From Owenia fusiformis (taxonomy: Eukaryota > Annelida > Polychaeta > Sabellida > Oweniidae), in contig CAIIXF020000009.1 of assembly GCA_903813345.2 (NCBI GenBank), positions 32,524,740 through 32,588,739 of the forward strand: a stretch of 64,000 nt of DNA. The letters run 5' to 3'. The translations under genes and the position numbers were made by a program. Below the pieces are notes generated by a model. It made no database searches. It saw only the letters and a list, made by a program, of their open reading frames with translations, and was not told the origin of the DNA. Positions 1 to 64,000 of the stretch are shown piece after piece (positions within the stretch are counted from its first letter, which is position 1; each line of letters starts with the position of its first letter).

Positions 1-219
1 TAAGAAACTGCAAGTTATTGAGTTGCACTAAGAAACTGCAAGTTATTGAGTTGCACTAAGAAACTGCAAGTTATTGAGTTGGACCAAGAAGCTGCAAGTT
101 ATTGAGTTGCACTAAGAAACTGCAAGTTATTGAGTTGGACCAAGAAGCTGCAAATAATTGAGTCGTACCAAGAAGCTGCAAGTTACTGAATTGCACCAAG
201 AAACCACAGGTTATTGAGT
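1..219 (+). repeat. 28-bp tandem array at the window edge
   Basis: About eight copies of TAAGAAACTGCAAGTTATTG plus AGTTGCAC, becoming less regular to the right and continuing off the left edge. Confidence 0.9.
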
Positions 220-702
220 TAACTTGTTTTATTTTCACTTTTAGACATAAATACAGCTTAACAGATCACTTAAAGAGAAGACCAATCACAATGTGATCTT
301 TATTATGGGACATTAAGATATTAATATGGATTACCAACAACATTTATTCATTACTGTTAGCATGACCTCATGGATTACATATAAAACAACTCTATGTTAT
401 TATCTCACTCTGGAGTCATGAGGTTCTAAGTCATTTCCTTGCTATGTTTAGTAGATATGTATTACCCGAGAATACCTCAAATAAGGTAGAACCAGATATG
501 AAAATATAAATTGAGAATAATCACACAAAACTGACTTAAAGAGGCAATGTCAACTTAATGGGATAATTCTGGTATCCCTTGAAAAAAATTTTCATTTGGA
601 AATGAGCTATACTTCCAACCATTCAAAAAACAAAATTTACGGTATAGATTGCCCCTCTTTTAAACACAAGATATAGATTCATAATTATTGCATTTCAAAT
701 AT

Positions 703-876
703 ACAAGGCATTAATATACAAAATGTCACCACCTGCCATTTGTTGCAGAACCCTACTCACAACCGTCGAATGCCAAACACCAACAACCAAATGCCAAACA
801 CCAACTGCCAAACAATATTTACAAAAATGGAGACTATAACAATATGTCACGTCACAACTTCTGGTTGGTGACAAAA
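703..876. mobile_element. Family-A MITE (GTCACCACC ends)
   Basis: Starts ACAAGGCATTAATATACAAA with ATGTCACCACCTGCC and ends GGTTGGTGACAAAA. About 170 bp and non-coding; its ends are a short inverted repeat. Confidence 0.75.
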
Positions 877-1484
877 AAACAATACGCAATTTTTCTCTTC
901 ATACAAAATACCTAAAAAATGTATACCTAAAAATGCCTGCTTCTATACTTGCTAAGATCTATATGAGCTGTACAAATAAAACTAAGATAATAATCCTTAT
1001 CGGGAAAAACATACCAGGCACTTTATCCGAATAATTGTTTCTTGGAAACTATACTGGTTATCATGATCGATTCAAGTCTCGAAAACCGAACACTTAAGAC
1101 TCAATTAAAATGAGACAGATAATTAATTTTCCTCAGTAAAATGTTTCTTGGTAGTATTTGCCTTGAATATATTTTAAACCTATAAACTAATTGAATGTCT
1201 AGCATCCTCTGAAGCTAAATAAATACATTTAAAATCGAAATATTGATATTGAAAATAATAAGATATTTACTTTATATCAATATCTTATATAAATGAATTA
1301 TAACCCATAAAATTATCATTTTTATTTTCCGATTTGTGTCAGGTAGGTGGATGATGTCATATCATGAATTATTTAAGGTTAATAAAGATAAGTGAAAAAG
1401 CATCTGTGCACATATCCGTGTTGGAATGACATCAATGTCATAAAATAAGTGCCGGAAAAATAACTTTTACATAATTAGTGTCAG

Positions 1485-1594
1485 GAGCCTCCACAGATTC
1501 AAATTCAAAACAAGGGAGACCAGATCCCATGATCCCCATGCTATAGATGAGGAGAGGAAGGAGGAGGCAGAAGAAGGTAGAATTGTGGGATTAG
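1485..1594 (+). other. Isolated candidate exon
   Basis: AATTAGTGTCAG acceptor, 110 open bases (1 + 36 codons + 1) and a GTAATCC donor. The frame contains RETRSHDPHAIDEERKEEAE, charged and coding-like. No partner exon was found, so the gene is unknown. Confidence 0.25.
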
Positions 1595-3930
1595 GTAATC
1601 CTCCTCATATTTTTAGATTTATTCTAACAGGATTTAGAATGCTTCAGTTTAATATCAAATCAATTCTTTCCCAAATATAAGTTGGGATTAAACAGTTTGA
1701 GGGGGGGGGGGGGTGAGAGACCAGACTAGAGATTAATAGATTGATGCAACACATTAATTTTAACCAACTATTCGAGAAGTTTGCATCAATCAACTGTAGC
1801 CTACAATTTTGTAACACCACTGTTTCATCATTCAATCATTGAAACACAACCATTCAGGTATGTAACTCAAAATCAAAGTCCGTATTTTATTGAAATATCC
1901 TGGGAAAATATATGTTTTCATTGAAAATCACCCCTGGGATGAGATTACCTTACTCAGTGTTTGTAAACTCTGGATCAAACCAAGATTACCTCAAGATGAT
2001 ACAGATCCGGATTCTGGGATTTTTACCCAAAAATAAGATACCACATGGATCATGCATATAAGTTGCAGAAATCTCACTCTAAAAATAATGTGATTTTGTT
2101 GCAGCAACATAAAGCCTCTTAACTATTTTACAATTAGCGCCACAATACAATCCTCGTTTATTCAGCTGATTTCGATATAAGTCTGCAGAAAAATCATGAT
2201 CTATAATAATATTATATTCCCAGGTTGAGCATGCCAATTTAAAGATAACCCACCACAGTTTTCAGTTTTGACCATGAACACTGTTAGAGATCATCATTCA
2301 AACAGATTTCTTTATGATTCAAGTTTACCACTAAAAAGCCACAAGTTGTTATGACGATGATTTGAGGAAACAAAATAGCAGATATAGCCTAATGCATCAA
2401 CAAATCTGATATAAGATCTTAAAGGGCTCTATCTATGTAAACTACTTTGCAATTCACATCCTGAATGGATTATTTTATGTTATGACATCCTAGTATTGGG
2501 CTATATGAACTTATCCACCTTGATTTTGGGATCCGTAATAATATGAAACTGCTGCATTCAGTACATGTATACCACTTCAAATTACTGTAAACAATCAAGT
2601 TATTGCGATCACATGACTTAAGGATTTAAGCCCTGGACTCAGTGCACAGTGGACTGAATCATTCCCTTGAAGGTGTTGTTTTCAAATCTTTGCATGACCG
2701 CACAAAGTTTAGGACACGAAGTCTGAGTGGAATAAATTTTCACAATACATCAAGTCTTGGGGTTAAATTCTTTTCACACATTGCAAAATATTTTCGTACG
2801 AAAGTTGGCAAAGCATCAATTTCCATCTGTAGAGTAAAGTTGTCACCTTACGACCATTTAATGAATTACCTTGAGTGCAGTGATTGGTGATATAATGCAC
2901 TGCAGTTATATGAATTACTCTGTTCGGATTGGCTGGAATCAGACACACCTTGCCTAGCTATGTGTGAATTCAACATAAATAGCGCTTTGCACTTTAATAA
3001 ATGTGCACAACCATTTTTCATACTGTGCATGTTTGGCAGAAAAAACCTTGACAACTATTGAGTTTAATCTGAAACTTAAATCATTTTATGCAATTATAAC
3101 TGGCATATCAACTGAGATAACTCATCCTCAATACTTGTAAGCTTAAAATTGGTTATAAATTCTGAGAAACATTTTCTCAGTAGTGACGTTATCTTGTCCA
3201 TTTTGAATTGATGGTTTCAATTACGGAATTATAATTTACTTATCTCGCCCAGAACATGCTTGTCTATTCACCATTCATAGCCAATTAAAAGCCAGGTAAT
3301 AAGCCCATTCGTATTACCAACTCGTATCTGCTATGTACACAGCTGACATTGCACATCACAGCATCTATTTCAATTTTACTATGGGTCTAATATACTTCAA
3401 AGTAAATTTCAAAAAATCAAGATTCAAAGGACAAAATGTAAAGCTGAACGCCAAATCACTTTTAAACAATTGTTTTTTGAAGGTTGTAATTTAACAATTA
3501 AGACATAAGGAAAAGTGGGAAGAATTTGGAAAATCTTCAAAGATGACTGTCTCCATGAGTTCTGTTAAACTGCATTTCACAAATCAAACTGATAAATCTG
3601 CAGTATATTCAACCATTCTTATTTCTGTGTGTTTAATACAAAACTCAAGAAATAATCCAAATGACCATATTCCTTTAATTTGGACCCACCCAACTATCCA
3701 TAAAATCTAAGGAAGGACAATAATATATAAAAGAAGATACAAAGTTATCATGACCTTGATGAGATCATCCTGACTGAACTTCCAGGGTCGAATATTATTG
3801 CAACTGACAAGGCAGAACTAAAATGAGAAGAGTGCAGTGCTTTGCTGTTCATCTGGGACAGCTACTTTCGTGATCTATGAACTGAATTTGAGTTGAGAAT
3901 TATGCCATATATCATCATGCTATATATAAA

Positions 3931-4228
3931 CAAGGCATTAACACGCAAATGTCACCACCTGCCATGTGTTAAAGATGCTCAATGATGTTACAGATGATGA
4001 GCAGCAAACACAAACTGCTGAACACTGACAACAAAAAAAAGTTGGAGAAAAATATGTCACAATTTTTTGTGGTGACATAACAAGGTATTAATGTAACAAA
4101 ATGTCACCACCAGTTTTTGGAAGTTGAAAAGTTTGATAGAGACACGGAACCCTTAACACAAAGCACCATACACCTTCTACAAAAAGTCAGAGACTATAAC
4201 AATGGCACCACTTCTGGTGGTGACATAT
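3931..4228. mobile_element. Two family-A MITEs head to tail
   Basis: Copies 3931-4080 and 4081-4228. Each starts CAAGG-ATTAA and ends GGTGACATA. The first ends exactly where the second begins. Confidence 0.75.
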
Positions 4229-5182
4229 TGAACAACGAGTAGACAATCCCATAGGCGAACCCAAAAACTCATATATTGATCTGAGTTTAGCCCAGAGGGT
4301 ATGAAGACCTCAATAGAAATAGTTTTGATTTATACAATTCAATTCAAGAATTACATCCATGTTAAAAGCAAATCTCAATGAAAACCAGCATATATTTTGG
4401 AGATCTAATCATTTACACTTTAAAGCCTCCCATTCATAGGATTCCCAAGGGTAAAGTATGTTCATGAATATAACTGAATCTAATACTTTACTTAAGCCAT
4501 GCTTATCAATTAGAAAACCAGCATATATTTTGGAGATTTTATACATTGTACAATGTACATACATGCTTATTACATACTTAATACATAATTCTTGTTTCAA
4601 AAAAAATGATAATACAAAAGTTAATTCCATGAAACATTAAACATGCAGCACAGTATTTCCAGTCACAACATTTTTTACCATTGATAGTTTTTCTACACGA
4701 ACAGAGGACACTCTGCAACATGGGGATTTCATTCTTCATGACAAGATTGTTTCAAAATCTATTTGAAAAATCATTTTTTGCACCATGAGACATCATAACT
4801 TTCTAGCTGTTTTCATTCTTGAAAAAATATTGAGAATAAGAAAGATGAAGCAGAATGTAATTTTTGGTGGCCAACTAAAAAGTATGTTTACTGGCTGACA
4901 AGAAACCAACATTATCTAGTGATATACGCAGTTTCATCTTATTTACCTGGAAATAATTTATCAGAAGATATTGAAACCAACAAGTTGAACGAGTTATCGT
5001 ACCTCTGGTTAGAATTTCAATGATTTCCCCGATTATACAAAATACATCATCATTTCCCAGAAGTCAAATCAAAAGATTCATGGTTTATTCAATATAACAA
5101 CTGGGAATAGAAAAACTGTCTTCCCTTCTAAATACAAATCTTTAATATTACCGAAAAATTCATCTTGAAATAACACATTGTC
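4229..5182. other. No recognised gene
   Basis: Contains a roughly 20-bp direct repeat (CAGCATATATTTTGGAGAT at 4387 and 4519). Nothing else is seen. Confidence 0.5.
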
Positions 5183-5738
5183 ATATTCTATATGATCCAT
5201 TGTCAATATAATTCATTATCCATGCATTTCATTGTTTTCACAATCTAATGATTTCACAATCTGTTGTCTTTATAATTCATTATCTATATAATGCATTATC
5301 CTATAATTCATTATCTATAGAATTCATTATCTTATTTATTCATTATCTATCTAATTCATCATTTATAAAATTCATTGTCTTATAATTCATTATCTATATA
5401 ATGCATTGCCTTATAATTCATTATCTATATAATTCATTGTCTTATAATTCATTATCTATATAATTCATTGCCTTATAATTCATTATCTATATAATTCATT
5501 GCCTTATAATTCATTATCTATATAATTCATTGCCTTATAATTCATTATCTATATAATTCATTGTCTTATAATTCATTATCTATATAATTCATTGCCTTAT
5601 AATTCATTATCTATATAATTCATTGCCTTATAATTCATTATCTATATAATTCATTGTCTTATAATTCATTATCTATATAATTCATTGCCTTATAATTCAT
5701 TATCTATATAATTCATTGTCTTATAATTCATTATCTAT
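5183..5738 (+). repeat. 31-bp tandem array
   Basis: The unit TTATAATTCATTATCTATAT plus AATTCATTGCC is clean from about 5379 to 5738 (about 11 copies), with degenerate copies before that. Confidence 0.9.
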
Positions 5739-6129
5739 TCATTTAATTATTTTTGAGTGCAGCTAGTTATCTCAGACAATGAATTGTGGCTAACCGCACT
5801 CAGATCTGAGGAATTACACATCATTTGTTGCAAACAGAGATTGGCTTGCAAGATGTTTTTGTTTAGTGAGATATTGAAATTGTTTAGATAGCAGTTTGGA
5901 AACACTGGATCATTCTTCATCATTAACAGATAATTCTACAAACTTACAACAGCAATGTGGAAAATATCTTTGCTATATTTATGATGTGTTTGTCTATGTC
6001 TAGGTTTATATGGTTTATGTTTTTGTGCAAAAGACTAATAAGTCTATTTGAAGCAGATAGTTTTAACAATAAATAGCATTTGAATAGAATAGAATTCTGG
6101 AACTTTCAAACAATTATATGTTAATTTGA

Positions 6130-6292
6130 CAAGGCATTAACATGCAAAATTTCTCCATATACCATTTGTTACAGATGCCAAATGCCAACCACCCAACACC
6201 AGCCACCGACCATTGAATACCAAACACTGTCCACAATAAAGGTGGAGTCTTGGAGACAATGACAATATGTCACCACTTCTGTGATAACATAA
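6130..6292. mobile_element. Family-A MITE next to the family-B element
   Basis: CAAGGCATTAACATGCAAAA to CACTTCTGTGATAACATAAA; its TGTCACC start is mutated. Confidence 0.7.
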
Positions 6293-6317
6293 ACACTACA
6301 AGAACACAAATGTGTAC

Positions 6318-7803
6318 AAAATGTCCCCACCAAGTGGTGATCCCGTGAAATGGTTATCCTGAAAATGAGTAGACAAGACTTTACCAACACAATTTGAGGA
6401 CGGAAAATCCAAAGTGGCCATCTTAAAATTTACCCAGAATGCCCAAAATTTAGTCAGTTCTAGATTTTCATACTAAGAACCACCCCTGAAAATTTGAAAT
6501 TGATCCGTCACACAGTTAACCAGAAAACATGTAAACAAGACTTTACAGACAAGATTTCAGGATGGAAAATCCAAAATGGCTGCCTTGACATTTACCCAGA
6601 ATGTCAAAAAACTAATCTGTTTGTAGATTTTCATACTAAGAATCATCCCTGAAAATATGAAATTGATCTACCAAACGGTTCACCTGAAAACGGGTAGACA
6701 AGACTTTACAGACAAGATTTTAGGACAGAAAATCCAAAATGGCTGCCTTAACATTTACGCAGAATGCAAAAAAAGTAATCAGATGTAGATTTTCATACAA
6801 AGAATCATCCCTGAAAATTTGAAATTGATCTATCAAACCGTTCTCCTAAAAACGCGTAGACAAGACTTTACAGGCAAGATTTTAAGACGGAAAATCCAAA
6901 ATGGCTGCCTTGACATTTACCCAGAATGCAAAAAAACTAATCAGTCCTAGATTTTCATACTAAGAATCATTCCTGAAAATTTGAAATTGATCTACGAAAC
7001 GGTTCACCTGAAAACGAGTAGACAAGACTTTACAGACAAGATTTTAGGACGGAAAATCCAAAATGGCTGCCTTGACATTTACCCAGAATGCCAAAAAACT
7101 AATGAGATCTAGATTTTTATACTAAGAATCATCCCTGAAAATTTGAAATTGATCCACCAAACGGTTCACCTGAAAACGCGCAGACAAGACTTCACAGACA
7201 AGATTTTAGGACCGAAAAATCCAAAATGGCCGACAATAAAAAAGTCCTTATGAGTTTTTGCTGATTTCTTTTTACAAAATTATCACATATAACTACTGTT
7301 AACAATAAAGTAGGCTTTTACAGCAAAGTACATCTGAAATTATTTATAAAGCTACTAAATAGTTAAAGTATGAAAACTCAAAAACACCATTCAATATGAT
7401 ACAAAGTATTATCGCGCGCTAACTTTTCTTAAGACATTCAAAATGGCTGACATGACTGAGCTAGCAGGTCCAAAACCTAATCAGATCTAGAATGAAGTTA
7501 GTTGAACAAGATGTTAAAGTTTTAAAAGCAACTGTGAAGCAGTTTTTCTTAAAGTTTGCAGACAAGGATTTTAGCATTTGACTTCAAAATGGCCGACAGG
7601 AAGTAGGTATCGAGTTAATTTTTTTTCATCCACATCTGTATGCACTCATAAGTTATCCCTGAAAATTTGAAGGTGATATCTGTAGCGGTTTTGGAGAAAA
7701 CTGCCGGACGTACGGACAGACAGACGGACAGACAGACGGACAGACGGACAGACGGACGCGCCTAGGCCGACAATATGGCCCCACACTATGTGGTGGGGAC
7801 ATA
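6318..7803. mobile_element. Family-B element with ATGTCCCCACC ends and six 162-bp internal repeats
   Basis: The ends are ATGTCCCCACC and GGTGGGGACATA. Inside, a unit starting GTAGACAAGACTTTACAGAC recurs at 6369, 6531, 6694, 6856, 7018 and 7180, each with CAAAATGGCTGCC and CCTGAAAATTTGAAATTGA. The 3' part ends in a GACGGACAGAC run (7710-7757) and GGCCGACAATATGGCCCCAC. No coding capacity. Confidence 0.8.
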
Positions 7804-8633
7804 AAAAATTTGAAATTGATCTACGAAACGGTTCACCTGAAAACGAGTAGACAAGACTTTACAGACAAGATTTTAGGACGGAAAATCCAAAATGGCTGCC
7901 TTGACATTTACCCAGAATGCCAAAAAACTAATGAGATCTAGATTTTTATACTAAGAATCATCCCTGAAAATTTGAAATTGATCCACCAAACGGTTCACCT
8001 GAAAACGCGCAGACAAGACTTCACAGACAAGATTTTAGGACCGAAAAATCCAAAATGGCCGACAATAAAAAAGTCCTTATGAGTTTTTGCTGATTTCTTT
8101 TTACAAAATTATCACATATAACTACTGTTAACAATAAAGTAGGCTTTTACAGCAAAGTACATCTGAAATTATTTATAAAGCTACTAAATAGTTAAAGTAT
8201 GAAAACTCAAAAACACCATTCAATATGATACAAAGTATTATCGCGCGCTAACTTTTCTTAAGACATTCAAAATGGCTGACATGACTGAGCTAGCAGGTCC
8301 AAAACCTAATCAGATCTAGAATGAAGTTAGTTGAACAAGATGTTAAAGTTTTAAAAGCAACTGTGAAGCAGTTTTTCTTAAAGTTTGCAGACAAGGATTT
8401 TAGCATTTGACTTCAAAATGGCCGACAGGAAGTAGGTATCGAGTTAATTTTTTTTCATCCACATCTGTATGCACTCATAAGTTATCCCTGAAAATTTGAA
8501 GGTGATATCTGTAGCGGTTTTGGAGAAAACTGCCGGACGTACGGACAGACAGACGGACAGACAGACGGACAGACGGACAGACGGACGCGCCTAGGCCGAC
8601 AATATGGCCCCACACTATGTGGTGGGGACATAA
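6976..8633 (+). repeat. 829-bp perfect tandem duplication
   Basis: Sequence from about 6976 to 7804 repeats from about 7805 to 8633 with a constant 829-bp offset and no difference seen. It starts within the fourth to fifth internal repeat and ends at the element's 3' terminus, joined at a run of A. Confidence 0.9.
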
Positions 8634-8749
8634 AAAGGAGTTTGTTTGGTAATGTGATGTCAAAATCTGCTCCACCTGAAGCTTGGGGAAAGAGGCTCCT
8701 TGAAAGTCACAGAGGGTAGTCCTACAACTTGTTGGGCTAGAGTATAAGC

Positions 8750-8923
8750 ACAGTAAAACCTTTCTAAATAGAACACCTTTGGTACCTCTAAATGTTCTAC
8801 TTGGGAGGAGTTCCACTTAAAGAGGTTCAATTGACAAGTATGTTGGTCTTGGGACTCTGAAAAGTGTTCCACTAACAGAGGTGTTCCACTTGTAGAGATG
8901 TTCCACTTTACAGGTTTCACTGT
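8750..8923. mobile_element. MITE with CAGTRAAACCTGT termini
   Basis: Ends are CAGTAAAACCTTT and CAGGTTTCACTGT, with inner GTTCCACT repeats and GGTACCTCTAAA shared with the copy at 60.8 kb. Confidence 0.75.
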
Positions 8924-9194
8924 AGTTTAATATTTGAAATGTGCCGAATGTCTATTATTAACAATATTTTCTGGACCACTCACATCTACACATGTGGTCC
9001 ACTTCACAAGTGAATCCTGCTTGAGGTTGGCGAAAGTAAACACTTTTTCCATGTCAACACAAAACAACACAAGTTAGCACTAAAATTTGAATCTTCTTTA
9101 TATTGGTAGAAGCATAGGAACTGCATGATCAATGCATGTTTTCATGGCTATTTGAGACTCAAAAGTGTTCAAACTTGAGTGATCACCTTTGTTG

Positions 9195-9270
9195 GTTTGA
9201 TGGTGTCAGCACTGGATTCGGAAGCAAGACATCTTTGATTCAATCCCAGTTCTGGGGCTTTCTTGTGGAT
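9195..9270 (+). mobile_element. tRNA-like SINE fragment
   Basis: GATGGTGTCAGCACTGG resembles a polymerase III A box and TTTGATTCAATCCCAG a B box, about 30 bases apart. No folded functional tRNA can be made out. Confidence 0.35.
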
Positions 9271-10068
9271 GTCTGTACTTTTACTGTATATTCAGTAATC
9301 TATTGTATATTCAATTACTACCATTCCTATCATATCTTCCTCAACCCCTAACCCAACCCATATTCAACCATCCTCAGGTGAAGAGACTTGTACTTTTATA
9401 CAGAATGACAACAGAAATAGATAAACACCCGGATACATAGATTGAAGCAGCACCTCAGAGGTATCAGGGCCAAGTAGCTGCTATAATAGAAAGGAAAGCC
9501 TCTTGAAAAACCCATCAATAAAAAATCATGAAGGAATTCATAAAATGTAAACTAGAGTCAGTATGAGATGAAATGGTGATTAATAACTTAAACATAGATC
9601 AAAATGAACTTGTAAATCATTTTAAAATGTCAGAAATTCAGACCATTCATATATTCTATAAAGATTATGCAATGAATCAGTATTTAACAAATGAAATGTA
9701 TCAGCCATGGGTTAAATTAGACAAATAAGCTGTCACATTACCATGGTGGAAAATACATTATTTTGGTTCTAAATTGGTGGATTCTGTAGACTTGAGAAGT
9801 GGTTGAAGTTTATTGTGTTTACTATATACCAGACAGGTTAAGGGTAGAGTAAACACATGATAAATTTAGGATAATCTCATAATGATGGACATTATCTGTC
9901 TATAGAGCAATATGTTAACCTAGAATTGTTTTATCTGGAATTGGAAGAATACAGAAGGGTTGGACCACAGGGAAGGAGGGAGGGGAGGCGTGACCCATCA
10001 CAGGGACTGAATAAAGTAAATATTAAAAGTAAAAATGAGTCTAGATAAGGGAAACCATTTATACCGTG

Positions 10069-10200
10069 GTCACATTTGCTCTGATTTTCAGCACTGGCAC
10101 CAAGGAGATGAGTATTTTGTTCCAAATTGAATACAATTTTGAACTACTCAATCTGCCGGGCGCCGTAGTAAAAATCGGAGCAAATATGACCACGGCATTA
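10069..10200. mobile_element. Palindromic MITE (family C)
   Basis: Arms ATACCGTGGTCACATTTGCT and, reversed, TAATGCCGTGGTCATATTTG, with GGCGCC and AATTGAATACAA near the centre. Nearly the whole element is an imperfect hairpin. Confidence 0.75.
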
Positions 10201-10269
10201 GTGGACTGGGCCATAGATAAATGAAGAGGAGCAGAGCAGGACAATAGAGGATGACAAACCAAATCAAGA

Positions 10270-10880
10270 GAGCAAGAAAAAGGTGTGGCATAGTAAAGGC
10301 TAGGGCAAAGGTGTTAATTTGGCAAAAGATGAGTTGGGGCAAAGGAAAGGGTCTGGCAAAAGATGAGTTAGGGCAAAGAAGTAGGTGGGGCAAAGGATAG
10401 ATTGAAGGAAAGGCGCTGGGGAAAAGAAGCAGATGGGGCAAAGAAGTTGATGGGGTAAAGGAGTGAGTGGGGCAAAGGAGTAGGTGGGGAAAACAAGGAG
10501 AGGGGGCAAAGAAGGAGAGGGGGCAAAGAAGTGGATGGGGTAAAGGAATGGGTGGGGCAAAGGAGTAGGTGGGGAAAAGAAGGAGATGGGGCAAAGAAGT
10601 TGATGGGGTAAAGGAGTGAGTGGGGCAAAGGAGTACGTTAGGGAAAACAAGGAGAGGGGGCAAAGAAGGAGAGGGTGCAAAGAAGTGGATGGGGTAAAGG
10701 AATGGGTGGGGCAAAGGAGTAGGTGGGGAAAAGAAGGAGATGGGGCAAAGGAGTGGATGGGGTAAAGAAGTGGATGGGGCAAAGGAGTAGGTGGGGAAAA
10801 CAAGGAGAGGGGGCAAAGAAGTGGATGGGGAAAGGAGTGGGTAGGATATGGGATAGGTAGAGGCAAAGGAAGGGGTGAGC
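10270..10880 (-). repeat. Purine-rich (GGGGCAAAGGAG) tandem tract
   Basis: About 600 bp of GGGGCAAAGGAGTGGATGGG-type units, almost all purine on the + strand. The minus strand stays open in several frames (up to 292 codons, periodic Pro/Leu/Phe/Ser) because pyrimidine-rich DNA rarely contains stops. Confidence 0.85.
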
Positions 10881-13082
10881 CAAATGAGTTGGTGAGGCAA
10901 GGAAATGGTAAAAAGAAAATCATTATGTTTTCCTATTGGCAAAAAAACCCAATCCTTGCATTGAAGAAAATACTTTATCACATTATCCTTAACACATGCC
11001 AATATATCTACCTTATTACTGTGCACTTTTAATAAATTGAACTATTTTCATCATATCCTGATAATTAACACAGAAAGGAAATTATAATCTTCATTTCAGT
11101 ATATAAATACTATATGTATGTGCTTCAGGTCACTGTGACCACCTCTCCCCTATAATAATCTGGAGATGAATTATGATGGTAGGTGGAGTAAGAGGCTTGG
11201 TACTATATTTGGTTTACAATTATGAAATGGTGGTTTCAGTAGTACAGTAGTTTCAATCAAAGATGCAAGGATTTTGCTCACTGTTTCCTAGATGTAACAG
11301 TACAATAAATCATAAGATTATTAGAAAATATACTTTCTTGGTTAGATTATTAAATAAAATAAATAATTGTTTTCCTAATTGATGAAAAGTGGTAACTCTA
11401 ACCACTAGTAGGCGGTTGTATGATTTCATAAATCTTGAGATTAATACCAGGAATAAGACTTTCCCCCACGATTTCTATTCTTAGTACACCAGGCTATATT
11501 TAGTTTATCAAAGAGAGAAAACTGATTTTATTTGAGTTGAGATGACAAGAACATGGCCTATCAGGACAGGGGGTGGTGTAAATAACTGTCTTATCCAACA
11601 GGAAATGATGAATGAATAGCAAATACAAATGAATCGAAGCATTTCAACTTTCAACACAAATAACATTCTTCAACATTTATAATTGGAAAATTGCAGTTAA
11701 TCACTCCCATTGACATAATACATCTTGATAAATCTGTTTGATTAGACTTTTTCGGTCAAGTGTAGGTATAATTCACATATTGACTGGTACTGTGACAATA
11801 AATTGATATGATAATATCAGAACTCACCAATCAAGTCAAAGAAATGTGCTGGGAAAGTTTGCTCAGTAATAACCATCGTTGATCTTAAATTTGCTTAATA
11901 TAATTTTTTGTATAAAATAATCATTCTTGAATTTTTTATATTAATCATTAATGTTTATTTGTTCCGAAATTCAATTGTATAGTTTCTCAATAGCTGAATA
12001 AAGCTGACATAATAGATGGGTCAAATAGACACTGACTTTCATGTTATAAACTTGCAATAGTCAATTAATTTAATGATTTATGAAAAAGAGTTGGTTAAAT
12101 CTGTCTGAAACACAAATTGCACACTAAGGGATGACCCTGTCAATGTACATATTGTGATTAATCATGAAAGTTTTGGATGTCAAACGGATAAACCAAGGTT
12201 TTGGAGAATTTTAGCATTGTATCAATGGATATCTGTCCCAAGATTTTTCAAAAAGTCATGGAAAGTGATTTAAATGACATAACTGTATAATCTAAGTTAT
12301 TATTGGAGAAAACTACTCCCAAATATGCTAATAAAAATAAAATAAAAAGTAAGTCATTAGAGGTTAAAGTGCAAGACTCTTAAAACTCATGAGAGAAAAA
12401 TGTTCAAGACTATTTAGAAACTCCTCTATTGGGAAAAACTAAATAATTGCCTTTGTTAACAATGTTGGTAGCAATTTGAAAATGTCAAATAGATTTGTAT
12501 GTCAAAAAGTGAATAAATAAATATGTACAGTATATGTACATGTATATAGGTTGCATGAGTTTTACAGGGTTAAGCTAACTTGGGCAACTTGAATTGGCTA
12601 TGGTATTTCATTTGAACTAATAGTTTTAAAGAGAAGACCATCGGTCTTTATGATCCACAGTACAACAAATGGTTATAAAAACACACAATCTCAAATTATT
12701 TACGTGACGTCTATTCAAAAAGAAGACGAAAGGACAAATAGTTAACTAAATTAAAGGATCAAAAGATCAAAATATTTTTCGTAAGTCTGTGAAAAGAATG
12801 CAATTTTTAACTCAGAAGTAACTGAAGAAAATACATTTGTAACTCATCTCTAAACAATGTGCGCCCTATGCACTCTTTGTTATGATTATGGTATTACTAT
12901 TTTTATGTGACAAAAATACAAACTCTGAAATAGGCTTTACTATACGTTTAGCCCTACTTTTACTTCATTTAATAGAACAACTTTCAGCCACTTTTATGCC
13001 CCAGCCTAACTTGAATTACTAAAACTGTTAATAAAATTATCTTAGAAGTTTTAGCAAAAAGACAAATAGCGAAAGGTGCAAA

Positions 13083-15853
13083 ATGACTGGAAATGCTCAA
13101 GATATTCCGTCTGAAAAGAAGGTAAGAGACATAAATAAACATTAGAAGTAACAGAATAATATATATAAAAATGATTCAATTTGTGTTAAGCTTTAATATC
13201 TGGCCTGCTTGACGATTTACAAAGTTGTCTAATTAACCATTTCATCATCAAGGGGTGAATTTAGTGATTTACAATTTTATTTAAAATATCATTTTCTATA
13301 AAGAATTCAAAAATGCAAAGGTTGCAAATGTTATTCAATAATATTCTTATACAATGATGGAGGCTTTAATAAAAAAAAGTGTAGGACGTATGATTTTTTC
13401 CGAAAATGCTTGCACCTTTGGTGGGAGGGGTTTAATGAGGAGCACCGTTTTGAGAAATATACTTAAGGTATAGTATTTTCAAAATATCTTACACACGGCA
13501 TTTCACATTTTGCATTTCCATTTAAATTTAAATCCATAGTTCTCAACCTGAAATTTTGAAAAATCTGGAATAACTTTTTCTAAAATTCTGGATTTCTGGC
13601 TTGTAGAAAAAAAATTACGGGTTTTCAGGGCTCAATGTTTCAGATACGATTAAAGGTTTGCGCTGTTATATTCAATCTTTTTATACAACTCAGTATAATA
13701 CATTCTTTCTAATTATATAAAAGGAAACCTCTTGTACAATATTTTCAGTTAAGAGACTTTCCCATTACATGGCTGAGGAAAAACCTTACAATAATAATAG
13801 CACATGACATTGACCATGATGGCTATCCAGGCTACAATGATTTCATGACAATAGCACAGAGATTAATCAAGCATGGTAAATATTTTTATCATCGGATGCT
13901 TTATAAAAACAATTACTTATTTCTCAAACATCATAGAATATTTTTTATATATTCTGAAAGACCAGTAGATGGAAAATTGTATTAGGTGAAGGTCTTTCAC
14001 AATGGCAAAAAACACATTTTAGCTCTGTATAAGAGATCATATTTTATCAACTCATTTATAATTTTTGAACATCTCATGATAGAAATAACGAGGCAGTCTT
14101 ATTTTCTTTTTTTAAAATCATTCCACCCATGACATGACATGACACTACATTTGAAATTTATACTCAGTAGAGGTCCTATAACCATGGGATATCAGTCGTT
14201 AACGTCTGGACCAAATCTGATAACTGTTTTTGAGTTATCATGAATTGTATACTATAATGGAGTTTTTACAAAAATATGTTGGCCATTTTGAACTGAGCAG
14301 TTGTATTGGATTCCTTTTAGAACAGTTCTATTCCCCCAAGACATTGGCCCTTAATATTTGGACCAATTTAATAACTGGTATCAAAGTCATCAGAGATTAT
14401 TTTCATGAAAAATGGAGGCCATTTTGAATTCAGTGGCCATCTTTAGAATATTTTCTTGAGAAGAGGTCTCATTGTGTAAAATTTGAACCAGATTCATTTT
14501 TTACAAAAAATGGTAGACATTCTGAATTCAAAAGCCATTTGGACCAGATGTCCTTGCTTATAAAAATACTTTATCCATGAGGATCATTATTATATTTTGA
14601 AAATTTCATGGAACATGGTTGCATTGCTTAAAGGCAGAATCAGATCTATAGGGGGTGACAAAATTACAAGCAACGTGCATAATTGACCTAGCAATCTATT
14701 CCTTACAATATCAAATACAATATCTCCCAAAAGATTCACAATATGTTATAAATTGGTGAAGTTATTAATGATTCAAATTGCAAAAATGGGTGAAAAACGT
14801 TTAAATTCTCCCAAATAATAAGAATGGTAACCATTCTTATAGAAAAATAATACATTATTGTAAAAATCTTTCGTTCTCCTTGAATAAAGTATGCACTTTT
14901 GTGATTTTTAGAAAATAGACATGACAAGGAATGGCCTGAGCCAAAAATATTCTAAAATTGAGAGAATTTTATGTTTAGCCTGCTCGCTATCTCTGATTCT
15001 CTCTTTAAATATTCACATTCATTTTCAGGTAACGTCAAGGGAAAAGCTGCAGATGATGTTATTGAGTTCTTCCGCTCATATGCAAAGCCACCAAAAGATG
15101 GAGCTAGGTCAGAAATAATGGGCAAGAGATCCTTGGGAGAATTTGTAACTGCAGCCTGGAAGGCTGAACATAACCCAGGTGTAATAGATCTGTTGCGATC
15201 TAAATATTCAAGAATGTTCAAGGTAACCCCTAATTAAGTGTTTGTATTCAATGGGTCTCTACTTAGATGTGACAAGCAAAACATGAACATTTGTATGGTT
15301 GAATGCAAAGACAAGTCCCAAACTGCACTTTAACAGGATATGACAACACACAACTTTTATTGTAAAAATTTGCTGGGAATATACACTTTTTTTAAGTGTC
15401 ACCCACTCATGCTTTGTATATTTGTGTGAATTCAAAAAAAGGAAATAAACATTAACATAAAATGAGTCTATGCAATACCTATTGATCAACCTGATATATC
15501 ATTCACTCAATCACATTGCTATTCTAGATTATCCATACAGTTTTATCTTTATGATATCTTCAATGCAATATAATATTACCATATTTTATCGATAGTTCAC
15601 AATACCCTTTTCATATATGTTACAGATATTTGATTTGGACTCCTCTGGTTACATAACATTTGACGAATACTTGGTTTTCTGGCGCGTGTATGACCTTGAC
15701 CTACGCTTTGCAAAGATGCAGTTTGACTACATGGATACAGATGGCGATGGTAAGATATCCGAGGAAGAATTTGTAAATGCTGCTGTGGATTACTACACAT
15801 CTTTGGATGCCGATACTCCTAATCGCTTTTATGGACCTTTAATAAACTATTAA
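13083..15853 (+). CDS. Sarcoplasmic calcium-binding protein-like EF-hand protein, four exons, complete
   Basis: Exons 13083-13121, 13749-13875, 15029-15222 and 15626-15853 join in frame (phases 0, 1, 0) with GT-AG introns and encode 195 residues, the usual size for sarcoplasmic calcium-binding protein (SCP) and calexcitin. Three EF-hand loops are visible. EF1 is at residues 33-44 (DIDHDGYPGYND, with Asp rather than Glu at position 12). EF3 is at 123-134 (DLDSSGYITFDE). EF4 is at 157-168 (DTDGDGKISEEE). The EF2 position (about 83-94) has lost its acidic ligands. A degenerate second hand with three working ones is typical of this family. No signal peptide or membrane segment is seen, so it is probably a cytosolic Ca2+ buffer of muscle or neurons. 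The start is the first ATG before a good donor. The last ten codons and stop lie in a roughly 108-bp tandem array, and an AATAAA overlaps the end of the CDS. Calexcitin is the main alternative name. Confidence 0.85.
13122..15625 (+). other. Introns of the SCP-like gene
   Basis: Intron 1 (13122-13748) and intron 3 (15223-15625) show only AT-rich sequence and splice signals. Intron 2 (13876-15028) holds diverged repeats at about 14160-14640, in which a segment like ATGG-GGCCATTTTGAATTC recurs about every 130-160 bp. These resemble the AAAATGGC modules of the 162-bp array at 6.4 kb. ORFs there are not supported as exons. Confidence 0.5.
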
Positions 15854-16151
15854 AATCACAACTTTAAGACACGGACGTTCAGACAGAAAGAAGCTTATAA
15901 TATGGCCCTACATTATAGCTACTCCTTAATGCCTTCTATAGACCATTAATAAAATATTAAAATCACAACTTTAAGACATGGACTTACAGACAGAGAGAGG
16001 CTTATAATATGGCCCAACATTATATAGCTACTCCTTAATTGCTTCTATGGACCTTTAATAAACTATTAAAATCACCAATTTAAGACATGGACGTACAGAC
16101 AGACAGAGGCTGACAATATAACCCCACACTGACTATATGGTGGGGACATAA
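15827..16151 (+). repeat. Three-copy ~108-bp tandem array containing the SCP-like gene's stop codon, ending in a family-B MITE terminus
   Basis: Copies start near 15827, 15934 and 16043. Each repeats the last codons of the EF-hand gene (TATGGACC, then TTAATAAA, then CTATTAAAATCAC) followed by a GGAC-TTACAGACAGA stretch. The third copy ends in GGTGGGGACATA, the terminal sequence of the family-B MITE at 6.3-8.6 kb. AATAAA occurs in every copy (15841 in the first), so each copy could supply a polyadenylation signal. Copies 2 and 3 carry a truncated out-of-context exon tail. Confidence 0.8.
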
Positions 16152-17339
16152 TAAGGCAATTAGGTTATCCTCACCTGGTTACTCAAAATACTAATCTGTT
16201 TTATAAATAGGTCAGAAGGAACATTGCTTTCAACTAATGTGTCACATCTAATTCAGCCGCCAATTAGTTTTATACAATAATAATCTAGGTAGATAAAAGG
16301 ATATCTCCAAGAAATGTTAGATATTCTATTACATTATTCTTAATAAGGAACAGAACACCTATTATCACCATTGCTCAATAAATTGATACCTCTTAAAGAA
16401 TTTTGATACTTTAAAGAATTTTAAGATAAATATATACAGGAATAAAGAATTGGGAACTGAGAAGAACTTTGAGGTTCTTCAATTCTTGCAAAAATCACTT
16501 GTACAAAGGAGTTTAAATTGTCAATACATATTATGATAATTTATCTGATATCTGGGAATATCAATAATCAACGAACCCTGGTACACCTGTAGCTTACACG
16601 TTAGAGCCAGACGAATCACATCTGTGATTAATTCACCTAGTTTTACCTTTCATTAAAATGCTTCTATTATTTTAAATGAAGTGGAATGGAAGAAAACAGA
16701 AAAACATGTGATCAATATTAATTATACTGAATATTAAGATACAAATGTTTAACACTACTAATGCATTGTAAATAATAATTATGATGTAATTAAAGTTGTT
16801 TTTCAATAATATGTTTTTATTATTCATTGGAAATAAACTGGTAATACACTGTGAAATGACTGTTAATTGTCACATTTATGACATCAAAAGAGACAATAAA
16901 AGATATAAAGAATGCAAAATCACATCAACGATTTCACTTAAGAATGAAAAAGCGACAAACATATACAAGATACATGTACATGCAGACATTTAGACCTATT
17001 GACCAAGTTTCTGAATTGTACTTAATGCTCCCTGAGGAATCAGACTGAAACATGTCATGTAATCCCATGCCAAAATGAGAATGTTTATCTATCGTGCAAT
17101 CTACCTTCAATTCCGGGATTGGTAATTATTACAAGATGAATTTCATACCTGGTGCCCATTGGGTATAACACTGATTGGCTTTCAGTGCAGGAGTGTTTTG
17201 GCTTGCTTCACAAGAACCAAATTATAGAATTGTATTTTGACTTCTTCCTTCATCTGATTAAACATCTCAATTCCACGAATCCCAAGTTGAAGCAGATACG
17301 GAGATCAGAGACATGGTGATATGCAAGATTAATAACTGA

Positions 17340-17548
17340 CAAGGCATTAACATGCAAAATGTCACCACCTTCCATTTGTTACAGACCCGACCATCAACCA
17401 ACGAATACCATCCACATAAAAGTTGGATACTATAACAATAAATCATCACATGCCATTTGTTACAGATGCAGACCACCAACCACTGAACACTATTCACATA
17501 AAAGTTTGTAACTATAACAATATATCACTACTTCTTGTAGTGAAATAA
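17340..17548. mobile_element. Family-A MITE, two fused copies
   Basis: The CCATTTGTTACAGA module occurs twice (about 17372 and 17452), and the ATCACTACTTCTTGTAGTGA terminus once. Confidence 0.7.
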
Positions 17549-18847
17549 AAAATAGTATTGATTTAATAATTGATACGCTTCATAAATCTTTTTCCATTTT
17601 TGTGCTATAAGTATTCACAATGTAACCTTTTTAGAATTAGCTGAATTCTATTAGATTATTATACTAAATTGAACTCCAGATGGCACCCACAAACGTAGAC
17701 AATTTAGGTTAATTGGAATGTTTTGCGGATACAACATATCAGTTAATAGACTACTTGCGACTTCCTCAATGCTCTAACAATGTGAACTATTTAATGAGAA
17801 TAAACAGGAAACAGTTGAAGTCCCTATCTCATTTCAGATCTCTTCATGGTTTAAACCTATTATTCTTTACATGTTCTGATAAGTAGAATAAATGTCAAAA
17901 GAAATATAAAATTTTTAAACCAATGTGCGCTCTATAAATAATTGTACATATTTGTAGAGGATGAACAAATACTATGTTTCAACAAAAAAACTATGTTTCT
18001 ACAAGAATACTGCATTTCTTCAAAAATACTCAGTTTCCCTGAGCAAAGTTTTTAGATTTTTTAGAAAATGAACATGAAAATGAACAACGTATTATACAAG
18101 GGGCGATCCATATATTCTGATAAAAATGCTCTCATTTTGTGTTTTTTTCACATATCCCTCTTATTTTCTCCGAAAATGTAGAATATGTAATTACACATAC
18201 AATGCTTAAATATTGTAGCTATGTCTTAAATTAATTTTGAGATAAGGTTGCAATGGTAACCTGTATTTAGAGTAGGCAGGTCAATTGAATTATAATGTTT
18301 AAAAGCCAAATGTTAATGCAAATTTAGACAAGCCATAAGAATTACATATTTCTGAGAAAACTATTCCATAAATCTAACCAACAGTGTAGTCACATTAATA
18401 ACTGATGACAAAGTAAGAGCTCTTTAAATATCATTTGTCAAAAGAAAACAATGGAATAAGAAGAAGATATGAGTTCAGGATTTACAGGTAAACCATGTCA
18501 AGTAAGTAAACACAGGCAAAGCAACTAGTTGTTTTATTTTCACTATCACTATATCACCCCATTCAGCTCAGGGATTTCATTAGCAGCAAGTAACAGGCGA
18601 TTTTCACTGGTTGTTTTTAGGGACTTTTCAACTTTTCAAAGTTGAATTCCATTCTAATAATTTTGCCTGTTGTTTAAATTTAACCCCTGCAAATCAACTC
18701 ACAAAAAGTCGAGGACACCATTAAAAAAATGTGACCAGTTGCAATCAACAAACTGCTAAAAACAACCTGTACAACCTTTGTAAATTCTTCATCAAAGGAC
18801 TTAATTATTTTTCAATAGAAAAAGTGAAATACCATTGGACCAAGGAT

Positions 18848-18993
18848 GAACTATGTCAACCTATCACAGCTATTTACAATGAATGTCAACCTATGATAGC
18901 TATTTACAATGAATGTCAACCTATGACAGCTATTTACAATGAATGTCAACCTATGACAGCTATTTACAATGAATGTCAACCTAATTTGACACC
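18848..18993 (+). repeat. 30-bp tandem repeat, five copies
   Basis: The unit TATTTACAATGAATGTCAAC plus CTATGACAGC has a length divisible by three, so both strands stay open (periodic NECQPM on the + strand). There is no other sign of coding. Confidence 0.9.
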
Positions 18994-19679
18994 TTTTTAC
19001 AATGAAGAGAGTAAGATAACCTAACAGGTTTACTCTAAATATCATTTATGAATTGTTATATGACGTCTATCAATCCTGAATCCTACAAAACATTTATCTT
19101 TCTCATCAAATGCTCAATAACTCTCAATAATAACCCACACAGCTCTTAATCTACGTCATCAAATCATCAATCTATTTGTAATCTTTAACATATTACATTA
19201 TCACTAACATGTTTTCATTACTTTGTCAGACAATGGTTACAGGATTTATTATCACAGAATACAAAGGAAAAAACTAGGAGGAATAAATAGTACTATGGAT
19301 ACTGGGCTCATTGAACAACCCATCAACCAATTGACTGAACAAGTGAGTGATTGATTGAAACAACTCACCATGGGATGTGAAAAAACCAAAAATCTATTTC
19401 ACCTCTATTCTACAAGTCTGATTCTGAAAGCATCCTAAAGCACTCTGTGTACAGTGATAAAAAAACATGGTTACGACTATTGAGATACAGAACTAATCAG
19501 ACAAATTAAAACAGGAAATAAACAATAGAAATGAGGTTTATGTGTCTAATTGAATTTGAGGTCACCTTATTCTCCTTGTATTATTACGATCAGATCTTAA
19601 TCCCATAATATCAGCACTTTCCTTCCAAAGCAGCAGGTGACTTTGACATAACCATTAAAAGTTACCCTGTGTGCATAGT

Positions 19680-19746
19680 CTACTTATAATGAATGAAGAC
19701 GAAGCTCACTTTAAGAAGCAAAGTCAAACGAATGCAAAGGGTAATT
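19680..19746 (-). repeat. Interspersed repeat copy (TTTGCATTCGTTTGACTT family)
   Basis: The reverse complement matches copies at 36590-36650 and 40262-40315: GCATTCGTTTGACTTTGCTT, then CTTAAA-GAG-GCT. Confidence 0.6.
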
Positions 19747-22700
19747 AAAGGTGTTTTCTGTTATGGAACTTTTGCCGTACAAGCTTTCTACCATGCAAAG
19801 GCCTAAATACTATGTATAAGAGGAACTAAGGTAGATCTGCATTTATGTAATTTTCATGAATATAATTCCTTTTAATTAATATTGACATATTATGCCTGAA
19901 AACATAGTTCAAAATCAAAACAATTCAATTAAATGGAATTTTAATGACATTTTCCTGGATAATAGTCATATGCATTAGATAAATTAGGGGCTATTAGATA
20001 ATTAGGGACTATGATATATCAGAATGATTGAACCACATACAATAACATACCATAGTGACGTAGCACATTGAAGTGCACCAGTGTATCAATAGTGGGGGAG
20101 TGAATGTTATTCTCTCAGCAGACAAATGCCACCACATCACACTTCAGAAGGCACTATTACAAATATAAATTGATGGAACGTTAGCAATAATAATTAACGA
20201 CATCGTCAAAATGCAATTATGTGGATTGATCTTTTATGTTTCTAGGTTATTGTAAATTGTCTTGCATGACTGGATTTACAAGTTTATATTATCCCTAAAG
20301 TGTAACATTTTTTTTAATAGGTTTATAATGTATTTCACATCTTTCTTAGTGCTCACAAACAAACATGTATCAAGATATATGATTATATACATGTATGTAT
20401 ATTAAAATAAATAAATTATTGTTTTGTACAATGTCCTATCATATTTGCATGTTGTTCTGTTTATTATTATCTAAACAGTATGATTATGTTTTATGTCTTC
20501 TTCACCTAATTCTAAATGCAAGATCCGGGTAAAATAGATTACATTGCAATTTAGATTTGCGTTGAACTTTACATACAACGGTCTGTTGTATTTGCAACTC
20601 GATCTGTTTATAATAATATCCAACTCGGTATAGTAGGCCTATTTTGGCATCTGACATGCTATTTGAATTGAATATGTTTTGGGGTTAAGTTATTCCTTTC
20701 CCACAGCGTCAATCGAATATCACAATATTTTGTCTGAAGAAAAATGTACATTTTAACCCGGTACAAAAACATTACGAAAGATTAGGTCCGGGGGTTGAAA
20801 TAGATTGATAACTATCTGGAGATTTCAATTCCCAATGAAAGAAGCAATCTGATTTAATGAATTAAAGAAAGGAAAAAAGATGAAAAACATAAATAAATCA
20901 TTTATGACATCATAGCATTTTGATTGATGGCTAACAAAAACAATAATCAGGGGTGAAATAATATTTCAATTTATTACTGAAAGGGAATCATTTCAAAAGT
21001 ATCTTAACGAGAACAGATAAATATTGAACATGGATTAAATCTTCGAGAATATCTTTCAATTAAATAAACAGGGGATTTCTTATAATCTATCGGGATAGAT
21101 CTGGAGTTATTGATGACCAATCTCTGAAAAAGACACGGATGTTTTGATGATTTTCAGAATCGGGCTTCAGTAAGGTCAAACTAATTTGTAATCTAAAACA
21201 ATTGTCGAACTCATTCATCATCGTAAAAATCCCTCTCATAAAGGCTTCTCTAATAGACAATAACATTGTGTCTGTCCAAGCTATTTAAAGAACAGTTCTA
21301 CGGAGGTTTGTATTTAGGAATCTGATTTATCTCCCCTGATATAAAATCAGCATATTTGGAGAACTGATTACTCCCCAATACGAAAATTAACATATTGGGG
21401 AATAATATGTTTACTTTCCCTAATAGGGTGTTGAATAAGGCATAATCCACTTCCCTATGTCTCCTCTTGTCGTCCCATATAAGGATATCAAAACATCAAA
21501 AGTTAGGAGAACCTCAGTGTCAACTTAGAGGGCTGGCCTATATAAAGATTTGCATATTTGCAGTTATCAACTACAGTCCCTCATACAAATATTTTTTTTG
21601 TACAACCATTTAATAATTAAATATAACCTTTAATATCAAAAAGAAAAAAAGCTCTAGTTCAGTCTGTGAGGGATGACCATATAAAAGCAGACATAAATGT
21701 TGACTACTATCACCTGGCTAAATAACTACTTTCAAGGATTATCAGGAAAATATCCAAATATGTGTTAAGTATCATTTAAATGATTATAGAAATCGCCAGG
21801 TAAATAAATTGTAAGGTTTCAAGTTCAAATCCTTTGTTATATTGGCTACGGCTGCAAACGTTATTTCAAAGACAAAGCAGCAGATCCATAATTGATGGCT
21901 TTGGGCATTACGACTTCCGCCTTAACAACAAGAAATCAAATGAACTTCAATAGAACACTATAATCTCATGACAAGCACCATTCTTACTAAGCCAATAAAT
22001 GTAAATGAAACCGAAGATAAACCTTAACAATTCAGTTGTCTCCCAAGCCGTAATTACATGTACCTATCAGCTTTCATCGACTCAAATCAATGCCAATCTC
22101 TCTGAAATCTAAAAAAGTGGCTGATTTTTAAGAATTCTTTACATTTTTGGGGTCTCAGCTACATGTTCTGTGACTTAAGCCTTAGTAACTCCACTCGATT
22201 TCTCTCAATTTTGAGTTAAAAATATAGCTGTTATATTCTTTGAAGGGCTTACTATTGACTCAGTTTTGATTGATACTATTGCTATCATTAAGATCTCGTA
22301 CTTCCTTTGTGCTGCAATAGAACAATTCCTTTACGTAACATAAGTAATATAGTAAAGAAAACCTAAAAGTGATGTTGATGAATATTGATGAGAAATATTA
22401 TGGAGATTATATGAGCATTTTCTTCATCGTTGTTTTTGTTGATTACTGAACATGAAAATGTAATCATCAGAAATAAGACAGAAATAAAAGGATAAAGACA
22501 TAAAGCAAGGTCAGAGTGATCTTTAATAGAGACTGGTGATTTACATTCCTTCAGAAATCGCCAAACAAAGGGGAAAAGCCAAAGTATGTAATCCTTGATG
22601 TAGTTTTATCGCCCTCCTCCTTTATACCATCTCATAAGACGAACATTGTGTAATACATCTAGTTTTCAGGTAATCATGAAATAAGTGCAATGGAAAAATA

Positions 22701-23282
22701 CCAATCAAGGGTTCTAAAGCCTCAATACATACTACTTCCAATATACAGACACCTAGTGACATCTTTAAATTATTACTGACTTTAAAAACATGTAACATTT
22801 CTCTCTGTATACCTAAACTGAATGTAAGTACATGTTACACTAATATTGTATACAGATTACAATGAGAGTTCACTATACAAAGGTTTTGTATCACTTCTCT
22901 AAATCATAATATAATTCATTACAACAACGATAGAATCAAAATATGTGAGAATGGACACCCTTTGGCAATTAATGTGAAAGTTAATTTGCATTTGTTTTCC
23001 TGTTCCTAATTTGATAATTTAAGGCTAGAATCAGAGATAAGGTAACAATGTGCTCTTCTTACATCCCTAACATAATATATCTCTTAAGTTATCCATGACA
23101 GTATGTGATCTACATATATTATCTATTTAAAAATTGAACATATATATATAAACACCTAAATGTTGAAAGCTATGACTTCTTTGGAATCCAGTATGAATTT
23201 TGAAGATTTTTTAGAATCTAGAAAAATAACATGAGCTCAAAACATTCTGAATTGAGAAAATTTTGATCCCCTTAAGTATATA

Positions 23283-23395
23283 GACACCATTATGATTAAC
23301 CGTGAAATATCATTTCTTCTCAGTCTTGAGATGTTTCTAGTGCAACAGAAAGATGCCATGAGTATCAGAATGCATAAACTCCATGACAGCCTCAA
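23283..23395 (+). repeat. Interspersed repeat copy (CATTTCTTCTCAGTC family)
   Basis: ATCATTTCTTCTCAGTCTTG then AACAGAAAGATGCCATGAGT matches 38060-38140 and, more weakly, 52325-52410. Confidence 0.6.
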
Positions 23396-23438
23396 ATGAT
23401 GATTAAACAAAATATTGCCCCTCACTTTCCTTACTCAC

Positions 23439-26400
23439 CTCTTATTTTTTGTTTGTAGAATCAGATTCTCATTTCTCAAACGTTTTGTGAAGAACTTAAG
23501 CAATTTACTTTCTTTTGGTATCTTCTCATTTTGTGTAAAAGGTTTCACTTTGGTTTTAGATTCCTTCATAGCTACTGGTGCCATTACATATTTTACATCT
23601 CAAATGAAAAAAAGAATCCAACATATCCCGTCAAAAAATGAATTCTGCAATTCACTTCACTTTATCCCATCAATAGATTTTTAATACTTTATTCAAGTTT
23701 TCGGAACAATTCACCATCTATAAGACAGAATTGACTGGTTTCTACATATTCCCATGGGTCTAAGCAAGGGGTAAGATGAAAGCAGAATTCCCTCATATAA
23801 AATATCCAAAACACACATGTCTTGATCAACAAAACAGAGTAAAAACAAATAATCTAGATAATAGCGAATAATCAGGCTAAAAAGAATACTATAAGTAATA
23901 TAAAATTTCCAGAAAACTTAACATTTATTCTGGTTTTGCAAAATATGGAGTGAAAAAAGCATGATCATTTTTGAAATAAATTCTTGGGTATCAGTTAGTC
24001 AACTATAGTCAGATACAATATGTAAATATCATGTAATACTGGAGATTAGGATATGGCCCCCAGTCAAACCTTCAATAAGTTATATAAAATACAAGAAATA
24101 CACAAACCTTAATCTCAGATAATCTACAAAAATGACACTCAACCGAAAAATCCCATTGTACCTTTGAAACATCAAAACAGTTTGTTTTTAAAATAATAAC
24201 GTACGGAGTTTTAACGGTTATTCAAATTACAGATGGTATCAAATTCAAATCTAAATATGGCAGAAATTGTAAATAGGTATAATGTTGCATTAAATCAACT
24301 AGGGGGTAAACATCACAGATTATTTGTGATAAAAACTGCTCATGTGTTATAATCTACAATAAATCATGAAAATATTTTAAATAACTTAAAATATAATTTC
24401 AAGTAACATGGCATTTATAAATGTACATTATGTGATGAGTAATGTGTATAACATGAAAATTAACGGTTTAAGATTACACTTTTAAAATATGAGGAGTTAA
24501 AAAAATTGTATTGATATAAAAAAATCTTACACCTATTTAGTTTTGATATTCAAAATAAATATTTTTCGTTGGTCCAGGTAAAATATCAAAGGATCATCTG
24601 AAATTTGATTTTTGAGCCTGACTGTTTTACTATGAGCAAGATAAATCTAAGGCCGAGGGTTGAACAAAATGCAATTAACAATCAAAACGGCGGATTGGCC
24701 AAAATTCCACTGTTGAATTTTCTGTAATTTAGGAGACTTGTATTTAGGCAAACTCGCTTACCAGTATGATTTTCATACCTTGGTTATCCAAAGTGGTATT
24801 TAGGTGCAAGTTATCTGACTTGTCATACTGCATACATGTGCTGCCATCTTTTCAACACAACAAAGTCTATTTCCACCAATCTCCATCATTTGGAAAGCCT
24901 TAACAAGTACCATGTACGATCGTTGAATGCAAATAAGATATAATACTCACGCCTTGTTCATTTCTACAGCTGATACAGGAATATCCTCATCTTCAAAACC
25001 ATCATAGACCTTCAGGCTGTTGTCCAAAGATTCATGCGTATTTTTCTTTGGAGCGAAATCTTCAAATTCATACAGTTCTGGCTCATTTTGGGTATCATCA
25101 CTGCAAGTAGAATGACAGTTTTAATATGGCATGGTATGGTATGGTATGGTATGGTATAGTATGGTATGGTATGGTATGGTATGGTATGGTATGGTATGGT
25201 ATGGTATGGTATGGTATGGTATGGTATGGTATGGTATGGTTCTTTATTTCCTCCAATTTACCACTTTGTTTTAATAGCAGCAACACTCAAAAATGATGAC
25301 TAACTTTTTTGACCAACTCATTTTGAAACAAGGCATTGCAAATGTCACCACTTGCCATTTGTTACAGATGCTGAATGCCACCAACCACCAAACTCTGTCA
25401 CAGAAAGGTTGGAGACTACAACAATATATCACCACTTGTGATAGCAAGTGACATAAAACTGTCCTAAATTAACTATTACTAAGCAATTGTTTAAAAGAAC
25501 TCTATGAAAGTAAAAACTAAGCATAAAATATAATATGCATTCCTATTTTATAATTTCTATATTGGGAAATGCGTATTACTTTATTGCTCGTAAATTAGAA
25601 ATCGAAACACTTAGACTTTAGTAAAAGCTATTAGAGTGGCACATACATTACCAATAGTATCAGAAAAGTCAAAACTGACATAAAATATGAAGTTAACTTG
25701 ACCTACTCTTAAACTCTACGTCAATTACATAAGAGGAAAATCTATTTTCTGTGTCTCTGAGTCAATCATCCAGATTTTCTGACTTTTATATCAGATAACT
25801 TCAATGAGCTTTATTGACTTAAATCTTGACATTTTCCATCATTTTTTGACTTTTCAAGTTCAAAGAAGAAGTTACTGTTTAATATTATATATCTCATATG
25901 TATTCTAGATGCTCATTGGCTTATTCGTGGTCACATGATATGAAATCGATGAACTAATTCCCTAAGAAGTCCTAAATCGCTGCCACATAATAATACCATG
26001 ATAGGCCATGCCATGACTTTTCTTCATAAGTATGGGTTATTCCTATTCCCATCTTAAATTAGACAAGGCATTAACATGCAAATGTCACCACCTGCCACTT
26101 GTTACAGATACCAAATACAAAACACTGACAACCATACACCGACTGCCGAACACCATCCACAAAAAAGTTGGAGACCAAAACAAAATGTCATAACTTCTGG
26201 TGGTGACGTAATAAAAATAAGGAGCTAAAAGTGGTATCATCATATTATTGTTAAATAAGAGCATCTTGCACTGCATGTTTTTATATCTAGTCTTTTTAGT
26301 TTTTATATTCAATTCATACCAAAGTTGGACAAAGTCTAATCTAAATTTTTTATAATTTATTTCATTTATGCTTTGGTCACATTTGCTCCGATTTTCACTA

Positions 26401-29400
26401 CGGCGCCCGGCCGATTGAGTATTTTGTTCAAAATTGAATACAAAATTGGTCAAAACACTCAATCGACTGGGCGCAGGCCGATGGATCGCAGCATATGTGA
26501 CCCAGGCATTAATAGTGCTTTTGGAATTCCAGGTGAGTTTACTACATGTATAAGCCTATTATATCTCCATTTGGTGCAGCATCCAGTGCAACACGATTCT
26601 GTATATTGATTACATACCTGACCTTTGCATTCCTTTCACCCTTATTTCCTATATTTTCCATTTTAACATGCAACCAATGTGGCATTTTTACTCCTATTAT
26701 TCGTGTCAGTTATACAGTACATTGTACAAGAAACTTGCCGAGAAAAGCAATGAAGCTTTGGAGTAATGATAAATATTCTACAGTTACCTACAGTTTTTCT
26801 TAGTAGTAGTACTTCATAAATTACAAATATATTGTGAAACAACTATTAATTGACTATTAATTAACTCTAAATTGCCTATTAAAGTGATATATTTCCTTGA
26901 CTTCTGGTAGATTTCTCATCACACTTGAGAGGCCTTAATATCAAAAGGGTTAATTGCTGTAATTCCAATCACAGAGGTCATTTTTTAGCATACATATGTA
27001 CCTAATTTCATGAATTGATGCCATGAATATTTTAAAATAGGAATGGCTGTTTTGTTTTAGAAGTCGGAGGACTACCATGAAGTCATTTTTTCGGATATCT
27101 TTTTTCATCTCCATCACATCATTATTTCTACAAACAAAATTGAACAATTGAGCAGAAATGAAATGATATCTTTCAGCATCTTGGGAAACCAAGGTATAAG
27201 TTCAAACTGGTAAGCAGGTATGTTCTTTCACATCCTCCTAAGCAGGTGTCCAGAATCGGTACCACCTTCTTCCCCCCTGCTATAAGCAGTTAGCATTTCC
27301 CCGATTAAGAACTCGCAATTTGATTCGCTGTCGCAACACTGCGACAGCAATCATGTATACGTCATCAGCGCATAATTAGATCATGTGATTTGATTTAATC
27401 GGGCACTTCCAACTTGGTTATATCAGGGGGTATAAAGAAAGAAGATATTCTGAATTTTGATGCCCTGTGATCGGAGGATGGATCTTTCCAAGTGATGAAA
27501 ATTGGCAAAGGGATTATTTGAAGGTGTTGAAAGTAGCGATTAACAAATTAATTAATCATGTCGTTTTTCATGCTAATTCCTCTCTATTCTCATCTAATTT
27601 TCATCTAATTTTCATCTGGACACATGACATTTCATGGAATTGTAGATACTAGTAAGGCAACTATTATATTGATCATTACCAGAGATCAATAAAACAGAAG
27701 GATTAGACACTGACACCTCACCAAGAATAACTGAACTTACATAATACAGGATCATTTCTAGTTATGCTAGCAATGTACTCCTTTCAACCAATGCCATTCC
27801 TTACAGTATATATACATGTATATATAACTGAAATAACTTGACGGATCAAACAGATCAATGAAATTAGGACTCATTAAATATATAAAGAGTTACCTAAAGC
27901 AGGGATTTCATTAGAATTAAGTGAATTGAATAGAACATGGCAAAATTACTCAAAATATCAGGGAAAATTATTGGAAATTTTAACATGAACATGGAAACAA
28001 TTGTAAAATTCCTGAAACAACAGGTGGTCGGTAGAAACAATAGGAACAATAAATATTATTGAAACCCCTGAAATAGATCAACATTTGATTTTCCAGTAGA
28101 CAAATGTTATTTTCAGGTGATTTTCTAAGTATACTGCTAAATTACATTAATATATCAAATTCATTTTCTAATGCTGCCCTTTGTGATATTTTTGAGAGTT
28201 GCTCATATTCTAAAATATCAAAAGTTGGATCATTTTGTTAAATGAGAAATGACATTTTTTACAAACATACTAAGAGAATTCATGAAAAATACGATTACAG
28301 CTAGATTAGAATCCATAAAAATACTTGTTTCCCTAGGAATTCATTGAAAAGGCATATAAATATTGGTGAATCATGATAAAAACCATTATTGGCCTTAGGT
28401 TGGCATAGAAGTAATCTGACTGATTAATTAGGAACTTTTACATGTGGACTTATATACAGGTTTAACTATAGGCCTACCTTAAAAACTTGCCAATGGCTAT
28501 AACCGCATTACTTTCTCTTACAAGGTTGTAAAATCTACATATCCGAACATCTTTTGATGTCAACACTTTTTTCTTTAATTTGTCAGAGATTTCATGCGAT
28601 AAGACCTTGAAGTGAACATCTGCATTAATGGATACTTCTGGCTGGTCTCAGTGACATTTGGGTTAGACGGGTTTTACTGCCTTTTACTGGATATACTTAA
28701 AGCTCTCACCAGCATAGCAAAGAAAGGGCATTATGGCAAATATCCTTAATTCACTTCACAATATACGTCAATGGGCAAAAGGGAAAATGCCTTATTTTGG
28801 GTTATGGATTTACGTGGCCCAACTGGCCTATCTGAGGTTCAAAACCAATGTCTAAGCTACATTTTGACAAAAAACTGAAACAGGGGGACCCCTCTCTCTG
28901 ATGCTGAGATTTACAAAAGTGAAGCCAAATTAATATGCCATTTGACGCGAAGTTTGCATCAAGATAACACAAATAAACACATTTTCAGAAGAAAGTTTCA
29001 TGTTATCATTGCAAAAAGATGACAACTGTTTACGAGCTCGTCATGATCACAATTTTGTTGAACTACATTAATTCTTTAACACTACTTTTTCTATTCAGTG
29101 GAAGTGACATATTAGGTACTATCCCTCTCAGGCAGGAGATAAAGAGGGACTCTGATAGATCAGAATGAAGAATCAAAATGTTGAATAACAATTACACAAA
29201 TATGTATCTTAATATCTTCTGGTTAAATATGTTCTTTGGTAAGGGTATCAAATAGTGAATGAAAATTGATGAAAAGCATGATACATCTGATGATAAATTA
29301 CCTATTGAAGCAGGCAATTTCACAAATTAAAACCTGTGGGTATATGAATCAACTAACAACAATGCCATTGTTCCACAAGGGAAACAGGAATTCTATAGCT

Positions 29401-32400
29401 GATTTACAACATGGTTCAAATATTGACATTCAACACGATTTTCCTCTTAAACCATCGGCCTGACAAGATCATACAATTGGAGATATTAAAGTGGCAGCAA
29501 ATGATATACATGTACACCCGATTTATATCATTATCAAAAAGAGGTGTAGAAAACAGTTTTGTATAACTCCTTCAACCAAATCATGCCAATTAGCCTGATT
29601 ATAGGGCTGTTGTGTTTCGATTGCCTTGGCTTTAATATCTCTATTTTTGTTCTAATTATGGTTTTTGATTCAAAAGAATTGAATATATTTCCATTTTTTT
29701 GAATGGGTGGGTGGATTGTTACGTTTGATGGGTACAAATCGGGAACAAATCCACATCTTAGTAATTTTCGAAAGGTCTCTTGTAATTTATGCAATGATGT
29801 ATTTTAAGATATTGGCTTTTTACTTTAATAGGTTACCTCCCTCCGTTTTATTCATCTATATCAAATTAATTAAATTAAAATTCGTTTGAAGGTAACTTTT
29901 TTTCAAAAATTAATTTTAAGTTAAATTTATCATCTATATTAAATCAATTAAATTACGACGAGCTTGTAGAATGCGGAAGTGCATTTTTCCGAAGGGAGGT
30001 TTTTTGAGCGATCATTAGTTAACTGAATATACCGATCATTTGCAAATTCCGAGAATCCTTAAGTGTAAACTGAACAAAACAGATTCAGTCAAAAATCCCC
30101 ACCCCCGAGACAACAATCTTTGTCAAATTCCTAGCCCTGGGGGCAATATAGTGGATCAAATTTCTTACCCTCCCCGCGTGGGGGGGGGTGGTTCTCACAC
30201 AAACTTTTGAATGGTGCATTAGTTAATTTGGTATATTGTATACTGTACTTACTAATATGTAATTGTAATGACATCAGAGAGACAATAAAAGATATAATTT
30301 ATTAATAATCAGTATTATCCACAGATACCAAAACACCTCCACTTGCTGATGTCTCCTCATTCACTAACTTGACCATCTTGATCATCATGTTTTACATTGC
30401 TGTGCACTATACTTTATTGTAACTTTACCACATGGGGAATTAACTGATGATTGATTGTGCAATTGTAACATTCATGAGTTTGCATTTACCTGATGCCTCT
30501 CCATGTAATAGGCTAGAAATACAAATTCTGCAGAATGGAAGATAGCGGAGTTCAGGAATGTAATTCTATTTCAGATTATGGCCCTCTCAATTGTACCCCT
30601 TCCTTCAAGCCTAATAGACGAGATGCGAGTAGAAATAATCTTGATTTACGTCATTAAATATTCAAATGTTAGTCAAATGGATGTCATATTTGAAATCTAC
30701 ACGTAAAAGTACATCTACAGATATGGTTTTGAAAATTGTTAATCAACTTTGAAATTTTTTTTTGAAAATGTGACTTCTAGTTCGGGGAGATTCCCCATAG
30801 ACCCCATGTTATAAAATCACAAAAAGTGAAATATCTTTTCTTGTATTGGACAGGTAACATTTTCCTTTACTGGACATATTTTAATTTGCAACAGGCTATA
30901 TTTTCCTTAATACATGAATGAATTGGCTCATATCATCACATCTTGTAGAGAAAGGTTTAAAAAAAAAATTATTCTCAGTCTTGAATTTTGAAGAAATTAC
31001 AAGACTTAAAGGAACATGTCAAAAATTAAATAATGTGCCAAATTTTACCGATGTGATTCACCAAAATTATTGAAACACATTGGATGATCTTAAAAAAGCT
31101 TTCAATGAGAGATATAAGTTTAAACCATATGACAAATAGGACATTATTTAAGCAGAAAATACATTTCATACTTTCATTGACCATTCTGAAGCAGTTCATC
31201 ATTCAACAGTGAAGGGGCATGTTACCTACACAAATGGTTAGAGGGGGGGGGGGGGCAAAGTTACCTCATGTGACCCAAAATCTGAGAAGGCCTTCATATA
31301 AATATCTTACAAAAATCAAAAGGAAATGTAATATTCAGTGTTTTGATCCACATTTCATTAGAATTGGTAAATGATTAATGAAGATATTGACATTTTAAGG
31401 CCATATAGGGGTATGTTGCGATTTCAGTGGGAGATGTTTTCATCTTTAGAAACTTAGAACATTTTTTGGATCACAATAATAGATACCAATACCAAATATA
31501 ATAAGTTGTCCATATTTCGACAACAAACTCTGGATAATACAGGGAGAAGAGCCTGAACGTTATATTCATTCTAAATGATTCTAACAATATCAATTTATTA
31601 TCAGCACTTGTAATTCAAGGAAATATCAGTTTCTTTTACATTAGTTGTGCTATAAAAAGATAATTTTGATAAAATAATGACGCAATATGCAGCCACCAAA
31701 ATAAAACTATTGATAATATTGATGCTATTGCCAGCTTGTGAGATAATCAACATCAACTTCCACTTTCACATATAAATGGTACTCGGGGACAATAATGCAG
31801 ATGCGAGTAGGTAGTTACCAGTTTCACCACCAGGTGGCTCGTTCGGGTCAGATAGCATGGCGTGTATAGTAGAAAGTTTCCTTTAACTCTATTTTAGTGA
31901 TTCAATTTTCATATAATCATTATGTATCTAGTAGTTATGAAAAGGAAAATGTTATCTGTCCGATACAAGAAAAGATATTTCACTTTTTGTGATTTTGTAA
32001 CATGGGGTCTAAAAAATATTAAATTTTCAAAGTTGATAAACAATTTTCGAAACCAAAGTACTAGATGTTCTTTTACTGAATTTTGAGTATTTAATGATAT
32101 AAATCAAGATTATTTCTACTCGCATCCACTCTATTCAAAAAAGTGTTTATTGATATTTTTGAAGTATATTTACTTATATCAATTACAAAATTGATTACAT
32201 ATATCTGAACTTAACAGGATATTGATGAATCTAAAACTGGAATCAATATACCCCATGGACACCAAGTTTAAGTATAACAGGGATACCTTAAGTACTCTGT
32301 AGCTCAAGGATCATTTGATACAAGTTGTATCGATAATGAATATAATTATTTTGTTTTATTGGTGTATATATTGATCATAGTCTTATATGTCCCTGAGATG

Positions 32401-35019
32401 ATTACAAAAAATCAGTGAAAACTTTTGTTCATACATTTTATTTTCTTCCTTCCATGTAATCTTCAATACTGGGAAAATTGACGATATAATCCTCCTACAA
32501 ACATAAATCACTGACGCATATTGATATTCAATCCGATGCATGGCAGTACATGTCATGTATACATCCATACAGGATATAACCCATGAAATCCAGGGACAAA
32601 TTTTTGCCGGGGGAGTTTCAATTTTAAGGCCCGGTCACACCGCCTAAACTTTGCTGGAGCGTTCCTTGAACGTTGAAAAAAATCATCAACGCTCGTAAAC
32701 GTTCACCACCGTTTAACAAAAGTTGGCATCCGTTAAAGCAACGCTGTAAACGCTCGGCCAATGCGGATGTTTCTCGAGTGGCCATCCTAACGCTCCAAAA
32801 GTTTTGAGCTACTCAAAATATTGCGAGCGTTGAAAAAGGGACAATTTTTCGCCCTGGCAAAGTTTATCACCGCTCCACCAACGCCCAGTCAAAGTTTGGC
32901 ACCGCTAGACGCAAGTTCGTGGACGCTTGAATCCGCTAGACCAACGCAGAAATCTTAAACGCTGGACCACCGCTGCTTCGCCAGCGTTGCCCGGGCGGCG
33001 ATTAAACGTTGCACAAACGTCGTTGGAGCGGTTGTTAGCGTTTTATCAGCGTACATGGGGTTGTTTGAACGGTGTCGGACGTTGTCGCAGCGTTCCATGG
33101 CGGCGATGAACTTTGCTTTGGCGTTGGTATAGAGGTGTCGGAGCGGGACCAGAATTTGGCTATAAATACGTGGAGAAATGCACCACGAGCTCTTTTGGAA
33201 TCGATCCGTTCAGCTCAGTAGTCAAACGCGATATGCTGCTAATCCAACGCTGCTGCTATTTATACCCCCGCCGAGGCAACGCTCTCATGCGCAGAACGCC
33301 GCTATACCAACGCTCGCATTACCGCTAAACAAACGCTAGCTACCGCTCGCAACCGCTTAACCTACGCTAAAGCAACGCCGGCTTCAGTGGTGCACCGCTA
33401 AGCCAACGGCCGTGTTTTTGTTTTTTTCCCCATTTTGTGAGCGTTGACGAGCGTTTTCAACGTTCAAGGAACGCTCCAGCAACGTCCGGGCGGTGTGACC
33501 GGGCCTTTACAGGAATAACTCAGAATAGCCCATTATAGGGATTTAAAGGCATATATTAAGATTTGATTCAATCTGATTTGGAATATACTGTTCTTCTTTT
33601 AATGTATCAAAAAGTTCAGTTTATCCAGATCATTTTGATTTATTGAACTACATGTATAGCATTTACTTTAGCATGATGTAGCAGACTGATTTATAAGATA
33701 AAATGCAAATCCCTGTTTTCACAGATATCAATATCTGAAGGGCATTATTTTTACATGATATAATAAAAGAAAAAATTATTCTCTAGGAGGAGCTCGTGAT
33801 ATTCTGATGGAATAGCCTTGAGATATCATTTAGAACTTCAAAGGATTTTTGTTTATATTGGAAAAATCTTGAGATGCAAAACAATACAAAATAGAAAAGT
33901 ATAATAGAATAAATGGCTGGTATTCAACAAAGAACATCAGAAGGATAACAAGGATAACTAAGGTCAATCTAGGTGTTACAATGGTTAGCTGGATATAAAG
34001 TTTCAATCTTGATACTATCTAAACATTGCCTTTATATAAAGTTTCAGTCTTGTTACTATTTAGACATTGCCTTAATATAAAGTTTCAGTCTTGTTACTAT
34101 CTAGACATTGCCTGTATATAAAGTTTCAATCTTGTTACTATCTAGACATTGCCTGTATATAAAGTTTCAATCGTGTAACTATCTAGATATTGCCTTAATA
34201 TAAAGTTTCAAACTTGTTATTATCTAGACATTGCAACGTTTCAATCTTGTTATTATCTAGACATTGCCTGTATGTAAAGTTTCAATCTTGTTACTATCTA
34301 GACATTGTTTTGTGTATAACAATTCCCCCCCTGACTGAAAGATGACTACGCCCCTGCTGTACATAAAGTTTTAATCTTGTTACTATCTAGACATTGCCTG
34401 TTTATGAAATTTCAAATGTGTTACTATCTTGACATTGCCTGTTTATAAAGTTTCAATCTTGTTACTATATAAAGTTTCAATCTTGTTACTATCTAGCCAT
34501 TGCCTGCATATAAAGTTTCAAACATGTTGCTTTCTTTTGCCCATATACCAAACCATTTCTTGTTACTTATTGCCTATTTATGAAGTTTCAATCTGGTGAT
34601 TGATTATTTGGACTCGAGTAATTTGCCTAAATTAAACTTTATTATATTAGTTATTTTTATTCAGAGCACAGTGCTACTGTAGTTTCTGCATCTATCATTC
34701 TGGGTATTTTTGTACTCAGTAATAATATAACTAAAAGTATGAACTAAATGTACTATACTTTATTTATATAACTTGGCATTAAGAGTTATAAAAAATAATC
34801 ATGTATAATACAACATAATCAGATTTATACTTACTATATGTCAAGCAGATCTTCTATATTTATGTGTGGAGGTGCCTGATCGGTTAAATAAAATTTTGGT
34901 GGCTTTTTCTTCTTTTTGCGCATCATTGGCTGGCCTCGGATATCATCCAGATAAAGGTGCTGCATTTTATTGAATGGTAGAGGGGGCCTGTCATCCGGAC
35001 CCCTTGACATCTGCGACAT
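23439..35019 (-). CDS. N-terminal part of an unidentified lysine-rich protein (faint TMEM237-like character), 3' end not found
   Basis: Coding exons on the minus strand are 35019-34835, 25100-24951, 24840-24779 and 23598-23439. Their phases fit: TA joins T, GC joins C, and G joins AT, with no internal stop. The roughly 186 residues start MSQMSRGPDDRPPLP and carry a RKKKKKPPK cluster (34-42). They then have an acidic stretch (EPELYEFEDF), a FEDEDIP motif, and a very lysine-rich last exon. No signal peptide, membrane segment or catalytic motif is visible. The ATG is chosen because an in-frame TGA lies 11 codons or fewer upstream in the same exon. The 62-bp exon is the weakest: its acceptor (GATGGCAG) was picked by phase, and an acceptor 13 bp downstream also exists. 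The proline-rich start, poly-lysine and EDEDI motif recall the ciliary protein TMEM237, but that is a weak resemblance. A possible further exon at about 22553-22640 has the wrong phase for direct joining. Confidence 0.6.
25129..25240 (+). repeat. ATGGT pentanucleotide microsatellite
   Basis: About 22 units with one ATAGT variant, lying just upstream (minus-strand sense) of the exon at 24951-25100. Confidence 0.95.
25329..25456. mobile_element. Family-A MITE
   Basis: ACAAGGCATTGCAAATGTCA to GCAAGTGACATAA; internally shortened. Confidence 0.7.
26063..26212. mobile_element. Family-A MITE
   Basis: ACAAGGCATTAACATGCAAA to TTCTGGTGGTGACGTAA. Confidence 0.75.
26364..26512. mobile_element. Palindromic MITE (family C)
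   Basis: Arms with GGTCACATTTGCTCCGATTT and, reversed, GGGTCACATATGCTGCGAT, and a centre shared with the copy at 10.1 kb. Confidence 0.75.
30611..32135. mobile_element. 1.5-kb element with ~200-260-bp inverted arms
   Basis: The left arm (30611-30868) and right arm (31937-32135) are reverse complements. Both have GATGCGAGTAGAAATAATC, CACTTTTTGTGATTTT-type sequence and AAAGGAAAATGTTA. The inside has no ORF of note and a G run at 31241-31254. Confidence 0.75.
31827..31838 (+). promoter_or_regulatory. CTCF-like motif CCACCAGGTGGC
   Basis: It exactly fits the vertebrate core CCASYAGRKGGC and sits inside the 1.5-kb inverted-repeat element next to a second GATGCGAGTAG. CTCF is conserved in most bilaterians, but a single 12-base match may be chance. 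Confidence 0.3.
32628..33505. mobile_element. GC-rich 878-bp element with GGCCCGGTCACACCGCC ends
   Basis: The ends are a perfect 17-bp inverted repeat, followed after a short gap by a further 28-bp perfect inverted match (TGCTGGAGCGTTCC and onward). Flanks are TTAA on the left and TTTA on the right, which hints at a TTAA target. The body is filled with CGCT/AACG units (ACCGCT, CAACGCT, AAACGCT) about every 10 bp. ORFs inside are not credible. Confidence 0.8.
33990..34521 (+). repeat. 41-bp tandem array, about 12 copies
   Basis: The unit is TATATAAAGTTTCAATCTTG followed by TTACTATCTAGACATTGCC. An insertion with CCCCCCCTGACTGAAAGATG interrupts the array at about 34308-34360. Looser copies extend to about 34590. 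Confidence 0.85.
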
Positions 35020-35050
35020 CTTGAGTGTTCACCTTCTCATCAATATTATA
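35020..35050 (-). other. 5' UTR part of the start-codon exon of the minus-strand gene
   Basis: A TGTATTTTCAG acceptor on the minus strand ends at 35051. The 31 bases between it and the ATG at 35019 contain an in-frame TGA, so they are read as untranslated. The ATG context is CTCAAGATGT. Confidence 0.55.
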
Positions 35051-35839
35051 CTGAAAATACAATCCACAAAATGAATAAATTTATGGTTTAGAAAATGCAA
35101 ACTGCATTGTTCTGAAACAATGTAATATGTATCTCTATTTTTGGTAATACCCAAATAATATCCGAGTTTGTAAATGTGATGTGTTTGCCAAATTGAAGGA
35201 TTATGATAATGGGTTATACATGGATCAAGTTTCAAAAGTACAAGTATACAATTTTACTGTCATTTTCAATTGTTATATCTTTATTTTTTTGATACACAAT
35301 GAAAAGTTGTTCTTTTGTTCAATAGTTTTTAGAGATATCATATAGTAAATACATCTCAAAAGATGTTACATCTACACATGTTTACCATATTAAGCAACAA
35401 AAAACACTCAGAAACTATAATTTCATCAACTGACCATGATGGGGGACTTCAGATATCTTTCTCATGATTACTGTTTTTCCCTTATAAGGTCTGAAGGGAG
35501 AAGCCTAAAGAAAAAATAACTGTCTCCTTTTTCAACCCAATGATTAAGTGGGAGTAGAATCTATAAATTCTCCCCATTCTTGTGTGTCTTTTGTTTGACT
35601 TTAACGAGCCAACAACTGATCATTATGTCCATAGTTAAACTCATTTAGAAACAGTAGAACACTAAATAACGAATGAATGAAATGTTACAAAACTGAATCA
35701 CTATGACGTGGTCAGTATTTTATATCTGCCATTTAAAAGTTTGCCAGGTAGGCATCTAGACTTTGACATTTACATTCTGTTTCTCAACTATAATATCAAA
35801 ACCCAGACTTCAAAATTGGTGCAATAATATAAGGCAAAA

Positions 35840-35963
35840 CACGACAATATGTCACTACCTGGTTATAATTACATAAGTGTAACAATTTGTAACAGATGCT
35901 GAATGCTTAAAACACAAATGCCAAAACTGATACTCACAACGAATACCAATCAAAAAATTTCAA
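35840..35963. mobile_element. Degenerate family-A MITE
   Basis: Keeps AATATGTCACTACC, TTTGTAACAGATGCTGAATG and AACACAAATGCC; its 3' end is lost. Confidence 0.45.
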
Positions 35964-36385
35964 GAGGTGTTCTCATAATATACACTAAGAGGTGTTCTCA
36001 TACAAATGCAGTGATATTTATATAATGCATAAAGGTGCTTATACAATGCACCTTTTTAGATACATTAATGTACAACATCCCTAATTCAGTATATTGTATT
36101 TAGTACATATGTTGTATTTAGTACAACATACTCTCTATTTAGTACATATATACACTATATATTACAAAAACGCATTTTGTCATACATCTGATATGAAAAT
36201 GTATGAAATTAGGACTGCCCTAAAAATATACTTCACATGCTAAGTACCAATAGTCATGCAAAATTGATCAGATAAGCTTCCGGGAAATTTGGGGATAAAG
36301 TCAAAAATATATGAGAATCTGACAGTTATGTGTCAGTCTGGCACTAGCTTTCACCATGCCATGTAACTGATTTTCACATTATAAT

Positions 36386-36470
36386 CAGGCCCATAGCCAG
36401 GGGGGGTTTGATGGGTTCGAGCGAACCTCCCCTGGCTAAAAATTCTTGCAAAATCAAGCAGTTTTTCATA
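36386..36470. mobile_element. Fragment of the CAGGCCCGTAGCCAGG family
   Basis: The left end only: CAGGCCCATAGCCAGG, then GAGCGAACC and AAAAATTCTTGCAAAATC. Confidence 0.65.
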
Positions 36471-36584
36471 TCTTATAATATATATTCTTGATGCCGGCAG
36501 AAACCTCATTTAGAGATGATTCAACTACATTGAACTTTTAAGATTGGGGATGGAATTCAAGATCTCATATTCAGTCCTTACCTC

Positions 36585-36652
36585 ATCAATACCCTTTGCA
36601 TTCGTTTGACTTCACTTCTTAAAAGAGAGCTCTGTCTTCACTCTTTTAAACT
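36585..36652 (+). repeat. Interspersed repeat copy (TTTGCATTCGTTTGACTT family)
   Basis: CTTTGCATTCGTTTGACTTC, then TTAAAAGAGAGCTCTGTCTT. Confidence 0.6.
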
Positions 36653-36673
36653 AAAATAAACCTGTGAACTCAC

Positions 36674-36960
36674 CGTGCCAATCAGTGTTCGTCGGCCAAA
36701 TTTGACCGATGTTCTATATGGTCATTCCTTCTGACGTCATCGTTGAGCCCGGAATTGACAAATGACATGCGCATATTTAATCAGAACGCATTTGGCGTAT
36801 ATCTCTTCAAGCTCGCTGATTGGTGGAAGAAAGGTCAGCGCGTAGGTCAGAAGTGATTTATTCCCTAAACTGTCACCGGTACCTGTCGTGGAGGCGGGGC
36901 TACTAAACTGTAATATGGTCTCTACTAGGCAGAGTGTAGTTTAACTAGACTCTGCACGCA
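36674..36960 (-). promoter_or_regulatory. Probable promoter and non-coding first exon of the minus-strand gene
   Basis: A minus-strand donor, GGCACG followed by GTGAGTT, ends an exon at 36674, 1.6 kb upstream of the start-codon exon. Around it the base composition rises. A consensus cAMP-response element TGACGTCA lies at 36732-36739, CCAAT boxes at 36678 and (inverted) 36819, and an Sp1-like GGCGGGG at 36893. The CRE, CCAAT and GC boxes together, plus a splice donor, look like a TATA-less promoter. It may also work in the other direction. The transcription start itself cannot be placed. Confidence 0.45.
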
Positions 36961-38059
36961 GGGTACCTCATCTATGGGGTTTCAAGAGAAAGCTTTTTTA
37001 TATTCAAGTGTCAGTCTTATCTTCTTGGGGACAAAAAATAAGACGGGAGAGAGGGTGCTATTATTACAATACTCAGTTACACTAATGCTTGTCATTATTA
37101 TATTCTATCTAGAAAGGAAGTAATAGAAGGCTCGGATTTCTATCCTTCCTTTCTAAGAACAGAGTAAATGATGCCTGAACCTCAGCATTTGGAGGATATG
37201 CTCTCTAGCATGAAATACTGTGAAGATCAATGATATTTAATAAGTCATGCATCAAGGCATCCCCATCATTTCACTAACATTGGTTGTGGAACTAAATAGT
37301 GTTGGGGGAGGGACACGGAGACAACACATCTTATTCTTTATTTATTGGGAAGCTTGTTTTTGATTGAATCCCTTAACATTCAGTGATATGAAATATGAAT
37401 CTGATTTCTGATTTCAGCTATTTATATTACGTACATCTGATTTAAGTATTACATAAAATACAACATCAGCATACTTGTATGAATGTGTAATAATGTATAC
37501 ACATTAGTCATACAGATATAAATATGTAATGGGAATCTAATAACTGCCTCATAGATAGTGAAGGGCTGTATTTAGGCCTTGATGAGGCACAGGATTTCAA
37601 GAGGGGTTGAAAACCCATAGATGAGGTAAGGCCTGAATATGAGATCTTGCCTCAAGCCCCCTACCCCCCCCCCCCCCTTCAATCTCCCTATCTGAAAATT
37701 TCAATGTAATTGAATCCTCTCTTAATAATATAAGATACTTATTTCCTAAGTTCCTTGGTTAAAATTATGAATGGCAAACTTAAATAAAGTAAAGTACTTC
37801 TGGCAAAGGTTTGCACCTTATCCAAAGTTAAGTGAAACACTGCTGATTTTTTACATCAATAGCTAATCATTTAATGGACATGTACTGGGTTCAACTCACT
37901 AATCTGTCAAAAAGCATGAAAAGGAAAATGAGATAAAAAGAGACAATTTATCAATTATCTTAATGGAAATGAACTTTTTTATTATCAAATTGAATTATAT
38001 TATCATACCAAAATTTCATATGGTATGAGACTAAATTATGAAGGCAAAACACATCATGA

Positions 38060-38142
38060 TAAACCATGACATCTCATTTCTTCTCAGCCCTGAGATGTTT
38101 CAGGTGAAACAGAAAGATGCAATGAGTATCAGAATGGCAAAA
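38060..38142 (+). repeat. Interspersed repeat copy (CATTTCTTCTCAGTC family)
   Basis: ATCTCATTTCTTCTCAGCCC then GAAACAGAAAGATGCAATGA. A weaker copy is at 52325-52410. Confidence 0.6.
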
Positions 38143-38771
38143 AACAGGTTTAAGTCAAACCTCTGCTAGTCAACCTACCTTACAAACTACCTAAGTGCTG
38201 TCGTAGAATCTTAACAACTTTTTCAATTCATTTTAACCTCTCCTCTGCAATAGGGTGTTTGACATAAAATTGCATAGAGAATAATTTCAAATTTCTATAA
38301 GAGAACACATAGTTGTCAATTCAATGTGTGTTGCTTAAAAAATAACTACATCTCTAAAAGACTATGTACTTCAAAATCCTTTGAACATAAATATCATTTG
38401 AACAAGAAATTATTAAAGGCGTGATGTTTTCTTTCAAAGGTGTCCCTCTTTGAGTGTGTTTCATACTTTATGTGTACTAAACCCGTAAACTGTACATTAT
38501 ATTTTACACCTCTAAAATTACAACAATGATCTACTTATTCAAACGGAACATTAACTCAAAAACAGATATGGCACTAAAGCTAGATTGAAAATTATAGTAA
38601 TTGAAATAGAAAACCGCCAAATGAAATATATGACAGCTTCATTAAGCCAATCTGACAGTTCTACTCTTTCATCAAAACACACATCTGCTTGTCATACCTT
38701 TCCATTCAAACAAAGAGACTTATTAAAATATTGCAACGGTACATGTTACATATGATACGAGGTGCCACAGA

Positions 38772-39475
38772 TACTCAATTTTGTTCTGTTCCGGGGAATT
38801 AGGCTCTCGGATCAGAACACGGGAACAATTATTCAACATTTCGGTTCGGTTCGGGAACAAGAAAATCATACCTTTATACAGTTTTTAGCCCTCAAATCGC
38901 CGCAAAACAGAATTTTACTTTGCATCGAAAGAAGTCCATTTTTCACTCCTTCTCATTGAAGAGTCAAGCGGTTTTTGCTACCAGATAGACCTAGTCGATC
39001 AACTTATTTTACACGTACTAAATATGCTGAGGGTTTATCTTTCTCTAGTAGTATGATCTGCGACTTTGCACTGATCATGTCGGCGGGTAAACTGTCAAAT
39101 GAGCTGAAACCCGAGAAACAAATATTGCGGTAATCCCGTATTCGGGAGTTAGTTTCAGCGGGACCAGAGTTCCTTCAAAGATGTGAGGTCCTAATAACAG
39201 ATGCACAAGGTGAATTGATCATTAAGTTTTGTTTTTCTTCCCAGTTTGAATGGGAGATCTACTTCTAGGACACGTAGATCTATTTTGTTTATTTCCTGTA
39301 CAAGCTGGATGTCCAGTCATTTTTCATACTCGCAAAATTAGTTTTGTTGCAAATGACTAGATATTGGCCTACAATAAATGGGGCAAGTTAGAGTATGATA
39401 CACACAGTCACTTTGTTCTGGAACCGTTCCGAAATTGTTCCGTTCCGAAGCCAAATGTTCCGAACCGAACAGTTC
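38772..39475. repeat. Segment bounded by GGTTCGGTTCGG and its inverse
   Basis: GTTCTGTTCCGG and CGGTTCGGTTCGGGAAC occur at 38775-38860. GAACCGTTCCGAAATTGTTC and CCGAACCGAACAGTTCC are in the opposite sense at 39419-39475. It may be a degenerate terminal-inverted-repeat element; ORFs of up to 99 codons across its right end are unsupported. Confidence 0.45.
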
Positions 39476-39902
39476 CAAATTTTTTTAGCGATCTCCCCAG
39501 GATTGATGCAACTGGTTGCTGTACCATCAAATATCGAATGCCAAAGACAAATATCGAAGACAATATTAGAAGTGTTTACCTGGAGGATGATTTGTACAGG
39601 CGTGGCATGCAACCAATTAATTGTTTCATTAGTAATCTAATGCACAATACAAGGAGAAACTGAGTCAAATTAATAGCTGATATAATAAGCTCGGGGTAAA
39701 TTGAATCTTTGAGAATTCTGAGAATGCAATGCATTAGAGTACAGTCATGTTCATTGCAGTTTTAACTGGTATATCATTCTATAGACCTAACGACATATTT
39801 CTCTTCAATTATATTTAATGCTAGCAATCTACAGTTCATTACAAGTACAAAATTGCATCATTTCAAGAAGTTTTACAAGCAATAACTGATTCACAAAAAT
39901 AT

Positions 39903-40223
39903 GATGGGGGGGGGCCTGGGGGCCCAGCCCCCCCCCCCCTTGGGTAGGCCCAGAAAAAAAGAATTGGGCCCCAAACAAATTTTGACTGAAAAAAGGCCTA
40001 GAGGCTCCAAAAAGTAGGCCTTTTTGGTCATTACTGGGCCTTATAAGGCCTTATTTTTTATTTCAGGCCAAATTTTGAAGAAATAGGCCTCAAAAGTTTT
40101 AAATTAGGGCCCACTTTTGGGTTTAGAGACCCAAAAAAAATTTTCGCGCAAATGCAGAAGTTTTTTTCTCTGACCTGAAATTTGCCCCCCCCCCCCTTGT
40201 TGGTTCCCATATCCACCCCTGCA
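39903..40223. repeat. G/C-homopolymer-rich repeat with TAGGCC units
   Basis: G and C runs at both sides and repeated TAGGCCT/GGGCC words between, ending in CCCATATCCACCCCTGCA. No coding capacity. Confidence 0.55.
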
Positions 40224-40259
40224 TTGATGTACATGACAAATTACCAGACATCTTCTCTA

Positions 40260-40360
40260 GCATACCACTTGCATTTGTTCGACTTTGCTTCTTAAAAGAG
40301 AGCTTTGTCTTCGTAGGTAATTTATAACTTCTAAGACTCTGTGTGCAGGTTATCTCTTGC
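40260..40360 (+). repeat. Interspersed repeat copy (TTTGCATTCGTTTGACTT family)
   Basis: TTGCATTTGTTCGACTTTGC, then TTAAAAGAGAGCTTTGTCTT. The ORF read on the minus strand across it has no other support. Confidence 0.6.
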
Positions 40361-41840
40361 AAAAGGAGTAAGTCTGGGAAGGAATAACATAAACCATTAT
40401 GGCATAATAATTGTTTGACTGGAATATTCTTTTTTCCTTCTGAAGGTTCTTCAGCTCTGTAATAATACACCCACTCCCAAGAAAATATTTAATATCTTTC
40501 AAGAATCATCACGAATTGTTGTTCTACTATGAAGAATCAATGTAGCTCATTTACAGTAATCATGATCAATACATTTCAATTAAAATGATAGTATTTATAT
40601 TGTTGATGTAAATCAATGACTTTGGCATGGCTCATGTATAATACAATAGAGTTCAGAATTGTTATTAGATGGGCTTTTATTTTGGGCTGTACAGGCTAAC
40701 TTCCTACCCACCACTTGTAATGGAGTAGAGATGCAGTCATCATTGATGGGCCTGTAATGAGCATTGGCCTTTTAATAAATTATGGTATCACTGCAGAAAG
40801 GTGAAATTACAACTTTAATTGGCAATATTCAGAAATGTTGATTATTTTGAGAAGTCAACACCCTTTGGAGGTTATGCTTAAGTTTTGGCAATTGTGGCAG
40901 TTTTGGAGACAGATTATTAGACCTTTACTATGTCCAAAACAATGAGGTTTTTGATGTGATCCATTATATGGGCCAAGACATGAATCCAGTATAGTAGCCC
41001 CACTTATGGTATTGTGTAATTCTGGTCAAAATTTAGAATGTCATGTGCGTGCAAGTCACATTATATTTGTTATTTAAAACATAGAAACATGACTTCAAGG
41101 CAATAACGCCATGAAGAAACATTTGAGACCAAGCATGATATTAAACTTCCGAATGAACAGTCACGTTTTTGTTTTATTTGCATGATAATATCAGCATCTG
41201 CACTCATATGTCAATGTTCTTCTTACAGTTTTGACACATGTTACCAAAAACATGTCCAAGATATTTATTTGTTCTTAAAATTTACTGTTCTTATTCTGAA
41301 AAAGAAGTCATTCACCTTACTTCTCATTCGTCCCCAATTTGCATCCTTATCAGGGGTAGAACTCTCCTTAATTTTTGTACTATTGAGATGCATGTTAAAT
41401 CGAATCATGTTCAAATCAGAATTTCTCAAATCGCAGCCCATTGATTTTCAAAGAATTTCAGAGAAATACAGCAAAACATCTCAACTTCATGTCAAAAAAT
41501 TTCAACAAATATATTCCACGAAAGTTCTGCTCTCTTACATAGTTGGAGTGCCAAAACATCATCATATTTATGTACATTGACCAATTCACCACTACCAAGC
41601 TCATCTATCCATAGAAAATAATCCCAAATATTTTACCATTCACTGTTATGATCACATGTTTCCCAGTTATTCTGTGTATTATATTAACTATTCTGTCTAA
41701 TACCACGAAATAAACAAACCAAGTAAGGATAGTACATTCCGGGATATAAACATTTGCAAGAATACTTAATCCTGAAAAAAGTACTTCATACTGTTTTTTG
41801 AACCAGAAATAACAAGGGCAGTAATTACAGCAATTTTTAA

Positions 41841-42013
41841 ACAAGGCATTAACATGCAAAATGCCACCACCTACCATTTGTTACAGATACAGAGCATCGA
41901 CCACCAAACACCAACTGCCGAACACTAGACACAAACCAGCGCAAGCACCAAACACTGTCTACAAAAAAGTTGGAGTCTATTACAATATGTCACAACTTGT
42001 GGTGGTGACATAA
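41841..42013. mobile_element. Family-A MITE
   Basis: ACAAGGCATTAACATGCAAA to TTGTGGTGGTGACATAA. Confidence 0.75.
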
Positions 42014-43682
42014 AAAATGTAAATTTAGATATGCATCTAATAGACATTCTTACCTTATATGCACACCAATAGTAACCAATCCACAATCCAAGTTTAGAGA
42101 AAGCAAACTTCCTTGAGGTAATATCCAATATCTGGGATCTTATTTCACAACAGATATCCTTACTAGCAGGTGTATATGAATCACATGGCAGGATACAACA
42201 ATTATATCAGATCTTTTTGATTTTGTCACAGCGTTGAGCTTTGACATAAAACAGGCTGTTGTAGTATAGTATTATACCCTAAATCAACATGTAGATCCTC
42301 TTTTCCTTCCGCTATCGGCCAATTTTTGACATTTTGCTTTTATATTATCCTGTATGTACAGATATCAGATGATGGTCTATATTAATCCTAATCTGTCGAA
42401 TCAAACCGATGACATTTTCATTCAGTTGGTCACCTGAAAACATAAACACACTCGTCAGGTTGACAAATTGACATACATGGTTTATTAACTTGATTTTCTT
42501 TATTAAATCGTCCATACAATATACTGTATGTATTGCTTATAAAATATACTGTGAAAGCAGCTTCTGTTTGGCACAATACACCTATTGGTCAAAGAATTCC
42601 AACGGCTTTGTGTTATGTACACAGTATATTGATGTTGACAATTCACATTTGCACTATATCAATATATCCTAACTTCTATGTTACTCGATAGCAAATAATC
42701 ATTTGTAGACCAGGTGTTTCCTTAAAATTAATGAATTTCTTAATTCTATGAATATTCTTGTACAAATTAAAACATGACAAACAAATTGACTGAATATGAA
42801 CTTAATACTATAGCTAAAAATGACTAGATCTACAATTCCATGTGGTAAATTGATCTTAATACACATACTTGCCCGATTTCTATTTTTCTATATTATATCA
42901 TGTTTGATTTGTGTAAAAATGTATGTATACATCTGTATAGCCTATTGTATATAGTACCTTAGTGTTCAGAGTTTAATCCTATAACAAATTACCTTCATAA
43001 CTCAAATTGATATAAAGGGATTTATAAGCATGATAAACCCTATTGACCCATTATTCAGTTGCATACTCAAGATCTAATAGGCCATAATAGAAATAAGACT
43101 CCACCTATACAGGATTTTCACTAAGCTGAAGAAAGTTTGAATAACCTTTCTAATCATCTTAAAGGGAAATCTGATTATTTTCAAATTTAGGTCCCAGATA
43201 CAAATGTAGTTCATCTGCATTGTGTGTATATAAATAAATAAATTATTGGCCAGAAATCAGGTGGATCAAAGGGTATTTTCTCATTTAAGGTTAACACAGT
43301 AGTTTATATGTATTTTATCAAGATAAGAAATCTAAACTCTAATCCAAATATTAATCTATAGCATACACAAAGAACTCAGTGTATAATGTCATCTGTATGT
43401 ATCTTTGTCTGTATATGAACGTATTAATAGCATAGCATGTGGTACATAGTAGGAGTCCCATGATACATTTTGTAATGACTTGAGCATTGATACGACATAT
43501 TATAGGTAAAATAATCTGGGGTACAGGGGAGGGAGGGCGGTACAACACTGTAACTTAGTCTAAGTCAGAGATTAAAATATATCAGTTGCTGTGATATTGA
43601 TTCTCACAAAAACTGCATGATGGAATATTACATGAGAAAAGCACGTGCAAATGTGAATTTAACCAATTATCAAGCATATCAG

Positions 43683-43894
43683 CAGGCCCGTAGCCAGGGG
43701 GGGGGGGGTCAATGAGTTCGGGCAACCCCCCCCCCCCCCTTGGCCAAAAATTCTTTCAAATTCATTCAGTTTTTCACCATGCTGAGAACTTTTTAAGTGA
43801 CTTTGGCTATTTTTGGACCAAAATTGTCAAAAGTGAACCCCCCAGAATATTTCAAAAAGTGAACCCCCCTTGGCAAATCCTGGCTATGGGCCTG
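43683..43894. mobile_element. MITE with CAGGCCCGTAGCCAGG ends
   Basis: CAGGCCCGTAGCCAGG to CCTGGCTATGGGCCTG is a 16-bp inverted repeat with one mismatch. G and C homopolymer runs and GTGAACCCCCC repeats lie inside. Confidence 0.8.
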
Positions 43895-44721
43895 ATCAGT
43901 GTTATCGAATTTAGCCCTGCATATATTTAACAAACTGGTTTTAGGGAGGTAAATGTCTCTATGTTTTGCCATTTTTACTCAAACGTGTCCAAATGGTCCC
44001 AAAATATTAAATATTCTATTGAAGGTTGTCACAATGCAAATCAGAACTAAAATTTTTTGACAAACACAAGAGAGGAACTTTAAGTAAGATGATCGTATCA
44101 CCATGTAAAGATGAGCCTTTCAAGTAATTTCCCCTCCTGAGTGCTGACCAACACTTTAATGTTGTGATATGCTTTGAGATAGAGTGACATCTATGAATAC
44201 AAGAAGTACATTTCAACTGACTAGACTAGATATCAGTATCCTAGACTTGAATAACATGTGTCCCATTCTTCATTTGAGATGCAATTTTAAAATATTTGTG
44301 AGAATTATATATAGTTGTCAATAGACTGAAATAGAAACAAACCCTTTTCTATGTGAGATATTGCATGATTTCATCTAAGATTATGATCAATGTGTCTGAC
44401 AGACTTGGAAAAAGGTAATTCACCATGTCTCTACTTAACAGTCTTTTTACATTTACTTGAAAGCCTATGTTACAATAATTTAAGATTGTAAGTAAGAATG
44501 CCAATAGACTAAGTCCTGACATGGGCTTCCAACTAGACAACTTTCAATTGAAAGCCCATGGTCCTGATAACTACAACAGAAATAGACAAAATTTCCTTCC
44601 AATGTGAAAACAAACTCTGATGACCCTTGATAGCAAGTCGCTACTTATAGCTCCGAGGATGAGCATGCCCAGGGTCGATACATTACTGTCAGAAGTGGGA
44701 TTTGCCTTTGAGAATCAGTTA

Positions 44722-44800
44722 CGACTGGACATCATCCTTGGCTAGCCCCTAGACTCAAGTGGTGGAGCGAAGGGTTCTTGGTTTGATTCCATTATAATTT
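44722..44800 (+). mobile_element. tRNA-like SINE fragment
   Basis: AAGTGGTGGAGCGAAGG and TTGGTTTGATTCCATT resemble A and B boxes. No intact cloverleaf is seen. Confidence 0.35.
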
Positions 44801-45124
44801 TTACTCTATAGAGAGTGTACTAATTTGTTATTCTATATAAGAGGAGAGGTCGTTTTCGTGTTTATCTTATGACAAAAATCTCAATTTCGAAATCGAATTT
44901 CAATTTGAATTTCATTTTGAATAGTCTAGATCTAATTTTTTAAAATATTTCATAAATAAACAATATCAAGCGAAATCTTCCTACTGTAAAACAACGATCG
45001 TTATCAAACCTGATAAAATAAATGCCGATTATAATATTCATACAAAATAGACACAAAGCTTGAAACAATTTACAAGAATTTTAAAAAACTAACCAAATTT
45101 TTAAACTTAGCTAGATACTTGTTT

Positions 45125-45192
45125 TCCGGAAGTCCCGCCATTCGAATTGCCCGGATGTAAAATGTAGGTCAACATGTGAAAAAGAAAAAGGT
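45125..45192 (+). promoter_or_regulatory. Second promoter-like segment with ETS palindrome and splice donor
   Basis: TTTCCGGAAGTCCCGCCATT contains back-to-back ETS cores (TTCCGGAA) and is followed 45 bases later by AAAAAG and the donor GTAAGTGTC at 45193. It could be an alternative first exon of the TASOR-like gene 800 bp upstream of the other candidate, or serve an unseen gene. No coding frame goes with it. Confidence 0.3.
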
Positions 45193-45879
45193 AAGTGTCG
45201 AAAATATTTCAGTTTCCTCCAACAATAACTCATCGTCAAAGTAAAAGTTATATTCGCATGGTAAACATGAAATATAATTATTCGTTCATCGAACGCAATA
45301 TTCGTTGAACTGCGCACCAAACGTATGCAAGCCTAAAACCATCGTTGAAAATATTTTCATTGATTTTCAGAAAATCAACAATCATCACTTTCCATCATTT
45401 TGTCTTTGACCATTGAATTATTAAATTGAATATTCTATAAAGTTAGCATCATTTTGACCTCATACAATTGTCCATACCTCAAAGATAGCTGTCAAGCACA
45501 CATAAAAATCTTTCAGCTGATATGTCAGACAAGAAGGCCATGGTTTGTCATAACATTGAAGGCGGCATAGTTAACAGTACAGTGCTGGTATATATTAATT
45601 GATCAGTCGTTTAATTGGCATATTTTCTTGAATTTTAACATTTAATGTCCCAAACTCCCACAAACTGCAGAAAAGTATACACCATAAATCATATTTACCA
45701 AAGTGAGTGTCTCCAAGGCTTCACACCAGCGTATGCATAATGCATTTGTCACGAGTTTCAGCTGAAATTTCACCAAAATGAAGTAGGCTAAGGGTAGTCT
45801 CTGTCAGGTTTGTTTATTGTGGTAAGTTTGTAAGTGCTCAGAAGCAAATAATTCATGTACGCGAAATAATCAAATAATC

Positions 45880-46009
45880 TGATTGGTTTAAACTTTGCTG
45901 CACATGCGCACAATGTGTGCCATATTTTTCTAATGATTTCGTTTCGTTTCATGGAGTTTGCGTTTCAGTGTAACTTCCGCAAAAATGGCGGACCATGGAC
46001 AGAATTAAC
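45880..46009 (+). promoter_or_regulatory. Candidate promoter and first exon of the TASOR-like gene
   Basis: The segment has an ETS-type site (ACTTCCGC) directly followed by AAAATGGCGGACCATGG, a YY1-like start-site context, and a donor CAG then GTAAAATCAC at 46010. Splicing to the acceptor at 54282 would make an 8.3-kb first intron. The ATG in this exon opens a seven-codon ORF (MADHGQN, then stop), so it would be untranslated leader with a short upstream ORF. No intervening + strand gene was recognised. The link to the gene is inference. Confidence 0.4.
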
Positions 46010-47226
46010 AGGTAAAATCACTTCGAAATTTCAAGAGAACTTTTTACCTATAATAGCAAAACTTTTGTTTTATTTGTTCATTCTATCTATCAGATAAGAG
46101 TCTCAGGGGTATGTAGGCAAATTCATTTTGGTAGGAGCACTCTGTTTAGTTTGAAAACGCACCCTTTATTATTATATATCAGCACTGTAGGTGCATTCAT
46201 GCGCCTCTGGGCCTTTATTTATATATCTGAGATTTGTCATGACCCTATCAAAACTCCGATAGTCAAATAAGTCACTAGAGCCGTGGATCCACGTCTAAGT
46301 TAACAGAAGCCCCTCATGTTATCTATAGTAGTGTTGTCACAATGTGCCATAATCCTACATCGATGCATCGGCAATTTTCAGCATTAAACATTGATGATGT
46401 TCATCGAGAAAAAGTCCGAGAAAAGTTAAATATTATACAAATTAATAATAATATGTTGGTACATCTGGGTACTTCTGGTAACAGTGAAGTGAAAGTGAAG
46501 TTGAAAATTTTAGATTAATGGTTAATTTCGACGAGCTTAAAAAAACTTCAGGTGGGTGCATGTCTGTTATCATAATCTCTAGTAGGTGCAGCGCAATTGC
46601 TTCTGGGGAGATCACTACAGTGTAACATCTAATTATTGCGCTGGTAAGTCATAGGAATAAAGATCAAAATCGTCACTATCTGGTTCTCTCAAATAGCTAC
46701 CTGGAAAATTCACTAAGTAGTGAAACAACTACCTGAATTTGTTTTTCTTGAAAAACGATGAATTCCGGGGCTGTTTTGACTCTTTACATCATTTTGGAGG
46801 CAGATTGACTCTTTAGCTCATTTGGGACGCAGGTGTATTTTTTTGCGTCACCCCTCTTGAAATTAGCATAAAAAATGCAAAAAACTGTGTCAGTGCAAAC
46901 ACTGTATGATATTAGCACTACTGTAGATATATTCTGTAAATTAACAGTTCCATTTTTCCTTTCTCAGTTTTATATCACTCTGAGGCCCGGGTATGCAGTC
47001 ATTAATAAAAAATCAGTCTTGTTCTTATTCGATGTAAGTAATATAGTTTAGTTTTTAGTTTTTATGATTCCTTTATTTAAACAGCATTAAGATACAGCAT
47101 AAACAGGGCCTAAGCCAAAGCATTATTGGCCCTGTGGGTAACAGCATTTGAATTTACATTAAAGATGGCTCTCCTGTTTGGAGAAATGAACTGATTGTTT
47201 TTGACTCAACATAAATACATGTTATT

Positions 47227-49005
47227 TTAGACAATTTCTATTATTTTACAAAGATAATCTGTAAAAGATTTAAAAACTAGACCTTTAATAGAATTATTCA
47301 ATGAAATGTCACCAAACAGGAGAGTATTTGTCTTGTGTTCTAAAGAGCATCTTGGTGAAAAAAAGAAATCAAGTTCAGGCATTATCCTAAGTTCCCCCCA
47401 AAGTTCTTCTCTTTCTCTTAATAATAGCGGGCAGTTGAAGATGAGGTGCTTGATAGTTTGGTCTCTGTAGCCACATAAACAATTTGGACTGTCAACATTT
47501 CTAAAATTGTGCAGGAAAAAGTGGCCTGTAAAAATAAGATCACATCTAATGCGATTTAGAAGGATTTCACTCTTTCGTGATAATTCAAGCTTAGATGTAG
47601 GTAATGGTAAATCTTTGTCTCGGAAATGTTTTTTAACATTCCTTTTAAAACTAGAAATTTTTTTGTTTTCTTTTAGATAATATGGGAGCTTTTCCCATTC
47701 ACGCATTGCTTTTATTATTGGAGATTTAGAAAAGGAGCCAGATGATCTTGGAATATTAAATTCTCTGACATTTCTTAGGTTTATATCTCGAACAGGATAT
47801 CTATGATGGTCAAAAATTTGTTGGAGATAAGAAGGGACTGTTTTATTTTTAACTTTGTGCATAAGATTTAAGTATTTTTCATTTCTTCTGGTCAAAAGAT
47901 CATTCCAGTTTAGGGATTTAAATAGTTTAATTTTTGAAGTTCCCTGAATGCATCCACTTACTAGTAATGCAGCTCTGTAATGTACTTGGTCAAGTTTTGC
48001 AAGATCATATTTGGTGGCTTTTTCGAATAAAATACTTCCATATTCAAGTTTAGGAAGTATAAAGGACAAGTACATTTTTTCAAGATGTTTGGATCTAACT
48101 TTGTTCTTTAAAGGCCCCATGTAAAGTTTAAACCACTTTGGCTTATATTGTAGTCTTACCAAATGTTATCAAAGTGTGATATGTGAAACTTTTTTTTTAA
48201 ATTTCAAAAAGTGGTTTTTGATAGACTTTTTGTTCCAAAATTTGTGAATTTATGTAAAACCAACTTTTAGAGGTCACTCATATCTTCTAATTAGCCACAA
48301 TTCATACCAATGCATAGCATTCATCCTCCCATGTTTTTTGCCGAAAATATTAAGAAAATCTGTTGATAAACAAGCGAGAAATGAACTTATCAGTGCATGA
48401 AAATGGTTCTGAGAAAAATGCATTTCAAAATTTTAGTTCTCATAGAAACCAATAGTACAATGATATCTAAAACATAATTTATTCTTCCTTATAACCTGGT
48501 TAGACAATCAACATTGTTTTTTATGAAAGTCTAGCAGATTTAGAAAAGATTGACATCGAAAAAAAAAATTCAATTTTTTTCAAAAAGTTTTTGTTACCTT
48601 GGTGACATCACTAATGTTTCAAAATATTTTTGATAAGCTAAAACATTGAAGTGGCCCATTAAATATGACATTTTATTATTGAAATAGTGTGTGTTTTGTT
48701 CAATCTTTGCATTGGTGTTAAAAAGATAATCTTTTTTGAAATGCATTAAGAAATATTTGATGATTAAGAAATTTCAACTTTTTTTGAAAAATGGCGGGAA
48801 ATTTGAATATTTGAGAAATGAAATGCTCACAACTTTTTTTTCAAAAAAATTTTTTTGTTCAAAAATCTCTAAAATCACTTTTTAAATCCTGACAAATAGT
48901 AAATGAATGATAAAAAAATATTTTCAAACTTTAGACGGGGACTTTAAAGCCTTGAAAGGATTCAACATTGTATTACATTTATCAATTATTTCATGTATAT
49001 GTGAG
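47227..49005 (-). pseudogene. Reverse transcriptase C-terminal fragment of the LINE
   Basis: The frame open from about 48113 to 47227 includes LEKMYLSFILPKLEYGSILF, the thumb-region signature of jockey/CR1-type reverse transcriptases. Near the C-terminus it has a CLCG-x8-H-x4-C zinc-knuckle pattern. The 14 or so residues before this region in the apparent ORF come from the inserted element, not the enzyme. The preceding stretch with SHIHEIIDKCN lies beyond the insertion at about 48950-49005 in a compatible frame. It cannot work: the palm domain is missing. Confidence 0.8.
48114..48941. mobile_element. 828-bp non-autonomous element inserted in the LINE, 8-bp target duplication
   Basis: CTTTAAAG flanks it on both sides (48106-48113 and 48942-48949). 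Its ends are GCCCCATGTAAAGTTTAAAC and, reversed, TCCCCGTCTAAAGTTTGAAA. An 8-bp duplication is the hAT pattern. The inside is AT-rich with no ORF. Confidence 0.8.
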
Positions 49006-50353
49006 CTAAAATTTGTAAGTAATATAGTAAAAGAGAGGTAGGTCACTTCGATCAGTGAGATTCCTAATCCAACTGTATTTAGTTCGCACTGGACGAAACA
49101 ACAAAATTCTTTCGATATGAAGGTCCAGGACGAAGTTTTCTTTGGTAATATCTACAATCCTGACATCTTTCTTTTCTCATCGTAGTTAAAAACTCAAAGA
49201 AACACGCTTGCGAACTCTGCCAGGACACTTTTCCCAGGTCAAGAAGAAGTGAATTATTTCAACACTTTTCATTGGCTTAGAAATGACCTCTACGTCATCA
49301 AGAGGTCAAGTTATTTTTACCGGCCACCATCTTTAAAATTCACTAACGAACTAAAACTTTAATGCAGATATGTTGATTCTTACGAATATCTTAGTTTTAT
49401 ACGACTTCTGTTTGAAAGAAAAAGATAAAATATACTAGGGATTGTCATTTGGGTTAAAAAAGATCGACACATTTGCAGAAAATGTGGGTAAAATCCCCGT
49501 ATTACAATTTCATTTCCTGGGAAATTACGTAGCATCACAAGTGTAATTAAATGAAAAATAAATATTGAAGACCCCTTTATTATTCAATCATATCTAAAAA
49601 TACAAACAAAACATAAACATATCATTTCAGAATTTTTTTACAACTAAAAATACCTTAAATGGAACTTTCAAATCCAAAATGAACAACCAATCAAAATGCA
49701 GTTCGGCCTTCATCTCTTAAGTAATCATCCAAAGTGTCCTGGCAAACTTCGGTTGTTTTTTGTTTTTGTAACAATTTACCTTATACGTCGGTTGTTGTGA
49801 TAAACTGTTCTTATTTATTTGTTTAATTATTAAGTTTTATATGTTGACGAGGGTTTCCTGTAATGTTAAAGAAATATATGCTGTATGTACCTAGATACAC
49901 TGATATGAACATAGTGACCCCTGGATTATCTCGTGTAGAACACTATCGAAGTGAACTACCTCTCTATTAATATACATGTATACACAGCGCATTACCAACT
50001 CAGCACACTAGGGGACATTTTAAATATTTTTAACGTATTCCTGGGCCTCAGATATCACTTGACCTCGCTTGTGTAATATTTTATATTTTTCCTATGGGAA
50101 CATCTAAATAAGTTGTAATTACTTTTGGTAGCAGCTTAAGATAGAGTGAATCCCTTTTAAAATCACAATGCGTCTATTTTCTAAAAAGTCCAACAAGTTC
50201 TGATTTTTTCATGGTAATATAATACAATCACTTTTAATAGTTCAAAAGTAGATTTTAGATATTTCTGCACTTTAAATCTTTCATATTTTATGAGACATTC
50301 CAATACTTTTCAGATGATGAAATAAAGATTTATTGTATAAGGGAAACATGGAA

Positions 50354-50503
50354 TATTTTATCATCTCAATTCTTTGCTGCCACTTTAGGTTAAAGCTAAT
50401 TTTACATTTTATCATCACAATTTTTGCTGCCACTTTAGGTTAAAGCTAATTTTACATTTTATCTTCTCGATTCTTTGCTGCCACTTAGGTTAAAGCTAAT
50501 TTT
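50354..50503 (+). repeat. Three-copy ~51-bp tandem repeat
   Basis: The unit contains TTCTTTGCTGCCACTTTAGG and TTAAAGCTAATTTTACATTT. Confidence 0.8.
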
Positions 50504-51596
50504 TATGAGGCTGTACATGTTGAAACATATAAACCTTTTTGATAATTTTAAATAATGCAGTGCAAAGTATAGCTTCTTTCACAAGTATATTTATACATAT
50601 TTAGATGAATGCTTTTAACTAAATTATCCGTTTCCTCTTTATTTTGATATGTTAGACTCACTCTGTTTGGAAACGCCTTACAATTGCTTCGGATTTATAC
50701 ATTTGGCTATTTTTCATTCATAGAGCATTTTTGTCACACAACTTACAGTATATGAATAGAAAGGATAAAAATCATAATATTTATTTCAACATTTTTTAAC
50801 CTTTTAACACTGTTTTTATATTGGGTTTTGTCATATCGCCCATTGAGTTCATTAACTGTACTTCATTGCTTCGTGCAGGTTGTACAGTGTAGTAATGGTT
50901 GAATGTAATATTCGGCTAGTTACCACAGTCGTTCAATCAAAAAGTTACACGTGGAAAAAGTATTGGAAAAGTGTCATATTGCACTGTGGGATCCATAGCC
51001 TGTCCATTGGAGAATTAGATGATGAGGGACTCTGTTAAATCGGAATTTTAAATCTTGGACATATGTCAATGTATATCATGGTTACTGATTTTTTTTTGAT
51101 TTGCTACAATGGTTTTTGATTTAAGATCAAGCTAAATTGTATTGTTGTTATTAGATGTTAAAATCAAAACACAGACAAACCTAATAGGATTATGCTAATG
51201 TTATCGTCAGCTGTGATGAAGACTTGATTATTACATTGTCACATAAATCGTCAGACATCAGATTTGGAATAATTTTAATCAAGGTATGTTACTTAGGCTT
51301 ATTTAGCAAGCATGATAATGTATATAAATGAATGTTTACACATTAATATACACCTAGAAAAATTGTGTGCTTTTCTGAGTATTTATTATACAATTATACT
51401 AAGTATGCTCAATGAAGTTCATTATTGATTACAAATAGAAAATGATATATTAATATGCATAATATTTGTGTATTCAGACAGTATGTATACACTGAACTTT
51501 GAATACTATACAAGCAAGATTTATTGAATAACTTATAACTAAACATTAAAATTGCAAGCAATCTCATGGAGGCCCCCATTGGCGTTTGAAAGTTTG

Positions 51597-52141
51597 AAGG
51601 TCAGTCAAAGGTCAAATCTTAAGTCTAAGGTCATATTGGAACTCCTGGCAACTTAAAGATGGTGTTTTAAAAAGGATTTGTTCAATTTGAAAAATTAACT
51701 TTTTAACCTTTTGAAGGTCACTGATGGTCAATCAAATCAAGGTCAGATATGAACTTATGAGTATTTGTAGATTTAAAAAACGGAATCAATTTAAAAAAGT
51801 TAAAAAAGTCCTTTCGACCCTCAATATCTCAAAATTGGTGCAAAATTTTCATAGATGATTGATACTAATATTTGTAGAACCTTTGGACGGGTTTATTTTG
51901 ATTTTCAGCAAAAATAATATTTGTAGTCTTGAACTTTGAGAGGCTTAGATAGCACAGTTAATGACCTACTTTGATGACCTTGACCTTTGACATTGAAAAT
52001 GTTAATTTTTCATACCACAGTAGGACTTTTGTGAGTAAGTTGAATTCAAAAAGTCAGTTTGAAAAATCAACTTTTTGACCTTTCAAAGGTCACTGAAGGT
52101 AACCAAAGGTCAAAACGAAGGTCAGATTTGGTCAGACTTCG
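51597..52141 (+). repeat. AGGTCA-rich interspersed repeat
   Basis: AAGGTCA/AGGTCA steps recur throughout, for example CAAAGGTCACTGAAGG and GACCTTGACCTTTGAC. A reverse copy lies at 55560-55715 in the TASOR-like gene. Confidence 0.65.
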
Positions 52142-54282
52142 TATATGATTAAAAATAAATTTTCAATTTTTGAAAAAATCTTTTTTTGAATGATCCTAAT
52201 ACTGCCTCAGGCCTCCTAATAATCTGTCATATACAAGTAACTATAAAAGATACAGGATTGATCATACATGTAAAAATAAAAAAACACATTATTATAGGCT
52301 ATCCACTTATCATAATAGCACTATCATGAAAAACCATGCCATCTCATTTCTTCTCAGTCTCTTATGAGTTGAGGTACTTGTATTGGAAAGATGACAAGGT
52401 ATCAAGCATGCTATATAATAAATGTCCCAAGGACCTCATTCTGATACTAATTACATAATCTGTTTTATGAGAAACCGGCATCTTATGGCTGAAAATAATT
52501 GTGTTGTCATGGTTTATTGTGATGCTAAGACTTAGCTTTGGATAATATGGTACTACTTCAGTTGATGAATCTATTCCTAAGTTTCCCTAGCTACCAACCA
52601 ACAGTTTGATAAAATGATGATAATAACATAACTTTCCAGGCATAACTAACAAATAGTGTTTGCCAAATATTACTTTCAATTTTATAATTTATTTGGTTAA
52701 CATACTCATCTCATGTGCTGTATATAACAGTATAATACATTTGTATGTTTTTATCTCCCTTCCTTGTTTGTTTTTCATTGAAAAAAAACACAAATTTTTG
52801 GGGAAATTCTGCATTCAACTAATAAACATTTAAAAGTTTCCCTTTGCTAATACAAATTAAAGAAGTTTCAAAATTTTTAAGATTGTTTCTATATATGTTC
52901 ATAAAAGAGAAGTATTCTATTATTTTAGGCCATTTTCTCTGTATATATTTTATAGAAAAAACTAGATTTGATATGATTATGATATGAGATATAGGAATTG
53001 TACAGAAAAACTGATTATTAATAATCCCAGGATATTCTAATTTACCTATTTTGACTTAAAGAAATGTCTAATTTTTCATGATTTTTTTCAATATGACTTG
53101 AAAAAGATTTTTAATTATGTCTAACATGCATGATATTCAAAGATGTATAGCACTTGATTATTGCTTCTATTCTGGCCAAATCATTGAGACTACAAATATA
53201 ATATACCAGTGATTATTATTGTTTCAGTGCAGGTTCTAGAAAAGCTGTTCAAATATCAGGTTATCATTTTTACTATGATACGATACAATTTCCTTTCAGG
53301 CTTGCTTTGAAACTATATACTATAGATTTGATTAGATTATCTTTGTTAATTTTATAAGAGACAGGACAATTCTAGTCAAGACTTAATTTGCTGAAATAAT
53401 CTTTTGGTATTTGAGGATAATTACATAATTTTCATAATTATAATTATCAATGAAATAGATAATATTTTTCATTTTTTGGATGGACATTTACACATAAGGT
53501 AGGATACAATTATTAGTTCAAATTTAAAATGTTTTAAATTATGTTGAAATTGTGACATTTCCCCATTTTTTTAATCATTTTTCTGAAAGTCTGGAACTTC
53601 CTTAATGTGTCAACTACCCAATGCAACATAGATTCTCCAGGCTGTGTAGATAAATGTTAGGTATGTGCTTGATAGATATTAAGTTTCAAATTCTGAGACA
53701 GGACTAAGGTGTCAATAATAAGAATGATAAAGAATAAAGAACGTTTGATGAAGAGTTATAGAACAGAAATTTAGTACTGAGCTTTCGTTGTAAAATAGCT
53801 GGGAGCTGCAACAATATCATGTTTCGTACTGTTATTGTGGTATATATTGAACTCAATATCTATTATTAATGAAACAACTTTTATGATGATGTATGAATCG
53901 AATAGAGTGCCATTTAGATAATTATTAAACATACTTATTCTAGTCTATATTCACAAAACTTTTAGTACTGTTTTATTCCTTATATACAATGAACAGTAGA
54001 GACATTATTATAGACTCTAAAATGTTGGAGTCAGTTTTCAAAAATCATGCCAATGTTTTTTTCTTGTATTTCTTAATAATCCTATAAGGAAGGAATTTTG
54101 ACAGGGATATAGTAAAGCATCCATCCATCAATCAATCCATCTGTGTATTTGTCTGTAACTCAGATGACCGATTTTCTTCATATTTAGTGAAAAGTTGAAT
54201 ATGGATGTTTACAGGGAATGTATGGATATTGAAATTGCATTACTTAATTGCTTTAATGATAAATTGCTGTTTATATTTTCAG

Positions 54283-54337
54283 GAGATGCGAAGTAACTAT
54301 GAAGCATCAAGTAATACATTGAAGATATATCAACAAG
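54283..54337 (+). promoter_or_regulatory. 5' UTR segment of the TASOR-like gene with an overlapping upstream ORF
   Basis: The exon begins after the acceptor TTTATATTTTCAG. An ATG at 54286 lies 52 bases before the main start in another frame. It reads through the rest of exon 1 and into exon 2, stopping at TGA 54706-54708 after 58 codons. An upstream ORF overlapping the main start normally lowers translation of the main frame; whether it is used here is unknown. Confidence 0.55.
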
Positions 54338-57300
54338 ATGGCGACTGCATTATCGGCCAAACCTGTTGGTAAGTAAATGGTCACCATCAGTGCAGTTGCT
54401 GAAAATATAATTGTTAAAATGTTTTCTGAATATTTTACGAAAGGTGTTTAACCCCACACACACATACATACATGGTACAGACACATACATTTTTAAAAGC
54501 AAAAACAAACCAAAATTGCTAACTTCCCATCTCTATATTTTCTAGTGACATCTATCATGTACGTGCAAGATTGAAATGAAACATAATTTAATTCAGGCTA
54601 TTATTTGATTTCAGGCCAGATAATACCAATCTCCAGGAAATCAGAGGATGGGCAGAAAATAATAGATATTGTGACGAGAACTTTCTGGAATTGCGGAATA
54701 GAATGTGAATTCTTGAAGATTGACCGAATTACCAATGAAACCCTACAGCATGGTAAGTGTTTGTAGACCAACTTGCAGCTGTTGGTACATGGTTTTTATC
54801 TCCCAAGTTATGAATGATTGTACATTCAGGAATTTAGCCTTAGGTTTGAGCGGTTTGAGCGAAACTCCCAACCAAAAATTCTTTCAAAATATTGCAGTTT
54901 TTGGCTCACACAGTGAGCCTATGGGATCGACCAGGCGTCCGTCCGTCCGTTGGTCCGTCCATTGGTCCGTCCGTTGGTCCGTCCGTCCGTCAACATTGGC
55001 CACACAAATTAAAACTGCTATTCGGATTGAGTCGTATATACAGTCATTTTATGCAAATCCATAATGCCTATTTGACCTATCATCGCAATTTCCCAAGTTC
55101 ACCCGGTTTCCGAGAAATCGCTGATTTTGACGTCAAAAAGTCAAATTTTCTGTAAATACTAGACACTTTGTTGAAGTAGAACTTTCAAATAACTTGTAGT
55201 AGTTGCTGTATATGCAACTTATGTCCTCTGAAGATTTCAAAGCTCTTGGAATTATTGTTTTTGGTGTTTACTCTATAAAATTTGACAAAAAGAGGGTTAT
55301 GTATAAAGTCAATGGCAGGTTTTGTGATTGACAAGTTTCTCAAAGTTTGCCTTATACTTGATCATTTCTTGCAATGAATTACATCATAACTAGATTTAAG
55401 CATTCCCTACATATTGCTCAATATATGTCAGCATCAAATTTTTACCGTTTTTTGAGATATTTGACGTCAAAAAACAGTAAAAATAAGTTATTTTTCAATT
55501 TGACCAATTTTTTTTTGAAAATCATCTACAAGTTACCAGGAGTTCAAATCTTACATTAGTTTTAGGATTTCACCTTTACTTGACCTTCAGTGACCTTTGA
55601 AATGTCAAAAAAGTTGATTTTTGGATGTAAATTTTGGTCAGCTTAATCATACTGAGCTCTAAATAAGTAAAATTTTCAAGGTCGAAGGTCACAACTGTGC
55701 TGTCTATAAGTTTCTGAAAGTTCGAGACTACAAATCCAAATCAATATTTTTGTTTGAAAGTCAGGATATACATTCCTCTGAAGGTTCCAAACTGTGTGAG
55801 CACAGGACCGTGGGTCCTATTTTTCACCATTTTGAGTACTTCAGATGATCTTGGGCCAAAATTGTCAAATTTGAACACTCCTAGAAATCTGTGCAGTATC
55901 ATTTGAATGCGAAAAAAACTGTGGAGCCCACATTCAGAATATATCTTAATTTATATCAATATCAGTGGAAGTATACAGGGTGATCCAAAAACGCAATCCT
56001 CCAATTTTGAAATTACGTTCTCAACATGGTTAAATTCTATGCAAGTCAAACACTATTTTGCAATACCAAATGAGTTTGTCTTACACTGTTTCTTTTTCAA
56101 TTAATGGTAATATTAGAAAACCTAGATCACAATTATATTTTTATTTTAGAATTCCGACAAATCAAAGATCGCTTGACTAAATCTGGCTTGAAATACACAG
56201 AGCTCCGGGAAACATTTGCGTTTACATACAGAGGTAACCGTAGCATGTTAAAGGCAATTTGTGATACTGGCCTGAGGGTGGAGGATAACCCACGGAGGAG
56301 CATACTTGGGGATGCAACTAAGGGGGTGCATTTATGGATGAGTGCTGATCTATGCCTGGCTAAGATCAGTGCTCCTTTATGCAAGATCATCATGTACAAG
56401 GTATGCAAGTTCATGTAAAGGTAGAGTGCAAAATCATCATGTACAAGGTATGCAAGTTCATGTAAAGGTAGAGTGCAAGATCATCATGTACAAGGTATGC
56501 AAGTTCATGTAAAGATAGAGTGCAAAATCATCATGTACAAGGTATGCAAGTTCATGTAAAGGTGCAAGATCATCATGTACAAGGTATGCAAGTTCATGTA
56601 AAGGTAGAGTGCAAGATCATCATGTACAAGGTATGCAAATTCATGTAAAGGTAGAGTGCAGAATCATCATGTACAAGGTATGCAAGTTCATGTAAAGGTA
56701 GAGTGCAGAATCATCATGTACAAGGTATGCAAGTTCATGTAAAGGTGCAAGATTATCATGTACAAGGTATGCAAGTTCATGTAAAGGTAGAGTGCAAGAT
56801 CATCTTGTGCAGACTACAGTGTGTAAAGTGTAGTGCCAGACCATAATGTATAAGTTATAGTGAAACAACAACATGTCCAAGGTATAGTGTGAGATAATCA
56901 TGAGCAGGATATAGTTTTCAAAGTATAGTGCAAGATCATAATGTATAAGCCATATTGCACGCCAGTCATCATGTATTAGGTATCGTGCAAAATCATCAAA
57001 TTTATTTTAAAGGGCAAGATGTTTATTTACAAGGTACTGTATATGTCATGCTTAAGTACAGAAAAGTTGTCAGTTCTTTGTCTTACCCTGAAGGTAGTTT
57101 TTCCCCTACGTGAAATGTTGGCCCATTCTGTATAAGGCTACATAAAAGACATGTACATCAACAATTTAGTAGAAATTAAATATTAGGTAATAAAAGTTAA
57201 TAATGTTTTTTGTAGATCATAAAAGGCAGAATAAAGCAAGTAGCTCCTAACTTTGATACATCTGGGCCAGACAGTGCCCTCCAGCCCCCGACTCCAGGCT

Positions 57301-60300
57301 TCAACTGTCATTCATCAGCCAATATTCCAATGACAGACACCTCTCTGGACAGACTCATGACCAATTCTCAGGTAAATAACATACCTTTTTATTAAGGTAG
57401 TTCCAAATAGAATTATCAATCTAGAATGCATTTTTGGAATGAATACAATTAAAGTGCTCCGGGGTAAAGATTTGCAAACCAAAATTTTCATTTTTTTAAG
57501 ACACCTCGATATTTGTTTAAGGAATAGAAAAAACATGTTTCTTCAGGGTATGCTTTGATCAAAATGGATCTTCATTCACTTGCATGTAGATCTCTATAAA
57601 TGATGTCATAATAACCTTTACCACCAATTGATGAAATGAACAAAGAATTAATTAGGATTCGAACATGACTGTATTCACGCCTTCTATAAACTGTAAACAA
57701 AGTCAATGCTTCAGCTGGGTTATATTCGAGATCAATAACCCAGTTAATACGTGTAATGTGTGACGTCATAACGATGGGTCGTAGTAATGGCGGACCATGA
57801 TGAATATTCGAAACAATTTGGTGAGTTTTCATGTTCGAATCGTAATATAGACCTCAGATCAGGGGTAATATCGTCGAATACACCCCTTGGGGCTAGGCAC
57901 AAAAGCTTTCGAACCCATCACTCCCTTCTGTCGTTCGTGGTACAGAAAACGTTTGTGCCTAGCCCTGCGGGTTGTATTCGACGATATAACCCCTGCTTTT
58001 CGGTCTATATTTCTTAAATAAAGAACACTGTATTATTCTTTATTGGTAATTTCAAAGTATAAGTGTATGTGCCCAAACATATAATATATATTATTAGGAT
58101 GGGGACGTACATGCATGAATGCTTTTAAATCCAAAAAGAATGATACAAGGTTCTTTATTGCAGTTCAAATATTCCATCACTCTTTTATAAAAAGCGACAT
58201 TGTCCAGTTCTTTATGAAACCATAATGCAACGTAAAATAATGTTTCTTTTCAGATGACCATATACCTTGAATAAATGCACTGAAATTCTTCAATTTTTTT
58301 TCAATTTCAATTCAATTTATTTATTTCATAATTCTTATATAATATACACTATAAAAACAAGCCGCTAGACACCCTAGTGGGTATATGTTGCGGAAATTTA
58401 ACAGAAATTTTTAGAATGACATCTAGACTACATATAAAAGAAAGCACTTATATTATGTTACATGTAGGTATATAAAAATGGTATTAACAATTAATTTAAT
58501 GAATTCTAAGTGTGATTCAAGGCAGAGACACACTTGGCATGTTTGAATTAATTTTAAAAGTGGTTATAGATTGATATGTTAACCTTCTCCAAATGTTCTC
58601 CCCTTTGTTTTGTTTTCTCTTGGCACTTTAACAAAATGAAATTGTTGTCAAGGAGATTATCATGTTAGTGCTGATTGCCTCAAAACCAATTAAATGTATT
58701 AAAACTATGTCATATTAAAACTATGTCATATTTTAAGTGAACATATCCTTTTCAACAATATTGGAGTGTGTCTCATTTTGTCAGAGTATTGTGACATTTA
58801 ATGTGACATTAAGAGCATTGTGACATTCTAAACTCTACAGTTGTATTATTTTAGTTGTAGCCATAATATTATTTTAATAAACAAGTTGAAATTAAAATTG
58901 AATTGATCAGTATCTGTAGATATACATTTACATTGTTGTAGTTATTAATTGACTCCTCTATTGAATATGTGAGCCATCTCTATAATTCTAGCTGTATCTA
59001 TATATAATTTTACATAAGCTGTATCTGTGTACTTTTAGCTGTATCTATATGACATGGATGGCCATGGTAAATGCTCTAAGAGACCTAGACAAGTTCTACC
59101 ATATGCAGTATTATTCTAGCTGTATCTATATATTATTTTACATAAGCTGTATCTATGTACTTTTAGCTGTATCTATATGACATGGATGGCCATGGTAAAT
59201 GCTCTAAGAGACCTAGACAAGTTCTACCATATGCAGTATTATTCTAGCTGTATCTATATATTATTTTACATAAGCTGTATCTGTGTACTTTTAGCTGTAT
59301 CTATATGACATGGATGGCCATGGTAAATGCTCTAAGAGACCAAGACAAGTTCTACCATATGCAGTATTATCGTTCAAGGTAAATATTCAAATGTAAAGAT
59401 AGAAACGAATTAAGAGCAAGCGTCAAAAAGATTGTCACAATTTTACAAAATGTTTCGGTGTCACCATTTCATGTCATGTCAATTTCAAACAGTCCTGCCT
59501 TTATTACAGGTTAAACCACACTTAGGTAGCAACACAATAGAATGAACTGTATTTTATTTTCAAGAATGTCCAGCTATAACAAAGAGGAGTGGATTTTTTT
59601 CTATTGTTTTTATTAAAGAATGTACACTTGTAAAAAAAAATGATACCCAATATATCTCTTAGCCGAAGTGATGGAAGAACAGTACCTTCATTGCCTCTTT
59701 GTAATCTACCAAGACACTTTTCTGTTGTAGGTAAATGTTCTCAAAGTGAGAGAGATTTTCCCAACCTTGGAACCCCTAGTCATGGAACACAAAGAGGAGG
59801 AAAAGGTAATACTGTTAAATAAATCAGGTACAGTGAAACCTGTATACAGGATACACTATCAGCTATCAACACTGTCATTTTGATATGGAGACATGGAAAC
59901 ATTTCACCCCAACAGCTTTATATGAACTTTGACTTGCTGTTTAGTATTCACATTGCAAGGTTTTTGCTAATTTTATTCCTGACTTTAATCAATTTTGCAT
60001 AATTTGTATTTTATACACATTTCATGAAAAATTTAAATATGAGCATCTCAGGATTGACTCCATGCCTGAAATTTGTTATAATTAGTGTCTACTTTAATCT
60101 TCAATAATATCTTATAGATAAAATAGGTAAAATTACAATGGAAAACTAGATTTATTCTTACAAAATACATATTTCCATCCACTTAAGGAACGAATGTGTT
60201 TTATTTTTTAGCCCGTTAACCTCACAGATTTGATGAAAACAGCACATTCAGTGTACAATGGGTACATCTTCAATAAAGGCAACCACCTGGCCCATGTTAC

Positions 60301-62524
60301 TATGCTATGTGGCTCTAAACTCTTTTTCCCTCTGTAAGTATCATCAGAACGATTTACATCATTATTTTAAAGTCTTGTTGAAACTTCTCGATTTAAGAGC
60401 CTTGTTAAGAAACTCATTGACTAAATTAGAAGTTTTATATATTAACATCACCTATCAGTAATCGTTCAAATATGTTTACTTTGTGAGTACTTCATATTGA
60501 GGTGCTTTTATCCAAATATTTTGTAGGGATATTTCTACTCACAATTATTGAACTTAAAGAACATAATATGTACATTATAATTTATTTATTGAGATACTCA
60601 ATATACAATACCCACCCTTAAAGTCTTAACATGCATACATTTACATTGTTGTTTGGTGTTAGGCCTGATGGTACAGACAGGTAAAACAATGATGAGCCAC
60701 ATGATGTTAATGTTACCCTTGTTAACTGTTTGAAATAATTCCTACTTGGAGGGCAGTTGCTCTCATATGCTTCTCTGCTGGTACACATTAAAACATACAG
60801 TAAAACCTGTGTGGAACACCTTTGGTACCTCTAAAAAGTGGGAAGTGTTCCACTCATTTACATTAAGTCATTTGGTCTTGGGAAGTGTTCCACTTACAGA
60901 GGTGTTCCACATAACAGATTTCACTGTATATCATAATGAGCAATCGTTTAGTACATAACTTTTGTGTATCAGCAAGAACATGAATTAGATAAGTTTCTTT
61001 TATAAGTAAGAATTGATGTTATAATGTTGATATTACATTTGAATGCATAGCCATCTCACTGAACAACCATACTATATTCTGTAGATAATCACATTTATTT
61101 TAGAATGACAACTTAGATATACTGTTAGTCAGATTTAGCTCAAATTTCATAGGCTCAAATTTCTCTTACTTAAAAACTTGAAATTTCACATTTTTGGCAG
61201 TGTCAGTTTTTTATCTTAAAAGTGCCTCATATCAAAATTGTCTCACATTTGAATAAGTTGTTTTTACTTGAGCATCGCTTAACAGATTTGCCCAATATTT
61301 GAAATGATTGTGATTCTTTATGTAGGATATATCTCTTTTCAAAATAATTGATGCATCCAATTGACATGCAAATCAGATAAAAAAGCTATTTGAAAGTATT
61401 TACTAACTTATTTCATCCATTTTACCTAATTGTAATTTGACTTGTTATAGTGAGAAGAAACTTGCTGTTGACAGTAAAACTCCATTGGAACAATTCAAAC
61501 TGTTGCTAGGAGACAAAGCGAAACAACTCAAGTTGCTATGGAAACAAGATGGTAATAGCAGTATTCCTCTTCTTCATAGAGTTTCTCCAAATAAAATTCA
61601 AATAAATCGACCTTTGTGAATAAATCATAAAAAATGTTCTAAAGCAAAGGGTTATAATTTATGATCTGGGAGTCGTGTATCATACCCTTTGTACCCATAG
61701 ATACATCCTTGTATTAGGAGACAGGAGAATTGACAGTGCCAGTGTTTGTTCTGATGAGGCAGCTGTGTCATATAATGATAATAACACTCCCTTTATGAAT
61801 CATCACGCATGCTGAATCAATAATATACCATTCAACATTACTTAATGCGGCATTAACCTAACAAAGCAGAGGAAGCATCGGTTGTCATAGCAATTATTGT
61901 ATTTACGTTATGTACAATATTATCACTGACAATGCACAAAGGGCAACATTTGAAAAATAGAATTGCATGTGTGAATCTACCCTCCAGAGTTATTGAGTTA
62001 GAAGATATGAATTGTAGTATAAGTTGATGTATTGAGTGTTTGATTATAGGCTCAAAGAAAGATGCTCAACTGGTGTTTCTCAGGGCTGATGAAGACAAGT
62101 ACAAGAAAAGAATAAAACAATTTGCCACCCTCCTGGATCAAAGCAAATCTGTGAGTAAAATACATGAGCAATTTTATGTCACCATAGATTATTGTCATAG
62201 TCTGTAACTTTTTATATGGATGGTGTGCGGCGGTTGGTTTGGTTGGTTCAAGGTGTCAAATGGTCACTGTGTTGTGCTGTGTCTGTGTCTCCATTTGATA
62301 TCCCATAATTTCTTATTAATTGACATCTGTTCATCAATTTATGCCTTCATTATTTTGCCCACAATATCAAATGACTTATGGGAACATCTTTGTTAAGAGT
62401 TGTTGAAAGCTGATACAATTTTTGTATTTTCTCTCGTATTATATTTAGGTGGGGGTAGCCAAAGTCCACAGAGAGGAATTTTTGCTGTGTTTGCTGTCTG
62501 GTAAAACCCTACAAGAGGAATTCG
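54338..62524 (+). CDS. TASOR: TASOR-like protein, DUF3715 (pseudo-PARP) domain; first ten exons, 3' end outside window
   Basis: Exons are 54338-54368, 54615-54752, 56150-56400, 57216-57371, 59295-59378, 59731-59805, 60212-60333, 61451-61551, 62050-62150 and 62449-62524. All junctions are in phase with GT-AG introns, giving 378 residues so far. Recognised by DUF3715 hallmarks: LGDATKGVHLWMSADL (109-124), IIKGRIKQV (141-149), a PPTPGFNCH stretch, and KRPRQVLPYAVLSF (206-219), where the domain normally ends. Residues 246-378 (DLMKTAHSVYNGYIFNKG, SKLFFP, VHREEFLLCLLSGKTL) may be the SPOC-like domain that follows in TASOR. In vertebrates TASOR is the scaffold of the nuclear HUSH complex, and its PARP-like fold is catalytically dead. 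TASOR2 and TEX15 share the domain, so orthology within the group is open. The start ATG (AAGATGG) is chosen because only this frame stays open across exon 2. Confidence 0.8.
54826..55830. mobile_element. Repeat cluster in TASOR-like intron 2 (CCGTCCGT run, TGACCTT-rich unit)
   Basis: Starts with a fragment of the GCCCGTAGCCAGG family (about 54826-54900). It then has GGCTCACACAGTGAGCCTAT, a CCGTCCGTTGGTCCGT run (54940-54990), and a long AT-rich body. Near its end (55560-55715) it carries the reverse complement of the AGGTCA-rich repeat at 51.6-52.1 kb, and it closes with ACTGTGTGAGCACAGGACC. The CCGTCCGT run produces artefactual proline/serine/valine ORFs. Confidence 0.6.
56380..56766 (+). repeat. 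Nine tandem copies of the exon 3 splice donor of the TASOR-like gene
   Basis: The unit (GCAAGATCATCATGTACAAG, then GTATGCAAGTTCATGTAAAG, then GTAGAGT) is 47 bp, or 42 bp where AGAGT is missing. The base before each GT falls at 56400, 56447, 56494, 56541, 56583, 56630, 56677, 56724 and 56766. Only the first is used in the open frame: any later donor would add VCKFM and a TAA stop. Decayed copies continue to about 57000. Confidence 0.9.
57844..58011. mobile_element. Foldback MITE in TASOR-like intron 4
   Basis: About 60-bp inverted arms run AATATAGACC-...-GGGGTAATATCGTCGAATAC-...-GGGCTAGGCACAAA and back, ending CGGTCTATATT. The spacer between the arms is about 50 bp. No coding capacity. Confidence 0.8.
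58283..58395 (-). mobile_element. 3' tail of a truncated LINE or SINE in TASOR-like intron 4
   Basis: Reversed, it ends AAATAAATAAATTGAATTGA and then A-rich sequence, a common non-LTR tail. GCGGCTTG and CCCACTAGGGTGTCTAG precede it. Confidence 0.4.
58988..59378 (+). repeat. Three tandem copies of the acceptor and front of exon 5, only the third complete
   Basis: The 128-bp unit includes a CTTTTAG acceptor followed by the exon sequence for LYLYDMDGHGKCSKRPRQVL. Exon copies start at 59039, 59167 and 59295. Copies 1 and 2 run into TTATTCTAG, a stop with no donor, while copy 3 ends TCGTTCAAG followed by GTAAAT and keeps the frame. Copies 1 and 2 differ from copy 3 within the exon by one synonymous base (CCT versus CCA). 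They are pseudo-exons with intact acceptors. Confidence 0.9.
60797..60929. mobile_element. MITE with CAGTRAAACCTGT termini, copy in TASOR-like intron 7
   Basis: Inverted ends CAGTAAAACCTGT and ACAGATTTCACTGTA enclose GTGTTCCACT-rich sequence. The same family lies at 8750-8923, and a solo terminus (TACAGTGAAACCTGTATA) at about 59827-59844. Confidence 0.75.
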
Positions 62525-62689
62525 GTGAGTACAATGCCCTTTATACATATAACCTTTTATCATTGTATACTTCTACCTCTGATCCTTAAGTACACCAAAA
62601 AAGTTGAATTCAAAATAAGAAGTACCAGATTGTTCTCTCATTTTGATATCAAGTTAAAGAGTTATTAGATTTGATATCTGATTTTTCTA

Positions 62690-64000
62690 TTCTGTGCTCG
62701 GTGGGACCTTTCAGAATGATTGTGTTACCAGAGTTGCATTAATATTGCAACAACATAACTTAATTTGCCCTATTTGCCGCCCACTCCCTAATAAGCACCT
62801 AAATAAGGCTCTTATTAGACTCCAGATGTCAATCTGGAGTCTATTGCTTTTGTCAGTATTCTTATTATTATTCTTTATTATTCTTTCTTATTATTCTTTC
62901 CCAGTTTTCTCGATAACCATTAGGTTTCCAATAAAGATCATTATTTAGTCAATTTATGTCCAGTATCTAGTTCCTCGGAAATTGGGTCAAATTTTTATCT
63001 AGGTCAAAGGTCAAGAACTAGGTCAAATCCAGTACTTTGTCACTTTTTTCGATTTTCTCGGTCGTCCTTCAATATTTTTGATCCCGGTTTTTTTCATTGT
63101 GTTCTTTATAAAAAAGTAGGAAACCTAGGGTCGATTTAGTTTTTTGATATCTCAAACCGATTTCGAGATATCAGTGTCCGAAAACGAGGTCCAAAAAAAA
63201 GTTCTCCGAATCAAATGTCCAGGATATTAGTCTTATAGAAAATTTTCTCAGGATTCCGAATCTGAAAACGAAATTTGGATCTGACTTCCAGTTCGGAAGT
63301 TATGGCGTTTTGAAAACTCAAAAATCGCTAAATTTGGTGCCCATGTTAAGTCAATGGGAAAAAATATTTTTTTGAAGTGAAAATTTCGGAATATAGACTG
63401 AGTTCAGCTTCATATAATCAAAGCCTTTAAAAGAAGGGGACCTCAAAAGCCATCTAGCTTCACAATTTGGACACCGAAATGCCTAGGTCAAAATCTAGGT
63501 CAAATTCATAGGTTTTCCTTATTTTTTCGATTCTGACACTACACTTTAATTATATTCTTCGAAATTGTGTATACATGTTGCCAAGAATATGCTAATAGTG
63601 TTAGCCTTTTGCCGTCAGAAAGTATTTTGACCCACTTTTGAGATATGGTGTCCGAAAAGTAGGTCAAAATAAAAAGTTCTCCAAATTTGACGTTTGAGTT
63701 ATGAATTAAGTATAGTATTTTCTCAGGAATCCGAATCTGCAAACCAAATTTCGATCCGACTTCCAGTTCGGAAGTTATGGCGTGTCCGAAAAGTAGGTCA
63801 AAATAAAAAATCTCCAAATTTAACGTATGAGTTATGAATTAGGGGTAGAATTTTGTCAGGAATCCGAATCTGCAAACCAAATTTCGATCCGACTTCCGGT
63901 TCGGAAGTGATAGCGTTTTGAAATTTCGAGAAAAATCGATCTGATGGTATCCTGATAGAAAGTCAAGAGTAGAGAAGAAAATATTGAAAAATTCATCCAT
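62690..64000. repeat. Repetitive sequence in TASOR-like intron 10
   Basis: Begins with two hairpins (about 62731-62749 and 62816-62843) and a TTATTATTCTT run. A module with GGAATCCGAATCTGCAAACC, TTTCGATCCGACTTCC and GTTCGGAAGT then recurs near 63239, 63718 and 63850. No exon of the TASOR-like gene was recognised after 62524. Confidence 0.6.

What the first reader, a model, noticed from the sequence alone, without database searches (positions are those of the whole stretch)
56380..56766. A 5' splice site repeated nine times in tandem
The last 20 bases of TASOR-like exon 3 and the first 27 of its intron form a 47-bp unit repeated nine times, each with an intact AAG|GTATGC donor. Only the first keeps the frame; all others add VCKFM then a stop. 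The copies are nearly identical, so the array is young or kept homogeneous. It could tune splicing (donor competition, nonsense-mediated decay switch) or give a 140-residue truncated form ending inside DUF3715. Presence and frame consequences are seen; the function is inferred.
Basis: partly seen in the sequence, partly recalled or inferred. Interest (0 to 1): 0.8.

Follow-up and report, generated by a model that had tools for sequence, protein, structure and literature searches.

The report
Minisatellite copying a splice donor site
In an animal gene related to the transposon-silencing gene TASOR, the spot where an exon meets its intron has been copied nine times in a row by ordinary repeat growth, much like a known repeat in the human gene ABCA7, so the find is real but is probably a tolerated accident rather than a built switch.

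Summary
Nine head-to-tail copies of the exon-3/intron-3 junction of a TASOR-like (DUF3715) gene lie at 56380-56808, each with AAG|GTATGC. Seven copies are 47 bp, two 42 bp. Only donor 56400 leaves an open frame; the other eight give VCKFM-stop.

Human TASOR aligns without a local gap across the junction made by donor 56400, so the conserved coding exon most likely seeded the array. New here: the 47-bp unit is a 27-bp unit plus a degraded copy of it. The next ~250 bp of intron are older, decayed 27-bp copies. Exon 5 of the same gene has its acceptor in a 3 x 128-bp array, a mirror image. A LATS-like kinase gene elsewhere has a minisatellite resembling its own donor.

About 8% of the window is minisatellite. 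Splice junctions were not enriched for arrays, and donor uniformity needs no selection. Human ABCA7 has a published VNTR that repeats a donor.

Best reading: a junction-born minisatellite, nearly neutral, spliced mainly at the first donor with some leak into stop-containing transcripts. A dosage switch is possible but nothing found here supports it. No RNA, population or related-species data could be reached.

The parts
54338..54368 (+). exon 1, coding part (assumed start ATG)
   Evidence: conceptual gene model, GT donor, frame carries on; start codon not proven
54615..54752 (+). exon 2
   Evidence: AG/GT borders and open frame
56150..56400 (+). exon 3; its last 21 bases are the exonic part of array copy 1
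   Evidence: open frame ending CKIIMYK; aligned to human TASOR 6tl1
56380..56808 (+). young junction minisatellite: nine donors AAG|GTATGC, units of 47 bp (7) and 42 bp (2), four-unit higher-order repeat
   Evidence: TRF and exact motif positions
56809..57060 (+). decayed older copies of the junction, 27-bp period
   Evidence: local alignment to a 27-mer tandem, score 248 against 90 +/- 11 (max 127) in 500 Markov resamples; four neighbouring control stretches stayed at or below the maximum of their resamples
56401..57215 (+). intron 3, 815 bp, of which about 660 bp (56401-57060) are junction copies
   Evidence: arithmetic
57216..57371 (+). exon 4, 156 bp, starts and ends in phase 0, so skipping it would keep the frame
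58981..59370 (+). 128-bp x 3 array carrying the 3' end of intron 4 and most of exon 5: acceptors at 59039, 59167, 59295, of which only the last leaves the frame open
   Evidence: TRF 98% matches; frames
59295..59378 (+). exon 5 (last array copy plus the unique end with its donor)
   Evidence: aligns with human TASOR
59731..62524 (+). exons 6-10 of the gene model (59731-59805, 60212-60333, 61451-61551, 62050-62150, 62449-62524)
   Evidence: AG/GT borders, continuous frame

Best explanation
It is a minisatellite born at an old splice junction. A stretch of about 27 bp, the last ~21 coding bases of exon 3 plus the start of the intron, was duplicated in tandem in the past. Its distal copies decayed. 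A dimer (27 bp + a degraded 20-bp copy) became the 47-bp unit, and a four-unit block was then duplicated, giving nine near-identical copies next to the exon (sequence history shown by alignment; slippage or unequal exchange inferred). Selection on the protein keeps copy 1 as the coding exon end. The extra donors are tolerated because splicing mostly uses the first donor, next to the real exon, while a minority of transcripts use donors 2-9, gain the TAA and are presumably degraded or give a 145-residue fragment (inferred, by analogy with ABCA7). The array is nearly neutral and should vary in copy number between individuals (inferred).
For: Array, 42/47-bp units and four-unit block. Exon end encodes CKIIMYK, aligned to VVIFK in human TASOR with no gap in the residues directly either side of the junction, so the unit started as coding sequence. 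Two other DUF3715 genes look to end the homologous exon at the same codon (MAVFK|GT, VMVYK|GT), with no visible copy of this array beside them (read by eye). Half-units are homologous (score 27; 0 of 5000 shuffles reach it) and the downstream intron is a decayed array. Minisatellites are frequent: 8.3% of the window, 6.7% of 206 kb from 60 other loci. Junctions are not favoured targets: 1 of 84 inferred junctions has two or more near-copies nearby against 27 of 300 control positions and 5.2% of 2000 window positions. The second junction array in the gene shows the same outcome: only the copy at the exon keeps the frame. Human ABCA7 precedent: 25-bp VNTR starting at the exon 18 donor, retention of one unit 2 +/- 1% of transcripts (PMC5954066, passages).
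Against: No RNA was available, so use of the first donor is inferred. Nine identical donors need not favour the first: SR proteins can push choice to the intron-proximal site (PMC5585400, passages). Two of 19 junctions in one gene being arrays is a little striking, though P(2 or more) = 0.48 at the window's array coverage. The control positions are clumped (five per locus within 100 bp) and the junctions there were inferred from profile-match ends, so the apparent depletion (Fisher p 0.015) is soft.
Confidence: 0.75

Rival explanations
1. Regulated or autoregulated decay switch: cells choose between donor 56400 (productive) and donors 56447-56766 (stop at VCKFM, decay) to set the level of the TASOR-like protein.
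For: All nine donors are intact and equally strong (score 8.1 by a recalled human-like matrix, sixth of this gene's ten donors), and the eight extra ones all carry the stop. The gene family silences transposons (PMC10578480, abstract), where dosage could matter (inference).
Against: Donor intactness is expected from so few mutations (0.33). Older decayed copies lost donors freely (by eye about 4 of 7 keep GT). No fold singles out a donor: mean unpaired 0.35-0.48 against 0.42 overall. Similar arrays hit an acceptor and another gene.
Confidence: 0.08
2. Length effect as in ABCA7: array length changes splicing of the next exon, here skipping of exon 4, which is in frame.
For: ABCA7 exon 19 skipping rises with VNTR length and is in frame (PMC5954066, passages). 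Exon 4 here is 156 bp, phase 0-0, and its removal leaves the frame open.
Against: No RNA. The present array is short (429 bp) compared with the long ABCA7 alleles. Skipping would remove 52 residues of the DUF3715 core.
Confidence: 0.12
3. In-frame micro-exons: the 21-base coding part of each copy (CKIIMYK) is sometimes spliced in as its own small exon and lengthens the protein.
For: GTAGAG|TGCAAG...AAG|GTATGC frames a 21-base open segment in the full-length copies (sequence).
Against: Purine-rich sequence before the AG, no pyrimidine tract; insertion would fall in the conserved pseudo-PARP core.
Confidence: 0.02
4. Assembly artefact.
For: Tandem repeats are a known source of error (general knowledge).
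Against: Copies differ by substitutions and two deletions, the older decayed part continues the array, and 429 bp is easily spanned by long reads; how this assembly was made is unknown.
Confidence: 0.03

Closest known systems
ABCA7 intron 18 VNTR (human), PMC5954066 (passages seen)
   Same: Minisatellite that starts at an exon's donor and repeats a donor in its units; use of a second-unit donor gives a frameshift and premature stop; the canonical first donor is used.
   Different: ABCA7 units are 25 bp, described as starting with the GT, and reach 12-427 copies with measured effects. Here the unit also carries 21 coding bases, there are nine copies, the intron shows older decayed copies, and no expression is known.
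Internal tandem repeats at exon-intron boundaries in human segmental duplications, PMC2812944 (passages seen)
   Same: Minisatellites that cross an exon-intron boundary and add splice sites; 27 such intron modifications after manual inspection.
   Different: Those are paralogue differences with transcript support, often creating new introns. Here an old intron is kept and its donor multiplied.
Intron gain by tandem duplication across a boundary, potato RdRp, PMC4974935 (abstract and outline seen)
   Same: Tandem duplication of sequence across an intron-exon boundary duplicates splice signals.
   Different: One duplication made a new intron; here there is no sign of a new intron.
Human introns from tandem arrays (Zhuo and co-workers 2007; recalled, seen only as a cited title phrase in the papers listed)
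   Same: Tandem copies carrying splice sites.
   Different: Not read; details not compared.

Membership tests
Donor-embedding VNTR (ABCA7 kind) | Tandem units each holding a donor-like sequence, first unit at the real exon end | tested here: met
   Nine AAG|GTATGC, first at 56400
Donor-embedding VNTR (ABCA7 kind) | Copy number varies between individuals | not testable with these tools
   One assembly only
Donor-embedding VNTR (ABCA7 kind) | Measured use of a later unit's donor, or length effect on splicing | not testable with these tools
   No RNA
Regulated unproductive splicing (decay switch) | Alternative site brings in a premature stop | tested here: met
   8 of 9 donors
Regulated unproductive splicing (decay switch) | Site conserved between species, or regulated use | not testable with these tools
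   No animal comparison genomes or RNA were available
Intron gain by tandem duplication (AG|GT model) | Array itself is removed as a newly created intron | tested here: inconclusive
   No sign of a new intron: two other DUF3715 genes seem to have an intron at the same codon (by eye, no transcript evidence), so the intron looks older than the array
TASOR-like gene | DUF3715 domain above curated cut-off | tested here: met
   PF12509 E 3.9e-20, 72.8 bits against cut-off 28.5; 6tl1 human TASOR E 1.6e-18, the only PDB sequence at E up to 10
TASOR-like gene | Assembly of a HUSH complex | not testable with these tools
   -

The most novel reading that the evidence does not exclude
The array is a copy-number dial for a transposon-silencing protein: each added copy adds one more equally strong, stop-bearing donor, so allele length sets the fraction of productive TASOR-like mRNA, and the array and the mirror-image acceptor array of exon 5 together give heritable, fast-changing variation in genome-defence strength.
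Probability: 0.07. Interest if true: 0.7.

Novelty: new member of a known kind. Interest (0 to 1): 0.33.

Why it matters
It is a clean natural test of how a cell picks one donor out of nine identical ones when eight are harmful, and it shows a coding exon end drawn into a minisatellite. If copy number proved to set productive splicing, it would link repeat variation to transposon silencing. As it stands it is mainly a good example of junction-born minisatellites in a repeat-rich genome.

Tried and rejected
RNA structure as a donor selector: array energy -85.5 against -81.1 +/- 9.7 for 100 Markov resamples, and a perfect array is no better than tandem arrays of resampled units; rejected. Dispersed repeat as the source: the whole-genome search with the array gave five matches, two on the window's own stretch (one of them the decayed part, 77%) and three on C6 at 67-69%. 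The C6 stretch is a 21-bp minisatellite sharing a short GTTCATGTAAAGG...TAGAG-like word. I judge this chance or at most a short shared word; that search skips common words, so it is not proof of absence. Recursive splicing and micro-exons: no pyrimidine tract; set aside by reading.

Other copies of the gene: PF12509 in the whole genome listed two other places but did not list the window's own gene, so its count is a lower bound.

Junction survey: 60 loci (30 myosin-head, 30 kinase); 3 of 120 match edges had an array within 30 bp. Of these, one is the LATS-like donor case, one starts 24 bp beyond the profile-match edge and does not contain the donor (L015), and one is a marginal two-copy call (L028). 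Junctions in the survey are inferred from profile-match ends and a recalled matrix, not annotated: 36 of 120 edges gave no acceptable site and were dropped.

Literature: eight answered searches, the most specific, returned no paper, while the ABCA7 paper came. I found no report of this locus, but no search named it, since the species is not known.

Full report
OBSERVATION. TRF places a 47-bp, 9.3-copy array at 56380-56808 with a 183-bp higher-order period. Nine exact AAG|GTATGC donors occur. Seven units are 47 bp; units 4 and 8 are 42 bp. Besides the nine main donors, the stretch 56380-56808 holds nine CAT|GTAAAG, six AAG|GTAGAG and two AAG|GTGCAA weaker sites by a recalled human-like matrix. 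AAG|GTATGC scores 8.1, sixth of the ten donors of this gene, which range from 5.0 to 10.4.

GENE. Ten exons with AG/GT borders give a continuous 378-residue frame. It matches PF12509 DUF3715 (E 3.9e-20, residues 67-213) and human TASOR 6tl1 (E 1.6e-18). Around the exon 3/4 junction the alignment reads CKIIMYK|IIKGRIK against DVVIFK|IMKGKIK with no gap in these residues; gaps occur further out on both sides. That supports donor 56400 as the coding junction and shows that the exonic part of the repeat is conserved protein-coding sequence. Two other DUF3715 places were found, on C1 and C9; the search did not list the window's own gene, so this is a lower bound. Read by eye, both look as if their exon ends at the same codon (MAVFK|GTACTA; VMVYK|GTAGGT). 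For the second the frame stays open past the GT, so this is an inference without transcript evidence.

FRAMES. Donor 56400: open. Donors 56447 to 56766: all eight stop after VCKFM, 145 residues. Four of the eight add a multiple of three bases and still stop. Skipping exon 4 (156 bp) would leave the frame open.

HISTORY. The second half of the unit aligns to the first (score 27; 0 of 5000 shuffles reach it, maximum 24). The intron from 56809 to 57060 aligns to a tandem 27-mer with score 248 against 90 +/- 11 (maximum 127) in 500 Markov resamples. Four control stretches near by scored 38, 49.5, 65 and 55 against resample maxima 69, 57, 84.5 and 94. So about 660 of the 815 intron bases derive from the junction. 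By eye about four of seven decayed copies still have GT in place. In the young array five of 47 columns vary and none is in the nine-base donor; the chance of that is 0.33. Donor uniformity therefore needs no selection.

MIRROR CASE. In the same gene, 58981-59370 is a 128-bp x 3 array at 98%. Each copy holds an acceptor and most of exon 5 (59039, 59167, 59295); only the last leaves the frame open, the other two stop after 218 residues. In a kinase gene on C11, whose sequence I recognise as LATS-like from recall, the donor AAG|GTAAGTAATGAT is followed by a 23-bp, 35-copy array (TRF). The 12-mer GTAAGTAATGAT occurs 11 times, the donor included. Most of those array copies are poor donors (TTT or ATT before GT), and others have lost the GT.

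BACKGROUND RATE. Arrays of period 10 or more cover 8.3% of the window (7.4% of 1-54000). They overlap 2 of 19 junctions of this gene; P(2 or more) is 0.48 at that coverage. In 60 other loci (206,262 bases) arrays cover 6.7% overall, 7.8% of flanks and 0.01% of domain matches; 3 of 120 match edges have an array within 30 bp. Of 84 inferred junctions there, 1 had two or more near-copies within about 1.3 kb, against 27 of 300 control positions and 5.2% of 2000 random window positions; for this gene it is 2 of 19. Fisher p for 1/84 against 27/300 is 0.015, but the controls are clumped, so I say only that junctions are not enriched.

MECHANISM. Shown: origin from the exon junction, staged growth, frame effects, and the high minisatellite background. 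Inferred: slippage or unequal exchange, predominant use of the first donor, minor leak, near-neutrality. The ABCA7 VNTR is a measured precedent. Its first two bases are the exon 18 donor, alleles have about 12 to 427 units, one-unit retention was 2 +/- 1% and did not depend on length, while skipping of the next, in-frame exon rose with length (PMC5954066, passages). Against easy first-donor use: SR proteins can favour the intron-proximal of two donors (PMC5585400, passages). RNA folding gave no selector.

NOVELTY. The kind is known: ABCA7, and tandem repeats at exon-intron boundaries (PMC2812944, passages). Particular here are the coding exon end inside the unit, the layered age, and the paired donor and acceptor arrays in one gene. 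The gene family silences transposons (PMC10578480, abstract), which makes the bold reading, a copy-number dial, worth a test but gives it no evidence.

Noticed in passing
window 58981-59370: 128-bp x 3 array holding the acceptor and most of exon 5 of the same gene; only the last acceptor leaves the frame open.
   Followed up: yes
L055 (G000:C11:19329697-19330146, minus strand, and flank): LATS-like kinase exon (name by recall) whose donor AAG|GTAAGTAATGAT resembles the unit of the 23-bp, 35-copy array right behind it.
   Followed up: partly
G000:C9:37986009-37994334 (minus strand): Twelve profile matches to about the same 50-65 positions of the myosin head in a row: tandem copies of one exon, perhaps alternative exons of a myosin heavy chain gene.
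   Followed up: no
L069:589-9999: Open frame of 3137 codons, still open at the end, probably the large last part of the same gene; holds a 39-bp x 54 coding repeat (5366-7460), an 81-bp x 8.8 coding repeat and a double-stranded-RNA-binding motif (PF00035, E 3.3e-6).
   Followed up: partly
L006:4001-4691: 21-bp x 33 minisatellite on C6 sharing a short word with the 47-bp unit; its upstream end lies close to what looks like the acceptor of a minus-strand exon.
   Followed up: partly
L015:1749-2147: 33-bp x 12 minisatellite starting 24 bp beyond the myosin profile-match edge, close to the exon's donor, which it does not include.
   Followed up: partly
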